Origin: Ashinkailepas kermadecensis
Lineage: Eukaryota; Arthropoda; Thecostraca; Neolepadidae
Direction: 5' to 3'
Assembly (NCBI GenBank): GCA_034440615.1
Contig: JAOTOM010005108.1
Location: forward strand, 372,001 to 436,000
DNA: 64,000 bases
The notes under the pieces were generated by a model. That model searched no databases. It worked only from the letters and a program-made list of their open reading frames with translations, and was not told the DNA's origin. The position numbers and the translations under genes are program-made. Below are positions 1-64,000 of this stretch, one piece after another (positions within the stretch are counted from its first letter, which is position 1; every line of letters starts with the position of its first letter).

Positions 1-1
1 T

Positions 2-298
2 TTAGGAGAATTGACTTTGAAAGCCGATGTCTAGAGGAAATACTTTGAAGTCCCATTGAACCTGGTATGATACAAGACCTTGTAATGCAGCAGTTTTGTT
101 TTTCAATGACAAGGTAAAAGAGGTCGTAATGGAAATTGAATGTCTACTTTCGGCAAGGAAAAAAACTTGGCGGCCGGTCAGTTTCCCATCGAATACCGTA
201 TCCCTGATGAAAAAGAACTCGTCGATGTCTACGATCTGGACCAATTTGAAATATGTAGTTGTTGCTACGGAATTCTCCTGCAATGCAATACGGAACAA
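2..298 (-). other. Unassigned ORF open to the left window edge
   Basis: A minus-strand reading frame of about 98 codons reaches the left end of the window, so any gene would be truncated. It has no low-complexity bias, but I recognise no domain. The plus strand also has two overlapping open frames of 63 and 82 codons here, which weakens the case for coding. It could be an exon or chance. Confidence 0.15.
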
Positions 299-402
299 TT
301 ACACAACGCGCCAAAATTCACCAGACACTAAGACTGAGGTTTGACCGCTGGACCTAAGAATGACTTTATTCAAAAGCATTGAAGAGTCTTAGAGTTAGAA
401 TA

Positions 403-563
<161 letters not shown>

Positions 564-744
564 GCAGAAAAAAAGAAGTGGATTTCATGCCGGACAGCGT
601 AAAATCAATGAGAGAATGCTTCGGAGCTGATATGTTGATGTTAATCAAGCAAGCAAGCCCTATTGGTCTAATGTTATATTTCCGAAGGATTGAATAGTTA
701 TTCAGAGTTATCCCCTCATCTCAAACGGTTACCAACCCGACGCC

Positions 745-1060
745 AACTGCACGACCACACACACCCGACCCTATACCCTCACACGACCACACACCCGGCC
801 CCACACCCTCGCACGACCACACACACCCGACCCCATACCCTCACACGACCACACACCCGGCCCCACGCCCTCGCACCACACATACCCGGCCCCACACCCT
901 CGCACGACCACACACACCCGGCCCCACACCATTGCACCACACACACCCGGCCCCACAACTTCGCACGACTACACACACCCAGCCCCATACCCTCGCACGA
1001 CCACACACACCCGGCCCAACAACCTCGCACTACTACACACACCCGGCCCCACGCCCTGCG
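745..1060. repeat. 32-bp A+C-rich minisatellite
   Basis: About ten imperfect copies of a unit of roughly 32 bp, built from CGACCACACACACCCGG and a CCCCACACCCTCGCA-like half. Units vary in length by a few bases. His/Pro/Thr-rich frames on plus and Cys/Gly/Val-rich frames on minus are by-products. Confidence 0.9.
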
Positions 1061-1350
1061 TTCCCAAGCCATGCGCAGTCGGGCGGTTGGCAGATCCAAT
1101 TGCCCGATTGCGTGTAGCTAGATATAGAAATAACAGACAACAGCCCTGATCCGCGACCATATCGTGCAGCACAGTAATCAGCATCCAACAGGCAATCGCC
1201 TGAGCATTCGCAGCTCCTGAAAGCATAGTAATCCATTTCTACGGAACTGTTTTAGCTCAATAACTTTGCCCCAGTCTTCGGCGGCATCAGCTCTGACAGC
1301 GCCCGACATCAGTTCTGATAACGGTAGCCAATATACGCCTAGAACTGCCG

Positions 1351-1437
1351 CATGTGGTAGGGTACTTAGTTGGTTATTTGGGCTTACGGGCGCATCGACT
1401 GCGTTGGCCATACAGCGCCCATGTGGTAGGGTACTTA
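1351..1437 (-). mobile_element. Miniature retroposon copy 1 with 18-bp target duplication
   Basis: A 51-bp insert (1369-1419) is flanked by two identical 18-bp direct repeats, CATGTGGTAGGGTACTTA at 1351-1368 and 1420-1437. Read on the minus strand, the insert starts with GGCGCTGTATGGCC, contains GCGCCCGTAAGCCC and ends in AAATAACCAAC. Related inserts with their own target duplications lie near 51.3, 58.4 and 62.4 kb. Duplication length points to target-primed reverse transcription. The insert codes for nothing. Confidence 0.85.
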
Positions 1438-1529
1438 AAACGGTAGTACATGGCAAGGGGCCCGTCTCCCAACCGAAAGGGTTTCGGTTTGAGACCTACC
1501 TGTTGCTACTCTTCGCCCCCGAGCTATCC

Positions 1530-2025
1530 GCGTGAGCGATTGGCCACGCTATACCCTTGGCCCGCGAGCTATCGAAGTGAGGGATTGGCCACGCTATACC
1601 CTTCGCCCGCGAGCTATCGAAGTGAGGGATTGGCCACGCTATACCCTTCGCCCGCGAGCTATCGAAGTGAGGGATTGGCCACGCTATACCCTTCGCCCGC
1701 GAGCTATCGAAGTGAGGGATTGGCCACGCTATACCCTTCGCCCGCGAGCTATCGAAGTGAGGGATTGGCCACCCTATACCCTTCGCCCGCGAGCTATCGA
1801 AGTGAGGGATTGGCCACGCTATACCCTTCGCCCGCGAGCTATCGAAGTGAGGGATTGGCCACGCTATACCCTTCGCCCGCACTATCGAAGAGGCTATACC
1901 CTTCGCCCGCGAGCTATCGAAGTGAGGGATTGGCCACGCTATACCCTTCGCCCGCGAGCTATCGAAGTGAGGGATTGGCCACGCTATACACTTCGCCCGC
2001 GAGCAATGGAGGCGTGAGGGATTGG
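1530..2025. repeat. 45-bp minisatellite, about 11 copies
   Basis: Near-perfect tandem copies of a 45-bp unit; successive GTGAGGGATTGG starts at 1622 and 1667 are exactly 45 bp apart. One copy near 1875-1905 carries an internal deletion, and the last copies are degenerate. Because 45 is a multiple of three, frames of 161-205 codons stay open on both strands (15-residue periodicity). There is no other sign of coding. Confidence 0.95.
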
Positions 2026-2413
2026 CGACGTCATACTCGTATGACACAACATGTCGGCACGCCGTAAAACCAATAATCACCGCAGAGCGCAGACAGCAGG
2101 TCTGCTCCGCTGCCCTGAGGTGGGGAAGCTGCGAATGCAGACGATGGCAGTCGTCATTGTTTGTGATCGGTGCGACACTTGACCAGCACCGGCACTGGCC
2201 GGCCGTCTGGTAGCTGGCGCTGGAGACTGGCGGCTGAGCCGGATGACTCGGACATGCTTTTGAAGATTACAGACGGTAGTAAATCAACAACACATTGCCG
2301 GATCACATAAATATGCGGATTAAGATGTCCTTAGTGCATGATGTGGATACGCTGGGAACCTACTTTAGCAGCAGCAGTGCACTGCACCTGACAAAGGCTA
2401 GTGGCTAGGGCTA

Positions 2414-2414
<1 letters not shown>
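2026..2414. other. Unassigned non-repetitive stretch
   Basis: Mixed-composition DNA between the 45-bp minisatellite and the TA microsatellite. Only short open frames are present, and I recognise no gene or element. Confidence 0.4.
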
Positions 2415-2511
<97 letters not shown>

Positions 2512-2540
2512 AGGTGTGTGTGCATGTGTGTGTGTGTGCG
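2415..2540. repeat. (TA)n(TG)n compound microsatellite
   Basis: A TA dinucleotide run of about 70 bp passes into a TG run that is interrupted towards its right end. Short Ile-Tyr and Val-Cys frames across it are artefacts. Confidence 0.97.
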
Positions 2541-3608
2541 GCTCCTCTTTCTTCGCGAATCTTTCGCAAAGTTACGGATGCAAAATCTGCTACACCACTG
2601 ACCAAATCCACCGCCATCAGACGGCTCAAAGTTGAATGAGAGTCAAAGACACTGTTTTATGCTGCATACGGTCGCACCATCCCCATCCTCCGTTCTGACT
2701 GGAGTGTAGATTAATTCTTTTTTTAACATCTCAAGGAGAGTTCCAGGGCAACTAAATGGATCTGATATTATATAATTTGCAAATGCAGCAGTACGCCTAG
2801 GGGCGTGCCATGGAAAAATTGAACCCAAAGCACCTAATATCGTCCTCAATCATCTTACCCTGGAGCAACTTATGCATATGACTAATTATGCACATATTTG
2901 TTTTACAAGCCGTGTATGGCCATTCGATGTTCATGGCCATGTTCTTGCACACAATTATCACGGGTAGGTACATCTATATCTCCTGGTTTCAAGTTAAATG
3001 ACTGACACAACACGTCATAAACCTTTAGAATCATTAATACCTACTGCTGTGCTATCATTCATGAGCATGCCCTGAGTTTATGCTGCCTCGCCACCTTTAA
3101 TCCGCCTGATGCATTTTGTAGTAACATCACTTGAAGTGTTTCATGGGAATTGGGCACTGTGCACCAATTGGCCACTGTGCACCAAACCAATTGGCCACTG
3201 TGCACAAAGCAAATAGGTATCGACCAGATCTACTTTATCTTTACATTTTTAAATTCATTTTAGTCTTCATTCTTTTTTTTTCATTTGTCGTTAATTCGTA
3301 GTTTTTTAAAAGTTTATTTTTTCAATGTGTTGTCCGAAATCAGGAAGTCCCCACATTCCGACCATTTTATTTCGAAAACGGCGGGCTTGTGTCGTAGAAA
3401 CATACGCTTAAAAAATCCTCATTGTGGGGACCAGATTGTCGCGATCTCAGCTGCATTCTCAAATCATAAGTAAACATGGCACTGTTAAAAACCAAGAATG
3501 CAATACTTATTCCTGTTTAGGTTGCAGTCCATGCAACCTAAGCATGCATCTAGATGCAGGACTTCCAAACGTAATTGAAAAGGACGTCGATCCAGTATTC
3601 GGTAAATT
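2541..3608. other. Unassigned AT-rich stretch with a short direct repeat
   Basis: No gene recognised. Around 3150-3205 the motif TTGGCCACTGTGCACCAAA occurs in two to three tandem, slightly diverged copies. Frames of about 60 codons elsewhere look random. Confidence 0.4.
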
Positions 3609-3703
3609 ATAAACTTTTTCCATTAATCCAATGCTGTTCCAGGTGATGGATTAGACGCCGGTGCTGAACATCATCAAGAGCTTTGCTTTTATAAAATGCG
3701 TCT
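3609..3703 (-). pseudogene. LINE reverse transcriptase relic, left flank of array unit A
   Basis: The minus-strand translation gives YKSKALDDVQHRRLIHHLEQ and then stops. This matches the RT palm pattern in which D-x-SKAFD is followed by H-x-RL. It is diverged from, but homologous to, the relics at 12013-12198 and 21191-21376 upstream of the other two cuticle genes. All three therefore descend from one duplicated flank rather than independent insertions. Confidence 0.6.
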
Positions 3704-3819
3704 AAGTAAAAACTTCTCTATTCACATTCTTCGCATACTTTCATTGAAATCAGCACACAAAATAAATTGAAAAGGAAAGTCTATCTTTGACCATCGCTTT
3801 TCAGTTCATAACTTTATCA

Positions 3820-4324
3820 TGCTAATTAAAATATCAATAGGTCTATGCTGGGTCAGCAACTAAAACTCCTCGCTACAAAGCGAACCATTCGTCTGGCGGC
3901 ATCCGCAGCCCCCTGTGTGCGGCCACAGCGTGCCGACGCGTCTGCGAGCGATGGGAGGCGGCAGGTCGGTGTCTCCGTCGCTGTCCACTGTCACCACCGT
4001 CACCTTAGGGTCATTGTCCCGCCGGCCGGGTCAGTGACCGTGGGGGCCCACGTGCATCTGCTTTGGTGGCCGACACGCACTCGGTGGAGCACCAACCTGC
4101 GACGACCTTGTCAGTGGCATGGGCGCGTGATCATCACGTTGACAGCCGCCGTCATCTGTCTCCTCCCTACATGGAAACGCCTCCAGGTACACACACGCAC
4201 AAACAGACATACGCATACACTGCGCACCCTCCGGCGTCCTCCCATGATGTCGGTATATAGTCTCGACGGAGGAGGTGGCATCACCATTAGGTTGTTTGAC
4301 TTCCTGCACCACAAGTGTCTCACC
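3820..4324 (+). promoter_or_regulatory. Cuticle gene A promoter region with TATA box
   Basis: TATATAG at 4254-4260 lies 65-70 bp upstream of the exon 1 ATG, which leaves room for a start site near 4283-4290 and a short 5' UTR. The segment from about 3820 to the ATG is almost identical in all three units, while the DNA just upstream has drifted clearly. This implies selection or gene conversion on the promoter. A 190-codon plus frame (3845-4417) crosses the TATA box, exon 1 and the splice donor, and is probably not coding. Confidence 0.7.
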
Positions 4325-5534
4325 ATGAAGCTCGTGAGTAGTGAGTCTGTCGGTGTTGCATATGCTTTTGCACCGCATCCCATAGCATTCGTGTGCTGCG
4401 ATCATTTGTTGAGTTAAGAAAATGTGAAACAGTAAAAGAAAGTGGTGATCATAAAATATTGAGAAAAATTTCCAGACTTCATTTCCAGGCACCATTTGCT
4501 TCATTTCCAGGTGCAGTATCGGTTCAGTTAACAACTTACTACATTCTCGTTCATATTTCTTGAGCGCTTTCCTCTGAGTGAAACGTCCTTAGGCGAGTGC
4601 CTGAGTTGAGGCATGGATCCGCATGACTTGCAAGCCTATATGGCAGGTAAGGGAGACGTGGCGAAGGAAGCGGCTGAAAGCGCGCCGAATCCGGCCACGT
4701 CTTGGAATGGAGCCTTATCTAATCCGAACATGGAACAAATTGCGGGGTCTCCAGTTCAATATATGCTGCCATTTATAACTAAGGTTGCTCCTCATCCGGC
4801 TGGTAGCACATGTTGATTAATTATTCGATGTATTGCCCTCCAAACAATGTTTGTCAGAACCCAGCGCCCCCGAATCTCCAGCCCTGATCTGTGTCCTCAT
4901 ATATTATCTTCCCCAGGCTACCATTTCGCATGATCCGGCATCAAGGTTACCTTGAGCAGCCTGTGACAGATTCACAACAGCGTCACCTGACATTGATAAG
5001 CTGCTGATGCAGTGCAGCCTTTTTCAGCACGATACTATGCAATTCTGCCAAACAGCCTCGGAATTCACCCAGTCGATGTTACATTCCGCAGCGTGCATTA
5101 CCAGAGCGCAGAGTGCGGTGGCTCCATTCCAGACAGCCTGACGCAGTGCTACTGCAACCCATCAAACTACGTGCTCGTCGTGCCGCTCGGCAGACCACCT
5201 GACCCGAGCTGCCCTGCCGCAGATTATGTTGGCCGCCATGCTGGCTGTGGCCGCCGGACGGCCGCAGGAGGCGCCCGAGGTGGAACTCATCAGCTCCAGC
5301 AACACCCTGTTCGAGGACGGCTCATTCCAGTACGGCTACGAACAGTCGGACGGCCAGACGGTGCAGGTGACCGGCGAGCAGCGCCAGATCGGAGACGAAC
5401 TCGGCACAGTCATGCGCGGCAGCTACAGCTTCGTCGGCGATAACGGCATCACCTACACCGTCCACTGGGTGGCTGACGAGAATGGCTTCCAGGCCACCGG
5501 TGCCCACCTACCGAAGCAGGCCGGCAACTACTGA
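4325..5534 (+). CDS. RR-1 cuticle protein, tandem copy A (two exons)
   Basis: Exon 1 is three codons, ATG AAG CTC (4325-4333), followed by a GTGAGT donor. Exon 2 runs 5223-5534 after a pyrimidine-rich ...TGCCGCAG acceptor. Intron phase is 0 and the product is 106 residues. Residues 1-15 form a signal peptide, so the protein is expected to be secreted into the cuticle. A Rebers-Riddiford RR-1 chitin-binding domain spans about residues 35-100: GSFQYGYE, G54, then [31 protein letters not shown]. The family binds chitin fibres in soft or endocuticle; that role is family knowledge. The main-exon product is identical to copy B, and a tandem repeat follows the stop. An MKL-only first exon is common among arthropod cuticle genes and supports this model. 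Confidence 0.9.
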
Positions 5535-5646
5535 GCCCACATCACCACGGGGCGACCAGAGCCCACGTCGCCGCGGAGAGGCGATCAGAGCCCACATCGC
5601 CACGGAGAGGCGATCCGAGCCTACCCCGCCACGGAGAGGCGACCAG
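5535..5646 (+). repeat. 29-bp tandem stem-loops in the 3' UTR of copy A
   Basis: Four units of about 29 bp start right after the stop codon. Three can form a hairpin with loop RCGGAGA: TCGCC/GGCGA at 5568-5584, ATCGCC/GGCGAT at 5596-5614 and CGCC/GGCG at 5627-5641. The first unit has lost three bases and pairs poorly. Copy B has four units and copy C two. A role in mRNA stability or protein binding is only a guess. Confidence 0.7.
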
Positions 5647-5737
5647 AGTGCCTAAACCGAAATCAGTTTACCTCCACCATAAATTCGCTCAGACTCCCAT
5701 CTGAGATGGCATTACCTGGATCCACACGTGCTCACCT

Positions 5738-5800
5738 GAGTTGACATGAGCTCGCTCGAGCTCACCTCGGCTCATCTGAGCTCAACTAAGCCTGTGCAGC
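5738..5800 (+). repeat. GAGCTC-rich dyad cluster downstream of copy A
   Basis: Three GAGCTC palindromes and several CTCACCTGAG or CTCATCTGAG variants are packed into about 60 bp. The cluster is conserved after copies B (near 14270-14330) and C (near 23560-23620). No clear AATAAA was found nearby, so its relation to transcript end formation is unknown. Confidence 0.5.
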
Positions 5801-7480
5801 GGAGTCCGATTGGCTAGGAAGTCGGTGACATCAGCTGAGGTCGAGTGTGTGCCGTCTTCCGTGGGTCAGCAGTGGCCTTGACATCACCTGAGTTCAGTGT
5901 GTGGCGGCTTCGATGTGTCGGCAGTGGTCTTGACATCACCAGCATACAGTATTTCGCCGGAACATGTTTACTGGACATCCATTGTTCCACCAAAATGGTT
6001 ACATCGATGACCAATGTATGTACATACGAAGCTGTCGAGCGGACTGTGGCCTCGCTCTATACAGCCAGTCAGGCGAATGGCTGACTGTCAATGTGTGTGC
6101 CTTATTAAAAGGACAATTTGTAAACAAGAGCATGAAAAGGCAATCTGTTTGCACCTCATCTTCGGGAACCGATCCTGCATAAATACAATCATAGTGAGGA
6201 TGACAAAGTCGTTCTATTTGGTACAACGGCTGACCACGTGGCGTGCAGACACGGATGATATTTTATATTCTTTAAATGCATACATGCACAACGACAGCCT
6301 GTGTGGCTTTGCTTGCAGACACCCATACAGAACAATAACGACGGCTGTTGGGATGAGTCAGCAGGTTTTTTTTTGTATTGTAAATCAGCTGGTTTTGCTT
6401 TTGATACCTCAGAAACAAAAAATCTTACCATGCTGGAATGTGGAACGGCATAGAAAGCTAGGTATGCTTATTATCGTTATTATTTTCTCGCCTACGCACA
6501 ATGGCTGGCCACAGGCTTACGATATCACCATGAGCTCCGAATGGATTCAATTCGTACGGGGACTGAAATACATGTCTGAATTACCTAAGAAACGGTAGAA
6601 TGACTTGGCGTTCAAGATGGCATGATGACAATTTCCCCTTGTGTTCTGTGGTGTTATATACGACGATCATCAGAAAATACTGTGAAGGTATTTTGACACT
6701 TTATGAAAGGCGAACCAAAAACATTTAACTAAAGACATTTCAATTAAGGACAGAGCCCTCTCACATTCCGCGAAATTACTCCGTTTCGGCATTGCTTAAA
6801 AATTGCATCGTGCGTGATTAAACAACGGTTTCAGTGGGGTACCTTACAACGATATAAATTCCCTAAAATGAATGTTGTTCTAACCACGTTGTAATCACAT
6901 GTTCAGGGTCAAACCGAGATACAACGAGTGGAAGACATCCTTGGTAGATTTATCGAATCGTTTGGAATTATGCTGAAAAGCTTTCCAAACCTAACATACA
7001 AGGATATGACATGATATTATGTTGCCAAGACTAGTTGTACATGTTGGCTACGTATTCTTTTCAATATTGGACATAATATATTTGTTTCTTGATTCGTCGT
7101 GTACTGCATGAAGACAGTTAGCAGAGTTATACCTAGGATGATGGTGTGGAGCATTTTTGCGAGTGCATGTTTGAATGTAACCGCCATGTCTTTCTTTTAT
7201 ATATCGATATAACAATGATCAAGGAACTTGGAATACTTCGTTTTCAAAATACTCTGAACTTCCATAATAGACGGAATCAATTCGCTGCTATTCAGCGCCA
7301 TTGAAAACACACTGCAACGTCTGGCTGAGTGCCGCAAAATTTTGGCATCAAAAGTTTTCATAGATTCCGTAATATCCATAAAGATTCCCATACCCGTACC
7401 CTATCCCACCACTACAAATTCATGCAGAACGTAAGCGCAGAGTATTTGTATTAATAGATATATCCATACATACGCTTATA

Positions 7481-7546
<66 letters not shown>

Positions 7547-8490
7547 TATGTCGGATCCAATTCACGTTTCACTTTCGGCGAATTGATGGTATTTTTTGTT
7601 TCCACTTGATCGAAAGTGTTATCATATCCAATATGCATCTTACTGATTGAGGAATTGGTATTGCGACGCGGAGACGGTGGTCATAAGAAGAGGTGAGGAG
7701 GGGAAATAAAAACGCAAACGAAAGCGAAGCACAAGAGCAGCACAAATAGAAGATGAGAAGATTGGGATAATTATGATCGAGAGAGAATGACGCTTTCCGT
7801 TAGCTGCGAGTTATTTAGTACTCGGTCGAGCCGTACGTTATCTCGAATGCTTGCTTAACCCTGTTCTTACACTGAAAATTCGAAGGTTTGCACATTAAAT
7901 CCGAAGACATCAGCACAAACCGATGTTTCCAGTATTACCCCCAAGGGACAGCAGGGAAAGACAAACACCATATCACTTCACCAATCATATCTCCCAGGAT
8001 AAGAACGCATACATTTACTTGTTGTATTGGTCAGCATATATTTCAATCATTTTTTTTCAGCATTCTGCCGAAGATCATTGAGTAGAGCTCCATGGGTGGG
8101 ATTACAATAATTTCTTACAAACAGTAGTCAAAATCCAAGTCACCCTGCATGGTAGTGCAAGACGGGCTTTCCCCAGAAACAGGACGAACACATAATACCA
8201 AGCTGCGGGTGAAGTTTTTATTTTCCATGTGATCCTCCTGCTACCCTAACCATACTTGCTACCCATTTTGCTCATGACAGGCTCCACGGATTTTCGAGAA
8301 ATACTGCTTTTGCTCTTGGTTGAGCACAATTTTCAACCCTCCAGGTTTTCACAATTTATTTCGAGTTAATAATTGCATGATACTGCATCTCCGTCCATGC
8401 ACAGATAGGGACCTCCACCCTTTAAAATTGAAAAATCGACTGCTAACTTTAAGCTTGACAGTCTGTCAAAGCCTGAGGTTTGTCGCGCGG
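5801..8490. other. Spacer of unit A, no recognised gene
   Basis: This stretch is repeated almost exactly in unit B (about 14330-17050). It contains a TA microsatellite (7479-7543, longer in unit B at 16010-16101) and short open frames only. A minus frame of 64 codons (7197-7391) is kept in both units, but they are so similar that this is no evidence of coding. The left 430 bp are also present after copy C. Confidence 0.5.
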
Positions 8491-8493
8491 TCG

Positions 8494-9050
8494 GCAGGAG
8501 TGTGAGTGGCGGCCGGCTGGACCGTGAGTGGCGGCCAGCAGGAGTGTGAGTGGCGGCCAGCAGGAGTATGAGTGGCGGTCGGCAGGAGTGTGAGTGGCGG
8601 CCGGCAGGAGTGTGAGTGGCGGCCGGCAGGAGTGTGTGTGGCGGCCGGCAGGAGTGTGAGTGGCGGCCGGCAGGAGTGTGAGTGGCGGCCGGCAGGAGTG
8701 TGAGTGGCGGCCGGCAGGACCGTGAGTGGCGGCCGGCAGGAGGTGTGTGTGGCGGACGGCAGGAGTATGAGTGGCGGCCGGCAGGATGTGTGTGGCGGCC
8801 AGCAGGAGTGTGAGTGGCGGCCAGCAGGAGTGTGAGTGGCGGCCGGCAGGAGTGTGAGTGGCGGCCGGCAGGAGTGGGAGTGGCGGCCGGCAGGACCGTG
8901 AGTGGCGGCCGGCAGGAGGTGTGTAGCGGCCGGCTGGACCGTGAGTGGCGGCCGGCAGGAGTGTGTGTGGCGGCCGGCTGGACCGTGAGTGGCGCCCGGC
9001 AGGAGTGTGAGTGGCGGCCGACTGGACCGTGAGTGGCGGCCGGCAGGTAC
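8494..9050. repeat. 22-bp minisatellite, unit A (about 25 copies)
   Basis: Tandem 22-bp units of the form AGTGTGAGTGG-CGGCCGGCAGG, with CCAGCAGG, CTGGACC and GTGTGTGG variants. Three units equal 66 bp or 22 codons, so His/Pro/Arg frames of up to 259 codons remain open on the minus strand and Gly/Val frames on the plus. These are artefacts. Confidence 0.95.
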
Positions 9051-9217
9051 GGGCAGTTGGACGAGCGCTCTCTTGTTGTTGGTGACATCCTATCTCCGGT
9101 TGTTGGTGACATCCCATCTCGTTGGACAGCTACAATATATTCCACTGGAACATCTGATGCACCAGATTAGTGACATCACCAAACGATGTGGTATGTTCTA
9201 CCGGAGCATCTGATGCA

Positions 9218-11760
9218 CTAGATAAGCATCAGGAGCAAATATTTTCTGATGCGTCTTCTCCCCTTCGCCACCAATATTATCATGTGCAACACACGCATTT
9301 CACCTCTTCGCTCTGAGCCAGCATCACTTGCTATCATGGCTACGAATGTGGCGTTGTAGGAGTGCTTTGCAATCGTCCACCAAATATTCCATACTGGGCA
9401 TACTTTGTTCAATGCTAAGGCTTGCTTTGCGAGCCTGTATGCTTCTTCGTTACCTATGATGTTGGCGTGACCCGGAATCCAGAGGAAGGAAAAGTTCTTG
9501 TCTACGTTATGGGCCAAGATTTATTTGATTACTTCCATGACTGGATGTGAAGAGTCGTGGGTATTGCTAATTGACTGATGGACAGATTTGGAATCTGAAC
9601 AAATTATTACGTGTCTGGCCTTGCACCTCATGAGAATGGAGATAGCGGCCCAAATGGCATTGCTTCAGCGGAGTAGATGGCGAAGTTATCCGGTAGATGC
9701 TTGGAAAGCCAAATGCCTGATCCAGTGATTCCGATGTCTAGCTTTACCTCCTTGTGGAAGATGCCAATAATTCCCGCCGATATGATAACCGATTTCTTTT
9801 CCGAGAGCAAGTACTGGACCTTCGATTGACTCAGTGTCCTGAATGGCCTAGTAGGTGGTGGAGCTGCTGTGGCTGGCATTGTGAGGTTAATATCTGAGAA
9901 AGCCGTGGCAATTTGGATGCTATATGGTGGGAGTTTGCGCTCAAATCGGCTCTTGTCGTATCTGTCAGTCATTAAGCAGCTCTGCGTCGACGATTAAACA
10001 AAAAAGTTAATTTGATGTTGATGTAGTAGCGGCACAGCTATGGTTTCCTGAAGTAGAATGCAAGCGTGTTTGTGTCCACTAGAAGAGTGGCTATCGGTGT
10101 GGTGCTGAGGTCTCCTGTGGCGGCTCTGACACAGTTGTTTTGAATTATTTCTAACTTTTTGCTCTGGCCCTCTGAAATGTTGGCACAGATGACGCTGTTG
10201 TATTCTAGGATGGATCGTATGATCGATTTGTAGAGTCGAAATAGTGCTTCCTATCTCCGCCCCAGTGTGTGCCTGCAAGAGCACGGAGTACGTTGACGCG
10301 CTTCGCGATCTCTCCGGGATGGAGGTGGTGTGTGTTGAAACCAAGTCCTTCGTCCAAACGTAATCATAAGAACTTGAAATTTTCACCTGTTGATGGCTTT
10401 GCCATCGATTTTAAGCAGTGTGGGGGTGGGGCGGAGACGACTATATGTGACAGCGGCCGATTTTTCTGACGTCAGGGTGAAGCCCGACGTTTTGCACCAC
10501 TTTGCGATGTGGTCTAGATCTGTTGGAATGTTCTTTTAGCTTTTAATGAGTATTTTGCTTTTGCCCAAATGACTATGTCGTCCGAGAAAAGTGAGTATTG
10601 AAGTGAAGTGTTTGTTTGATGAGCAAGTATGTTATTAATCATAATGATGAAGAGGCTCCGTGAGAGCAGGCTCCATTGTGCTAGGCCCTGCACCTGAGTT
10701 ATGGTGTTTGATGTGACGCTGGCGCATCTGACCTTAAGGGTCCTGTCTCTGAGGAAGTTGAGATTGAAGCGTGCCATCTGTCCGCGTACGCCACCTTGTG
10801 AGTTTGTGTGTTAATGCGGACTTGTATACTCGATTGAATGCGGCATTGATGTCTAAGTAGGTAGCTATTTTGTGCGTTTGATGCGTAGACCACTTTTGAT
10901 GTCGTGAACTAGTCAAATGAATTTGTCTGTAGTTGAAGTTTGGCGCCGCAAGCCGCACTGAAATTTGTCGATCAGACCGTTCTGTTCTAAAAATGTATCA
11001 ATCGTGTGTCGACCATGAGCTCGACCAGCTTGCTAGCGCAGTCAGTAAGTGAGATGGGCCTGTATCCTTTTGGTGTGGAGTAATCTTTGTGCAGTTTTGC
11101 CAATGGAATGACTACTCTTTTCCACCAGGAGGCGGGAAAGGTGTCGCTTTGGTACAGTTCATTTATTACAGATCGTTAATGGCCGCTAGTACGTATGTTC
11201 GAAATTTTTTGCTAAGATATATTTTAAAAAAACTGGTAATAGAAAACGTCCGGCCCATCCGACGTGTTTTCACACTTGCTGAGGGCAATTCGTGCACAGT
11301 GAACATTTGGTTGTAGAATTCTGTGTTGTTAGAGTTAAGACTTGCTTTGCCGGCAAGAGCGTCAAGAGTGCCTACTATAGTGGTGTCGTAGGTGTTGTTC
11401 CCAGATACGCTGGCGTAGTGTAGTTTAAGGTGGCTTACGACTTGTGGGTCAATAATTTCCTGTCCTTTACCGTCAACTGGGGAAAGAGGCCTAGCGGTGG
11501 GCGTTTCAGTTTGAAACGCTTCATCAGTGCCCCCGTGGAAGGTGGCGCCCCTCTGGCCGGGAAACGACGCTCCTCCGGGAAGGCTCGAGTGCACACCCTC
11601 GAAATTGTTGCGGCCAGAAGCGTCCCTCCAGACAAGTGTCTTCATGACAATTCCTGGATCCGCCCCTGTCCTAGCTAAGCTACATACTTGTTCTGTTTTA
11701 AGTTCACTTGAAACTAACACGGCTAAATATTTTCCCTCTTCAATGACATCCACTGTTTAC
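9218..11760 (-). pseudogene. Degenerate non-LTR retrotransposon ORF2 (RT and RNase H), unit A
   Basis: On the minus strand, from high to low coordinates, fragments read as a LINE ORF2. An RT start region has TVHEL, SDGPD and INDLYQSDTFPASWW. An RT middle has KGYRPISL. An RT palm has FLRDRTLKVR, the QG-x-LS segment and FSDDIVIW (10514-10777). An RNase H start has KLDIGITGSG and IYSAEA, and an RNase H end has FLWIPGHANI-GNE (9218-9517). Several frameshifts and stops separate them. No endonuclease region is visible, so the copy is 5'-truncated or interrupted. RNase H places it in the I/LOA/R1 group of LINEs. A different dispersed repeat lies inside at about 11490-11668. Confidence 0.85.
11490..11668 (-). 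mobile_element. Dispersed repeat with hAT-like terminus, unit A
   Basis: The minus-strand sequence starts CAGGGGCGGATCCAGG at 11668, a terminus widely seen in hAT/Tip100-type elements. Its body (11530-11650, with TTTCCCGGCCAGAGGGGC) recurs diverged at about 50775-50860. The other end is not clear, so I cannot define a target duplication. Unit B has the same insert ending at 20846. Confidence 0.45.
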
Positions 11761-12012
11761 TACCTCTCATTGCGTATCAAAACATCCCACGTCAAGACAC
11801 CAGATGGGCAGCCTTTCTCTTACCATAGTTGAAAGACATCTGCATCTGATGACATCTGTTCTATGTCTATGTTCATTCTGTTCATGTTGAAAGACATCTG
11901 TTCTAGCTCAATATTGCTACAGATTCGTCACTATTGTTAGCCATTTCTCCTAACTTGATGTAGGAAGCAAGTTTAAACACCCTAGTCTTTAGCCCTATCT
12001 GAATAGTGTTCA

Positions 12013-12198
12013 CAAAGATGATAAAGATCCATTGAGAACGTCCTTCCATTCATATTTGCATCCATTTAATACCACCCGTTGTTTCCTTTCCTTTAGCCGT
12101 GCTACGAACCAGCCTATAACTTTTTCATTATTCCTATGCTGCCCCAGTTGATGAATTAGACGCCCGTGCAGAAATGTATCAAAAGCTTTGCTTTTATA
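12013..12198 (-). pseudogene. LINE reverse transcriptase relic, left flank of unit B
   Basis: The minus strand is open for 62 codons and reads YKSKAFDTFLHGRLIHQLGQ, then VIGWFVARLKERKQRVVLNG and a W-x-x-V turn before a stop. This is the standard RT palm order (SKAFD, RL-x-x-L, RKQRVVLNG). It is a different LINE lineage from the 9-11 kb relic. The array copy in front of gene C (21191-21376) is near identical, and the copy in front of gene A is much more diverged. Confidence 0.75.
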
Positions 12199-12339
12199 AA
12201 ATTTACAAGTGCCTACACTACATCCATTAAATTGTCAACTTCCCTAGTTACATTCTTTATATACTTACATATAAATCAGTGCAATGAATTCATTGAAGAG
12301 GAAAGTCTATCTTAGACCATCGATTTTCATGTTATAATT

Positions 12340-12850
12340 TATTCATGCTAATTAAAATATCAATAGGTCTATGCTGGGTCAGCAACTAAAACTCCCCACT
12401 ACAAAGCGAACAATTCGTCTGGCGATATCCGCAGCCCCCTGTGTGCGGCCACAGCGTGCCGACGCGTCTGCGAGCGATGGGAGGCGGCAGGTCGGTGTCT
12501 CCGTCGCTGTCCACTGTCACCACCGTCACCTTAGGGTCATTGTCCCGCCGGCCGGGTCAGTGACCGTGGTGGCCCACGTGCATCTGCTTTGGTGGCCGAC
12601 ACGCACTCGATGGAGCACCAACCTGCGACGACCTTGTCAGTGGCATGGGCGCGTGATTATCACGTTGACAGCCGCCGTCATCTGTCTCCTCCCTACATGG
12701 AAACGCCTCCAGGTACACACACGCACAAACAGACATACGCATACACTGCGCACCCTCCGGCGTCCTCCCATGATGTCGGTATATAGTCTCGACGGAGGAG
12801 GTGGCATCACCATAAGGTTGTTTGACTTCCTGCGCCACACGTGTCTCACC
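12340..12850 (+). promoter_or_regulatory. Cuticle gene B promoter region with TATA box
   Basis: TATATAG at 12780-12786 is at the same distance from the ATG as in copies A and C. The upstream flank matches copy C far better than copy A, and several promoter substitutions are private to B. Confidence 0.65.
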
Positions 12851-14062
12851 ATGAAGCTCGTGAGTAGTGAGTCTGTCGGTGTTGCATATGCTTTTGCACC
12901 GCATCCCATAGCATTCGTGTGCTGCGATCATTTGTTGAGTTAAGAAAATGTGAAACAGTAAAAGAAAGTGGTGATCATAAAATATTGAGAAAAAAAAATT
13001 CCACACTTCATTTCCAGGCACCATTTGCTTCATTTCCAGGTGCAGTATCGGTTCAGTTAACAACTTACTACATTCTCGTTCATATTTCTTGAGCGCTTTC
13101 CTCTGGAGTGAAACGTCCTTAGGCGGGTGCCTGAGTTGAGGCATGGATCCGCATGACTTGCAAGCCTATATGGCAGGTAAGGGAGACGTGGCGAAGGAAG
13201 CGGCTGAAAGCGCGCCGAATCCGGCCACGTCTTGGAATGGAGCCTTATCTAATCCGAACATGGAACAAATTGCGGGGTCTCCAGTTCAATATATGCTGCC
13301 ATTTAAAACTAAGGTTGCTCCTCATCCGGCTGGTAGCACATGTTGATTAATTATTCGATGTATTGCCCTCCAAACAATGTTTGTCAGAACCCAGCCCCCG
13401 AATCTCCAGCCCTGATCTGTATCCTCATATATTATCTTCCCCAGGCTACCATTTCGCATGATCCGGCATCAAGGTTACCTTGAGCAGCCTGTGACAGATT
13501 CACAACAGCGTCACCTGACATTGATAAGCTGCTGATGCAGTGCAGCCTTTTTCAGCACGATACTATGCAATTCTGCCAAACAGCCTCGGAATTCACCCAG
13601 TCGATGTTACATTCCGCAGCGTGCATTACCAGAGCGCAGAGTGCGGTGGCTCCATTCCAGACAGCCTGACGCAGTGCTACTGCAACCCATCAAACTACGT
13701 GCTCGTCGTGCCGCTCGGCAGACCACCTGACCCGAGCTGCCCTGCCGCAGATTATGTTGGCCGCCATGCTGGCTGTGGCCGCCGGACGGCCGCAGGAGGC
13801 GCCCGAGGTGGAACTCATCAGCTCCAGCAACACCCTGTTCGAGGACGGCTCATTCCAGTACGGCTACGAACAGTCGGACGGCCAGACGGTGCAGGTGACC
13901 GGCGAGCAGCGCCAGATCGGAGACGAACTCGGCACAGTCATGCGCGGCAGCTACAGCTTCGTCGGCGATAACGGCATCACCTACACCGTCCACTGGGTGG
14001 CTGACGAGAATGGCTTCCAGGCCACCGGTGCCCACCTACCGAAGCAGGCCGGCAACTACTGA
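12851..14062 (+). CDS. RR-1 cuticle protein, tandem copy B (two exons)
   Basis: Exon 1 is 12851-12859 (ATG AAG CTC, donor GTGAGT). Exon 2 is 13751-14062 after a GCCGCAG acceptor. The 106-residue product equals copy A residue for residue, with the same signal peptide (1-15) and RR-1 chitin-binding domain (about 35-100). The intron is 891 bp and nearly identical to that of A, whereas the upstream flank resembles copy C, so this gene looks like a recombinant between A-like and C-like parents. It is expected to be functional: start, splice sites and frame are intact. Confidence 0.9.
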
Positions 14063-14177
14063 GCCCACATCACCACGGAGAGGCGATCCGAGCCTATCTC
14101 GCCACGGAGAGGCGATCAGAGCCCACATCGCCGCGGAGAGGCGATCCGAGCCTACCCCGCCACGGAGAGGCGACCAG
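14063..14177 (+). repeat. 29-bp tandem stem-loops in the 3' UTR of copy B
   Basis: Four 29-bp units follow the stop. Three have a good CGCC/GGCG-type stem with loop ACGGAGA or GCGGAGA. The first unit has CACC in place of CGCC and pairs less well. Unit order and substitutions differ from copy A, so the array is evolving faster than the coding exon. Confidence 0.7.
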
Positions 14178-16008
14178 AGTGCCTAAACCGAAATCAGTTC
14201 ACCTCCACCATAAATTCGCTCAGACTCCCATCTGAGATGGCATTACCTGGATCCACACGTGCTCACCTGAGTTGACATGAGCTCGCTCGAGCTCACCTCG
14301 GCTCATCTGAGCTCAACTAAGCCTGTGCAGCGGAGTCCGATTGGCTAGGAAGTCGGTGACATCAGCTGAGGTCGAGTGTGTGCCGTCTTCCGTGGGTCAG
14401 CAGTGGCCTTGACATCACCTGAGTTCAGTGTGTGGCGGCTTCGATGTGTCGGCAGTGGTCTTGACATCACCAGCATACAGTATTTCGCCGGAACATGTTT
14501 ACTGGACATCCATTGTTCCACCAAAATGGTTACATCGATGACCAATGTATGTACATACGAAGCTGTCGAGCGGACTGTGGCCTCGCTCTATACAGCCAGT
14601 CAGGCGAATGGCTGACTGTCAATGTGTGTGCCTTATTAAAAGGACAATTTGTAAACAAGAGCATGAAAAGGCAATCTGTTTGCACCTCATCTTCGGGAAC
14701 CGATCCTGCATAAATACAATCATAGTGAGGATGACAAAGTCGTTCTATTTGGTACAACGGCTGACCACGTGGCGCGCAGACACGGATGATATTTTATATT
14801 CTTTAAATGCATACATGCACAACGACAGCCTAATGTGTGGCTTTGCTTGCAGACACCCATACAGAACAATAACGACGGCTGTTGGGATGAGTCAGCAGGG
14901 TTTTTGTTGTATTGTAAATCAGCTGGTTTTGCTTTTGATACCTTAGAAACAAAAAATCTTACCATACTGGAATGTGGAACGGCATAGAAAGCTAGGTATG
15001 CTTATTATCGTTATTATTTTATCGCCTACGCACAATGGCTGGCCACCGGCTTACGATATCACCATGAGCTCCGAATGGATTCAATTCGTACGGGGACTGA
15101 AATACATGTCTGAATTACCTAAGAAACGGTAGAGTGACTTGGCGTTCAAGATGGCATGATGACAATTTCCCCTTGTGTTCTGTGGTGTTATATACGACGA
15201 TCATCAGAAAATACTGTGAAGGTATTTTGACACTTTATGAAAGGCGAACCAAAAACATTTAACTAAAGACATTTCAATTAAAGACAGAGCCCTCTCACAT
15301 TCCGCGAAATTACTCCGTTTCGGCATTGCTTAAAAATTGCATCGTGCGTGATTAAACAACGGTTTCAGTGGGGTACCTTACAACGATATAAATTCCCTAA
15401 AATGAATGTTGTTCTAACCACGTTGTAATCACATGTTCAGGGTCAAACCGAGATACAACGAGTGGAAGACATCCTTGGTAGATTTATCGAATCGTTTGGA
15501 ATTATGCTGAAAAGCTTTCCAAACCTAACATACAAGGATATGACATGATATTATGTTGCCAAGACTAGTTGTACATGTTGGCTACGTATTCTTTTCAATA
15601 TTGGACATAATATATTTGTTTCTTGATTCGTCGTGTACTGCATGAAGACAGTTAGCAGAGTTATGCCTAGGATGATGGTGTGGAGAATTTTTGCGAGTGC
15701 ATGTTTGCATGTAACCGCCATGTCTTTCTTTTATATATCGATATAACAATTATCAAGGAACTTGGAATACTTCGTTTTCAAAATACTCTGAACTTCCATA
15801 ATAGACGGAATCAATTCGCTGCTATTCAGCGCCATTGAAAACACACTGCAACGTCTGGCTGAGTGCCGCAAAATTTTGGCATCAAAAGTTTTCATAGATT
15901 CCGTAATATCCATAAAGATTCCCATACCCGTACCCTATCCCACCACTACAAATTCATGCAGAACGTAAGCGCAGAGTATTTGTATAAATAGATATATCCA
16001 TACATACG

Positions 16009-16104
<96 letters not shown>

Positions 16105-17051
16105 TATGTCGGATCCAATTCACGTTTCACTTTCGGCGAATTGATGGTATTTTTTGTTTCCACTTGATCAAAAGTGTTATCATATCCAATATGCATCTTA
16201 CTGATTGAGGAATTGGTATTTTCGACGCGGAGACGGTGGTCATAAGAAGAGGTGAGGAGGGGAAATAAAAACGCAAACGAAAGCGAAGCACAAGAGCAGC
16301 ACAAATAGAAGATGAGAAGATTGGGATAATTATGATCGAGAGAGAATGACGCTTTCCGTTAGCTGCGAGTTATTTAGTACTCGGTCGAGCCGTACGTTAT
16401 CTCGAATGCTTGCTTAACCCTGTTCTTACACTGCAAATTCGAAGGTTTGCACATTAAATCCGAAGACACCAGCACAAGCCGATGTTTCCAGTATTACCCC
16501 CAAGGGACAGCAGGGAAAGACAAACACCATATCACTTCACCAATCATATCTCCCATGATAAGAACGCATACATTTACTTGTTGTATTGGTCAGCATATAT
16601 TTCAATCATTTTTTCAGCATTCTGCCGAAGATCATTGAGTAGAGCTCCATGGGTGGGATTACAATAATTTCTTACAAACAGTAGTCAAAAATCCAAGTCA
16701 CCCTGCATGGTAGTACAAGACGGGCTTTCCCCAGAAACAGGACGAACACATAATACCAAGCTGCGGGTGAAGTTTTTCTTTTCCATGTGATCCTCCTGCT
16801 ACCCTAACCATACTTGCTACCCATTTTGCTCATGACAGGCTCCACGGATTTTCGAGAAATACTGCTTTTGCTCTTGGTTGAGCACAATTTTCAACCCTCC
16901 AGGTTTTCACAATTTATTTCGAGTTAATAATTGCATGATACTGCATCTCCGTCCATGCACAGATAGGGACCTCCACCCTTTAAAATTGAAAAATCGACTG
17001 CTAACTTTAAGCTTGACAGTCTGTCAAAGCCTGAGGTTTGTCGCGCGGTCG

Positions 17052-18218
17052 GCAGGAGTGTGAGTGGCGGCCGGCTGGACCGTGAGTGGCGGCCAGCAGG
17101 AGTGTGAGTGGCGGCCAGCAGGAGTATGAGTGGCGGACGGCAGGAGTGTGAGTGGCGGCCGGCAGGAGTGTGAGTGGCGGCCGGCAGGAGTGTGAGTGGC
17201 GGCCGGCAGGAGTGGGAGTGGCGGCCGGCAGGAGTGTGTGTGGCGGACGGCAGGAGTGTGAGTGGCGGCCAGCAGGAGTGTGTGTGGCGGACGGCAGGAG
17301 TGTGTGTGGCGGACGGCAGGAGTGTGAGTGGCGGCCGGCAGGAGTGTGTGTGGCGGCCAGCAGCAGTGTGAGTGGCGGCCGGCAGGAGTGTTTGTGGCGG
17401 ACGGCAGGAGGTGTGTGGCGGACGGCAGGAGTGTGTGTGGCGGACGGCAGGAGTGTGAGTGGCGGACGGCAGGAGTGTGTGTGGCGGACGGCAGGAGTGT
17501 GAGTGGCGGCCAGCAGGAGTGTGAGTGGCGGCCGGCAGGAGTGTGTGTGGCGGACGGCAGGAGTGTGAGTGGCGGCCGGCAGGAGTGTGAGTGGCGGCCG
17601 GCAGGAGTGTGTGTGGCGGACGGCAGGAGTGTGAGTGGTGGCCGGCAGGAGTGTGAGTGGCGGCCAGCAGGAGTGTGTGTGGCGGACGGCAGGAGTGTGA
17701 GTGGCGGCCGGCAGGAGTGTGTGTGGCGGCCAGCAGCAGTGTGAGTGGCGGCCGGCAGGAGTGTTTGTGGCGGACGGCAGGAGTGTGTGTGGCGGACGGC
17801 AGGAGTGTGAGTGGCGGCCGGCAGGGTGTGTGTGTGGCGGCCAGCAGGAGTGTGAGTGGCGGCCAGCAGCAGTGTGAGTGGCGGCCGGCAGGAGTGTGTG
17901 TGGCGGACGGCAGGAGTGTGAGTGGCGGCCGGCAGGAGTGTGTGTGGCGGCCAGCAGGAGTGTGAGTGGCGGCCAGCAGGAGTGTGAGTGGCGGCCGGCA
18001 GGAGTGTGAGTGGCGGCCGGCAGGAGTGTGAGTGGCGGCCGGCAGGACCGTGAGTGGTGGCCGGCAGGAGTGTGTGTGGCGGCCGGCTGGACCGTGAGTG
18101 GCGCCCGGCAGGAGTGTGAGTGGCGGCCGGCTGGACCGTGAGTGGCAGCCGGCAGGAGTGTGAGTGGCGGCCGGCTGGACCGTGAGTGGCGGCCGGCAGG
18201 AATACGATCAGCGGCCGG
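17052..18218. repeat. 22-bp minisatellite, unit B (about 53 copies)
   Basis: The same 22-bp family as at 8494-9050 but about twice as long, with an added GTGTGTGTGGCGGACGGCAG variant in semi-regular alternation. This expansion explains most of the length difference between the two array units. A 437-codon minus-strand frame across it is an artefact of the 66-bp (3 x 22) period. Confidence 0.95.
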
Positions 18219-18392
18219 CAGGTGCGGGCAATTGGACGAGCGCTCTCTTGTTGTTGGTGACATCCTATCTCCGGTTATTGGTGACATCCCATCTCGTTGG
18301 ACAGCTACAATATATTCCACTGGAACATCTGATGCACCAGATTAGTGACATGACCAAACGATGTGGTATGTTCTACCGGAGCATCTGATGCA

Positions 18393-20940
18393 CTAGATTA
18401 GCATCAGGAGCAAATATTTTCTGACGCGTCTTCTCCCCTTCGCCACCAATATTATCATGTGCAACACACGCATTTCACCTCTTCGCTCTGAGCCAGCATC
18501 ACTTGCTATCATGGCTACGAATGTGGCGTTGTAGGAGTGCTTTGCAATCGTCCACCAAATATTCCATACTGGGCATACTTTGTTCAATGCTAAGGCTTGC
18601 TTTGCGAGCCTGTATGCTTCTTCGTTACCTAGGATGTTGGCGTGACCCGGAATCCAGAGGAAGGAAAAGTTCTTGTCTACGTTATGGGCCATGATTTGTT
18701 TGATTACTTCCATGACTGGATGTGAAGAGTCGTGGTTATTGCTAATTGACTGATGGACAGATTTGGAATCTGAACAAATTATTACGTGTCTGGCCTTGCA
18801 CCTCATGAGAATGGAGATAGCGGCCCAAATGGCATTGCTTCAGCGGAGTAGATGGCGAAGTTATCCGGTAGATGCTTGGAAAGCCAAATGCCTGATCCAG
18901 TGATTCCGATGTCTAGCTTTACCTCCTTGTGGAAGATGCCAATAATTCCCGCCGATATGATAATCGATTTATTTTCCGAGAGCAAGTACTGGACCTTCGA
19001 TTGACTCAGTATCCTGAATGGCCTAGTAGGTGTTGGAGCTGCTGTGGCTGGCATTGTGAGGTTAATATCTGAGAAAGCCGTGGCAATTTGGATGCTATAT
19101 GGTGGGAGTTTGCGCTCAAATCGGCTCTTGTATCTGTCAGTTGTTAAGCAGCTCTGCGTCGACGATTAAAAAAAAGTTAATTTGATGTTGATGTAGTAGC
19201 GGCACAGCTATGGTTTCCTGAAGTAGAATGCAAGCGTGTTTGTGTCCACTAGAAGAGTGGCTATCGGTGTGGTGCTGAGGTCTCCTGTGGCGGCTCTGAC
19301 ACAGTTGTTTTGAATTATTTCTAACTTTTTGCTCTGGCCCTCTGAAATGTTGGCACAGATGACGCTGTTGTATTCTAGGATGGATCGTATGATCGATTTG
19401 TAGAGTCGAAATAGTGCTTCCTATCTCCGCCCCAGTGTGTGCCTGCAAGAGCACGGAGTACGTTGACGCGCTTCGCGATCTCTCCGGGATGGAGGTGGTG
19501 TGTGTTGAAACCAAGTCCTTCGTCCAAACGTAATCATAAGAACTTGAAATTTTCACCTGTTGATGGCTTTGCCATCGATTTTAAGCAGTGTGGGGGTGGG
19601 GCGGAGACGACTATATGTGACAGCGGCCGATTTTTCTGACGTCAGGGTGAAGCCCGACGTTTTGCACCACTTTGCGATGTGGTCTAGATCTGTTGGAATG
19701 TTCTTTTTAGCTTTTAATGAGTATTTTGCTGTTGCCCAAATGACTATGTCGTCCGAGAAAAGTGAGTATTGAAGTGAAGTGTTTGTTTGATGAGCAAGTA
19801 TGTTATTAATCATAATGATGAAGAGGCTCCGTGAGAGCAGGCTCCATTGTGCTAGGCCCTGCACCTGAGTTATGGTGTTTGATGTGACGCTGGCGCATCT
19901 GACCTTAAGGGTCCTGTCTCTGAGGAAGTTGAGATTGAAGCGTGCCATCTGTCCGCGTACGCCACCTTGTGAGTTTGTGTGTTAATGCGGACTTGTATAC
20001 TCGATTGAATGCGGCATTGATGTCTAAGTAGGTAGCTATTTTGTGCGTTTGATGCGTAGACCACTTTTGATGTCGTGAACTAGTCAAATGAATTTGTCTG
20101 TAGTTGAAGTTTGGCGCCGCAAGCCGCACTGAAATTTGTCGATCAGACCGTTCTGTTCTAAAAATGTATCAATCGTGTGTCGACCATGAGCTCGACCAGC
20201 TTGCTAGCGCAGTCAGTAAGTGAGATGGGCCTGTATCCTTTTGGTGTGGAGTAATCTTTGTGCAGTTTTGCCAATGGAATGACTACTCTTTTCCACCAGG
20301 AGGCGGGAAAGGTGTCGCTTTGGTACAGTTCATTTATTACAGATCGTTAATGGCCGCTAGTACGTATGTTCGAAATTTTTTGCTAAGATATATTTTAAAA
20401 AAACTGGTAATAGAAAACGTCCGGCCCATCCGACGTGTTTTCACACTTGCTGAGGGCAAGGCGCAATTCGTGCACAGTGAACATTTGGTTGTATAATTCT
20501 GTGTTGTTAGAGTTAAGACTTGCTTTGCCGGCAAGAGCGTCAAGAGTGCCTACTATAGTGGTGTCGTAGGTGTTGTTCCCAGATACGCTGGCGTAGTGTA
20601 GTTTAAGGTGGCTTACGACTTGTGGGTCAATAATTTGCTGTCCTTTACCGTCAACTGGGGAAAGAGGCCTAGCGGTGGGCGTTTCAGTTTGAAACGCTTC
20701 ATCAGTGCCCCCGTGGAAGGTGGCGCCCCTCTGGCCGGGAAACGACGCTCCTCCGGGAAGGCTCGAGTGCACACCCTCGAAATTGTTCCGGCCAGAAGCG
20801 TCCCTCCAGACAAGTGTCTTCATGACAATTCCTGGATCCGCCCCTGTCCTAGCTAAGCTACATACTTGTTCTGTTTTAAGTTCACTTGAAACTAACATGG
20901 CTAAATATTTTCCCTCTTCAATGACATCCACTGTTTACTA
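18393..20940 (-). pseudogene. Degenerate non-LTR retrotransposon ORF2 (RT and RNase H), unit B
   Basis: This is the duplicate of the 9218-11760 relic. It is slightly better preserved: one frame (18393-18806) keeps the RNase H motifs IICSDSKSVHQSI and FLWIPGHANILGNE. The RT palm frame is longer (19553-19948), with FSDDIVIWA and a following W-C-x-x-SGFTLT-x-EKS region. Stops and frameshifts still separate the parts. The dispersed hAT-like insert recurs at about 20670-20846. No target duplication can be assigned, because the copy was made by segmental duplication. Confidence 0.85.
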
Positions 20941-21190
20941 CCTCTCATTGCGTATCAAAACATCCCACGTCAAGACACCAGATGGGCAGCCTTTCTCTTA
21001 CCATAGTTGAAAGACATCTGCATCTGATGACATCTGTTCTATGTCTATGTCCATTCTGTTCATGTTGAAAGACATCTGTTCTAGCTCAATATTGCTACAG
21101 ATTCGTCACTATTGTTAGCCATTTCTCCTAACATGATGTAGGAAGCAAGTTTAAACACCCTAGTCTTTAGCCCTATCTGAATGGTGTTCA

Positions 21191-21376
21191 CAAAGATGAT
21201 AAAGATCCATTGAGAACGTCCTTCCATTCATATTTGCATCCATTTAATACCACCCGTTGTTTCCTTTCCTTTAGCCGTGCTACGAACCAGCCTATAACTT
21301 TTTCATTATTCCTATGCTGCCCCAGTTGATGAATTAGACGCCCGTGCAGAAATGTATCAAAAGCTTTGCTTTTATA
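21191..21376 (-). pseudogene. LINE reverse transcriptase relic, left flank of unit C
   Basis: A 62-codon open stretch on the minus strand is near identical to 12013-12198, with SKAFDTF and KQRVVLNG motifs. It shows that the flanks of genes B and C are recent copies of each other. Confidence 0.7.
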
Positions 21377-21519
21377 AAATTTACAAGTGCCTACACTACA
21401 TCCATTAAATTGTCAACTTCCCTAGTTACATTCTTTATATACTTACATATAAATCAGTGCAATGAATTCATTGAAGAGGAAAGTCTATCTTAGACCATCG
21501 ATTTTCATGTTATAATTTA

Positions 21520-22028
21520 TTCATGCTAATTAAAATATCAATAGGTCTATGCTGGGTCAGCAACTAAAACTCCTCGCTACAAAGCGAACCATTCGTCTGG
21601 CGGCATCCGCAGCCCCCTGTGTGCGGCCACAGCGTGCCGACGCGTCTGCGAGCGATGGGAGGCGGCAGGTCGGTGTCTCCGTCGCTGTCCACTGTCACCA
21701 CCGTCACCTTAGGGTCATTGTCCCGCCGGCCGGGTCAGTGACCGTGGGGGCCCACGTGCATCTGCTTTGGTGGCCGACACGCACTCGGTGGAGCACCAAC
21801 CTGCGACGACCTTGTCAGTGGCATGGGCGCGTGATTATCACGTTGACAGCCGCCGTCATCTGTCTCCTCCCTACATGGAATCGCCGCCAGCTACGCACAC
21901 GCACAAACAGACATACGCATACACTGCGCACCCTCCGGCGTCCTCCCATGATGTCGGTATATAGTCTCGACGGAGGAGGTGGCATCACCATTAGGTTGTT
22001 TGACTTCCTGCGCCACACGTGTCTCACC
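21520..22028 (+). promoter_or_regulatory. Cuticle gene C promoter region with TATA box
   Basis: TATATAG at 21958-21964 precedes the ATG by about 65 bp. This unit has a private run of changes just upstream (around 21880-21895) and a one-base loss shortly after exon 1. Confidence 0.65.
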
Positions 22029-23416
22029 ATGAAGCTCGTGAGTAGTGAGTCTGTCGGTGTTCATATGCTTTTGCACCCCATCCCATAGCATTCGTGCGCT
22101 GCGATCATTAGTGGTTTTAAGACAATGGTGGAACAGTAAAAGAGGGTAGTGATCATAAAATATTAAGAAAAGTCCGAAAGCAATGAATCGGAACGTAACC
22201 TACCTGATGCAGTGCGAGCATCCAAATCAGGCCATTTGACTTCCTAAGGCCATTCTTTTGAATAAGTTGCAGACGTCTTACAATATTTCAGATATTGCAG
22301 GGACTTGAATATCATACCAACTAGAGGGGTGATTGACCACCCCTTTCTCAATGATCGGAAAATAGGTTCATTTCAAGGTACAATATCGGTTCAACTACCA
22401 ATTTCTTTCATTTTCGCTCCTATTTCTGGAGCTCTTTCTTCTGAAGTGAAGCGTCCTTAAGTGAGTGCCTGAGTTGAGTTATGTATCAGCATGGCTAGCA
22501 AGCCTATATGGCAGGTTAGAGAGACCTCGTGTCTGGGGAAGCGGCTGAAGGCGCGTGGAATCCGGCCTTATCCTGGGACAAAGCTTTATGTAATCCAAAC
22601 TTGGAACAAATTGTGCAGTAGACACGGGTATCCAATTAAATCCATGCTTCCCTTTGTCCATTAAACTTGCCCTCATCTAGATGGTAGTACAGGATGATTA
22701 ATCATTCGACGTATTGCCCTCCAAACAATGCTTGTCACCCAGCGATCCACCCTGGATCTCCAGTCCTGGTTTGCGTTCTCCTATATTATCTTCCCCAGGC
22801 TACCTTTTCGCATGCTCCGGCATCAAGGTTACCTTAAGCAGCCTGTGACAGATTCACAACAGCGTCACCTGACATTGATAAGCTGCTGATGCAGTGCAGC
22901 CTCTTTCAGCACGTTACTATGCAATTCTGCCAAACAGCCTCGGAATTCACCCAGTCGATGTTACATTCCGCAGAGTGCATTACCAGAGCGCAGAGTGCGG
23001 TGGCTCCATTCCAGACAGCCTGACGCAGTGCTACCGCAACCCATCAAACTACGTGCTCGTCGTGCCGCTCGGCAGACCACCTGACCCGAGCTGCCCTGCC
23101 GCAGATTATGTTGGCCGCCATGCTGGCTGTGGCCGCCGGACGGCCGCAGGAGGCGCCCGAGGTGGAACTCATCAGCTCCAGCAACACCCTGTTCGAGGAC
23201 GGCTCATTCCAGTACGGCTACGAACAGTCGGACGGCCAGACGGTGCAGGTGACCGGCGAGCAGCGCCAGATCGGAGACGAACTCGGCACCGTCATGCGCG
23301 GCAGCTACAGCTTCGTCGGCGATGACGGCATCACCTACACCGTCCACTGGGTGGCTGACGAGAATGGCTTCCAGGCCACCGGTGCCCACCTACCGAAGCA
23401 GCACGGCGACTACTGA
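22029..23416 (+). CDS. RR-1 cuticle protein, tandem copy C (two exons)
   Basis: Exon 1 is 22029-22037 (ATG AAG CTC, donor GTGAGT). Exon 2 is 23105-23416. The product is 106 residues and differs from copies A and B at three positions: Asp77 for Asn, His103 for Ala and Asp105 for Asn. The signal peptide and RR-1 domain are otherwise identical. The 1067-bp intron is strongly diverged from A and B over about 22110-22740, then becomes similar again before exon 2. Similarity to the other units ends near 24300, so C is the right-hand, older edge of the array. Confidence 0.9.
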
Positions 23417-23473
23417 GCCTACATCGCCACGGAGAGGCGATCCGAGTCTACCCCGCCACGGAGAGGCGACCAG
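23417..23473 (+). repeat. 29-bp tandem stem-loops in the 3' UTR of copy C
   Basis: Two units only, both with an intact CGCC/GGCG-type stem and loop ACGGAGA. The shorter array here may be the ancestral state. Confidence 0.65.
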
Positions 23474-24309
23474 AGCCCCTGCCAACCGAAATCAGTTCAC
23501 CTCCACCCTAACTTCGCTCAGACTCCCATCTGAGATGGCATTACCTGGATCCACACGTGCTCACCTGAGTTGACATGAGCTCGCTCGAGCTCACCTCGGC
23601 TCATCTGAGCTCAACTAAGCCTGTGCAGCGGAGTCCGATTGGCTAGGAAGTCGGTGACTTCAGCTGAGGTCGAGTGTGCTCCGCCTTCCGTGGGTTCGCA
23701 GTGGCTTTGCCATCACCTGAGTTCAGTGTGTGGCGGCTTCGATGTGTTGGCAGTGGTCTTGACATCATCAGCATACAGTACTTCGCCGGAACATGTATGT
23801 TAGCTGGGTATTCATTGTTCAACAAAAATGGTGACATCGATGACCAATGTATGTACATACGAAGCTGTCGAGCGGGCTGTGGCCTCGCTCTATTGCAGCC
23901 AGTCAGGAGAATGGCTGACTGTCAATGTGTGTGCCTTACTAAAAGGACAATTCACAAACAAGAGTATGAAAAGGCAATCTGTTTGCACCTCATCTTCGGG
24001 AACCGATCCTGCATAAGTAAAATGATAGTGAGGATGACAAAGTCGTTATATTTGGTACAACGGCTGACCATGTGGCGCGCTGACACGGATGAGATTTTAA
24101 ATGCTTCAAATTCATACATGCACGACAGCCTAATGTGTGGCTTTCCTTGCAGACACCCACACAGAACAAGAACGATGACTGTTGGAAGGCGTTAGTAGGC
24201 TTTTCATGTAAGCTGGTTTTGCATTTGATAGCTTAGCAAATACAACTTCTTACGCTGCTGGAAGGTAGAACAGCGTAGAAAGTTTGGTGTGCAAAATTTC
24301 AGAGCGCTG

Positions 24310-25690
24310 CCGCGCGCAGTTCTTTTTATTATCCGCGGAAAATCAGGGGGGGCGGCGTAAAGAGGTCCCCGAGCCGGTCTGGATAATGGGTAAATTACAA
24401 TCTGTCACGTAGGGACTGAGTCGATTATACCATGTATGCTCTCGTATACACGGTGCTGTCCGCCTATATGTATTTTGCGGGTAACAATGACCGAGCGACG
24501 GGCGCGAAGCGTGCCCCTCAGCCCAGATGCACGGGTGGTATTCTGCCGCAGGCGTGAATATCCTACTCACTGACCAGCTTGATCGCCGGAGTATACTCTA
24601 TCTTTTGCGATCTGGGAGGGTCGTATTCCTGACGTCACCCTCGATTTACGCTAAGCTCCACAGGAGGATGCGTCAACAGTTAGCCTCGTCTGTCGAACCA
24701 TTACAAGTATAACGTGTTGCGACTGGGTCTTCTTGCCATCTGGCCGTGCTGCCGTCAAACGGCCAAAGCTATTCCATCTAAAGCATATTTTTGTGTCTTC
24801 GTCACACGAGTAAAGCTACGCTACTGAATGCCTGTCTGGATCGCATCCCTTTAGGTTTCCTACAGTTTTGACTTGAAATTAGTCTGCATCATGGTGAGTA
24901 GCTTGACTATGATGTTAATGTTTAGTCCTGTCGGTATAAGGCCAGAGTGAAAGGTCGGGATGGGAAGCTAGGGATTGTTGCACGCGTTTCGCTACACGCA
25001 TGCTTTCTGATCGAGTGATTTGCCATCACGCAATGGTCACATTGACCTGAGGGACCTACACGACGGATGTTGCACGCATAGTTTTCAACACGCATGCTCT
25101 CAGATCGAGTGCTGACCATTTTGCTACGGCCACATGGACCCCAGGGATCTGCATGGCGATTTTTTGAAAACCCATTTATATATTTCTGATCGCTGGCCGA
25201 GGCTGCAATTCATATTAATGCACACCGAGTTCTTCTATACTGCCCCTCCTGCTCGTTCACTCCAGACCAGCCGCCACCCGTCTCTGCAGCACCTCGAGCA
25301 TTTTATATACTTAATCTAATCTATTCACATGTATGTGCACCGCATGGCAGTACGACCTGTGAATACCTCTATTTGACGCACTATGCGACCATCACACACG
25401 TTGATGCATTTCTAGTCCATGCACATCTTTGCTGGACACATTAACTCCACCGAGTTTAGCCTAGTAGAGCCCCCCCCCCCCCCCCACGCAAGTCGGGTCG
25501 CTCCTCTGAGGAAAATGAGCCAGAGATAAGATTGAGGAGGCAGTAGCAGTCTGTCCAGGCTCGGTTTTGTAAGGCGGGAGACATGACAACGGCAGACGGC
25601 ACTCACACGTCGATGCGTGTCGGCCACTCCGCTGTCCACTCGTCACTCTCCAGCGGGCTCCTCCGTCCGGCCCCTCCACTCCGACTCTAG
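24310..25690. other. Unassigned stretch with a 93-bp two-copy duplication
   Basis: No gene recognised beyond the right edge of the cuticle array. A diverged direct duplication of about 93 bp lies at 24972-25064 and 25065-25155; both halves share GTTGCACGC, ACACGCATGCT, AGATCGAGTG and a GACC-x-x-AGGGA motif. A run of 14 or more C occurs at 25471-25486. Confidence 0.45.
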
Positions 25691-25713
25691 GATTCGATCT
25701 GTGACCGTCTAGC

Positions 25714-26563
25714 CCGGTCTGTCCGTCCGTCCGTCTGTCCGGTCCGTCCGTCTGTCCGGTCCGTCCGTCTGTCCGGTCCGTCCGGCTGTCCGGTCCGTCC
25801 GTCTGTCCGGTCCGTCCGTCTGTCCGGTCCGTCCGTCTGTCCGGTCCGTCCGTCTGTCCGGTCCGTCCGTCTGTCCGGTCCGTCCGTCTGTCCGGTCCGT
25901 CCGTCTGTCCGGTCCGTCCGACTGTCCGTCGTCGTCTCGTCCGTCTGTCCGTCCGTCCGTCTGTCCGTCCGTCCGTCTGTCCGTCCGTCCGTCTGTCCGT
26001 CGTCTGTCCGGTCCGTCTGTCCGTCCGTCTGTCCGTCCGTCCGTCCGTCTGGTCCGTCCTGGTCTGTCTCGTCGGTCCGTCCGGTCCGTTCGTCGGTCTG
26101 TCTGGTCGGTCCGTCTGTCGGTCCGTCTGTCCGGTCCGTCTGTCCGGTCCGTCTGTCCGGTCCGTCTGTCCGGTCCGTCTGTCCGGTCCGTCTGTCGGTC
26201 CGTCTGTCCGGTCCGTCTGTCGGTCCGTCTGTCCGGTCCGTTCGGTCCGTCTGTTCGGTCCGTCTGTCCGGTCCGTCTGTCCGGTCCGTCGGTCCGTCTG
26301 TCCGGTCCGTCTGTCCGGTCCGTCTGTCGGTCCGTCTGTCCGGTCCGTCTGTCGGTCCGTTCGTCGGTCCGTCTGTCTGGTCTGTCCGGTCCGTCTGTCC
26401 GTCTGTCCGTCTGTCCGGTCGGTCCGTCTGTCCGGTCCGTCTGTCCGGTCCGTCTGTCCGGTCCGTCCGTCTGCCCGGTCCGTCCGTCTGTTCGGTCCGT
26501 CCGTCTGTCCGGTCCGTCCGTCTGTCCGTCCTTCCGTCTGTCCGGTCGGTCCGTCTGTCCATG
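25714..26563. repeat. GTCCGTCTGTCCG-type minisatellite (13- and 17-bp units)
   Basis: The left part is built of 17-bp units GTCCGTCCGTCTGTCCG, and the right part mostly of 13-bp units GTCCGTCTGTCCG. A central patch is plain CCGT/CTGT tetramers. The two unit sizes differ by one tetramer. Minus-strand frames of 332 and 355 codons (Asp/Arg/Thr/Gly/Gln-rich) cross it and are artefacts. Confidence 0.95.
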
Positions 26564-26569
26564 TCCATC

Positions 26570-27470
26570 TGTCCTCTTCTTCCTCTGCTCCAGTCGATCT
26601 TCTTTTGTCGATTTGTCATCCTTCGTGCTGTGCACCAGTTTTCGTCCTCCTTTTGTCGCCCCACCCCTTCTAGTCTGCTGCCCACTCCACGGACTCCGCG
26701 TAAAAGTGTTCGAATTTTGATTGTTCAGCGGTGCACAACATTGAATTTGAGTTCCCTGCAGCGACGTCTTGGCCAATGCCGCCTGGGCGCTCTTGGCGTT
26801 CGGCTACCGCCCGTTGTCTTTCGGAGCCAATGTCGATCGGGATTTCCCACGGTCTGTGGATCGCTTGTGTCATGGTCGACCAGACTAATTTCCTTGGTCA
26901 CCTTGGTTGCTGGGTTCAGGGCAAGTGCAGCGCGCCAAAAAATGGCGATTATTTACAGCTTGCGCGCTCCGCCGCTCCAGATCTCCATTCTCGACCCTCG
27001 TTATGTGCTTGGTCTTGAGTTTCTGTATCGTTCATTGACACTAACGGCCAATTGTCCTTAGCCGACGTGTCCGGTCTGTTGTTTTGCATTCCTCGCGACG
27101 TCTGGCCGGCCGGGTGTCGGCTGTTTCGGTGGCGGAGCGAGCGATATGCTGTTGACTGGCAAAATCGAAAAGTTAACGGCAAAAAAATGTAAGCCTCCTT
27201 GCAGTTGGCTGTAGATCAAGTCCTATCCTACCTGACATTGGCCACTTCCCCTACTTCATCCGAAGGTAATGTATGAAGCTTTATGGTCGCTACAAACTTT
27301 CGCTTCGTCGTCTTACTCCTAGTTGTTGCATAGCTGCCATAAAGTTTTGGCTGCAGTGATGCGGCAATTATGTTACGACAAAAGGAACTGTTACGATACC
27401 TCTTCGCTGATGGCACGTCTACGGAACGCTGACGCCAAAATCGCGAGCTCGCAAACGACCGAGACTCCGA
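26570..27470. other. Unassigned stretch between two minisatellites
   Basis: A 166-codon plus frame (26561-27061) and shorter minus frames exist, but none shows a recognisable domain or start context. I do not call a gene. Confidence 0.35.
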
Positions 27471-27474
27471 CGAC

Positions 27475-28492
27475 GCCAGCCACCTGCCGCCGCAGCCCAC
27501 CTGCCGACCAGCCGCCTGCCGCCAGTCACCAGTCACCTGCCACCGCAGCCCACCTGCCGACCAGCCACCTACCGCCGCAGCCCACCTGCCGACCAGCCGC
27601 CTGCCGCCAGTCACCAGCCACCTACCGCCGCAGCCCACCTGCCGACCAGCCGCCTGCCGCCTGCCACCGCAGCCCACCTGCCGACCAGCCGCCTGCCGCC
27701 AGTCACCAGCCGCCTGCCACCGCAGCCCACCTGCCGACCAGCCACCTACCGCCGCAGCCCACCTGCCGACCAGCCACCTACCGCCGCAGCCCACCTGCCG
27801 ACCAGCCGCCTGCCGCCAGTCACCAGCCACCTGCCACCGCAGCCCACCTGCCGACCAGCCACCTACCGCCAGTCACCAGCCACCTGCCACCGCAGCCCAC
27901 CTGCCGACCAGCCACCTACCGCCGCAGCCCACCTGCCGACCAGCCACCTACCGCCAGTCACCAGCCACCTGCCACCGCAGCCCACCTGCCGACCAGCCAC
28001 CTACCGCCGCAGCCCACCTGCCGACCAGCCGCCTGCCGCCAGTCACCAGCCGCCTGCCACCGCAGCCCACCTGCCGACCAGCCACCTACCGCCGCAGCCC
28101 ACCTGCCGACCAGCCGCCTGCCGCCAGTCACCAGTCACCTGCCACCGCAGCCCACCTGCCGACCAGCCACCTACCGCCGCAGCCCACCTGCCGACCAGCC
28201 GCCTGCCGCCAGTCACCAGCCGCCTGCCACCGCAGCCCACCTGCCGACCAGCCACCTACCGCCGCAGCCCACCTGCCGACCAGCCACCTACCGCCGCAGC
28301 CCACCTGCCGACCAGCCGCCTGCCGCCAGTCACCAGTCACCTGCCACCTACCGCCGCAGCCCACCTGCCGACCAGCCACCTACCGCCAGTCACCAGCCGC
28401 CTGCCACCGCAGCCCACCTGCCGACCAGCCACCTACCGCCGCAGCCCACCTGCCGACCAGCCGCCTGCCGCCAGTCACCAGCCACCTGCCAC
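27475..28492. repeat. Alternating 53/32-bp minisatellite
   Basis: Successive CGCAGCCCACCTGCC starts at 27491, 27544, 27576 and 27629 are 53, 32 and 53 bp apart. The array therefore mixes a 32-bp unit (ending CACCTACCGC) with a 53-bp unit carrying an extra GCCAGTCACCAG block, giving 85-bp higher-order repeats in places. Both unit sizes leave remainder 2 on division by 3. One Pro/Ala/His-rich plus frame still stays open across the array and runs into the retrotransposon gag downstream. Confidence 0.9.
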
Positions 28493-29080
28493 CACACACG
28501 CACGAAGCCTCAGTCACCAATACACACACACACGTACCAAGCAATCCAACCACACCTCCCCGCGCCATCGATATCTCCTCCTCCTCCACTCAAACACCAC
28601 TATCAACCCATCTCTCCTGAACCTGAACCTATCTCTAGTCAAGCCTCTTCAAGTCTTCAAGTCTTCAACCGCCTCTTCAAGACCCTCATCTGTGCATCTG
28701 TGCTAGTGCTGTGCCACATCTTCTACGCCGCCTACATCTACGGTACTTCCTCTTCTACAAGGTCAGTCCGGCGGTGCTGCCAACCCTTCCCACCCCGGGC
28801 TCCCTCCACCCCACCCACTACTTTCCCTCTAGTGCCCTCTGCACGATCTTTATCTGATATTTCTGACAGTGCTTTCTACACGCACACTATCCGATTTCTT
28901 TGTGTTCTCTTCGACTTTTCTGCCCCTCTTTTACAATCTGTCGGGCTCTCTTCCGCCCTTCTATACCCTCTGCCAGCTATTGTACAGTTCTGTGCTACAC
29001 ACACCTGCCACAACTCACCCCTTCCCCAACACCACATACATCATAAACACAGACAGCAGCACACGGACCAGCACAACACT

Positions 29081-30347
29081 ATGGACAGCGGCACCACACC
29101 GACAGGCGAATTCTTCATCTGCCGCCGGGGAGACGGGGAGTCCATGGTCTCCCTCGACCCCTGGTGGGTAGATGAGGAATTCGCCAGCTACACGGGAGCG
29201 CCCCTACACGCAAAAATACTTAGATCAGGGGCGCTCCCCATACAATCAAATAACAGCATCGACGCACGCATTTTACCCACCATACACGCCATACTAAACG
29301 TCCCGGTCACCATAACACTCGCTACACACTTAAACACGTCGGAAGGCACAATCATAGCCAGGGAGCTGGCAGGTATATCGGCGGACACCCTGGTCGAGAG
29401 GCTCCTCGACCAAGGTGTCTCCGCCGTGTTCCGGCCGGCCCCAAAAACACACACACACCACAGGCCTCCTCATACTCACTTTCAACACACGCACGCCACC
29501 AAAGCACATCAAGGCAGGCTACCTCAGATACCCGGTAACACCACGTGCACCCCTCCCGCGACGCTGTGCCAAATGTCAACGTTACGGACACTCAAAGGGG
29601 GGGGCACAGCACCACACACACATGCGGAAATTGCGCACAAACACACCCTACAGATAAATGCAAGAGCGGCGAGCGCAGCTGCGCCGCTTGCGGGGGAGGC
29701 CACGCGGCATCGGACGGGGGCTGCCCCGATGGCAAGCGGAGCGGGAGGTGCTCCGCCGAGTCCATCTCGGGGGCATGTCCCTGCCCGAGGCCAGAGCGGT
29801 GGTCTTCGGCCCGCGGGAGGCGTGGCCAACTCGCCGCACAGAGCCGGGGAACTACAACCCACAAGCACCACCACTATCCTACACAGAGTACCCGGCTCTG
29901 CCCACACCAACTCAACGCAAACAGAACACAAACCCATACACACAACAAACAGACACACCAACACCAACCAACAACAGCACACACAAAAAACACCCCGCAA
30001 CACCAGGGCACCCCACTACCCACAGACCACTCCAAGCACCACCACCCATTCCAACCGCCAACTGGCACCTACCCCACCCTGTCACCCACCACCTCCACCA
30101 CCCTACCAACCAGGATCCCCAACATCCCCACAAACCTCACCCACCTCGGACACATCACCGGCACCGCACTCACACAAAGACCAGGACACGGGATCAGAGC
30201 AGACGGACACGGATCACACCACAACAGACTCAGACACCACAATCCCCTCAAACCCAGCACCACCCCTCTCCCAACCACAAGAACCACAAAGGCCAACGAA
30301 AAACACGAATAAAAACAATCACCGAAAAGACCACTCACCCGCGCTAA
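29081..30347 (+). pseudogene. Retrotransposon ORF1 (gag-like), frameshifted
   Basis: The start is ATG at 29081 (MDSGTTPTGEFFICRRGDG). A gag core follows with VPVTITLATHLNTSEG and LVERLLDQGVSAVFR. After about 29440 the sense moves to a second frame (GYLRYPV, then CAKCQRYGH). After the G-run near 29600 it moves to a third (CGNCAQTHPTDKC and CAACGGGHAASDGGC), and after about 29735 to a fourth stretch ending at 30347. The three CCHC zinc knuckles are typical of LINE ORF1 proteins that bind element RNA. At least three frameshifts break it. The frame upstream of 29081 is continuous with the minisatellite, but that is probably chance. Confidence 0.8.
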
Positions 30348-30359
30348 CACTCACAGACA

Positions 30360-33300
30360 ATGAATACAATACTACAATGGAACACACACGGACTCATTAG
30401 ACACTGGCCAGAATTCAAACACTACGCACTACAGACAAACCACATTGCACTATGCATACAAGAAACACACTTCAAACCCAACGATCCCTATCAATTCAAT
30501 ATCCCTCACTACACACTATACAGACAAGACACACACACCACACACAGGTCAGGCGGTGTCTGCGCCTACATTAGGAACACAACACCGCACTGTCTGATAC
30601 ACTTTAACACCACATCAAACATACTACTCACCGAAATACACCTCCACAACACAGCCTGCACACTCATCAACATCTACGACCCCCCCCCATCAGGAAACAC
30701 AGAAACTCTTTCGGAATTAAATAAAGCACTTGACCAAATTGCCACTCCAGTCATAATAGCTGGAGATTTTAACTCTCATCACCCACTATGGGACACACGA
30801 ACAACACGACCCGACCACAAAGCACACCTTCTCATCACTCTAGCAACCCAACACAACCTCACAGTACTCAACACCGGATCACCAACATACCTCGTCCCAA
30901 TTAGATCCCACCTCCCCACGACCCCAGACGTAACCCTGGCATCCTCACGCATAGCCCTCACCCTATCCTGGACATCCGATTCCGATCCTCATTTCAGTGA
31001 CCACGCGCCCATAACCATTACCTTTAACCAAATCCCGACCACCGGCCCACCCAATCCACCCACGAGCAGGTGGAACCTCAAAAAAGCATCCTGGACACCC
31101 TTTACAGAATCCATAGCCGCACAAACAGCACACAACCCACACCTCACACCAGAGCAATTCGCACACATCCTCCTCACTACAGCACACCAACACATACCAC
31201 AAACAAAAATACGCCATCAACACAAACCTAGCGCGGCGCCCTGGTGGAACGACGAATGCCACCGGGCGATCCGCGCGAGGAATCACGCACGGCACAGACG
31301 CGAAAGACACCGCACACCGGAAACACTCACAGTATACAAACAACTCAGAGCAGCCTGCAAAAGAACCATTAAAAATGCCAAAAAGACCTCCTGGAATAAA
31401 TTTTGCAATCAATTTAACAGATTCACCCCTCTCGGCGAAATTTGGACACTTCTTGGAACATTTCAACATCGACAAAGACCACAAACTAAAGCCATCACAC
31501 TCATACACAACAACATCACCATCACAGACCCACAAACAATAGCAAACATTTTCGCACACAACTATCACATTAGGTCATCCACACTTCCACGACACCCCGC
31601 ACCTCTAATCAGACACACACGCCCTGATCTTTACAACACTAGGTTTACACTCACAGAATTACAAATAGCAATCGCACAAACAGGAAACACAAGCGTATGA
31701 CCAGACAATATACACTATTCATTCTTCAAACACCTTCCAACACAAGCACTACACGCATTGCTCGACACCTACAACACCGCATGAACAACGCATACATATC
31801 CACAATCTTGGCTAGACGCTTTGCTCATTCCTATCCCTAAACCAAACACTGATTCAACTCTATGCGACTCCTACCGTCCTATCGCACTAACCAGCTGTTT
31901 TCACAAACTCTTCGAACGCCTTGTCAAAAAACGCCTTCTCTACATTATTCAAACTCAAAAACTAATATCTCCTATTCAATCAGGCTTTCTCCCTAACCGC
32001 TCATGTATTGACAGCCTCATCTATCTCATCACTCACATCCAGGAAGCGGCGGCAAAGAAACGCGCCACCGTCGCCGCCTTCCTGGATCTCAAACAAGCCT
32101 ATGACACTATCAACATAGCAACACTTTTACAACACCTATACAACTTAGACATACAGGGAAGACTACTACACTACCTTCACTTCTACCTACTAAAACGATC
32201 ATTTCAAGCAAAAATTGGGCCCCATACTTCAGACATAAAATTCCCCAGAACCGGCTTAATGCAAGGTTCGGTTTTAAGCCCCCTTCTCTTTATTCTAGGC
32301 CTAAATTCAATCATCACTGACAATTTCTCGACCAAAATCGCAATTTACGCAGATAACATTGTACTCTGGACATCACATGAAACACCAAATAACGCATTAG
32401 GAACACTACAAAACGCACTATCAGAACTACACAACAAACTAGCCTTACTTAACTTACACATTGCACCACACAAATCGAAATGCATGGTATTCGGCTACAC
32501 CCGACATACAAACTTACAACCACTAAAAATATACCACACATCCATACCTTTTGTAACCACAACAAAATTATTAGGTATCACACTAGACCCACGACCCACC
32601 TTTCGGCCCCACATTCTAAATATTCAAAAACGCGCCTCAAAAATAATACATCTATTACGAGCACTTTCTGGCACACACTGGGGATCAGACCGAAATATAC
32701 TACTGACATTATACAAAGCAATCATTCGCCCACTCATGGAATACGGATCCCCACTCTTTGAAAACGCAGCCAAATCAAATCTCCACATTCTAGACACACT
32801 ACAACACCAATGCCTAAAAATAGCTACCGGAGCCTACATCACTACACCATATCTCGCACTTCACATATACAACCATATACCAGAACTCAAACACAGACGC
32901 ACAGAAGCACTACTTAGATACCATTACAAAACACAACTCGTCAAACAACACCCATGCACTCAAGCACTCAAAATTCGCACCAAACGCATGCACCAACTTA
33001 TGAAAAAAAACACCACTTAAAACCACAATAGGCTGTCGCATACACCAACACGCAAATAGATTACAAATCACACTCCCCACAACACAACCACTCCCACCAC
33101 CCACAGCATGGTGGAAACACCAAACACCCACAACACATTTCCTCATAGACAAACCGAAACACGCATACACAGACGCAGAAATACAACAACTCTTCCTACA
33201 ATTCACAGCACAATACGCAAACTATAATGTCATATACACAGACGGATCCAAAACACACACAGCAGACGGGCTCAGCGGCGGTGCTGTATCCCAATACAGC

Positions 33301-34921
33301 ACCGCCCCGAGTCATCTTGCGTGCCCGTCTGCACGACACAGCATTCACATACACAGCAGAACTCTACGCAATCTTTTCGGCCTACTCCACCATCTATAAC
33401 ACACAAATGGAACACAATATCATAGACACTGACGCAAAATCAGCACTACAAAGCACAACACCCTTCATCAAATTCAAACACCCACTCATCCCAGATACTT
33501 CTTGACATACTCCCAGATACTCAAACACTCACTCATAGACATACTTATTGAGCAGATATTAACTGACTTGAGCATTCACTACATCTGTTGGATACCAAAG
33601 GAGTACACATGTGTATGTATGTGTGTTTGTGTGTGTGCATGTCCTTGTGTGTGTGCATGTCCTTGTGTGTATGTATGTACAGTGGTGCTGGCATGTGTGT
33701 GTGTGTGTGAGAGTGTGCGTGTGCGTGTGCATGTGCGTGTGCGTGCGCATGTGCGTGTGCGTGCGTGTGCGTGTGGTTGTTGCGTGTGCGTGTGCGTGTG
33801 CTTGTTGCGTGTGCGTGTACGTGTGTGCGTCTGTGCGTGTGTGTGTGTGTGTGTGTGTTGTGTGTGAGCATGCGCGTGTGCCTGTGCGTGCGCTTAGCTA
33901 TATATAAAAGTTGAAAACACCCAACCATAGTTTCTCCCACACTCCACCCGGCAACAAGCCTATGCTTAGCTGGATGGAGTTGTGGGAGGAGCCAAAGTAA
34001 AAAAAGAAATTCAAATCGGGAGGGCTCACTACTATCTGTCCACAAACCAGATACTAACATTATAGTTTGGATCTTGGCTTCTTGTTGGGATGGATCTAGG
34101 GCCAGTGATATGCCACCTTTGGGTATAACTACTTACAGCATTCTTTATTATTAGTTTTATTGCTCTAATACAGGGTGCTTTGTATGCTTATTTATTTGTT
34201 TTCCATCTCTTAGCTGGGAGTGCCGCGACTTTAATTTTTATTTTATGGTGTTACCGTAAGGTGCTTGCAGTCGTTGGGTAAGAGGAGGGTCCTGGTCACC
34301 TGATCTTGGGTGGCGGACCTTTAAAAAAAAAAGATCCCCAAAATACTCTACATACACAAAAACCAGACATCCAACAACGCCCACTACTTCTCTGGATCCC
34401 AAGCCACACAAACATACATGGTAATGAACACGCAGACACAGATGCAAACTTAGCCACAACACTACAGCAAACCACGCAATGCCCTTACTCACAATCAGAC
34501 TACTAGCCCATAATACGCCAAGCCCTCAACAAACACATACAACAAACCTGGGACACAATAATAACACAACTCCACGAAATACACCCCCAAACACGAACAA
34601 TGGCACTTCATCAACCAACACACCAGATTCAAAGAACGTACACTAACACGGATACGAACAGGACACACAGCACTTACACATTCATACCTCCTCCTACGAC
34701 GACAGCGACCACAATGCACAACATGTCACCGAACACTTACAATCAAACACATACTCATCTACTGCAACAAATACAAACACCAAAGACAACATATCACTAA
34801 CTACTGCGCCACACACAACATTCCACTAAACCTCACTACTCTTCTCAACGACGAACATCCAGCACTACACGAACATGTCTTCCACTTTCTCGCTATCACA
34901 CGCATAATGGAACAACTGTGA
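30360..34921 (+). pseudogene. Retrotransposon ORF2 (endonuclease-RT-RNase H), broken
   Basis: Start ATG at 30360, 12 bp after gag. The APE endonuclease comes first: N8 of QWNTHG, E35 of QETH, G135-DFN, and D214-H215 of SDHAPI. RT follows in the same frame (31821-33020) with YRPIALTS, FLDLKQAYDTI, GLMQGSVLSPLLF and YADN at residues 663-666. Family enzymes have YADD, so one catalytic Asp is lost. In-frame TGA codons interrupt it at 31698-31700 and 31782-31784. RNase H follows after a frameshift (VIYTDGSK at 33229, TAELYAIFSAY in another frame). It is cut by a foreign segment at about 33560-34335 and resumes at LLLWIPSHTNIHGNEHAD. A C-terminal CTTCHRTLTIKHILIYC motif precedes the TGA at 34919. 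Confidence 0.85.
33560..34335. other. Insert inside the retrotransposon RNase H region
   Basis: About 780 bp of different composition breaks the RNase H sense. It holds a GT/GTGC microsatellite (about 33605-33890) and an imperfect inverted repeat with CTCCCACACTCCACCC near 33935 facing GGATGGAGTTGTGGGAG near 33973. I could not define exact ends or a target duplication. Confidence 0.55.
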
Positions 34922-35075
34922 AAAAAGGAAAACAAAGGATCGGGAAAAAAATGAACAAAAAACAAAATGAAATTAAATAAAAAGATATGTTACAAAATGG
35001 AAAAAAGGAACAAAATACCCAAAGACGAAAAGGAAAGAAAAATGTGATACATTTCAAAAAGAAAAGAAAACAATA

Positions 35076-35975
35076 TCCCCGAACACTGAATGTGTTCTTT
35101 GCAATGTTAACCAACAATGGCGATGACCCGACCCCCCCCCACTACACCCCATACCCCAACTTGGCACCGTCCGGACTGGCAACTCTTCTCATCCACATCA
35201 TCTTCGGCCTTCGACCAGCTCTACTGTACCTCTGCTCAACTCAGCTCTACTCAGCTGACTCCAAGCTTCAAGACGCCTACAAATCTACTTCGGCACTGCT
35301 CAACAAATCAATCCCCTCTTCCACCCTCCGACTAAGTCTCCTACCATACTCTTCACACCTTCTTACCTCCTAATGCTAATACAACGACCAAACACACGGA
35401 AACAGCCGACATCACCACACGGTGGCAGGCTGGCAAAATTCAACACACACATACAACACACACACAGGAACTGTTACTGTCGTATACAGTAGAGCTCTAT
35501 GAGCAATATCTTTAGACGCGCTGTAGATTTTGCTTGGACAGACCTACGTCACACCTTGGATTATGTATCAATGATCCATTTGTGTTCTCATGTCAGCTAA
35601 CTTAGTCATTTGTGTTTGGTTCCGGAGCCTCAGCGCGGAGTTCGCCGCCCACACGAATCTACCGAAGGTAGCTGTACAGCAATAGGCTTACACGTACTTG
35701 TACCTGGAGCAAGTGGCAACTCGTTGGAAGAAGCTGAGCTTGACAGTTTCGCAAGGTTTGATCCGAAACACGGGCACCTTCAATGTGACAACAGAAATGG
35801 ATTTACCGAACGAAAAATCAATGCTGTCGCTGAGTGAGTTTAATCCTATCACTAAGAAAAATTGTGGACGGATGTTCGATGGAAATAGTGGAAGGATGAT
35901 TGCTTGCTGGATTTTCTTAGAAACAAAGATATACGAGATGTCAGATTATCTATTTGATTGTACACAGTTTCATGG
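35076..35975. other. Unassigned stretch before cuticle gene 4
   Basis: The left 350 bp are C-rich and resemble the composition of the preceding retrotransposon; this may be a fragment of another copy. The remainder shows no gene. Frames of 75-93 codons around 35610-35979 overlap one another on the same strand and look random. Confidence 0.35.
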
Positions 35976-35983
35976 GTGAAAGA

Positions 35984-36044
35984 TATAAAAGGGAATGTGC
36001 CACTGCCTGAGTCGTCACTCGGTTCCGACACTCCAACAGCAATC
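35984..36044 (+). promoter_or_regulatory. Core promoter of cuticle gene 4
   Basis: TATAAAAG at 35984-35991 lies 54 bp upstream of the ATG. A start site near 36013-36020 (GTCGTCACTCGG) would give a 5' UTR of about 25-30 bases, usual for cuticle genes. Confidence 0.7.
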
Positions 36045-39000
36045 ATGAAACTGGTAAGTAAGCCATGGGAAGAGATAGGAAGAAGGTTCGCAAAATACGC
36101 TAACTTGCGCTTTGCAGTGTAGATTGAAGTTGAGAGCGGGCAATTAATCTTCTTCGATTTCAATCTGGGTATTTGCCGCTTAGTTTCTAAATTGTTACTG
36201 ATGCACGTTGTTAATAGTGAAGCTAACATAACGATTACTTGGCTTGTGAAGGAACTCACTCCTTCAGATGTCATTTATCCACCTAGACCTTTAACCATAT
36301 TATGGTAGGGCCTTTAGGCTTAAATCTGTCAGGAACGGATTCCACTCCAACATCCCGGAATCCATCTGGCCGAGTTCAAAACTGAATAAGTGAAGCGAAA
36401 TCTACCAGCATAATCTACATTTTTTAAGCTTAAAAATGTTCAAATTATAACAATGGCCAAATCAGGAGGGAAAAGATCGGGGGAAATTGATGAAACAATA
36501 TGTGACGGTATTTGTATTTTATACCGATACAATGTTGCATGGTCGGGTGTGAATCATCCTTTACCCGCGAGTCACGGAGCGGTGTCTCCACCCCATTTAT
36601 TTTATCTGTGTCATAACAGCCAAACCAATTGAGACAGCAGCTTGAGACTTACAGTACCTGCAAATGCACACGTAGGGTACGTTTTGTGTTTAAAAAACCC
36701 TCAAATTCATATTAGGTCACGTTCTAATGATGTCATAAAGTCGTTCGTAGGTAATGTTTTCAACGTCTCAAACGGTTGCTTGTTGTTATGACGTACAATC
36801 GGACCATTGTACACGGCCAACTAATACATGCATCGACTAACACCGAGGTTATATGTTACTCTAATGCCCTTGTTTACAGCGAAAATGTGCACTCTTTGAG
36901 TTGCTCAGATATTTCCACTTGACATTACCTGTGACTTGACAGGCGCCATGCCAGGTTATGCCAGGTACATGCCATGTCAGGTACATGCACATGTCAGACT
37001 ACCCAAGGCGTAGGCAGAACCTGAAGGAGGGCGTGGACATTATTGATTATTTGTCGCAGGTTCCATTTCACGATAAATGCGACAAATGCCTATGCTTTCG
37101 TCATTCCTGCCTAATATCAATACTTACCATGAGTTCTTCCCGAGGCGTCGCCAGATAGTTATAATAGGGAGAATCCTGGAGGCCTGAGTGGGAAGGCTAC
37201 AACCATTATTGGTCATTGGAAAAATTTCGTGGTTCTGAAACCGAGTGTGATTTACTATAATCGCTCGTCCGGAATTGATTCCTAGCACTCCTTGATCCGC
37301 CCCTGGTAAAGTGGCGCCATCGCCGCGCTATTGTTTGTATTGGTGTGAATATGGCATGTCTTAAATACCTTTCGTCGCATCTTCGAACCGACATTGGGAA
37401 AATATTTTCGCTCTACCACTGCTTGTGATGCATTGCTATTGTTTGCTCTGAATTAACCCCATCCTCCCAACCTTCCGACGACAACAAAAAATGATACCGC
37501 TTTGAGAAAACCGGTCACGTGTTCCAATTTGTACCACACCTGGATCCGTCCGAGACATGATGAGGCTGAAAGTATGCGCTTCCGTTTGTAAGAAAGGCAG
37601 TATGAGCAGTTGAATTCAAGATTATTGTCGCCTGAAGAGCATGTCAATGAGAATATCCAGATGCAATGCTGTTTCTAGGTTTGAGGAAAATGTGTCGAAG
37701 GTGCCTCCTAATATTCGATCCTAAAGCCGCCTCTGAAAAAGTTCTGACGTGATAATTTTGGTACGAAATAGGAAAAGAAAGTCTGAAAAATTAACCCAAT
37801 TTCATCCTCCTATCACAAGTGGTCACGGGAACGGCAGGCGAAAAGCCATGCGGGGAGGAGAATCCGCCCTCCAATCAGAATATAAAATTGAAAGAATGAC
37901 AGCGAATTCAGGGGAGGCAGACCCAACAGGAGAGAAAACGTTTATATAGGCCATAGGCCACCCCTCTTCACCCTCACCACCAAACAAAAATATAATTGAT
38001 CTGTTCAAACAAAAATGTGGTTTTCTCGCACCTCCTCCAATTTTGGATGCATTTAATGATACCGCAAATAGGTGCATGTTTCTGAAGATGATAGGGAGGG
38101 CACAATGCATGAAGACAATGGGCGGGCAGAAATTGATTGGTGGAGCATAACATTTAGGGTCCCATGTTCCAAGTTTAAAATATTGTTGGGGGAGGGAAAG
38201 GCTAACATTAGGAAGGGGTGGGGGAATTACCCTTCCAAAAGCATACAAAGCTACACCCCAGATGCAGCATTTCCTAACGGTCAGTCTGATTCCCCTAACG
38301 TTTAAAATCCCAGGTGTGCATTTTTGGCACACTTTCTTTCTACCACAGAGCTTGGCTCAAGTCTTCACCCTGTCTTCTGTTCTAACATATTGTCGTCTTG
38401 ATCCATGTTTAGGCTTAAGAGCAGAAGAAGTTATAAACGTTTCACTTCCTGTTCCGCTGTAAAATCTCGATTTTTACCTAGGCCTAGGCCATCGTGCATG
38501 AGAGCTTAAACATTTCCTAAAGGTTTATTCTGCCGCTGCAACTTGCAAAATGTACATGTTGGTGCAAGGACGGAGCACGGAAGCAAAACATAAGACTATT
38601 TATTAGCTGCTCAGCGGTCACTGACTAAAAACCAAGTGTTTGCTCAGTTTTGGCAACTTGAAAAGTACTACCAGAAAACACTGCTTTCTTGTACCTATGT
38701 GTATACATATATTCCAAATTGGGCTTCAACATCCTCAGAGTGACTCAGAAGCAGAAAAAGTCATCTGATGTTATGTCGGGTTGATAACCATAAATATACT
38801 TGAAAAGAACAGTAATCTACCTAAGCACATCATCTGAATTTTCCATCACCATACCACATCCGACATTGGGCATTCATGGACAATAAGTAAGATTAGCTAC
38901 CGATCATTCACGATATTGGCAAAAACCGGCCTCACATGTTAGGACTTCGCAGTTCATCTCACACCTGTGACGTCACAGCTCAATGGCCTAAGTCTTGAAG

Positions 39001-39808
39001 TATGGCACACCATAAGGTCAACAAAGGATGCCCCACTAACTACACCATAAGGTCGACAAGGGATGCCCCACCAGCTACATCATAAAGTCGACAAGGGATG
39101 CTCCACCAGCTACACCATAAGGTCAACAAAGGATGCCCCACCACCAGCTACACCAGGTGGCGGCGCGCTCGTCTGCGCCGTTTTTTTTTCTCGTGGAATA
39201 CACAAATTCGGCACCATATATCTCACATCGCCTTTCCGTTCCACATCATGGAGAAAAGCTTGGCTGGCGGGGGGCAAAATACCACTGATTTGAACACCGG
39301 CAGCTCCTTTTGATCAGCACGTTTCTTCCAGGTGGTAATCGCCTGCATGGTGGCGCTCGCAACCGCTCGACCGCAAGGCCAAGAGGTGTACGTGGACGTT
39401 GATGACTCGCAGGCGTACGTTGCCGAGGGAAGCACCCTCAGGGACGCCGGAATCATCCGCATGGAGTCCGTCCAAAACGAGGACGGCTCCTTCCGATACG
39501 GATTCGAAACGACCGATCCGATCCAGCAGGACGTCTCCGGCCAGATCAAGCAGATCGGCGAGGAGTTCGGCATCGTGATGCAGGGCTCCTACAGCTTCGA
39601 GACGCCCGAGGGCCAGACGATCACCATCACGTGGACAGCCGATGAGAACGGCTTCCAGGCGCAGGGAGACGCCATTCCGCAGGACGCCAACTCGGCTGCA
39701 CAGAGCGCGGCGTACGCGGCGGCGGGTCAACAGCAAACCTTTGTTCAACAGGACGCCTTTCAGCAGGATTTCGGGCAGGTGTTTGATCAGGGTGACTTCA
39801 TTGAATAG
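36045..39808 (+). CDS. RR-1 cuticle protein 4 (two exons, 3.3-kb intron)
   Basis: Exon 1 is ATG AAA CTG (36045-36053) with a GTAAGT donor. Exon 2 is 39332-39808 after TTTCTTCCAG. Phase 0 joining gives 161 residues. Residues 1-15 are a signal peptide, followed by RPQ as in the tandem trio. The RR-1 chitin-binding domain is at about 52-119 (GSFRYGFE, GSYSFETPEGQTITI, TADENGFQAQGDAIP). The tail (120-161) is Ala/Gln-rich. The secreted product is expected in the cuticle. It is clearly diverged from copies A-C, so it is an older paralogue. The 3278-bp intron is unusually long for this type and contains a 35-bp repeat and a hAT-like terminus. Using only exon 2 would miss the start, since it opens with GTG, not ATG. 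Confidence 0.88.
39008..39152. repeat. 35-bp tandem repeat in the intron of cuticle gene 4
   Basis: Four imperfect copies of about 35 bp with core CACCATAAGGTCGACAAGG and GATGCCCCACCAGCTA, ending 180 bp before the exon 2 acceptor. Confidence 0.85.
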
Positions 39809-40095
39809 CTTGGTGTGGAAAACAAATCATATCACATTCATTTTCTCCCTGAACGGCATTTCTTGCTCGGTATGCGCACCCACTGGCGTTTTGTGTTTGA
39901 ATTATAATATAGCACTGCAATTCACGGCTCTATTTCTCAGTTAAACATTGAAAGTTATGATGCACAATGAGAAGTTGCCATTGTGACTGAACTGAAAATT
40001 GAAGCCTGATAGCCTCATTTTTTGGTAGGTGAACTCGACATCCCCCTCTCCCATCACCACCTACACATATACACACATACACACACACGCACGTT

Positions 40096-40147
<52 letters not shown>

Positions 40148-40850
40148 CACCATCGTTGTCAAAAAGCGTCATACCTTGCGGAGACCGTGTGTTCCACCCG
40201 CACTAGCGGATCTAGGGGGAGGGACACGCCCCACTCCCTCCCCTCGAAAGGGCCTGAGGGGGAGGGTAAAACTATATTTGTCCTCTCTAAACAGGACTGC
40301 AAAATGGCCTCAGGATATGTGCTTAATGGTGCATACCAGGGTAAACTAAAACAAAAATATCCGGCTGGGACAGCTCAGACCAGATGAAAACCATGGACGA
40401 AAATGAAGAATTTGGTCGGGGTTGGCGAATTTGCTCCTAAAAATTAATACATTTGCAGATAGCTGGGGGTTTCACAAGATAACATGCTAAGATAGACCCT
40501 GACAAGCGTAGGTGTTTCACTGCTGTGGGGGTGGGAATGGGGGGTGTATGGGGCTGTGGGGAGTGGGCTGTTCTTTTTGCGGATAGTGAAAAAGAAAACG
40601 ACTGGAAAAAGTCCCCTGCATTTAAGCATCAGTATGTTGGTGTTTTTCGTTGGTTCCCCGCCACCTCCACCACCAATTCACCAATCCAAACTGACTTGGT
40701 GTTGTGTGCACTACCTACCCATACACGTATTTATACGTTGTACGAGGTCATTGTTTAGGGAACACCATATTGGCAAGCGAGTGTCACTCGTTAGGCAAGA
40801 ATGGATAGATGCATGATTTAAAAATCAAGGAATATATATTTATTGCGAAT
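39809..40850. other. 3' flank of cuticle gene 4 with CA/CGCA microsatellite
   Basis: Contains a CA and CGCA repeat (about 40063-40150) and, at 40201-40220, CACTAGCGGATCTAGGGGGA, resembling a hAT/Tip100 terminus. No AATAAA was seen close to the stop of cuticle gene 4, and no further gene is recognised. Confidence 0.5.
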
Positions 40851-42185
40851 TTGAATGGTTTGTCCTCAGTTGGGGCTGTTTGGTGCAAATGCAAAGCTCG
40901 ATAACGACGCGATAGTACACGAGGGAATATTCCAGTCCAACCACAACGAGGCAGTTCAGGGCTGCGTCCCGTTGGTCACCAGGACCACCGCTTTAAATTA
41001 CAAGCAGGCGCACTTTACTGACCCGAAACGGTCCCTGCAACTGCTGCCCTGGTTCATACTGGACGACATGGAGATATACGACGCAGTTGTCAAATTGTAT
41101 TGCCATTCAGAAGCGGCCATTAGTAATTTTATTCCTGTCGTCTGTATTAAGCTTCAGCTTCCTCCCTGGTTCGAAAGAGAGCTAATAAACACATTGAAGA
41201 GGAAATAAACAGCACATAGGAGAATGAAACAGAACAAATGTGGGGAAACTGTCGCTGACCTCCACGAGAAAAGGAATAATTTCACAAATATGCCCGATAC
41301 CATGGATAGCAATTACTTACTTTTACTAACCTACGAGTTCAAAGCAAACCCGAAGCGTTTTTGGACGTTTTTAAGGTGTGTCGGGCAGGAAAAAGAATTG
41401 GTCGGCATTCATGGACAATGCTCGAAAAGTTGTCAGTGACAGGGAGCAAGCGAACCTTCTGAACTGTACAATTGTCACAACGTTCACAGTGCCCCATGTG
41501 GCAGACGCAAAAGTGTACAATTTGCCATCACTGGCAAGGATTCAGTGCAGCGTCCACACTGTCCGGGGATTCCTTCCTGTATACCATTCCTGTAAACAAG
41601 GCGGCGAGTGGGCCCGACGGCATTAGCGCACGGATTATTCAGGAATGCTGTGTTGAGCTCCCTGGCCCATTGACTAAATTGTGTAACAATTCATTGATGC
41701 AAGGTACCTTCCCAGAAAGGTGGAAACGGGCGAACGTCGTCTCAATTCACAAAAATGGTAGCATTAAAAATCCGGCAAGTTACAGATCAGCTTTCCGGAT
41801 TCAATTATCCGAAAAGGTCCTTGAAAAGGTAGCAGGTCCTTGAAAAAGTCCTTCCGAGCTACTTGGGCCATGCTATGTCAGATGCACTACACAGTTTCGT
41901 CGCGCGGCGATCTTGTACGACAAATCCGGCAACGTTTCTGAGCACAGCATGAGACTCCATTTCTACAGGCACGCCAACAGATTGTATCTACACCGACTAT
42001 ACCGCGGCATTTCAAAGCATAAATCACTCTCTTGCCACGCAAGTTCAAACAAATTATTTCCGACAGCTGAGTCTGCACTGAGGTGGTTGTCGTCCAATCT
42101 GCACAACAGGTAGCAGCGAGTGATTGTGAACGGAAACCGTCTAGACTGGATAGCATCGACACGGACGGTTCAGTATTAGTCACCC
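40850..42185 (+). pseudogene. 5'- and 3'-truncated LINE ORF2 relic
   Basis: Plus-strand fragments read as the linker and RT of a LINE. First come a region with LPPWFERELI and FKANPKRFWTFLR, then AASGPDGISARIIQECC and GTFPERWKRANVVSIHKNG, then YRSAFRIQLSEKVLEKV. A diverged part carries RRSCTTNPATF and DCIYTDYTAAFQSINHSL, the RT motif normally written IYTDFSKAFD. Frameshifts and stops separate the pieces. Nothing after RT motif A/B is visible. The lineage differs from the 30-35 kb element. Confidence 0.75.
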
Positions 42186-42189
42186 TGGC

Positions 42190-43930
42190 ATCACATCCTG
42201 GTGTGACGATCGCTGCTCTGCCATTTGGCGCGATTGAACGCTGATTTCGCAGTTCTTTATTTTAAATTTTCGTGGGGCGACACCCGTCGCTTTTTTCCAC
42301 TTTCGTTTCTAGTGGGGTAACACCCGTCACTTCACTTTGTTTTCGTCTTCATCCTACGTTTGTTCCATGTGTTTTTGTGTGTGCCTTATGTTTCTGTTGA
42401 TTTTGTTGGGTAGGGTGTTTTTCCCAGCGATTGGAAAACAAACGCAAAAAGGATCTCGACCTCAGCTCGCTACCGGACTCTGAATCCGATTTGTCACCTT
42501 TGACCATATCTGTCGACCATCGCACGACAGCAGTATCAACGGAAAAGTCGCGTGAAGTGACTTTGCCCCTGATGCTTCCTCACTATATGCAGCCGTTGAT
42601 GACCCGCACCGGACTGTTCCTTCGGATGACACCACGGAAGCCCTTTGTGCTTCGACGAACCCTGCTCGTTCCTAGACCACGACCACGTCTCACAATCCGG
42701 ACCAGACCATCACTCTCCACGCCGCTGACCCACGCTCGAGCCAGACCACGCCCTCCCAAGCTGACCCAGTCCAATCCATCGAACCCTACCTCGACATGGC
42801 TGGCCACGGCTCTTATGTAGTCATGAGGCCTGTCGAGGAAACCGTGTCTTTCCGTCGTGTCAGCGTTTTCTGGCCGACTAAACAACTCCTCGCCATCCGC
42901 TCATCAGTCAATCTTGGCATCGAGGCCCTGCCAACAGAACCCCCATCATCGAAACCCAAATCAGAGCCCAGACCATCACCCTCCTCCATGTTGTGTTAAA
43001 TCCTTCACAATCCTCTCCATTTCAACACCACCAAGGGCATCATTTTCGCGCCTGAGCTCCGCTTCGTGTCCGAAGCAGATATCCAAGCGGAGCTCGAGCC
43101 GGAGGCGGTGACCCACGTTCGCCACATCAACAAGATGGCCAGAAATACAAGTTTCCTAGTCATTACCTTTAACTCTACCACTCTTCCCAAGACCTTCCTC
43201 GCCGGCTACCTTCGATACCAAGTCAGAGTCTTCATCTAAATTCGAATCTGATGTTTTGGTTACCAGCGCTTCGACCATGACAGTAAGACATGTCGCCAAC
43301 CAGCCCGATGCCCCAAGAGCGGCGAGCCACCCCATTCTGGCTCCACCTGCTCCAAACTAGCCAACTGCCTTAACTGCCATACATCCGACCACCTGACCAC
43401 ATCCAGTATCTGTTCGGTTTGGTGAAATAAAAAAAGAAGTTCGTGACGTCGAGGCTACGATCTGGGCATCCTACCTCTAGGCTCGGTGGACCGTCGAGGC
43501 CACCTCCCCTATTACCAAAGCTCACGCACAGGAGACCAACATTGCTCCCCCAACCGCTCGTGTCAACACCACTTCCACCTCGACACAAACTGACATGATT
43601 CCCGATTTGGCACCCCTTACCAAACTTACACAAATCATCAACACTACACAGACTCCTGCTCCCAAAAAATAATCCGGCTCCCGTGCGGAATGCGAGACCC
43701 CGCAGTCATTCAGCGACGGAGCAGTCTCGCTCGGCCTCAGCAGGCCACCGATCGAGCCCGGAGCGTCCAGCGCCGGTCGGCACCCACATGGCCAGGCCGG
43801 CTCCTGCCAGACGGCAGGCATCCCCCGCAGCTATGGCCTCCATAATCACCGATCGGCCGGACCTGCTTGGGCGGGTCCACCAGGGTCGCTCGCACATAAC
43901 CCACACGTTCACCCGAGCTACGAAACATTC
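42190..43930 (+). pseudogene. LINE 5' UTR and ORF1 (gag-like) relic
   Basis: The left part (42190-42430) has a twice-repeated motif GTGGGGYRACACCCGTCRCTT, probably a 5' UTR. The coding sense starts near 42431 and shifts frame several times. The recognisable gag reads PELRFVSEADIQAELEPE, THVRHINKMARNTSFLVITF, AGYLRYQVRVF, then three zinc knuckles: CFGYQRFDHDSKTC (first Cys pair altered), CPKSGEPPHSGSTC (second Cys replaced by Ser) and CLNCHTSDHLTTSSIC. A Thr/Pro-rich tail follows. No ORF2 follows, so the copy is truncated. It abuts the preceding relic within about 10 bp. Confidence 0.7.
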
Positions 43931-43961
43931 ATTTGTGTAAACGTCCGTGTATCGTCTGCGG

Positions 43962-44092
43962 CGGTCCTACGTTTCACCACCCGTCCTACGTTTCAGCACC
44001 CGTCCTACGTTTCATCACCCGTCCTATGTTTCACCACCTGTCCTACGTTTCATCACCCGTCCTACGTTTCACCACCCGTCCTACGTCATTAT
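43962..44092. repeat. 19-bp minisatellite
   Basis: About seven copies of GTCCTACGTTTCACCACCC with one-base variants. It directly follows the gag relic and may have grown from element sequence. Confidence 0.9.
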
Positions 44093-44199
44093 CACCCGTA
44101 TCACCCGTCACGCGGTCGTGGTTCACAACACGAACACGGATCCTACATTTTCCCCCCGCACAAAGAAATTCCATATTGCTTGGATAATGCAAGAACAAA

Positions 44200-45190
44200 C
44201 CTTTTAAATCACTGTGGCCGAAAGACGTCAGTCTGTTTCTGCTGCCGCATGGCTACGTGGGTGACCCCGCAGGTTTGGCTGCGGCACTCGCAGTGCCTAG
44301 CCGCGGCTCGCCAGCTGTAAGCAGGGCTAAAAACCTTTCGGTGGTCGCCGACGAGATACAATTCTGGGAAATTGGTCGCTGATCAAGTACGGGTCCAATG
44401 GGGGGGGGGGACGGCCCTCCATCGGGATTGGATAACATCAAATTTCAGAAACGTGCTTTTTCGTGATTGTCGCTTTTTGAAGAATTGTCTGCTTTCCAGC
44501 CTTTCATCAATTTTTTCCTCAGCAATAGGTGTCGCTTGGCGCCCTGAATACATTTTGGCGCACCAAAAGGAGTGCTCTCCTGCCGATAGGAACTTCTAAA
44601 TCCGTCATCGTCGCATGCAGGGAAGAGACTGAGAGACTGTCTGTAAATCATTTGTTCATTGCCTGTGCAGATGAACAAAGTCGCTTGGAGACAGTGGAGG
44701 ATGAACAAAATTTTCTTGAAGATAGCTAAGGATGACACAATCTGGAGTTTGGCACCTAAAGATGAAAAATCCCAAGCAATATTTGGCAATCTGACATCAA
44801 TTGATCGAATTATTCCACCGTGTATATAAGAAATTAAATGTTCAATGCCATATCAATACTTAGAATTCCCATTAACTGTTATCTTACATAATGTTGCACA
44901 CAAAACAACGAAAATAGATTCATTGCTGACAGGTACAGTACTTCTACACGTGTATGGTAGTAACCGAACCAACTAGGAGACATAAGCCCCTTTGTTTAAG
45001 ATCTTCTTTAGTACATTTCTCAGCTGGGTACATTTTGTGGAAGAAACATGAAAACACGCTGATATGAATGGTATCCTGGTCAAAATGAATGTCGGTGATG
45101 CACTTCTAAGTAGCGTCCTTCAGGAAAGATGATTTTTTTTATAGACAATGTAAGATTAGACACAACTGATAGAGCATTTTACACCATTGC
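44200..45190. other. Unassigned stretch
   Basis: Low-copy DNA, AT-rich to the right, with a G-run at 44400-44410. Open frames up to 114 codons (minus, 44445-44789) show no domain. Confidence 0.35.
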
Positions 45191-45194
45191 CTAT

Positions 45195-45555
45195 CCGTGT
45201 TAGCCGCGGCGGTGGCCGCCTCACAGCCACGGTAGTAGCCGTCTCACAAGTGCGGCAGTGGTTACCTCACAGCCGTCACAGTGGCCACCTCACAGGTGCG
45301 GCAGCGGTTTCCTCACATCTATGACAGCGGCCGCCTCACAGCCATGACAACGACCGCTTCACAGTCCTGACAACGTCCGCCTCACAGCCGTGAGAGCGGC
45401 CGCCTCACAGCCATGGCAGCGGCCGCCTCACAGCCACAGCAGAAGCCGCCTCATAGCCACAGCAGAGGCCACCTCACAGCCACAGCAGAGGCCACCTCAC
45501 AGCCACAGCAGAGGCCGCCTCACAGCCGTGACAGCGGCTACCTCACAGTCGCAGC
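45195..45555. repeat. 23-bp minisatellite, left part
   Basis: Successive CCGCCTCACAGCC-type starts are exactly 23 bp apart at 45329, 45352, 45375 and 45398. The array is cut by the hAT-like element and resumes at 47808. Confidence 0.9.
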
Positions 45556-47815
45556 CATGGGTGTAACCACGGTTTCGAAATTGGGGGACAAACCAGGGAC
45601 GCGGTAAGTTTGGACAAGATAGAGGGGTACTCCTCCCCCCCCAAAAAAAACCTTGGATTTCAGACCACTTCTTCTTCAATGTCTGGTTTTCAGACTTGCC
45701 ATTGTTAAAAATAATATTTTACGGGGAAAAATGGGTAAATTTGCAGTATTAGGTGTTTTTTTGTGGAATTTTTATTCAGAACACCATGTTTATGAAGGTG
45801 ACTAAGATGATGGAACCATTTACGTTCGGTGGAAATGAAGAAAAATTGATTTTTTGTTGATTTTTTTTATATTTCGAATTTAAATGAAACTAACTTAGCC
45901 TAACCAAACCTAACCCAGTTGTTTGCTTTATGGAGGCATGTAAATGCGTGTAAAAACTGTGCTTGTTACTACCTCAAAGCACGATAATACCCAAAAGTTT
46001 CCAAATATTTTTCACAAAAAATTTTGAAACAAAAATTGATTTTTTCTTCAAAAGCAGCTTAGGCTAGGTTAGGTTAGGCTGGATTATATTTCTGTTTTAA
46101 TTTTGATATTTTTCAGAAAATAAGTTGCGTGACATTTTTATAATTTTATTTTTGGGATTTGTTTTCTCCAAAAATCAGTTAGGCTAGGTTAGGTTAGGTT
46201 ATATTGCATTTTATTGTATTTGTACATTTCCATCACGATATATTGCTTGATACCAGAAAAAAATACGAGGTTTGACCTTTGACCTTTGAAATTAGTTCGA
46301 TTACGTAGCATTATAATACGGCCCAATCCGCGTCAAATGGCACCCACTTGATGCAAATTGAACCCATAGCGACGAATCGTGAGGCATTCGAAAAATTCAA
46401 ACTGGTCTTTGACCTTGATATATCCCGGTTTCAAAATGTTACTCGATGGTTCACCATAGGTTATCGCTTGATAGTGGATCTGGGTAGGCTTGAGCGAAAA
46501 CCAAAAAAAAATGTGAGGTGAACGAAGAAATCAGCTTGAATTTGAACCCGTCGAGATGATTTCGAATTATCAACTTTCTGATACCGCACAACAAGCGACG
46601 TCGAATGACATCCATCTGCCGCAAATTGAAGCCATAGCGACGAGACGCGAGGTCATCGAAGAACTCAATAAAATATTTGACCTTGACATGTCCAGGTTTG
46701 AAATGTTACTCGAATGTTCACCAATGGTTATTGCTTTACACCAGATTTGGATGGGTTTGAGCAAAAACGAAAGAAAATTGAGCGGACCGGATGTTCAGCT
46801 TGGCCTTTGCCCTTGACAATTAATTCGATTGTTTAGCGTTCTGATACCGCATAACAAGCCACGTCGAATGACGCCCATTTGATGGAAATTGAAGCGATAG
46901 CAACCGAACCTCGCGTTCGGTCGATATCGCTTCAATAACGCCATCTAATAAATCAAGCTAACCTTTGACCTAGATGTTTGTCCTTGACATGTACCGGTTA
47001 TAAATCTTACATGATGCTTCACCACAGGCTATTGCTTGATACCAGATCTAGGCGGGTTTGGGTGAAAACGGAAAAAAATAGCAGGCAACCGAAGAAACCG
47101 GTTTGCGTTGGACCTGGACCGTTAAGGTGGTAATGTAAGACCTATGTAGTTGCTTCCAGCATGTTCAGTGGAAGCAGAAGCATTTGTGGTAATTGATTCG
47201 AACGATCATAAACCCGTCGCTGAATGCCGATGCCAATACAAATACGCCTCTTGCGAACACATCGCTGAATACGAATACGAATACGACGTTAACTTGACGT
47301 ACTTGCTTAAGGCTGCCCATGACTCTCCTCCATGATCTTGAAGATACCCAAGGGTATCAAGTCACGTTTGTTCAAGATATATCAATATATGCGCAGTGGA
47401 ATGCAACCTAAGACTATAATAAAGCCTTGCGATAATGCAAATTTGTTGCCTGGCAAAGCACAATTTTCCACCGAAGCGAAAACACAACATGGCCAAGGTT
47501 CATGTTATTCAAGAATGGCCTGGAAGCCGAAATTTCTAACGTTTGCTGATTTACAATTTGGAGATTTTGTGACGACAGATAGCCTGTGAAGCCCGTTGAT
47601 TGGCTTGATCGGTTTCTAGTATTTTTGGTGATTCTCTTGCATATATATTTTCACTTTATAAATGATTAAGTATAATTGTGCGGCCATCATACTCAGGTAG
47701 CTGAGGCTTAGGGGGACACGGAAAAATTGAGGGGGACAAATCGCCACTTTTCAGAAATTGGGGGGGGGGGACATGTCCCCCCAGCCCGCCCAGTGGCTAC
47801 ACCCATGGTCGCAGC
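45548..47815. mobile_element. Non-autonomous hAT-like DNA transposon with 8-bp target duplication
   Basis: The element spans 45556-47807 (2252 bp). It begins CATGGGTGTAACCAC and ends in the reverse complement of CATGGGTGTAGCCAC, so the terminal repeats match at 14 of 15 positions. The 8 bp on each side are identical: GTCGCAGC at 45548-45555 and 47808-47815. An 8-bp duplication and CA...TG ends are the hAT signature. Both subterminal regions carry GGGGGACA-type runs. No transposase frame is present (longest about 86 codons), so it would need an enzyme from elsewhere. It interrupts a 23-bp minisatellite that continues on both sides, which confirms the insertion. Confidence 0.9.
46275..47110. 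repeat. Three diverged ~270-300-bp tandem repeats inside the hAT-like element
   Basis: Shared landmarks recur in order three times: TTGACCTTGAcaTgTcc-like, TGTTACTCGA-like, TTCACCA, GATCTGGGTRGGYTTGAG-like and CGAAAACCAAAAA-like. Landmark starts fall near 46471, 46738 and 47038. The short ORF at 46556-46816 is the middle copy. Confidence 0.7.
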
Positions 47816-47875
47816 AGTGGCCGCCTCACAGCCGTGACAGCGGCCGTCTCACAGGTACGGCAGTGGCCGACTCAA
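47808..47875. repeat. 23-bp minisatellite, right part
   Basis: Three further units (GCAGTGGCCGCCTCACAGCC and variants) continue the array at 45195-45555 beyond the inserted element. Confidence 0.85.
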
Positions 47876-47879
47876 GTAG

Positions 47880-49490
47880 TCATCACAAGCATCACAAGTA
47901 GTCACTACTACTTCGCCATATCTCTAAAGACGTAAACTATGCTAAGCTCTAAAGATCCCTCGACGACTTATGGTGGGAGATCACAGTTCCTTCCATCGCC
48001 TCCCACTCCCCCAATGCTTGTGAGGATAAAATTGTTCAAGCGAGGGTTTCTTTGCAGCATTCTTTATGTGATAGTATGTGTGTGCCACGTCACGGGCCCA
48101 CGTCAAGGGCGTTCCGCCGAACAATCAACTGATGTGAGACGTTTTGGTGGTCAGCACGTAGTTTGTGCCAAACATGGCTATATCTGTGCTTGTCATACTT
48201 TCAACCACGCCCTCGGCGAGATTAGCCACAGATGCACCACCAGTGCCGAGACTTGCGCTACGAGCGCGGCAGTTTCTTCAGGACGTGGTAAGCTGCGCGG
48301 ACGGACCCTGGCGACACGGTGTTGGGAGTCAACTCGCTAATGTGCAGGCGAGACGCAGCTGCCAGTGCAATGCCGACGACGCTCTAGGTCGGCGACTCCT
48401 GGATGGCGCGCAGGTCACCGACTATGCGGATGTCGTCAATCTTGTAGGATCACTTCTTGTTATTGCTGTACTTTGGAGCAGCCGAGCGAATCCATGCTCA
48501 TAGTCTGGTTCTTGCAGTGCGGAGTCAGTATCAACGTGAAGGAAGTTAAATTATTCTAAATTCAACTTAAAAGTGAAAGCATTCAATAATTTGGGTCTTA
48601 TGCTTGAATTCAATCAACTCAAGTACTAGAAATTCGTGCCTCAAAATTACAAACAGACTTATTTTCCATCCCCAAATGCTTCAACTACGCACAATGACAC
48701 CACCAATATTGCGGACGTTTTGTTTCACCTCACTGGCAGTGGCCAGGGTCAATCGGACATCTCATGACAATATCATCAGATCAGAAGTCGTCAAGTGGTC
48801 CCGGGTACGGATCCCACCGGCGGACTAGCTTCTGCTTTCTCCGGGCTCAATGCGGGCAGCCCGCATGGTCCCTAGCCGTTCGGTGAACATTTCGCTAATG
48901 AGTAGAGGGGCGGTCCCGATGCGGTCTGCGAGCACGGGAGCCGTAGTCTAGTTCAGGAGGGGCTTCCATTAGCTCCGCACGGTGCTGCTTGCTGTGTACC
49001 TGCCTGCGTGCACGCATGATGAAGGTGGCCACGGTAGTCGGCCACTGTTAATTCTGCAACTTCATTTCAAGAGTGTCACGCGGGCGTAGGTGTTCGACAT
49101 TGTGAAGTTTGGCGGTAAGTGTACGCCGGCCGAAACCGCCTCCACCTATCTCTGAAAGTTTCCATGCCACTATCCATTGCTGCTGAGGTGTTCACGAGGG
49201 ACGATCTGACACATGGCTTTTGGCGGTACGAGCGGCGCTGGGAGTGACAGCATTCCAGCATACTGTGAGCTAAATTCACTTCAACAAACAGAAGCAGATC
49301 TCAATGTCAATATCAAACAGTTCTTGGTACCGAAAACATTGCACTGTACTGGAATGGGTGCAAAGTGACATTTGCAGTCGACGCGCCCCTAAATACCAGT
49401 CCACCACCACCACCACTGTACTGGACATGGGCGTGAACACCGAGGTTGGAGGGGGCAGATGCATGGGTCAAGACCACTGATTGCTCTGCT
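47880..49490. other. Unassigned stretch with possible tRNA-type SINE fragment
   Basis: No protein gene recognised. At about 48797-48826, GTCCCGGGTACGGATCCCACCGGCGG resembles the B box and T-stem side of tRNA-derived SINEs (consensus GGTTCGAATCC). No convincing A box was found upstream, so it is a fragment at best. Confidence 0.3.
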
Positions 49491-49545
49491 GTTGTTTGAG
49501 GTTTAGGGCTCTTGGACTAGGGATTGTGATCATTTGGCGCCCATA
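49491..49545 (-). mobile_element. Miniature retroposon relative, no clear target duplication
   Basis: On the minus strand it reads ATGGGCGCCAAATGATCACA, then GAGCCCTAAACCTCAAACAA. This matches the core of the four other insertions but is more diverged. I could not find flanking direct repeats, so it is old or was truncated otherwise. Confidence 0.5.
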
Positions 49546-50770
49546 GCTCATTCCTGATCAGTTGGCAGGAGAGAACATAACCCCACCCCACCCCCGGGTG
49601 CCACGGGTGCCTACTGCCATAGGATCAATTGACAGGAGAGAACATAACCAGGCGAAAGCCACAAGGGGAACTCTCTTTTGTTTTTCTCCTGCCTAGCTAA
49701 TGCCGCGAATGAAATACGTCAGCCCGTACATATTCGTCCGCAGCGAAGTTGCCAATAGTAACTCACATTTCTTGCGTCATAAAGTTCTACTGCTCTGATT
49801 AACATATTGATGTTACTACTACTGATCATGTGCGCCACAATCATGACCTAGGATCTTCCATGAAACTAGGGAGGTACGTCCAATCTCGACCCACCTGGAA
49901 TATCCAGCCATGTCTAGAATGAACCCTTCTCAGAGCCTGGGCTAAGCTCGGTCATCAGAGGGCTGAACTCATTGAGTGTCTGGTGCACTTTGGACCGGTT
50001 ATCTGTTAAATGTCGCGGAATTGACTAGGAGCGAGACCTCGACTTCCATTGAATTTGGTCATTGAACTGTCACTGATGACGGATGTCACTCACCCTTCCT
50101 GTTTAATCCCTCCGGAGTCGTCCTTTGACCGCGCACATTCCCTCCTGTCCCTCTTGCGCACTTGTCCCTCCCTCCGGCTTCCTTTGATGACTGGTGGGGA
50201 GCGGGGAGCGGTTGGCGAATGGAGCATGCCTCGGTAAATCTGACCCGCTAGCGGCGGTCAGCACGCTGACAATGTCTCCGCGTATAACCGGAGGCTGGCC
50301 GCATGCCGTTGCTGCGATTGGAACGCATTAGTGATAGGTCGAGGAGAGCGGGTTAATTGTAACAATTTCTACATTCTTCCAGAGGAAAATTAAGTTGTCA
50401 CTAATACCGCCAAGCAAAAATAAATATATTGGGCTCCATTGAGAAAACATAGTGGTCTAACCCGGACTTGTTAAGAAAAATGGAGGAAGGTGGGACCATT
50501 CCAAAACGCTTGCCCTTCGCCTGACCCTAACCATCTGGCATTATAGCATCATTATCATAATCACGTCGCCGTCGACCCAACATGGTCCCTTGATCCAGGG
50601 GAGTAGGATCGTAAGATCAGTAGGGGGACTCAGCCCTGGGTCGATCAACCTAGGTTACCCCCAAATACCAATGTCTGGCCGGATTGCGCTACTTTATTTT
50701 GCCATCTACGAAAAAAACATTAATTTGTAACTGTTGCGAATGTACATGGAGCATTTTACTTTCCTGAAAA
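49546..50770. other. Unassigned stretch
   Basis: A short motif GACAGGAGAGAACATAACC-like occurs twice (about 49565 and 49631). No gene or known element is recognised. Confidence 0.35.
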
Positions 50771-50774
50771 CTTC

Positions 50775-50860
50775 GAGAGGGGGGGAGGATGCACTCAAAA
50801 CTTTCCGGAGTGGCGCCTTTCCCGGCCGAAGGGGCACCACCCTTCATGGGGCACATGCCC
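50775..50860 (+). mobile_element. Diverged copy of the dispersed repeat seen at 11.5 and 20.7 kb
   Basis: Shares GGTGCACT-like, TTTCCCGGCC, AGGGGC and CACCACCCTTCATGGGG blocks in order with the minus strand of 11530-11650. Neither end is preserved. Confidence 0.5.
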
Positions 50861-51029
50861 CCAGTATCTCTTGTAGTAAATACAATACAATATCCCCCTG
50901 TTCTCAGCGGAATATGACCCTAGATGTAACGCATATGTGGAAATTCAAGAATTGCATAATTTAAAGTGGCGGGTAGGGCTCACGCCATTCATGCACGCAC
51001 ACTCACACCCACACATATATACATGTATA

Positions 51030-51030
<1 letters not shown>

Positions 51031-51068
<38 letters not shown>
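51031..51068. repeat. (TA)n microsatellite
   Basis: A pure TA run of about 38 bp, flanked by AT-rich simple sequence. Confidence 0.9.
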
Positions 51069-51069
<1 letters not shown>

Positions 51070-51321
51070 GATATATAAGTAGGTAGGTAGATATATACAC
51101 AACAAACAACAATGCGATTGGCCATCGATGGCACAACTCGGGCTGAAAAGAGGGCCAGACGCGGGCAGCCCACGCAGATCCTGCGCTGAAAATCACATTT
51201 GAAACATGGTGGCCCCGTCATCGATGGCAGTCCACAATGAACCCGTGAAAGGGTTGGACGTGGGCAATCTGTATGGTCATATTTGGGCAGTGCACGCAGA
51301 TTCTGTGCCGAAAGCCATATG

Positions 51322-51418
51322 GGAAGTAAGGTGGTTGATTTATTGATTAATTGATTATTTGGGTTTAATGACGCGCCGACTACAAGACCATTTAGCGCCC
51401 ATTGAGGAAGTAAGGTGG
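51322..51418 (-). mobile_element. Miniature retroposon copy 2 with 13-bp target duplication
   Basis: A 71-bp insert (51335-51405) lies between two GGAAGTAAGGTGG repeats (51322-51334 and 51406-51418). On the minus strand it starts TCAATGGGCGCTAAATGG, has GTAGTCGGCGCG and CCCAAATAATCAA, and ends in an ATCA/AATC-like tail about 26 bases long. It is the copy with the longest 3' tail and would be the youngest or best preserved. Confidence 0.85.
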
Positions 51419-52392
51419 CTCCGTGAAGAGGGACCAACGGCAAGCACTTAATCACTTAACGAAACTTTCATATTCATCTCATATCAATGATCGGAGTTTT
51501 CTGACACATTTGTACAGGCACATTTGTTCCAGCACAACATTTCTAAAACTCTCCCAAATCAAACGTGGGAGTGAAGCAAGGTCAAAACATATTTTAAATT
51601 AATTATGGATACCTGGATTTCTTTCAAAAGCAAGTTTCAGAGAAAACGGAAAAGCACCAGTGGACTCGGCTAACCTACTACAAACAATATGCGCATTTCC
51701 TAAGTTCATGCCCATAGAATATTTAGAACATATGCTATGTGCTCTAAAGACAAACGCCAAAAAAAATACCTACGTGCTTCGCGGCTTGTTGCTGCCTCCG
51801 GCAACTTTCTACCGTTCAATCAGCCGGTTCGTTTTCTTGGTTGTGTGGCGGTTTTTTATTGCGCGGCAAATACATCACAGCAACAAAGGAGAGCAAAATG
51901 TCTGAAGTGAAGCGTCACCAGTTTTTGGGAAAATGTCATTTCAGTGGGAAAAAACGAGGTGTACTTCATTACGGTCGTCACACTACAATACTCACCTCCA
52001 GACTACGCTGTAATATTCGGCTGCGAATGTTGGGCACCAGACCTCTCGTGGTCCGCGAAGAGCCGTCCAAGCAGCACATCTCCACGTGATTCTGATCCAA
52101 ATAGCCCTCCTTCATCTTCAAAACCCGATAGCTCATGCAACAGTTGTACTGCTTCAGAGGCGGACAATACTACAATACGGCGAGACAGGGTGTCCGCACG
52201 TGGAAACCAGACTCAGACTGAACTGATATCTACGGTTCTTATGATTCCTACAGATGTAGTTGTTATATCGGAAGCTCCACTGACCGCAATTTATGAAGGG
52301 TTGTTTTGAAATTGGTACTTAGGCATACACAATAATTGTCGAAATATATTGTATGCTATTTCACGAAGCAATTTTACGTTGTCAGAGAATAA
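51419..52392. other. AT-rich flank of the transposase-like ORF
   Basis: Short overlapping plus frames (51660-51905, 51841-52089, 51944-52309) could include 5' exons of the downstream gene. No splice chain can be fixed from sequence alone. Confidence 0.3.
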
Positions 52393-52422
52393 GACATTGC
52401 ACACGCCGAGGCCTTGTCTTTT

Positions 52423-54270
52423 ATGAAGAACAAGGAAGATGTGGAATTCTTGCAGCGTCAACGAGAGGCCGGCCGCCCCGGGAGCATGTTGGGGATGGAC
52501 AAAAAGTTGGTAAAGCAGGAGGAGAGGAAGCCGAAGAGGGACAAGGCGGAAGTGGCCCGCCGAGACAAGGAGCGTACAAGGAAGGAAGCTGCAAGAGAAG
52601 CCACGGTGGAACTCTCGGACGATGATGATGGTGCTGAAGACCAACCTGAGCTGTCATCAGCTGTTCTGGAGGAATCTCCTGCCAAGCGAGCTCGCGGCCG
52701 GGTCTCTGCCATCACTACTGCTCTCTGTGGTGCCCTCGATCGAACCAAGACTACGGACCGGGCGGCGGTTCATATCTTGGCTGCTGCTGCTTCAGCCTAC
52801 GACCAAGACCCAGCTGAGATGGCCCTGAACCGACAGAGCATCAGGAGAGCCCGTATTAAAGCCAGAGCTATCGCCGCCTCGACCTCTCGCGCCACCCTGC
52901 CCGAGGGCGTTATCCTGACCGTCCCCTGGGACGGGAAGATGGTCGCTGATGGACCTGGGCAGGAACTGGCAGAGCGATTTCCAATTTTGGTGTCCGGCGA
53001 AGGAGTGTCGAAGCTCCTGAATGCTCCCAAGCTCCCAACTAGCACGGGAGCAGCCATAGCGGATGCCGTATTCGGCACACTTCAGGACTGGGGACTCGCC
53101 GACCGTGTTGTTGGAATGGCTTTTGACACCACGGCCTCCAACACTGGACAACTGTCAGGGGCTTGTCTTCTTCTTCAGCAGAAGTTGGAGAAGCACCTCC
53201 TTCACTTCGCCTGTCGCCATCACATCCTGGAGCTCGTGGTTAAAAAGGTCTTCGGCCTCTGCACCTCCCTTATTACGTCTGGACCCGACATTCAACTGTT
53301 CAAGCGTTTCAAAGAAAAATGGGGCGCCATCGACACTGCCAGGTTCCAGACTCTGCTTGACGATCCTGCCGATCCGCCTCAATCGTTCGCTCAAGTGAGG
53401 GACTTCGCCTTGCAGCAGCTGAGCGTTCATCATCCACGCCACGACTATCGCGAGCTCCTGGAACTCACCGTCATTGTTCTGGGGGGAGTTCCGCAGAGGG
53501 GGATATGCTTTGCCAGGCCTCATCACCTTGCTCGATGGATGGCGAAGATCATCTACTCAATCAAGATCTTCCTCTTTCGCGAACAATTCCAGATTCGTCA
53601 ACAGAATATCCAAGGCCTGAGGCGCTTCGTCACCTTCTGCGTGACACTCTACGTGCCGATGTGGTTCCGAGCTCCCGTGGCTTCAACCGCCACTGCCCTG
53701 GACCTGCAGTTTCTACAAGACATCTCTGCTTATCCGGACTCCGAAGTTGCCATCACCGCTACGACGGCTTTCGGACGACACCTCTGGTACCTCTCCGAGC
53801 AGTTGGTCGGCCTTGCCTTCTTCGACGACCATGTCGACGTCGACACAAAGAGAAAGATGTTGGGCGCCCTGTCCAAGGAGGGGTCGGAGGACCCTCCAAA
53901 GCGCGTGACGATGGACCTCAGTCCCAATACCACCAAGCAAAAACATCTCTGGGACTTCGTCACGAGCACCACCCGCCACACTGTGTCAGCGCTCCGAACC
54001 AACGACGGTTTCCTGGACGCCGACCCCCAGACATGGAATGGCCGAGAAGACTTCCAGAAGGCCAAGTCAACTGTCGCTGAATTGAAGGTCACCAACGACT
54101 TCGCCGAGAGAGGAGTAGCCATCATGCAAGACTACCTTCCCCACCTGACACGCGACGAAGAGCAGCGCCAGTTCTCTTTCAGTCCGTCGAAGCCCACCGC
54201 CAGACATTCCCGGATTCCAAAAAGAAAACCGTTGTTGGCGGCCTACCTATTAAGAACTAGGCAACAATGA
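52423..54270 (+). CDS. Transposase-like (RNase H-like fold) protein, intact 615-codon ORF
   Basis: The first in-frame ATG is 52423; the frame is open back to 52393, so an upstream exon is possible. Residues 1-100 are highly charged (Lys/Arg/Glu, then an acidic DDDD patch), perhaps nuclear. The core has VVGMAFDTTASNTG (Asp235) and then FACRHH (Cys264 to His267), like the D and CxxH motifs of hAT-type RNase H-like transposases. Near the end TNDFAERGV gives Asp559 and Glu562, a candidate final acid. I know this pattern as a multi-copy uncharacterised family in arthropods and cnidarians; I cannot name it. The ORF is much more GC-rich than its flanks and unbroken, so it is either a recent insertion or under constraint. 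No terminal repeats were found. Confidence 0.7.
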   Translation: MKNKEDVEFLQRQREAGRPGSMLGMDKKLVKQEERKPKRDKAEVARRDKERTRKEAAREATVELSDDDDGAEDQPELSSAVLEESPAKRARGRVSAITTALCGALDRTKTTDRAAVHILAAAASAYDQDPAEMALNRQSIRRARIKARAIAASTSRATLPEGVILTVPWDGKMVADGPGQELAERFPILVSGEGVSKLLNAPKLPTSTGAAIADAVFGTLQDWGLADRVVGMAFDTTASNTGQLSGACLLLQQKLEKHLLHFACRHHILELVVKKVFGLCTSLITSGPDIQLFKRFKEKWGAIDTARFQTLLDDPADPPQSFAQVRDFALQQLSVHHPRHDYRELLELTVIVLGGVPQRGICFARPHHLARWMAKIIYSIKIFLFREQFQIRQQNIQGLRRFVTFCVTLYVPMWFRAPVASTATALDLQFLQDISAYPDSEVAITATTAFGRHLWYLSEQLVGLAFFDDHVDVDTKRKMLGALSKEGSEDPPKRVTMDLSPNTTKQKHLWDFVTSTTRHTVSALRTNDGFLDADPQTWNGREDFQKAKSTVAELKVTNDFAERGVAIMQDYLPHLTRDEEQRQFSFSPSKPTARHSRIPKRKPLLAAYLLRTRQQ

Positions 54271-54499
54271 GTGGGAGATAGGCACCCATGAAATCCCCCA
54301 AAGAGGGGATAATACTCACTTCATGTGAGGGGGACCTAGACATGCCCTTAGGTAGGTACTATGTAAAAATTCGGAGGCATTGCGGCACCAGAAATAATTG
54401 AGCTATGTTCACCAAATTCGGCATTCGTAGGTATTAGACTAAATGGAACAATTCTGCAGGGTGAGACATTAAACTTTTCGAAAATAAAAATTCAGGACC

Positions 54500-54506
<7 letters not shown>

Positions 54507-54584
<78 letters not shown>
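54507..54584. repeat. (TA)n microsatellite
   Basis: A pure TA run of about 78 bp, directly adjoining TTAGG-like repeats. Confidence 0.95.
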
Positions 54585-54587
<3 letters not shown>

Positions 54588-54720
54588 TTAGGTTATATTA
54601 TGTTATGTTAGATTAGGTTATGATAGGCTAGTTTAGGTTAGGTTACATTATGCTAGGCTGGTTTAGGTTAAATTACGTTAGGTTCGGTTCGGTTACGTTA
54701 GGTGATTTCACATTAGGTAG
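54585..54720. repeat. Interstitial degenerate TTAGG-type repeats
   Basis: GGTTAGGTTA and variants (GGTTATATTATG, GGCTAGTTTAGG, GGTTCGGTTCGG) fill about 135 bp. TTAGG is the usual arthropod telomere unit. Shorter tracts occur at 46067-46080, 46180-46200, 56240-56260, 56485-56500, 56790-56815 and 57285-57300. Confidence 0.75.
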
Positions 54721-57700
54721 GCATGGACTGATCCAAGTTGGCTAAAATGGATGGTTTTCCCTATAAGCTTGTGCATGATTTTTTTACCTACAGGTTTTCC
54801 AAGCAGCTTGGTTTTTCCCTTCTCAGGTTCTTTTAAGCTCTTTGGCGATATGCGCATGCGCATTAGGTATCTCGATTTCCCCCTTATTCGTCATAAAGAG
54901 GTTCCCTTCTTCCCCCCCCCCCATATCGTCATAAACTCGCCAAGTACGCTTATAACATATTAGTGGAAAGAACGTTCGAGGATTTGCTGGATCCGGCACC
55001 CTTGTATGAGTGTGTTTGAGTAGCCGATATTTACGGAAGTTACATAGGATTGTAGCTGAAACAAGGTACCTAGTACGATACCTAGTTACCATAAGCTCAT
55101 CTTCCTGAAAGCGGATCACCTTTTCCATGGTTTTGGCAAAATGTCGGCTTGTTTGGAGCAGCTTTCGATATCTGGTGAGTGTGCTGGCGAATATGTTGCC
55201 GAATGTGCACCCAAGTAATGCTGCATATTATGCGCAATAGTTACGATATCGGCATGTACGTAGCTGCTTGTAATAATCACGGGTGAAGTCCTCGTGTCTT
55301 GTGGAATGTCATGTGGTATTCGAGATCGTGATACCGAGCGTCCTGTAGCGCAATTCCAAGTAAATGAACTATCTATGATGCGCTATGTTATACAAGAACA
55401 GTTTATAGCATGTGTATTTGTATTGTTATTGATGACATTGGCGTCCCCAAATTAGGTAGATACCTGTCAAACACGCAAGATAGTACAGAGTTATATCTTT
55501 GTCAAAGCTGGGTTTGAAAGACTTCACAAATTTCTCAACTAACGTTATATCCATGGTGATTTTTACGTCCTGCTGCACTCGTTTCAACATCTGACACCTA
55601 ACGAGAAACCATTATTTTAACCCTGCATGGTGGGTAGGGTGTACAATACCAGGCTTCTAACATAGCACCCGGGAAACATTCAGCAGTGCTATGAAATTGT
55701 AAGGAAAGAAAGTGTTTTGAAACGACCTTCACATTTTCATAATATTCTAGAATTATTGTAGCTTAAGATAATCACAAGGAATGTTTGGTAAATATTTTGA
55801 TCTAGGTAAAATGTGATTTTTTGTAATTTTTTAATACACAGTATTTTGACATAAAAATGATGATGCGACCACTCATTTTGTCTGCAAATGATTACTTTTC
55901 AGTTGGCAAACAAATAGGTACATGATCATAATCTTCACTGCAAATATAGCCCATCACTTATAATTATCCATACCTGGCATGTCAGACATGATAAAGAAGA
56001 AATTCAACACTTCATGCACTCATTTTACTCTGACATCAAAATACTCTGACTCTGACTAATACTCTGACATCAAAAATCTTGTTTCTGCCTCCATTCAACA
56101 TTTATTTCCGAGAATGAATACTTGCAACCTGACGCGTCAGCAGCCAAGGCCGGAAATTCCATGCGATACTCTATTATTTTATTTTTATGTATTTGATGTC
56201 TGCCAAAAAATTTGTTTCAGACAATTTAGTTTTTCTGGCTAGGTTAGGCTAGATTAGGTTAGATTATATTATGATGTAATACACTTTATATTATGCTACA
56301 TTATCTGCCATTCTTACACTGCATATACTGGAGAACACTGCCATGTTCTGCTTATGGTCAAGAGTTAAAAAAATTACATATGAATATATAAATAATAAAA
56401 AATGAATAAAAACCTAACCTAGACTAAGATAATGTAGCATTAGCATAATATATAAAATGTATTACATCATAATATAATCTAACCCAACCTAACCGGAAAA
56501 CCAGAATCATCCAAAACAAATTTTTGGTCATGACATCGGGTATAGTAAAAGTAAAATAATGCAGCATTGCAAGGAACTTCCGGCCTTTGTCAACAGTTGC
56601 TGACACTGTGTTGCGAGTATTAATTCTCGGAGATAATGTTGAATTAAAGGCAGAAACATGAGGTTTTTGATGTCAGAGTATTAAATCAAGTGCATGTAGT
56701 GCATCTATATATATATATATAATCATATAATATATAATCATAATGTAGCATAATATATAACATACATTATAGCATAATATAATATAATCTAACCTAACCT
56801 AACCTAACCAGAAAACAAGAATCCTCCCAAACAGATTTTTCCAGCATGACATCAAAGCTTGTGGACCCTGCTAGTGCTGCAGTTAACGTTAACAGCATTG
56901 CAAGGAACTTCCAGCCTTGATAGAAGGTTTTGGCTGTGTCTGGCTGGAAATATTAATTGTTAGGAATGAATATGGAATTAAGCCAGAAACATAAGATTAT
57001 CAATGTCAATGAGTATTTAATTGAGTGCATGAAGTGAATTTCTGCTTTACCATGACTGTGACACACCAGGTACAGATAATTATATCAGATGGGCTATATT
57101 TGTAGTGAAGATTGTGATCATGCATTTCTTTCCCAACTGAGAAGTACTCATTTGCCAAGAAAATGAGTGGTTGCATTGTCATTTTCACATTAAAATACTC
57201 TGTATTAAAAATGATTCCAAAGAATCAAAATTTACCATGATCTCCTATAATACCAAAATAATTGCCTTCTTGCATTGGATGTTAGGCTAGGTTAGGTTAG
57301 ATTATGTTGCATCATTTTTTCTTAGTTTTGAACATTACTTTTTATGCTGTATTACCCAACTCAAAACCCTCTTTTGGGTGTCAGTTTGCCTCCCCCCAAC
57401 TGAAAAGTATGCATTTGCATGGGAAATAAGTGGTCATGTTCACCACATTGATAGTCACTGCATTAGAAAAAAAGACATTCCAAGAAATAAGAAATTACCT
57501 TAAACAGCAAATATTCCATCCCTGTCTCCAGCTCAGTAGTGCTCTGGCACTTGTGTACAGTATCCCAATGTTAGGTACAAGATTTAGGTGGAAAATGGCA
57601 CCTGGCTCGGAATAATTTTGATCACTGCAACCATCCAGTATGGTCACTAATTTGATATTGCCATCTTGGTGTTCCTCAGGTAGACATTCCATCACTCATA

Positions 57701-58340
57701 AATATGATATTTTGAGTGCTGTGAACCTAAGATGACTATGCTGAGTAAAGAAAACAGAAAAAAGGAAATGAAGAATTGATTTGGGATTCAATCCTAACCA
57801 AACCTAACATAGCAGAATTTGCCCATTCTAGCAGAGTTTCCCTAACCTAACATAATTTGCATACTCCAATATAGTTTGTCAGTAATCTTCCAGAAGTGTA
57901 TCCACTGCTTTAAGGTTCAATTTTGCATGTAAGCAAAATAGGTTTTAAGAAGACAGAAGATTTCTGGCAAATTCTGTTAGGATAGGCAAAATGTTATGGT
58001 AAGCAAATTATATTGTATTATCCTGGGTCAGGTTTCAATCCATTTTTCTTATTTCACATTACATGATGTTTACACAGCTTCATGGGGAGCCTGCCTCATG
58101 CCTTTGTCACATTTATGTCACATTTGCCACAATTTGGAAGAAATGTAAACAACTGTGTGCTGTAGGTGTGTTGGTTAGAGGTGAGTGGTAGGCAAAATGA
58201 TAGTCATCCTATCACTCACATATGTTGATAGGATAATAATCAATTTTGCATCATGAGGAATAATGACAAATTTCAGAGTGAAATGTAACATAACCTGACC
58301 TAACATAACCTTCCTGGTAAGGTTACATTTTAACTTGCTG
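54721..58340. other. AT-rich stretch with scattered CCTAACC/GGTTAGG tracts, no gene seen
   Basis: Open frames are short and show no domains. Two diverged segments (about 56070-56330 and the reverse complement of 56400-56660) share AACATTATCTCCGAGAATWAATACT-like and GACATC-x-x-TTTTG stretches, which suggests an old inverted duplication. A third related segment lies at about 56700-57240. Confidence 0.45.
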
Positions 58341-58421
58341 ACATAGTTTTAATTTTGGGCGCTGTATGACCAATGCAGTTGATGCACCCGTAAGCCAAAA
58401 TAACCAACATAGTTTTAATTT
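58341..58421 (+). mobile_element. Miniature retroposon copy 3 with 15-bp target duplication
   Basis: A 51-bp insert (58356-58406) lies between two ACATAGTTTTAATTT repeats (58341-58355 and 58407-58421). It starts TGGGCGCTGTATGACC, has GATGCACCCGTAAGCC and ends AAAATAACCA. It is nearly the same as copy 1 in length and boundaries but in the opposite orientation. Confidence 0.85.
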
Positions 58422-60350
58422 AAATATTTGTACAAGTACAATGTTCAGCATTATTGAGATGATGTTGTTGATGATTTCCACTGGAATTGCTCACATTCCA
58501 GTTGGCAAACAACAGCTTTCATGGTTGATGGATTGTGTTGTGCAGGTACAACATTCAATAATTCTGAAAACAATATTTGGGTGGGGTATTATATCACCAA
58601 GAATATTTATTATTTTAGACAAATATCCTAGCCTTGCCTGGTTGGTACCTTTGCATTTTAGCTTGTTAGCCAGATTCTGAGAAAAAAGGCATTTTGAATA
58701 ATATTTCTGGTAGTTGGATTAAGATGTAGTCCCTCATTTGCACTGCAAATGTGTACCATTCAGTTGACAGGCAAAATAATACCAAGAAAAGGTGTCCTGG
58801 TTGGGGCAATATGTAATTGATAGTATAATTAAAAAGAACTTAACATAACCCAGGCATTGTTGCACACAAGAGGCTGGCCTGGCTCCATCTCAATAGTGTG
58901 TTTATCGAATCTGCTTAGGGTTTCATTTTGAAGCACTTGAAAAACATTACAACAAAACAGTACCAGAAAAATGTTTGGTGTTTAAGCCTTGTCCCTTTGC
59001 CTGTTGTTACCTGTCATACAACAAAACCAAGCCTAATTTCAACCTGTCTGAAATGTGTCATTCATGGGAAAATACTCCTGTACACTCAAATTTCTTTCAC
59101 ATCTGAAACAGATAATGTCAATGCCAACAATCTCATGTAAACGTCCGGAACGAACGGGGCTAAGTGCTTCGACTGATCCTATCCTGCTTGGAGCTTACTT
59201 GTGGGTGCCCATGTAAACCTGAGTGACAATTCGCGACAGTGATAATGCTATTGTCATTACCCAAATGTTGCTTGTTCCATGTGATGTAGCTACCCACTTG
59301 GGTTAGGTTGGGTTAGGCTTTGCTGGACTTGGCTGGGATTGGTTTTGCTTGGCCTGGCTTTGCTTGACAGGGCTAGCCTTTTCTATTTATTGATTATTTT
59401 TCAATCACAAGCTCATTCACCCAGAACAAACTGGCTGCGTTCTTTGTCTCCTTCATTCTGCGGATTCCATGGAGTGCGACATTGAATATTCTGTGGACTA
59501 CAGTCGCGGAGTGCTCTGTTAAACTTCGCTCCGGATTATTGATGTGAATCATTTGTGTCTGTTTGTAAGCCTCCCTACTCGTTTTTTTTTTAAACGATTT
59601 AGCATTCATTGTATGCCATTACATGAAAGAAATGTGGTTGAGTCACATGTTGGCAACAAGAGTAATTATACGAAGCCTCCACCTATGATTGTATTGCTAT
59701 AAGCAACTGATGCATGTTTTGGCTTGGTTAGCTCCGGTGTAATCGGACGGTCGGCACCGCCTATGGAGACTTCCGCCATGTAGCATGTCACCGCACTTCC
59801 GCGCCACGTGACATGTGAACGATGTCCATGCAGGACATGTTCAGTTGATTGTCGTCGACCTCGCCCGCCCCTGGTGTACGAGTGTTACAATGACTCAGTC
59901 AGGCTCAGTCTTCACCCATCAGGCACGTGACTGACGTGTGGCTTGTAACAGGGTGCGGCTGCCCCGTCCGAGCAGGGTCTGCGGCTGGGCACATGAGACA
60001 GATCCAGACAGGGGACTTGGACTGACCTGTGTCGTGTGAGATGATGTGGCTTCCCCGCCAGAGTGGGACCTACGGTTGGATACGGCGGATGGAGTAGGCA
60101 GAGGTCATGAGCGAACGTGCCCAGCTCGCTTGTTTTATATTTTTGACGGCTATATAGGTTGGACGGCTAACTATAACTGTACCGATAGGGGGAGGGGGGA
60201 AACTACCGATAGGGACTTTGTGGCACGAACTTTAGAGATGCACGGGTCTGTGTCTAAAAGCATGTGTGGACTATTGGAACTGCTTCATTGGATGATAAGC
60301 CATCGCCGTATTGCTCGTTTGAAAATCCTGATAATAGAGGGTGAATATAA
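58422..60350. other. Unassigned stretch upstream of ZPR1
   Basis: AT-rich to about 59400, then GC-richer. A 71-codon minus frame (59394-59609) has no recognised domain. Around 59930-60110 two related segments (GTGCGGCTGCCCCGTCCGAG and ATGTGGCTTCCCCGCCAGAG) suggest an old tandem duplication. Confidence 0.35.
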
Positions 60351-60351
60351 T

Positions 60352-60461
<110 letters not shown>

Positions 60462-60799
60462 AACATATTCCGATACTTGGAATTCCTAGTTACCATGTAT
60501 AGTTGGTATGCATGCATGAAGTACGAGTGAGTGTAGATGAATATGTGGCATGCTGTATCCCATGAATATTGCTTTATTTCGTATGTTTCCCCCGATGCCA
60601 GGTACCATCATGTGTCGAAATTGATCGAAGTCACTGGGGCTTCATTTTCATCACTTCATTTTAACTTCCTCTCGGTATTGAACTTAAAATATGAAATGCA
60701 CTGAAGTCAGTTTTTCCAATGCCTTCTTCACTGGGCATGATAATCTATGTTGTATTCTGATCAGCTGTGTTTATTTCAGTATTTCCGGTGTGAACCGTG

Positions 60800-62128
60800 A
60801 TGGCGAGCGTGTTTGAAGAGCTATCTGCTGATCAGACGGAAGCAGCTACAACTGTTGTCGAGAGTCTTTGCATGAATTGCCACAAAAATGGCACTACTCG
60901 AATGCTGCTTACCAAGATCCCATTCTACAAAGAGGTAATACTGATGTCTTTTGAGTGTCCTGATTGTGGATTTAAGAACAGCGAAATCGCATCTGGACAA
61001 GAAATTCAGAAGAAGGGAATTAAGTTGACACTGGAACTGAAGTCGGCTGCGGACTTTAATCGGACCGTGGTGAAGTCAGAGCACGCCGCCATCGCGATCC
61101 CCGAGCTGGAGCTGGAAATACCGGCCACGGCTAAACGGGCAGAGGTGACCACCGTTGAGAGTGTCCTCAGCACCACCGTCTCCGACCTGGAGTCAGACCA
61201 GGCGGTCCGTCGAATCGTCGACGCCGACGCGGCCGCCAAGATCGACGCGTTTCTGGACCGTGTGCGCGACGTGCTGGCGTGCCGCACGCCCGCGCGGCTG
61301 GTGCTGGACGACCCCAGTGGCAACAGCTACATCGAGAACCGGCTGGCGCCAGCGGCCGATCCACAGCTGCGCACAGTTGCCTACAGCCGCAGCCGCAGCC
61401 AGGACAAACAGCTGGGGCTGGCTCCCACACACGACCAGTACGACTTCACCGATGGCTCCCTGCCACAGGAGCCCGATCGGGTCAACCCGGACACGGTCAC
61501 CGCCGAGAGCCTCAAGAACGAAGTGCTGACGTTTCCTACCAACTGTCCGTCGTGTGGTGCGGCGTGCCAGACAAACATGAAGCTGACGGACATTCCGCAT
61601 TTCAAGCAGGTGGTGATCATGGCGACCAACTGCGACGGCTGCGGGGCGCGCACCAACGAGGTGAAGTCGGGCGCCGGGATCGAGCCGCTCGGCCGCCGCA
61701 TGACGCTCAGCATCGGCGACCCCCTCGACATGCAGCGCGACGTGCTCAAGTCGGAGACGTGCTCGGTGGAGGTGCCCGAGCTGGAGGTCGTCGCCGGCGC
61801 ACAATGCTTGGGCGGCCGCTTCACCACCGTCGAGGGACTGCTGGAGAACATCAAGGACGGTCTGCAGAACAACCCGCTGCTGGGAGGCGACAGCAGCTCG
61901 ACCGACATCAGCCGCAAGGTGGCCGAGCTCTGCGCCAAGATCGACCAGGTGATTGGCTGTCGCATACCGGCCACGCTGATCCTGGACGACCCGGCCGGTA
62001 ACAGCCACGTGCAGAGCCTCGCCGGCCCGCAGCCCGACCACAGCCTGACCACTGCACAATACCAACGGACGTTCGAACAGAACGACGAGCTCGGTATCAA
62101 TGATATGAAGGTGGATAATTACTCATGA
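60800..62128 (+). CDS. ZPR1: ZPR1 zinc-finger protein, uninterrupted
   Basis: The ATG at 60800 (CCGTGATGG) gives 442 residues; the GTG one codon earlier is not the start. The protein has the duplicated ZPR1 layout. Zinc finger 1 is C24-x2-C27 and C53-x2-C56 (CMNC, CPDC); the first homology domain runs to about residue 190. Zinc finger 2 is C249-x2-C252 and C278-x2-C281 (CPSC, CDGC), followed by the second homology domain. Both fingers have the same 25-residue spacing, and LVLDDPSGNS and LILDDPAGNS mark the matching ends of the two halves. ZPR1 is a conserved eukaryotic protein that acts with eEF1A as a folding factor and also works in the nucleus. Codon use is GC-rich against AT-rich flanks. 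The coding region has no intron; a TTATTTCAG just upstream might end a 5' UTR intron. Confidence 0.95.
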   Translation: MASVFEELSADQTEAATTVVESLCMNCHKNGTTRMLLTKIPFYKEVILMSFECPDCGFKNSEIASGQEIQKKGIKLTLELKSAADFNRTVVKSEHAAIAIPELELEIPATAKRAEVTTVESVLSTTVSDLESDQAVRRIVDADAAAKIDAFLDRVRDVLACRTPARLVLDDPSGNSYIENRLAPAADPQLRTVAYSRSRSQDKQLGLAPTHDQYDFTDGSLPQEPDRVNPDTVTAESLKNEVLTFPTNCPSCGAACQTNMKLTDIPHFKQVVIMATNCDGCGARTNEVKSGAGIEPLGRRMTLSIGDPLDMQRDVLKSETCSVEVPELEVVAGAQCLGGRFTTVEGLLENIKDGLQNNPLLGGDSSSTDISRKVAELCAKIDQVIGCRIPATLILDDPAGNSHVQSLAGPQPDHSLTTAQYQRTFEQNDELGINDMKVDNYS

Positions 62129-62530
62129 CCTCGACGGGCCGGAACTGGGAATCTTTCGGCCTATGATCCAGTGGTGTGATCACCTCATCCCGCGATGCTG
62201 AAACTGATGGCAGATAAGCGTGACTAGTGCGCTGCATGTGTGAACTGTTAATGACCGCTGGCGTTACGTCATGGGCATCAAGCTCATTTGGAAAATGTCG
62301 CACATCCTTCGTGCATACTAGATGATGCTCTTGAGCAAAACGGATTGATGGATTGAAGAAGTTTGCAAAATCGTCGATGGCACCATATCGTCTTTACGTT
62401 TTTGAAACCGTGTGATTTGGGTTTTAGGGCACACCGACCATGGTAGATCATTTAGCACGTTTTTGAAACCAAATCACAGCGAAGTTACTTCAGAACTTCC
62501 GAATCTTACTTCAAGGCATATTTGAATAAA
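62129..62530 (+). other. Likely ZPR1 3' UTR with AATAAA
   Basis: The first AATAAA after the stop is at 62525-62530, about 400 bp downstream. If this is the used signal, the miniature retroposon at 62410-62456 lies within the 3' UTR. Confidence 0.45.
62396..62470 (-). mobile_element. Miniature retroposon copy 4 with 14-bp target duplication
   Basis: A 47-bp insert (62410-62456) lies between two ACGTTTTTGAAACC repeats (62396-62409 and 62457-62470). On the minus strand it starts GCTAAATGATCTACCATGG, has GGTGTGCCCTAAAACCC and ends AAATCACAC. It is the shortest and most diverged of the four copies with target duplications. Confidence 0.8.
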
Positions 62531-64000
62531 ATGTGTTATCACATTCCGCAGTTAACATGTGATTGTTGTCTGTTTTGCACTTCTCCATATGATAGAGATT
62601 GTTTGTCCACGCTGGGGACGGACGGATCCAGCCAGCCGAGTTGGCTGACGAAGCTTCGTATTTCGATAGCTTTGGACCTGGGCTTGAATTTAAATCATAT
62701 TTCAACGTAAAATGTTCGTAGTTTTCGGCAAATCTTTCATAAAGATCCGTTTTGCTCCAAATCAACCATCATGGAAACAGCGGTATGGTCCCGTTTTCCC
62801 CTGGATCCGCTACTGACTGATGACCTGCTTGGTGAAAACCGTTCTGAACTAAGCAAGATGGGATTGTTGTTTCGGCATATTGAAGTAGTGTTCGAGTTGG
62901 AAGCTATTTGGACCATGTTTGTTTCTTTCATGGTCCAAACATTTATTTCAGATAGGTTCCGATGTGCTCTTCAGAACTTCAGAAAACGTCAGAAACGCAC
63001 ACATTGCCTAGCATTAAAGGTGAGTATATAGCGTGTTCTACGCGTGATGTTTTTATAACGTAACCGAAAATCTCGTGAAAACTCTAGTAGTGGGATATTC
63101 TTCGTTTAGTGGTGAGGAAAACTGCTCTGCCGACGTCAATAAATGAGTTGCTGCTACGGATGTTATCAAAAATAGCATTGAAAATCCACATGTATGACGG
63201 AAAGTTGAATGTTATTCGATGGCGATGATCGGTCTATACGAGCAACGCTGGTAGTGGGATGAATACCGAGGAATAGGATCACCTTTGTTATGCAGGAAAC
63301 ATCACAGCGGCAAGTCGGATTTTGTCCGCAACTAATAAGCGCATCATAGCTCACACTGCGTTTTGCGCTCTGTTGCCTATGTTTCACAAGAGACGGTGGT
63401 GTCGCTTCCATACTACCCGAGCCATAAGTACATTACAGGGCAGGTCAGACTCGTTCTTACTTTTGTTTGCCCTACTCCCATAGCAGAGCATGAGGGCAAT
63501 TACAACGCATTTAGTTGCCTTTCCGTTTGCCCCTTCGCTTTTGTTACCCTTATTTGTACGCCGTATCAGCAGGTTATTCTTGCGAACCGGTATTTCCACC
63601 ACTTAATGGCAACAATAAGGGACAGGGTGGAGCTCCCTGTACCTTTCATGTGGCTTGGGCTGAACCATCTTTGCCTTGGCGCACCAACTTCTTGCTTCCT
63701 TAGCATGGGGAGCTGAGTCGGGTATTCGTCAACACGACTTGTCATTTTTTTTAAATCTAGCAGAGGCAGAGTCATCCGCTAGAGGTTGTTACGTTATGGA
63801 AGGGATTACGTTAATCCGGCTTATGTGGCATCCCGTTATATCAACTAATCAAGAGACAAAAGATGAGACGCCGGCAAACAAAGAACGTGGCGTAAAGGGC
63901 CGAAACCTACATGGCATACAGGTTCATGTACATATATGCATGCATAACGATCAGAAGGGCATTTGGAGGGTGGGCAGCTTCGTAGCCTAGGAACAGGCTC
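62531..64000. other. Unassigned right end of window
   Basis: An 86-codon plus frame (62771-63031) runs into AAGGTGAGT, a good splice donor, so an exon here is possible, but no domain is seen. CCCCTGGATCCGCTACTG (62798-62815) inside this frame resembles a hAT-like terminus, which argues for transposon sequence instead. Other frames up to 117 codons overlap each other on both strands. Confidence 0.3.

What the first reader, a model, noticed from the sequence alone, without database searches (positions are those of the whole stretch)
1351..1437. A family of ~50-bp retroposons with perfect target duplications
Four inserts of only 47-71 bp, at 1369-1419, 51335-51405, 58356-58406 and 62410-62456, share one core. 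Each is flanked by a different perfect direct repeat of 18, 13, 15 and 14 bp. A fifth relative at 49491-49545 lacks a visible duplication. Long, variable target duplications are the mark of target-primed reverse transcription. All copies start within a few bases of the same point (GGGCGCT), unlike ordinary LINE copies, which truncate at random. They may be full-length miniature elements or LINE copies that always stop at one hairpin.
Basis: partly seen in the sequence, partly recalled or inferred. Interest (0 to 1): 0.8.

Follow-up and report, generated by a model that had tools for sequence, protein, structure and literature searches.

The report
Fifty-base copies of LINE tails
In this barnacle-like genome, jumping genes of the LINE type have left many copies that hold only their last fifty or so bases, a small RNA hairpin and its tail, usually cut off at the same point, which suggests that the hairpin alone is often what gets copied into new places.

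Summary
All four inserts have the stated perfect target duplications (18, 13, 15, 14 bp); a sixth copy (49355-49393, 12-bp duplication) was missed. The genome is 907.7 Mb; nearest ZPR1 hits are barnacles. In 200 kb fetched blind, 9 copies with duplications are 47-64 bp, very roughly 40,000 per genome. They are not an independent family: they are the 3' terminal hairpin plus simple tail of LINEs with APE endonuclease, reverse transcriptase and RNase H; 7 of 7 LINE 3' ends fetched for this carry the hairpin. Of 60 copies with one identical hairpin, 41 are hairpin-only, 15 continue into LINE sequence, 1 stops at -31, 3 are unclear; 39 of the 41 start within -7..+4. Uniform truncation would not give this peak. 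The hairpin is copied whole, so it did not block the enzyme. A tRNA-derived SINE with the same kind of hairpin keeps its head in 13 of 14 cases by score, the other unclear. Best reading: the LINE enzyme often reverse-transcribes a ~50-nt hairpin RNA left from the LINE transcript; enzyme release just past the hairpin is the main rival. The mechanism is inferred, not shown.

The parts
1351..1437 (-). Insert A (1369-1419) with its 18-bp target duplications (1351-1368, 1420-1437)
51322..51418 (-). Insert B (51335-51405) with 13-bp duplications; AATC-like tail
58341..58421 (+). Insert C (58356-58406) with 15-bp duplications
62396..62470 (-). Insert D (62410-62456) with 14-bp duplications, about 280 bp downstream of the end of the ZPR1 frame (62128); begins 5 bases inside the profile
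49491..49545 (-). Copy E, no clear duplication
49342..49425 (+).
1457..2079 (+). Related SINE: head match 1457-1542, 45-bp tandem array 1507-2030, weak SINE-type tail match 2026-2079 (E 0.0025)

Best explanation
The inserts are hairpin-only retrocopies of a group of LINEs (APE endonuclease + reverse transcriptase + RNase H). The LINE RNA ends in ...GUUAUGGGCGC-loop-GCGCCC, a short linker and a short-repeat tail. Shown from sequence: the copies are the 3' end of these LINEs, inserted with 8-18 bp target duplications, and most are cut off within about 12 bases at the 5' foot of the hairpin. Inferred: the LINE protein binds this hairpin as its initiation signal, and often primes on a short RNA of about 50 nt that consists of hairpin and tail only (a 3' fragment of the LINE transcript, cut or trimmed at the GUUA at the foot of the hairpin and protected by the hairpin or by bound protein). 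Reverse transcription then runs to the true 5' end of that RNA, which gives the uniform start; now and then it switches to a second hairpin RNA, which gives the partial dimers.
For: Sharp, bimodal lengths: in the window plus 200 kb fetched blind, 14 copies (9 outside the window) with duplications at the core are 47-71 bp, against 3 longer relatives; 0 of 300 mispaired flanks reached the score used. Of 60 S1 copies (of 556 exact in the genome, reversed control 0) 41 are hairpin-only, 15 share 65 bp or more upstream, 1 stops at -31, 3 unclear; 14 of the 15 show the end of a LINE-like frame, the fifteenth is too short to tell (read by eye). Parent LINE: the L026 insert of about 370 bp with a 14-bp duplication encodes an ORF2 C-terminus and ends in the hairpin; L113 has a 1237-aa open frame with endonuclease, RT and RNase H; 7 of 7 LINE 3' ends chosen to span subfamilies (L113-L119) carry GTTATGGGCGC + hairpin. 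The hairpin is copied whole. SINE-type hairpins keep the SINE head in 13 of 14 cases by score; the other, L024:5075, has by eye a tRNA-like stretch upstream. Partial dimers L087, L129, L105. Hairpin pairs covary.
Against: No RNA data: a 50-nt RNA has not been seen. In S2 long copies are at least as common as hairpin-only ones (9 of 17 long). A smaller start class at -6 (4 of 41) and the scatter of a few bases fit a ragged end but also a ragged stop. In folds of six long S1 copies the UUA just before the hairpin is predicted largely paired in five (with the UAA of the linker in the drawn folds of two), so the supposed cut site is not plainly single-stranded; in one (L065) the predicted fold breaks up the hairpin. 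The SINE contrast may reflect a different partner LINE, since the SINE hairpin differs in sequence. Single copies fold no better than shuffles (z -1.06 to 0.00, 5 copies). In one search the number of pairs changed on both sides (4) does not exceed shuffles (3.9), and much of the double change separates SINE tails from the rest; nine of the 37 tails, D among them, were left out of that alignment. The S1 pattern demands an intact hairpin and an A before it, so starts inside the hairpin are under-counted.
Confidence: 0.46

Rival explanations
1. Abortive target-primed reverse transcription on full-length LINE RNA: the enzyme is held by the hairpin, copies tail and hairpin, loses its grip once the hairpin is melted, and falls off just past it; repair joins the short cDNA.
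For: Same sharp 5' edge at the hairpin foot; seen in more than one LINE subfamily; stringent-type LINEs are known to be bound at their 3' stem-loop (PMC4176376, abstract and introduction read). In the three partial dimers the target end shares, by eye, 2-5 bases with the hairpin, as expected if a released cDNA end is joined by microhomology.
Against: SINE RNAs with a homologous hairpin and a similar tail show no clear case of such a stop (13 of 14 keep the head, 1 unclear; Fisher p 4.8e-6 on 14:3 against 0:13, run before L024:5075 was looked at). Switching to a second hairpin RNA is more usual at a template end (recalled).
Confidence: 0.3
2. An independent miniature element (about 52 bp) with its own source genes, mobilised in trans by the LINE like a headless SINE.
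For: Discrete length, high copy number, 556 copies with an identical 35-base hairpin in S1, of which 41 of the 60 looked at are hairpin-only.
Against: The first tail base is C/T/G in both LINEs (6/4/1 of 11) and minis (8/15/3 of 26): no mini-specific variant in this sample, more than one source. S1 and S2 each have LINEs and minis. 50 bp leave little room for an internal pol III promoter; none was tested for beyond ARAGORN on the window (0 tRNA genes).
Confidence: 0.12
3. Ordinary LINE 5' truncation, with the peak an artefact of searching with a 50-bp core or of chance direct repeats.
For: Short LINE copies are common in general (recalled). Longer copies do exist (15 of 60; 9 of 17 in S2).
Against: The searches did not limit extension upstream. 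39 of 41 starts lie in a 12-base interval (one read by eye) and one classified copy of the 60 (L069) ends between -15 and -65; with truncation uniform over 4.2 kb, 26 of 40 in a 9-base interval has p about 9e-60. Mispaired flanks reached the duplication score in 2 of 400 trials.
Confidence: 0.05

Closest known systems
Stringent-type LINEs and their SINE partners (UnaL2, ZfL2; 3'UTR requirement of R2 and SART1), PMC4176376 (abstract and introduction read)
   Same: A 3' tail with a stem-loop shared by LINE and SINE and used as the recognition signal; target-primed insertion.
   Different: The parts read describe no population of stem-loop-only copies. Here the LINE protein has an RNase H domain, and the recognised end alone makes up 41 of 60 S1 copies.
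LINEs of the I superfamily (APE endonuclease, RT, RNase H; clade name recalled, not tested by a tree)
   Same: Domains in one frame and a C-terminal CPRC...HHIL..C motif.
   Different: The terminal hairpin with the GTTATGGGCGC entry, and the hairpin-only copies; no I-superfamily reference sequence was compared here.
5'-truncated LINE copies (general, recalled)
   Same: 3' end kept, 5' end lost, target duplications.
   Different: A preferred end point at about 50 bp instead of a spread only.

Membership tests
Non-LTR (TPRT) retrocopy | Variable-length target site duplications | tested here: met
   8-18 bp (some with mismatches) in 41 of 60 S1 copies; 14 copies in window plus sample
Non-LTR (TPRT) retrocopy | Constant 3' end with simple tail | tested here: met
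   Linker and CCAA-, AATC- or CA-like tails
3' end of an APE-type LINE | Continuous with LINE ORF2 in longer copies | tested here: met
   L026 and L113-L119; frame ends in 14 of 15 long S1 copies
Stringent-type LINE tail | Conserved 3' stem-loop shared with a SINE | tested here: met
   Alignment A1 covers LINE, mini and SINE tails; 88.7% of cells paired, 0 of 500 shuffles as high, but pairs changed on both sides not above shuffles
Stringent-type LINE tail | LINE protein requires and binds the stem-loop | not testable with these tools
   Needs binding or retrotransposition assays
SINE | Own pol III head (tRNA, 7SL or 5S) | tested here: not met
   The insert between the duplications holds hairpin and tail only
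I-superfamily LINE | EN + RT + RNase H in one ORF | tested here: met
   Pfam hits on L113
I-superfamily LINE | Placement on an RT tree | not tested
   No reference RT set with clade labels at hand; the hits listed carry no clade names
MITE | Terminal inverted repeats with fixed short duplication | tested here: not met
   Hairpin arms are followed by a linker and tail; duplications vary 8-18 bp

The most novel reading that the evidence does not exclude
A LINE group whose replication signal has, in effect, become a mobile unit of its own: host or LINE processing of the transcript continually makes a ~50-nt hairpin RNA, protected by the LINE protein, and this fragment is a main template of target-primed reverse transcription, so that the genome fills with footprints of the initiation complex rather than with LINEs.
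Probability: 0.35. Interest if true: 0.78.

Novelty: new variant of a known kind. Interest (0 to 1): 0.6.

Why it matters
These copies give a natural record, tens of thousands strong by rough extrapolation from 200 kb, of where LINE reverse transcription begins and ends when only the recognised 3' hairpin is used. That makes a hard question testable: whether stringent LINEs need more than the 3' stem-loop as template, and how template ends are joined to the target. They also matter for annotation: the Pollicipes genome paper states that no comprehensive repeat library was available for barnacles (PMC8917513, passages read), and 50-bp inserts are easily missed.

Tried and rejected
Rejected or weakened: Rfam family (0 matches over the window at gathering scores); tRNA or tmRNA in the window; independent miniature family; chance direct repeats; the window's own EN/RT LINE at 30348-33020 as the parent: no hairpin match in the 420 bases after the coding ends shown for window:34888, L028:4080 and L019:1219, though I did not establish which of these belongs to that LINE or where its 3' end is.

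Led nowhere: hairpin patterns in viral contigs (0 matches) and genome contigs (1 match, an Anaerolineae MAG, probably chance; L140 not analysed); LINE ORF2 in viral contigs (0 relatives); nine paper searches were answered, and none of the titles and abstract starts listed speaks of hairpin-only LINE copies (listings only, some capped); the letter search found one Deinococcus paper. Not obtained: genome-wide counts of SINE-type hairpins with and without head, and of a third LINE subfamily (genome search did not complete).

Rows dropped: of the 50 hits were set aside by a script rule (8 in the L015 tandem array, 8 SINE tails). Of the other 34: 14 minis; 2 more SINE tails that slipped through because of head variants (L020:3079, L020:7338, scores 2 and -1); L025:8703 (score 11, in a tandem repeat, not counted); 4 rows of longer or composite copies (L026:8773, L009:9389, L009:3487, L009:3567); 13 unresolved, E among them. 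Alignment A1 holds 28 of the 37 sequences; I left out nine, mostly partial or low-scoring, D among them. The 39 loci that came (L002-L008, L029-L060) are not in the counts, because that query carried flanking bases of copy A. In one search I read L128 by eye as start 0 (14-bp duplication) instead of the -14 printed; I counted L098 as a mini by eye.

Full report
What was checked. A profile of the five copies finds one more, F at 49355-49393, with a 12-bp repeat. At 2000 random places outside tandem arrays 6 showed an exact repeat of 12 bp or more at such spacing; at 1500 places anywhere, tandem arrays included, 124 did.

Where it lies. The window is G000:C4611:372001-436000 of a 907,663,968-base genome in 4689 contigs. 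The ZPR1 protein at 60800-62128 is 73% identical to Pollicipes pollicipes and 71% to Amphibalanus amphitrite, the next hits near 51%, so the host is probably a barnacle or a close relative.

Blind sample. I took 20 stretches of 10 kb at regular steps from one large contig (the contig was known from the hit list) and added the window, which is of course not blind: 264 kb. The profile gave 50 hits at E < 0.3. Counting copies whose duplication abuts the core with a score of 10 or more (0 of 300 mispaired flanks reached it) and leaving out one in a tandem repeat, 14 remain: A, B, C, D and F of the window and nine in the 200 kb. Their inserts are 47-71 bp (47-64 for the nine). Nine in 200 kb would scale to about 41,000 in the genome; one contig is a narrow base for that. 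Three relatives are longer: L026:8773 (14-bp duplication 315 bp upstream of the core), L009:9389 (LINE coding sequence just upstream) and L009:3567-3439, a composite of two hairpins inside an 11-bp repeat. Of the 34 rows scored, 13 stay unresolved.

The parent. The L026 insert reads as the C-terminal end of a LINE protein (..CPRCNSPLTVHHILTCQHY..), a stop codon, a short 3'UTR and then the hairpin and tail. L063 adds an RNase-H-like stretch. A protein search of the genome reports 151 matches (150 of 18,551 candidates scored), several in open frames of 1237-1250 aa. L113 has a 1237-aa frame with Exo_endo_phos, RVT_1 and RNase_H domains. I chose seven LINE copies from that list to span 53-89% identity and fetched their 3' ends; all seven carry GTTATGGGCGC plus the hairpin, at profile E-values of 2.8e-9 or better. 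So the core is the 3' terminus of this LINE group.

Length distribution at fixed sequence. The 35-base S1 hairpin occurs 556 times exactly, and 0 times reversed. I fetched 60 of the first 65 listed places; the other five had come in before, and all five were hairpin-only with a duplication (L003, L007, L039, L040, L049). Of the 60: 41 hairpin-only with a duplication, 15 with 65 bp or more of shared sequence upstream, 1 cut at -31 (L069), 3 unclear (L081, L120, L122). Fourteen of the 15 long copies show by eye a frame ending such as ..FRFLSDVKFRAIYTPH-stop, like the LINE ends in L113-L116; L131 is cut short by its contig. Starts: 39 of 41 in -7..+4, with L128 read by eye; the two others, L087 and L129, carry a partial second hairpin. 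Mispaired flanks reached the threshold in 2 of 400 trials. For subfamily S2, 17 exact copies exist; 8 of these coincide with long copies, and of the other 9 one is long (L110) and eight share no upstream sequence. By eye L104, L109, L111 and L112 have clean duplications, L105 a partial dimer, and L106-L108 are unclear. So long copies are at least half of S2: the share of minis varies.

Hairpin. On 28 aligned tails of LINE, hairpin-only and SINE copies (A1; nine of the 37 left out) the two-helix structure pairs in 88.7% of cells (shuffles 84.0, 0 of 500 as high; slid versions 32-45%), with covariation score 0.316 against 0.224. Double changes: G-C to C-G and G-C to A-U in SINE tails, G-C to A-U in the inner helix of five others. 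Against it: the count of pairs changed on both sides (4) does not exceed shuffles (3.9), and five single copies fold no better than shuffled sequence. Six long S1 copies folded with 150 bases of upstream sequence show no shared helix further upstream, but the UUA just before the hairpin is predicted largely paired in five, and in L065 the predicted fold breaks up the hairpin. The hairpin foot may therefore include UUA/UAA.

The SINE. Fourteen SINE-type hairpins score below E 1e-3 in the 264 kb. Thirteen have the head of a ~160-bp tRNA-like SINE (TGGTCTAGGGGTAAG and GGTTCGAGTCT; the reading as boxes A and B is recalled). The fourteenth, L024:5075, lacks that head; by eye a tRNA-like stretch precedes it. 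Weaker matches: window:2026 and L015:1690 have the head, L028:5776 is unclear. In five of the thirteen the duplication lies 108-113 bp upstream of the core. Hairpin-only copies thus seem to be a property of the LINE-type hairpins, although the SINE may depend on another LINE.

How it works. A reverse transcriptase coming from the tail would be stopped at the 3' side of a blocking hairpin; here the whole hairpin is copied and the copy ends at its 5' foot, next to GTTA. Either the template RNA ends there, or the enzyme lets go there. I prefer the first because SINE templates are not seen cut short, because three copies (L087, L129, L105) carry a partial second hairpin 5' of the first, as after a template switch, and because S1 minis carry the same C/T/G variants as S1 LINEs, which speaks against one mini source gene. 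The step that makes the short RNA is inferred. In the partial dimers the target end shares a few bases with the hairpin (by eye), which suits joining by microhomology and does not decide between the two readings.

What is known. Stringent-type LINEs are recognised through a 3' stem-loop tail shared with SINEs (PMC4176376; abstract and introduction read). The nine answered paper searches named under Tried and rejected listed no report of hairpin-only LINE copies; only listings were seen. The P. pollicipes genome paper (PMC8917513; passages read) says no comprehensive repeat library was available for barnacles.

Verdict. A real, abundant and sharply bounded class of LINE-derived retrocopies; a new variant of a known kind. 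Mechanism open, with two testable readings.

Noticed in passing
3711-24195: Stretches repeated two or three times at about 8.5- and 9.2-kb spacing, most of them 85-100% alike, one pair 70%: a tandem segmental duplication.
   Followed up: no
1457-2079: tRNA-like SINE whose body holds a 45-bp tandem array.
   Followed up: partly
30348-33020: Another LINE with endonuclease and RT frames.
   Followed up: partly
L015:4860-5460: A tandem array with an 82-bp unit that contains a version of the tail sequence: a tail that became a tandem repeat.
   Followed up: no
L009:3567-3439: Composite insert with two different hairpin cores inside one 11-bp duplication.
   Followed up: partly
52393-54270: 625-aa open frame that looks like a transposase by eye; not searched.
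   Followed up: no
39314-39808: Frame resembling an arthropod cuticle protein by eye; not searched.
   Followed up: no
49553-49650: Imperfect direct repeat of about 28 bp (GATCA.TTG.CAGGAGAGAACATAACC) beside copy E.
   Followed up: no
L122: S1 copy preceded by stretches that read like the tail sequence in reverse complement, perhaps an inverted copy.
   Followed up: no
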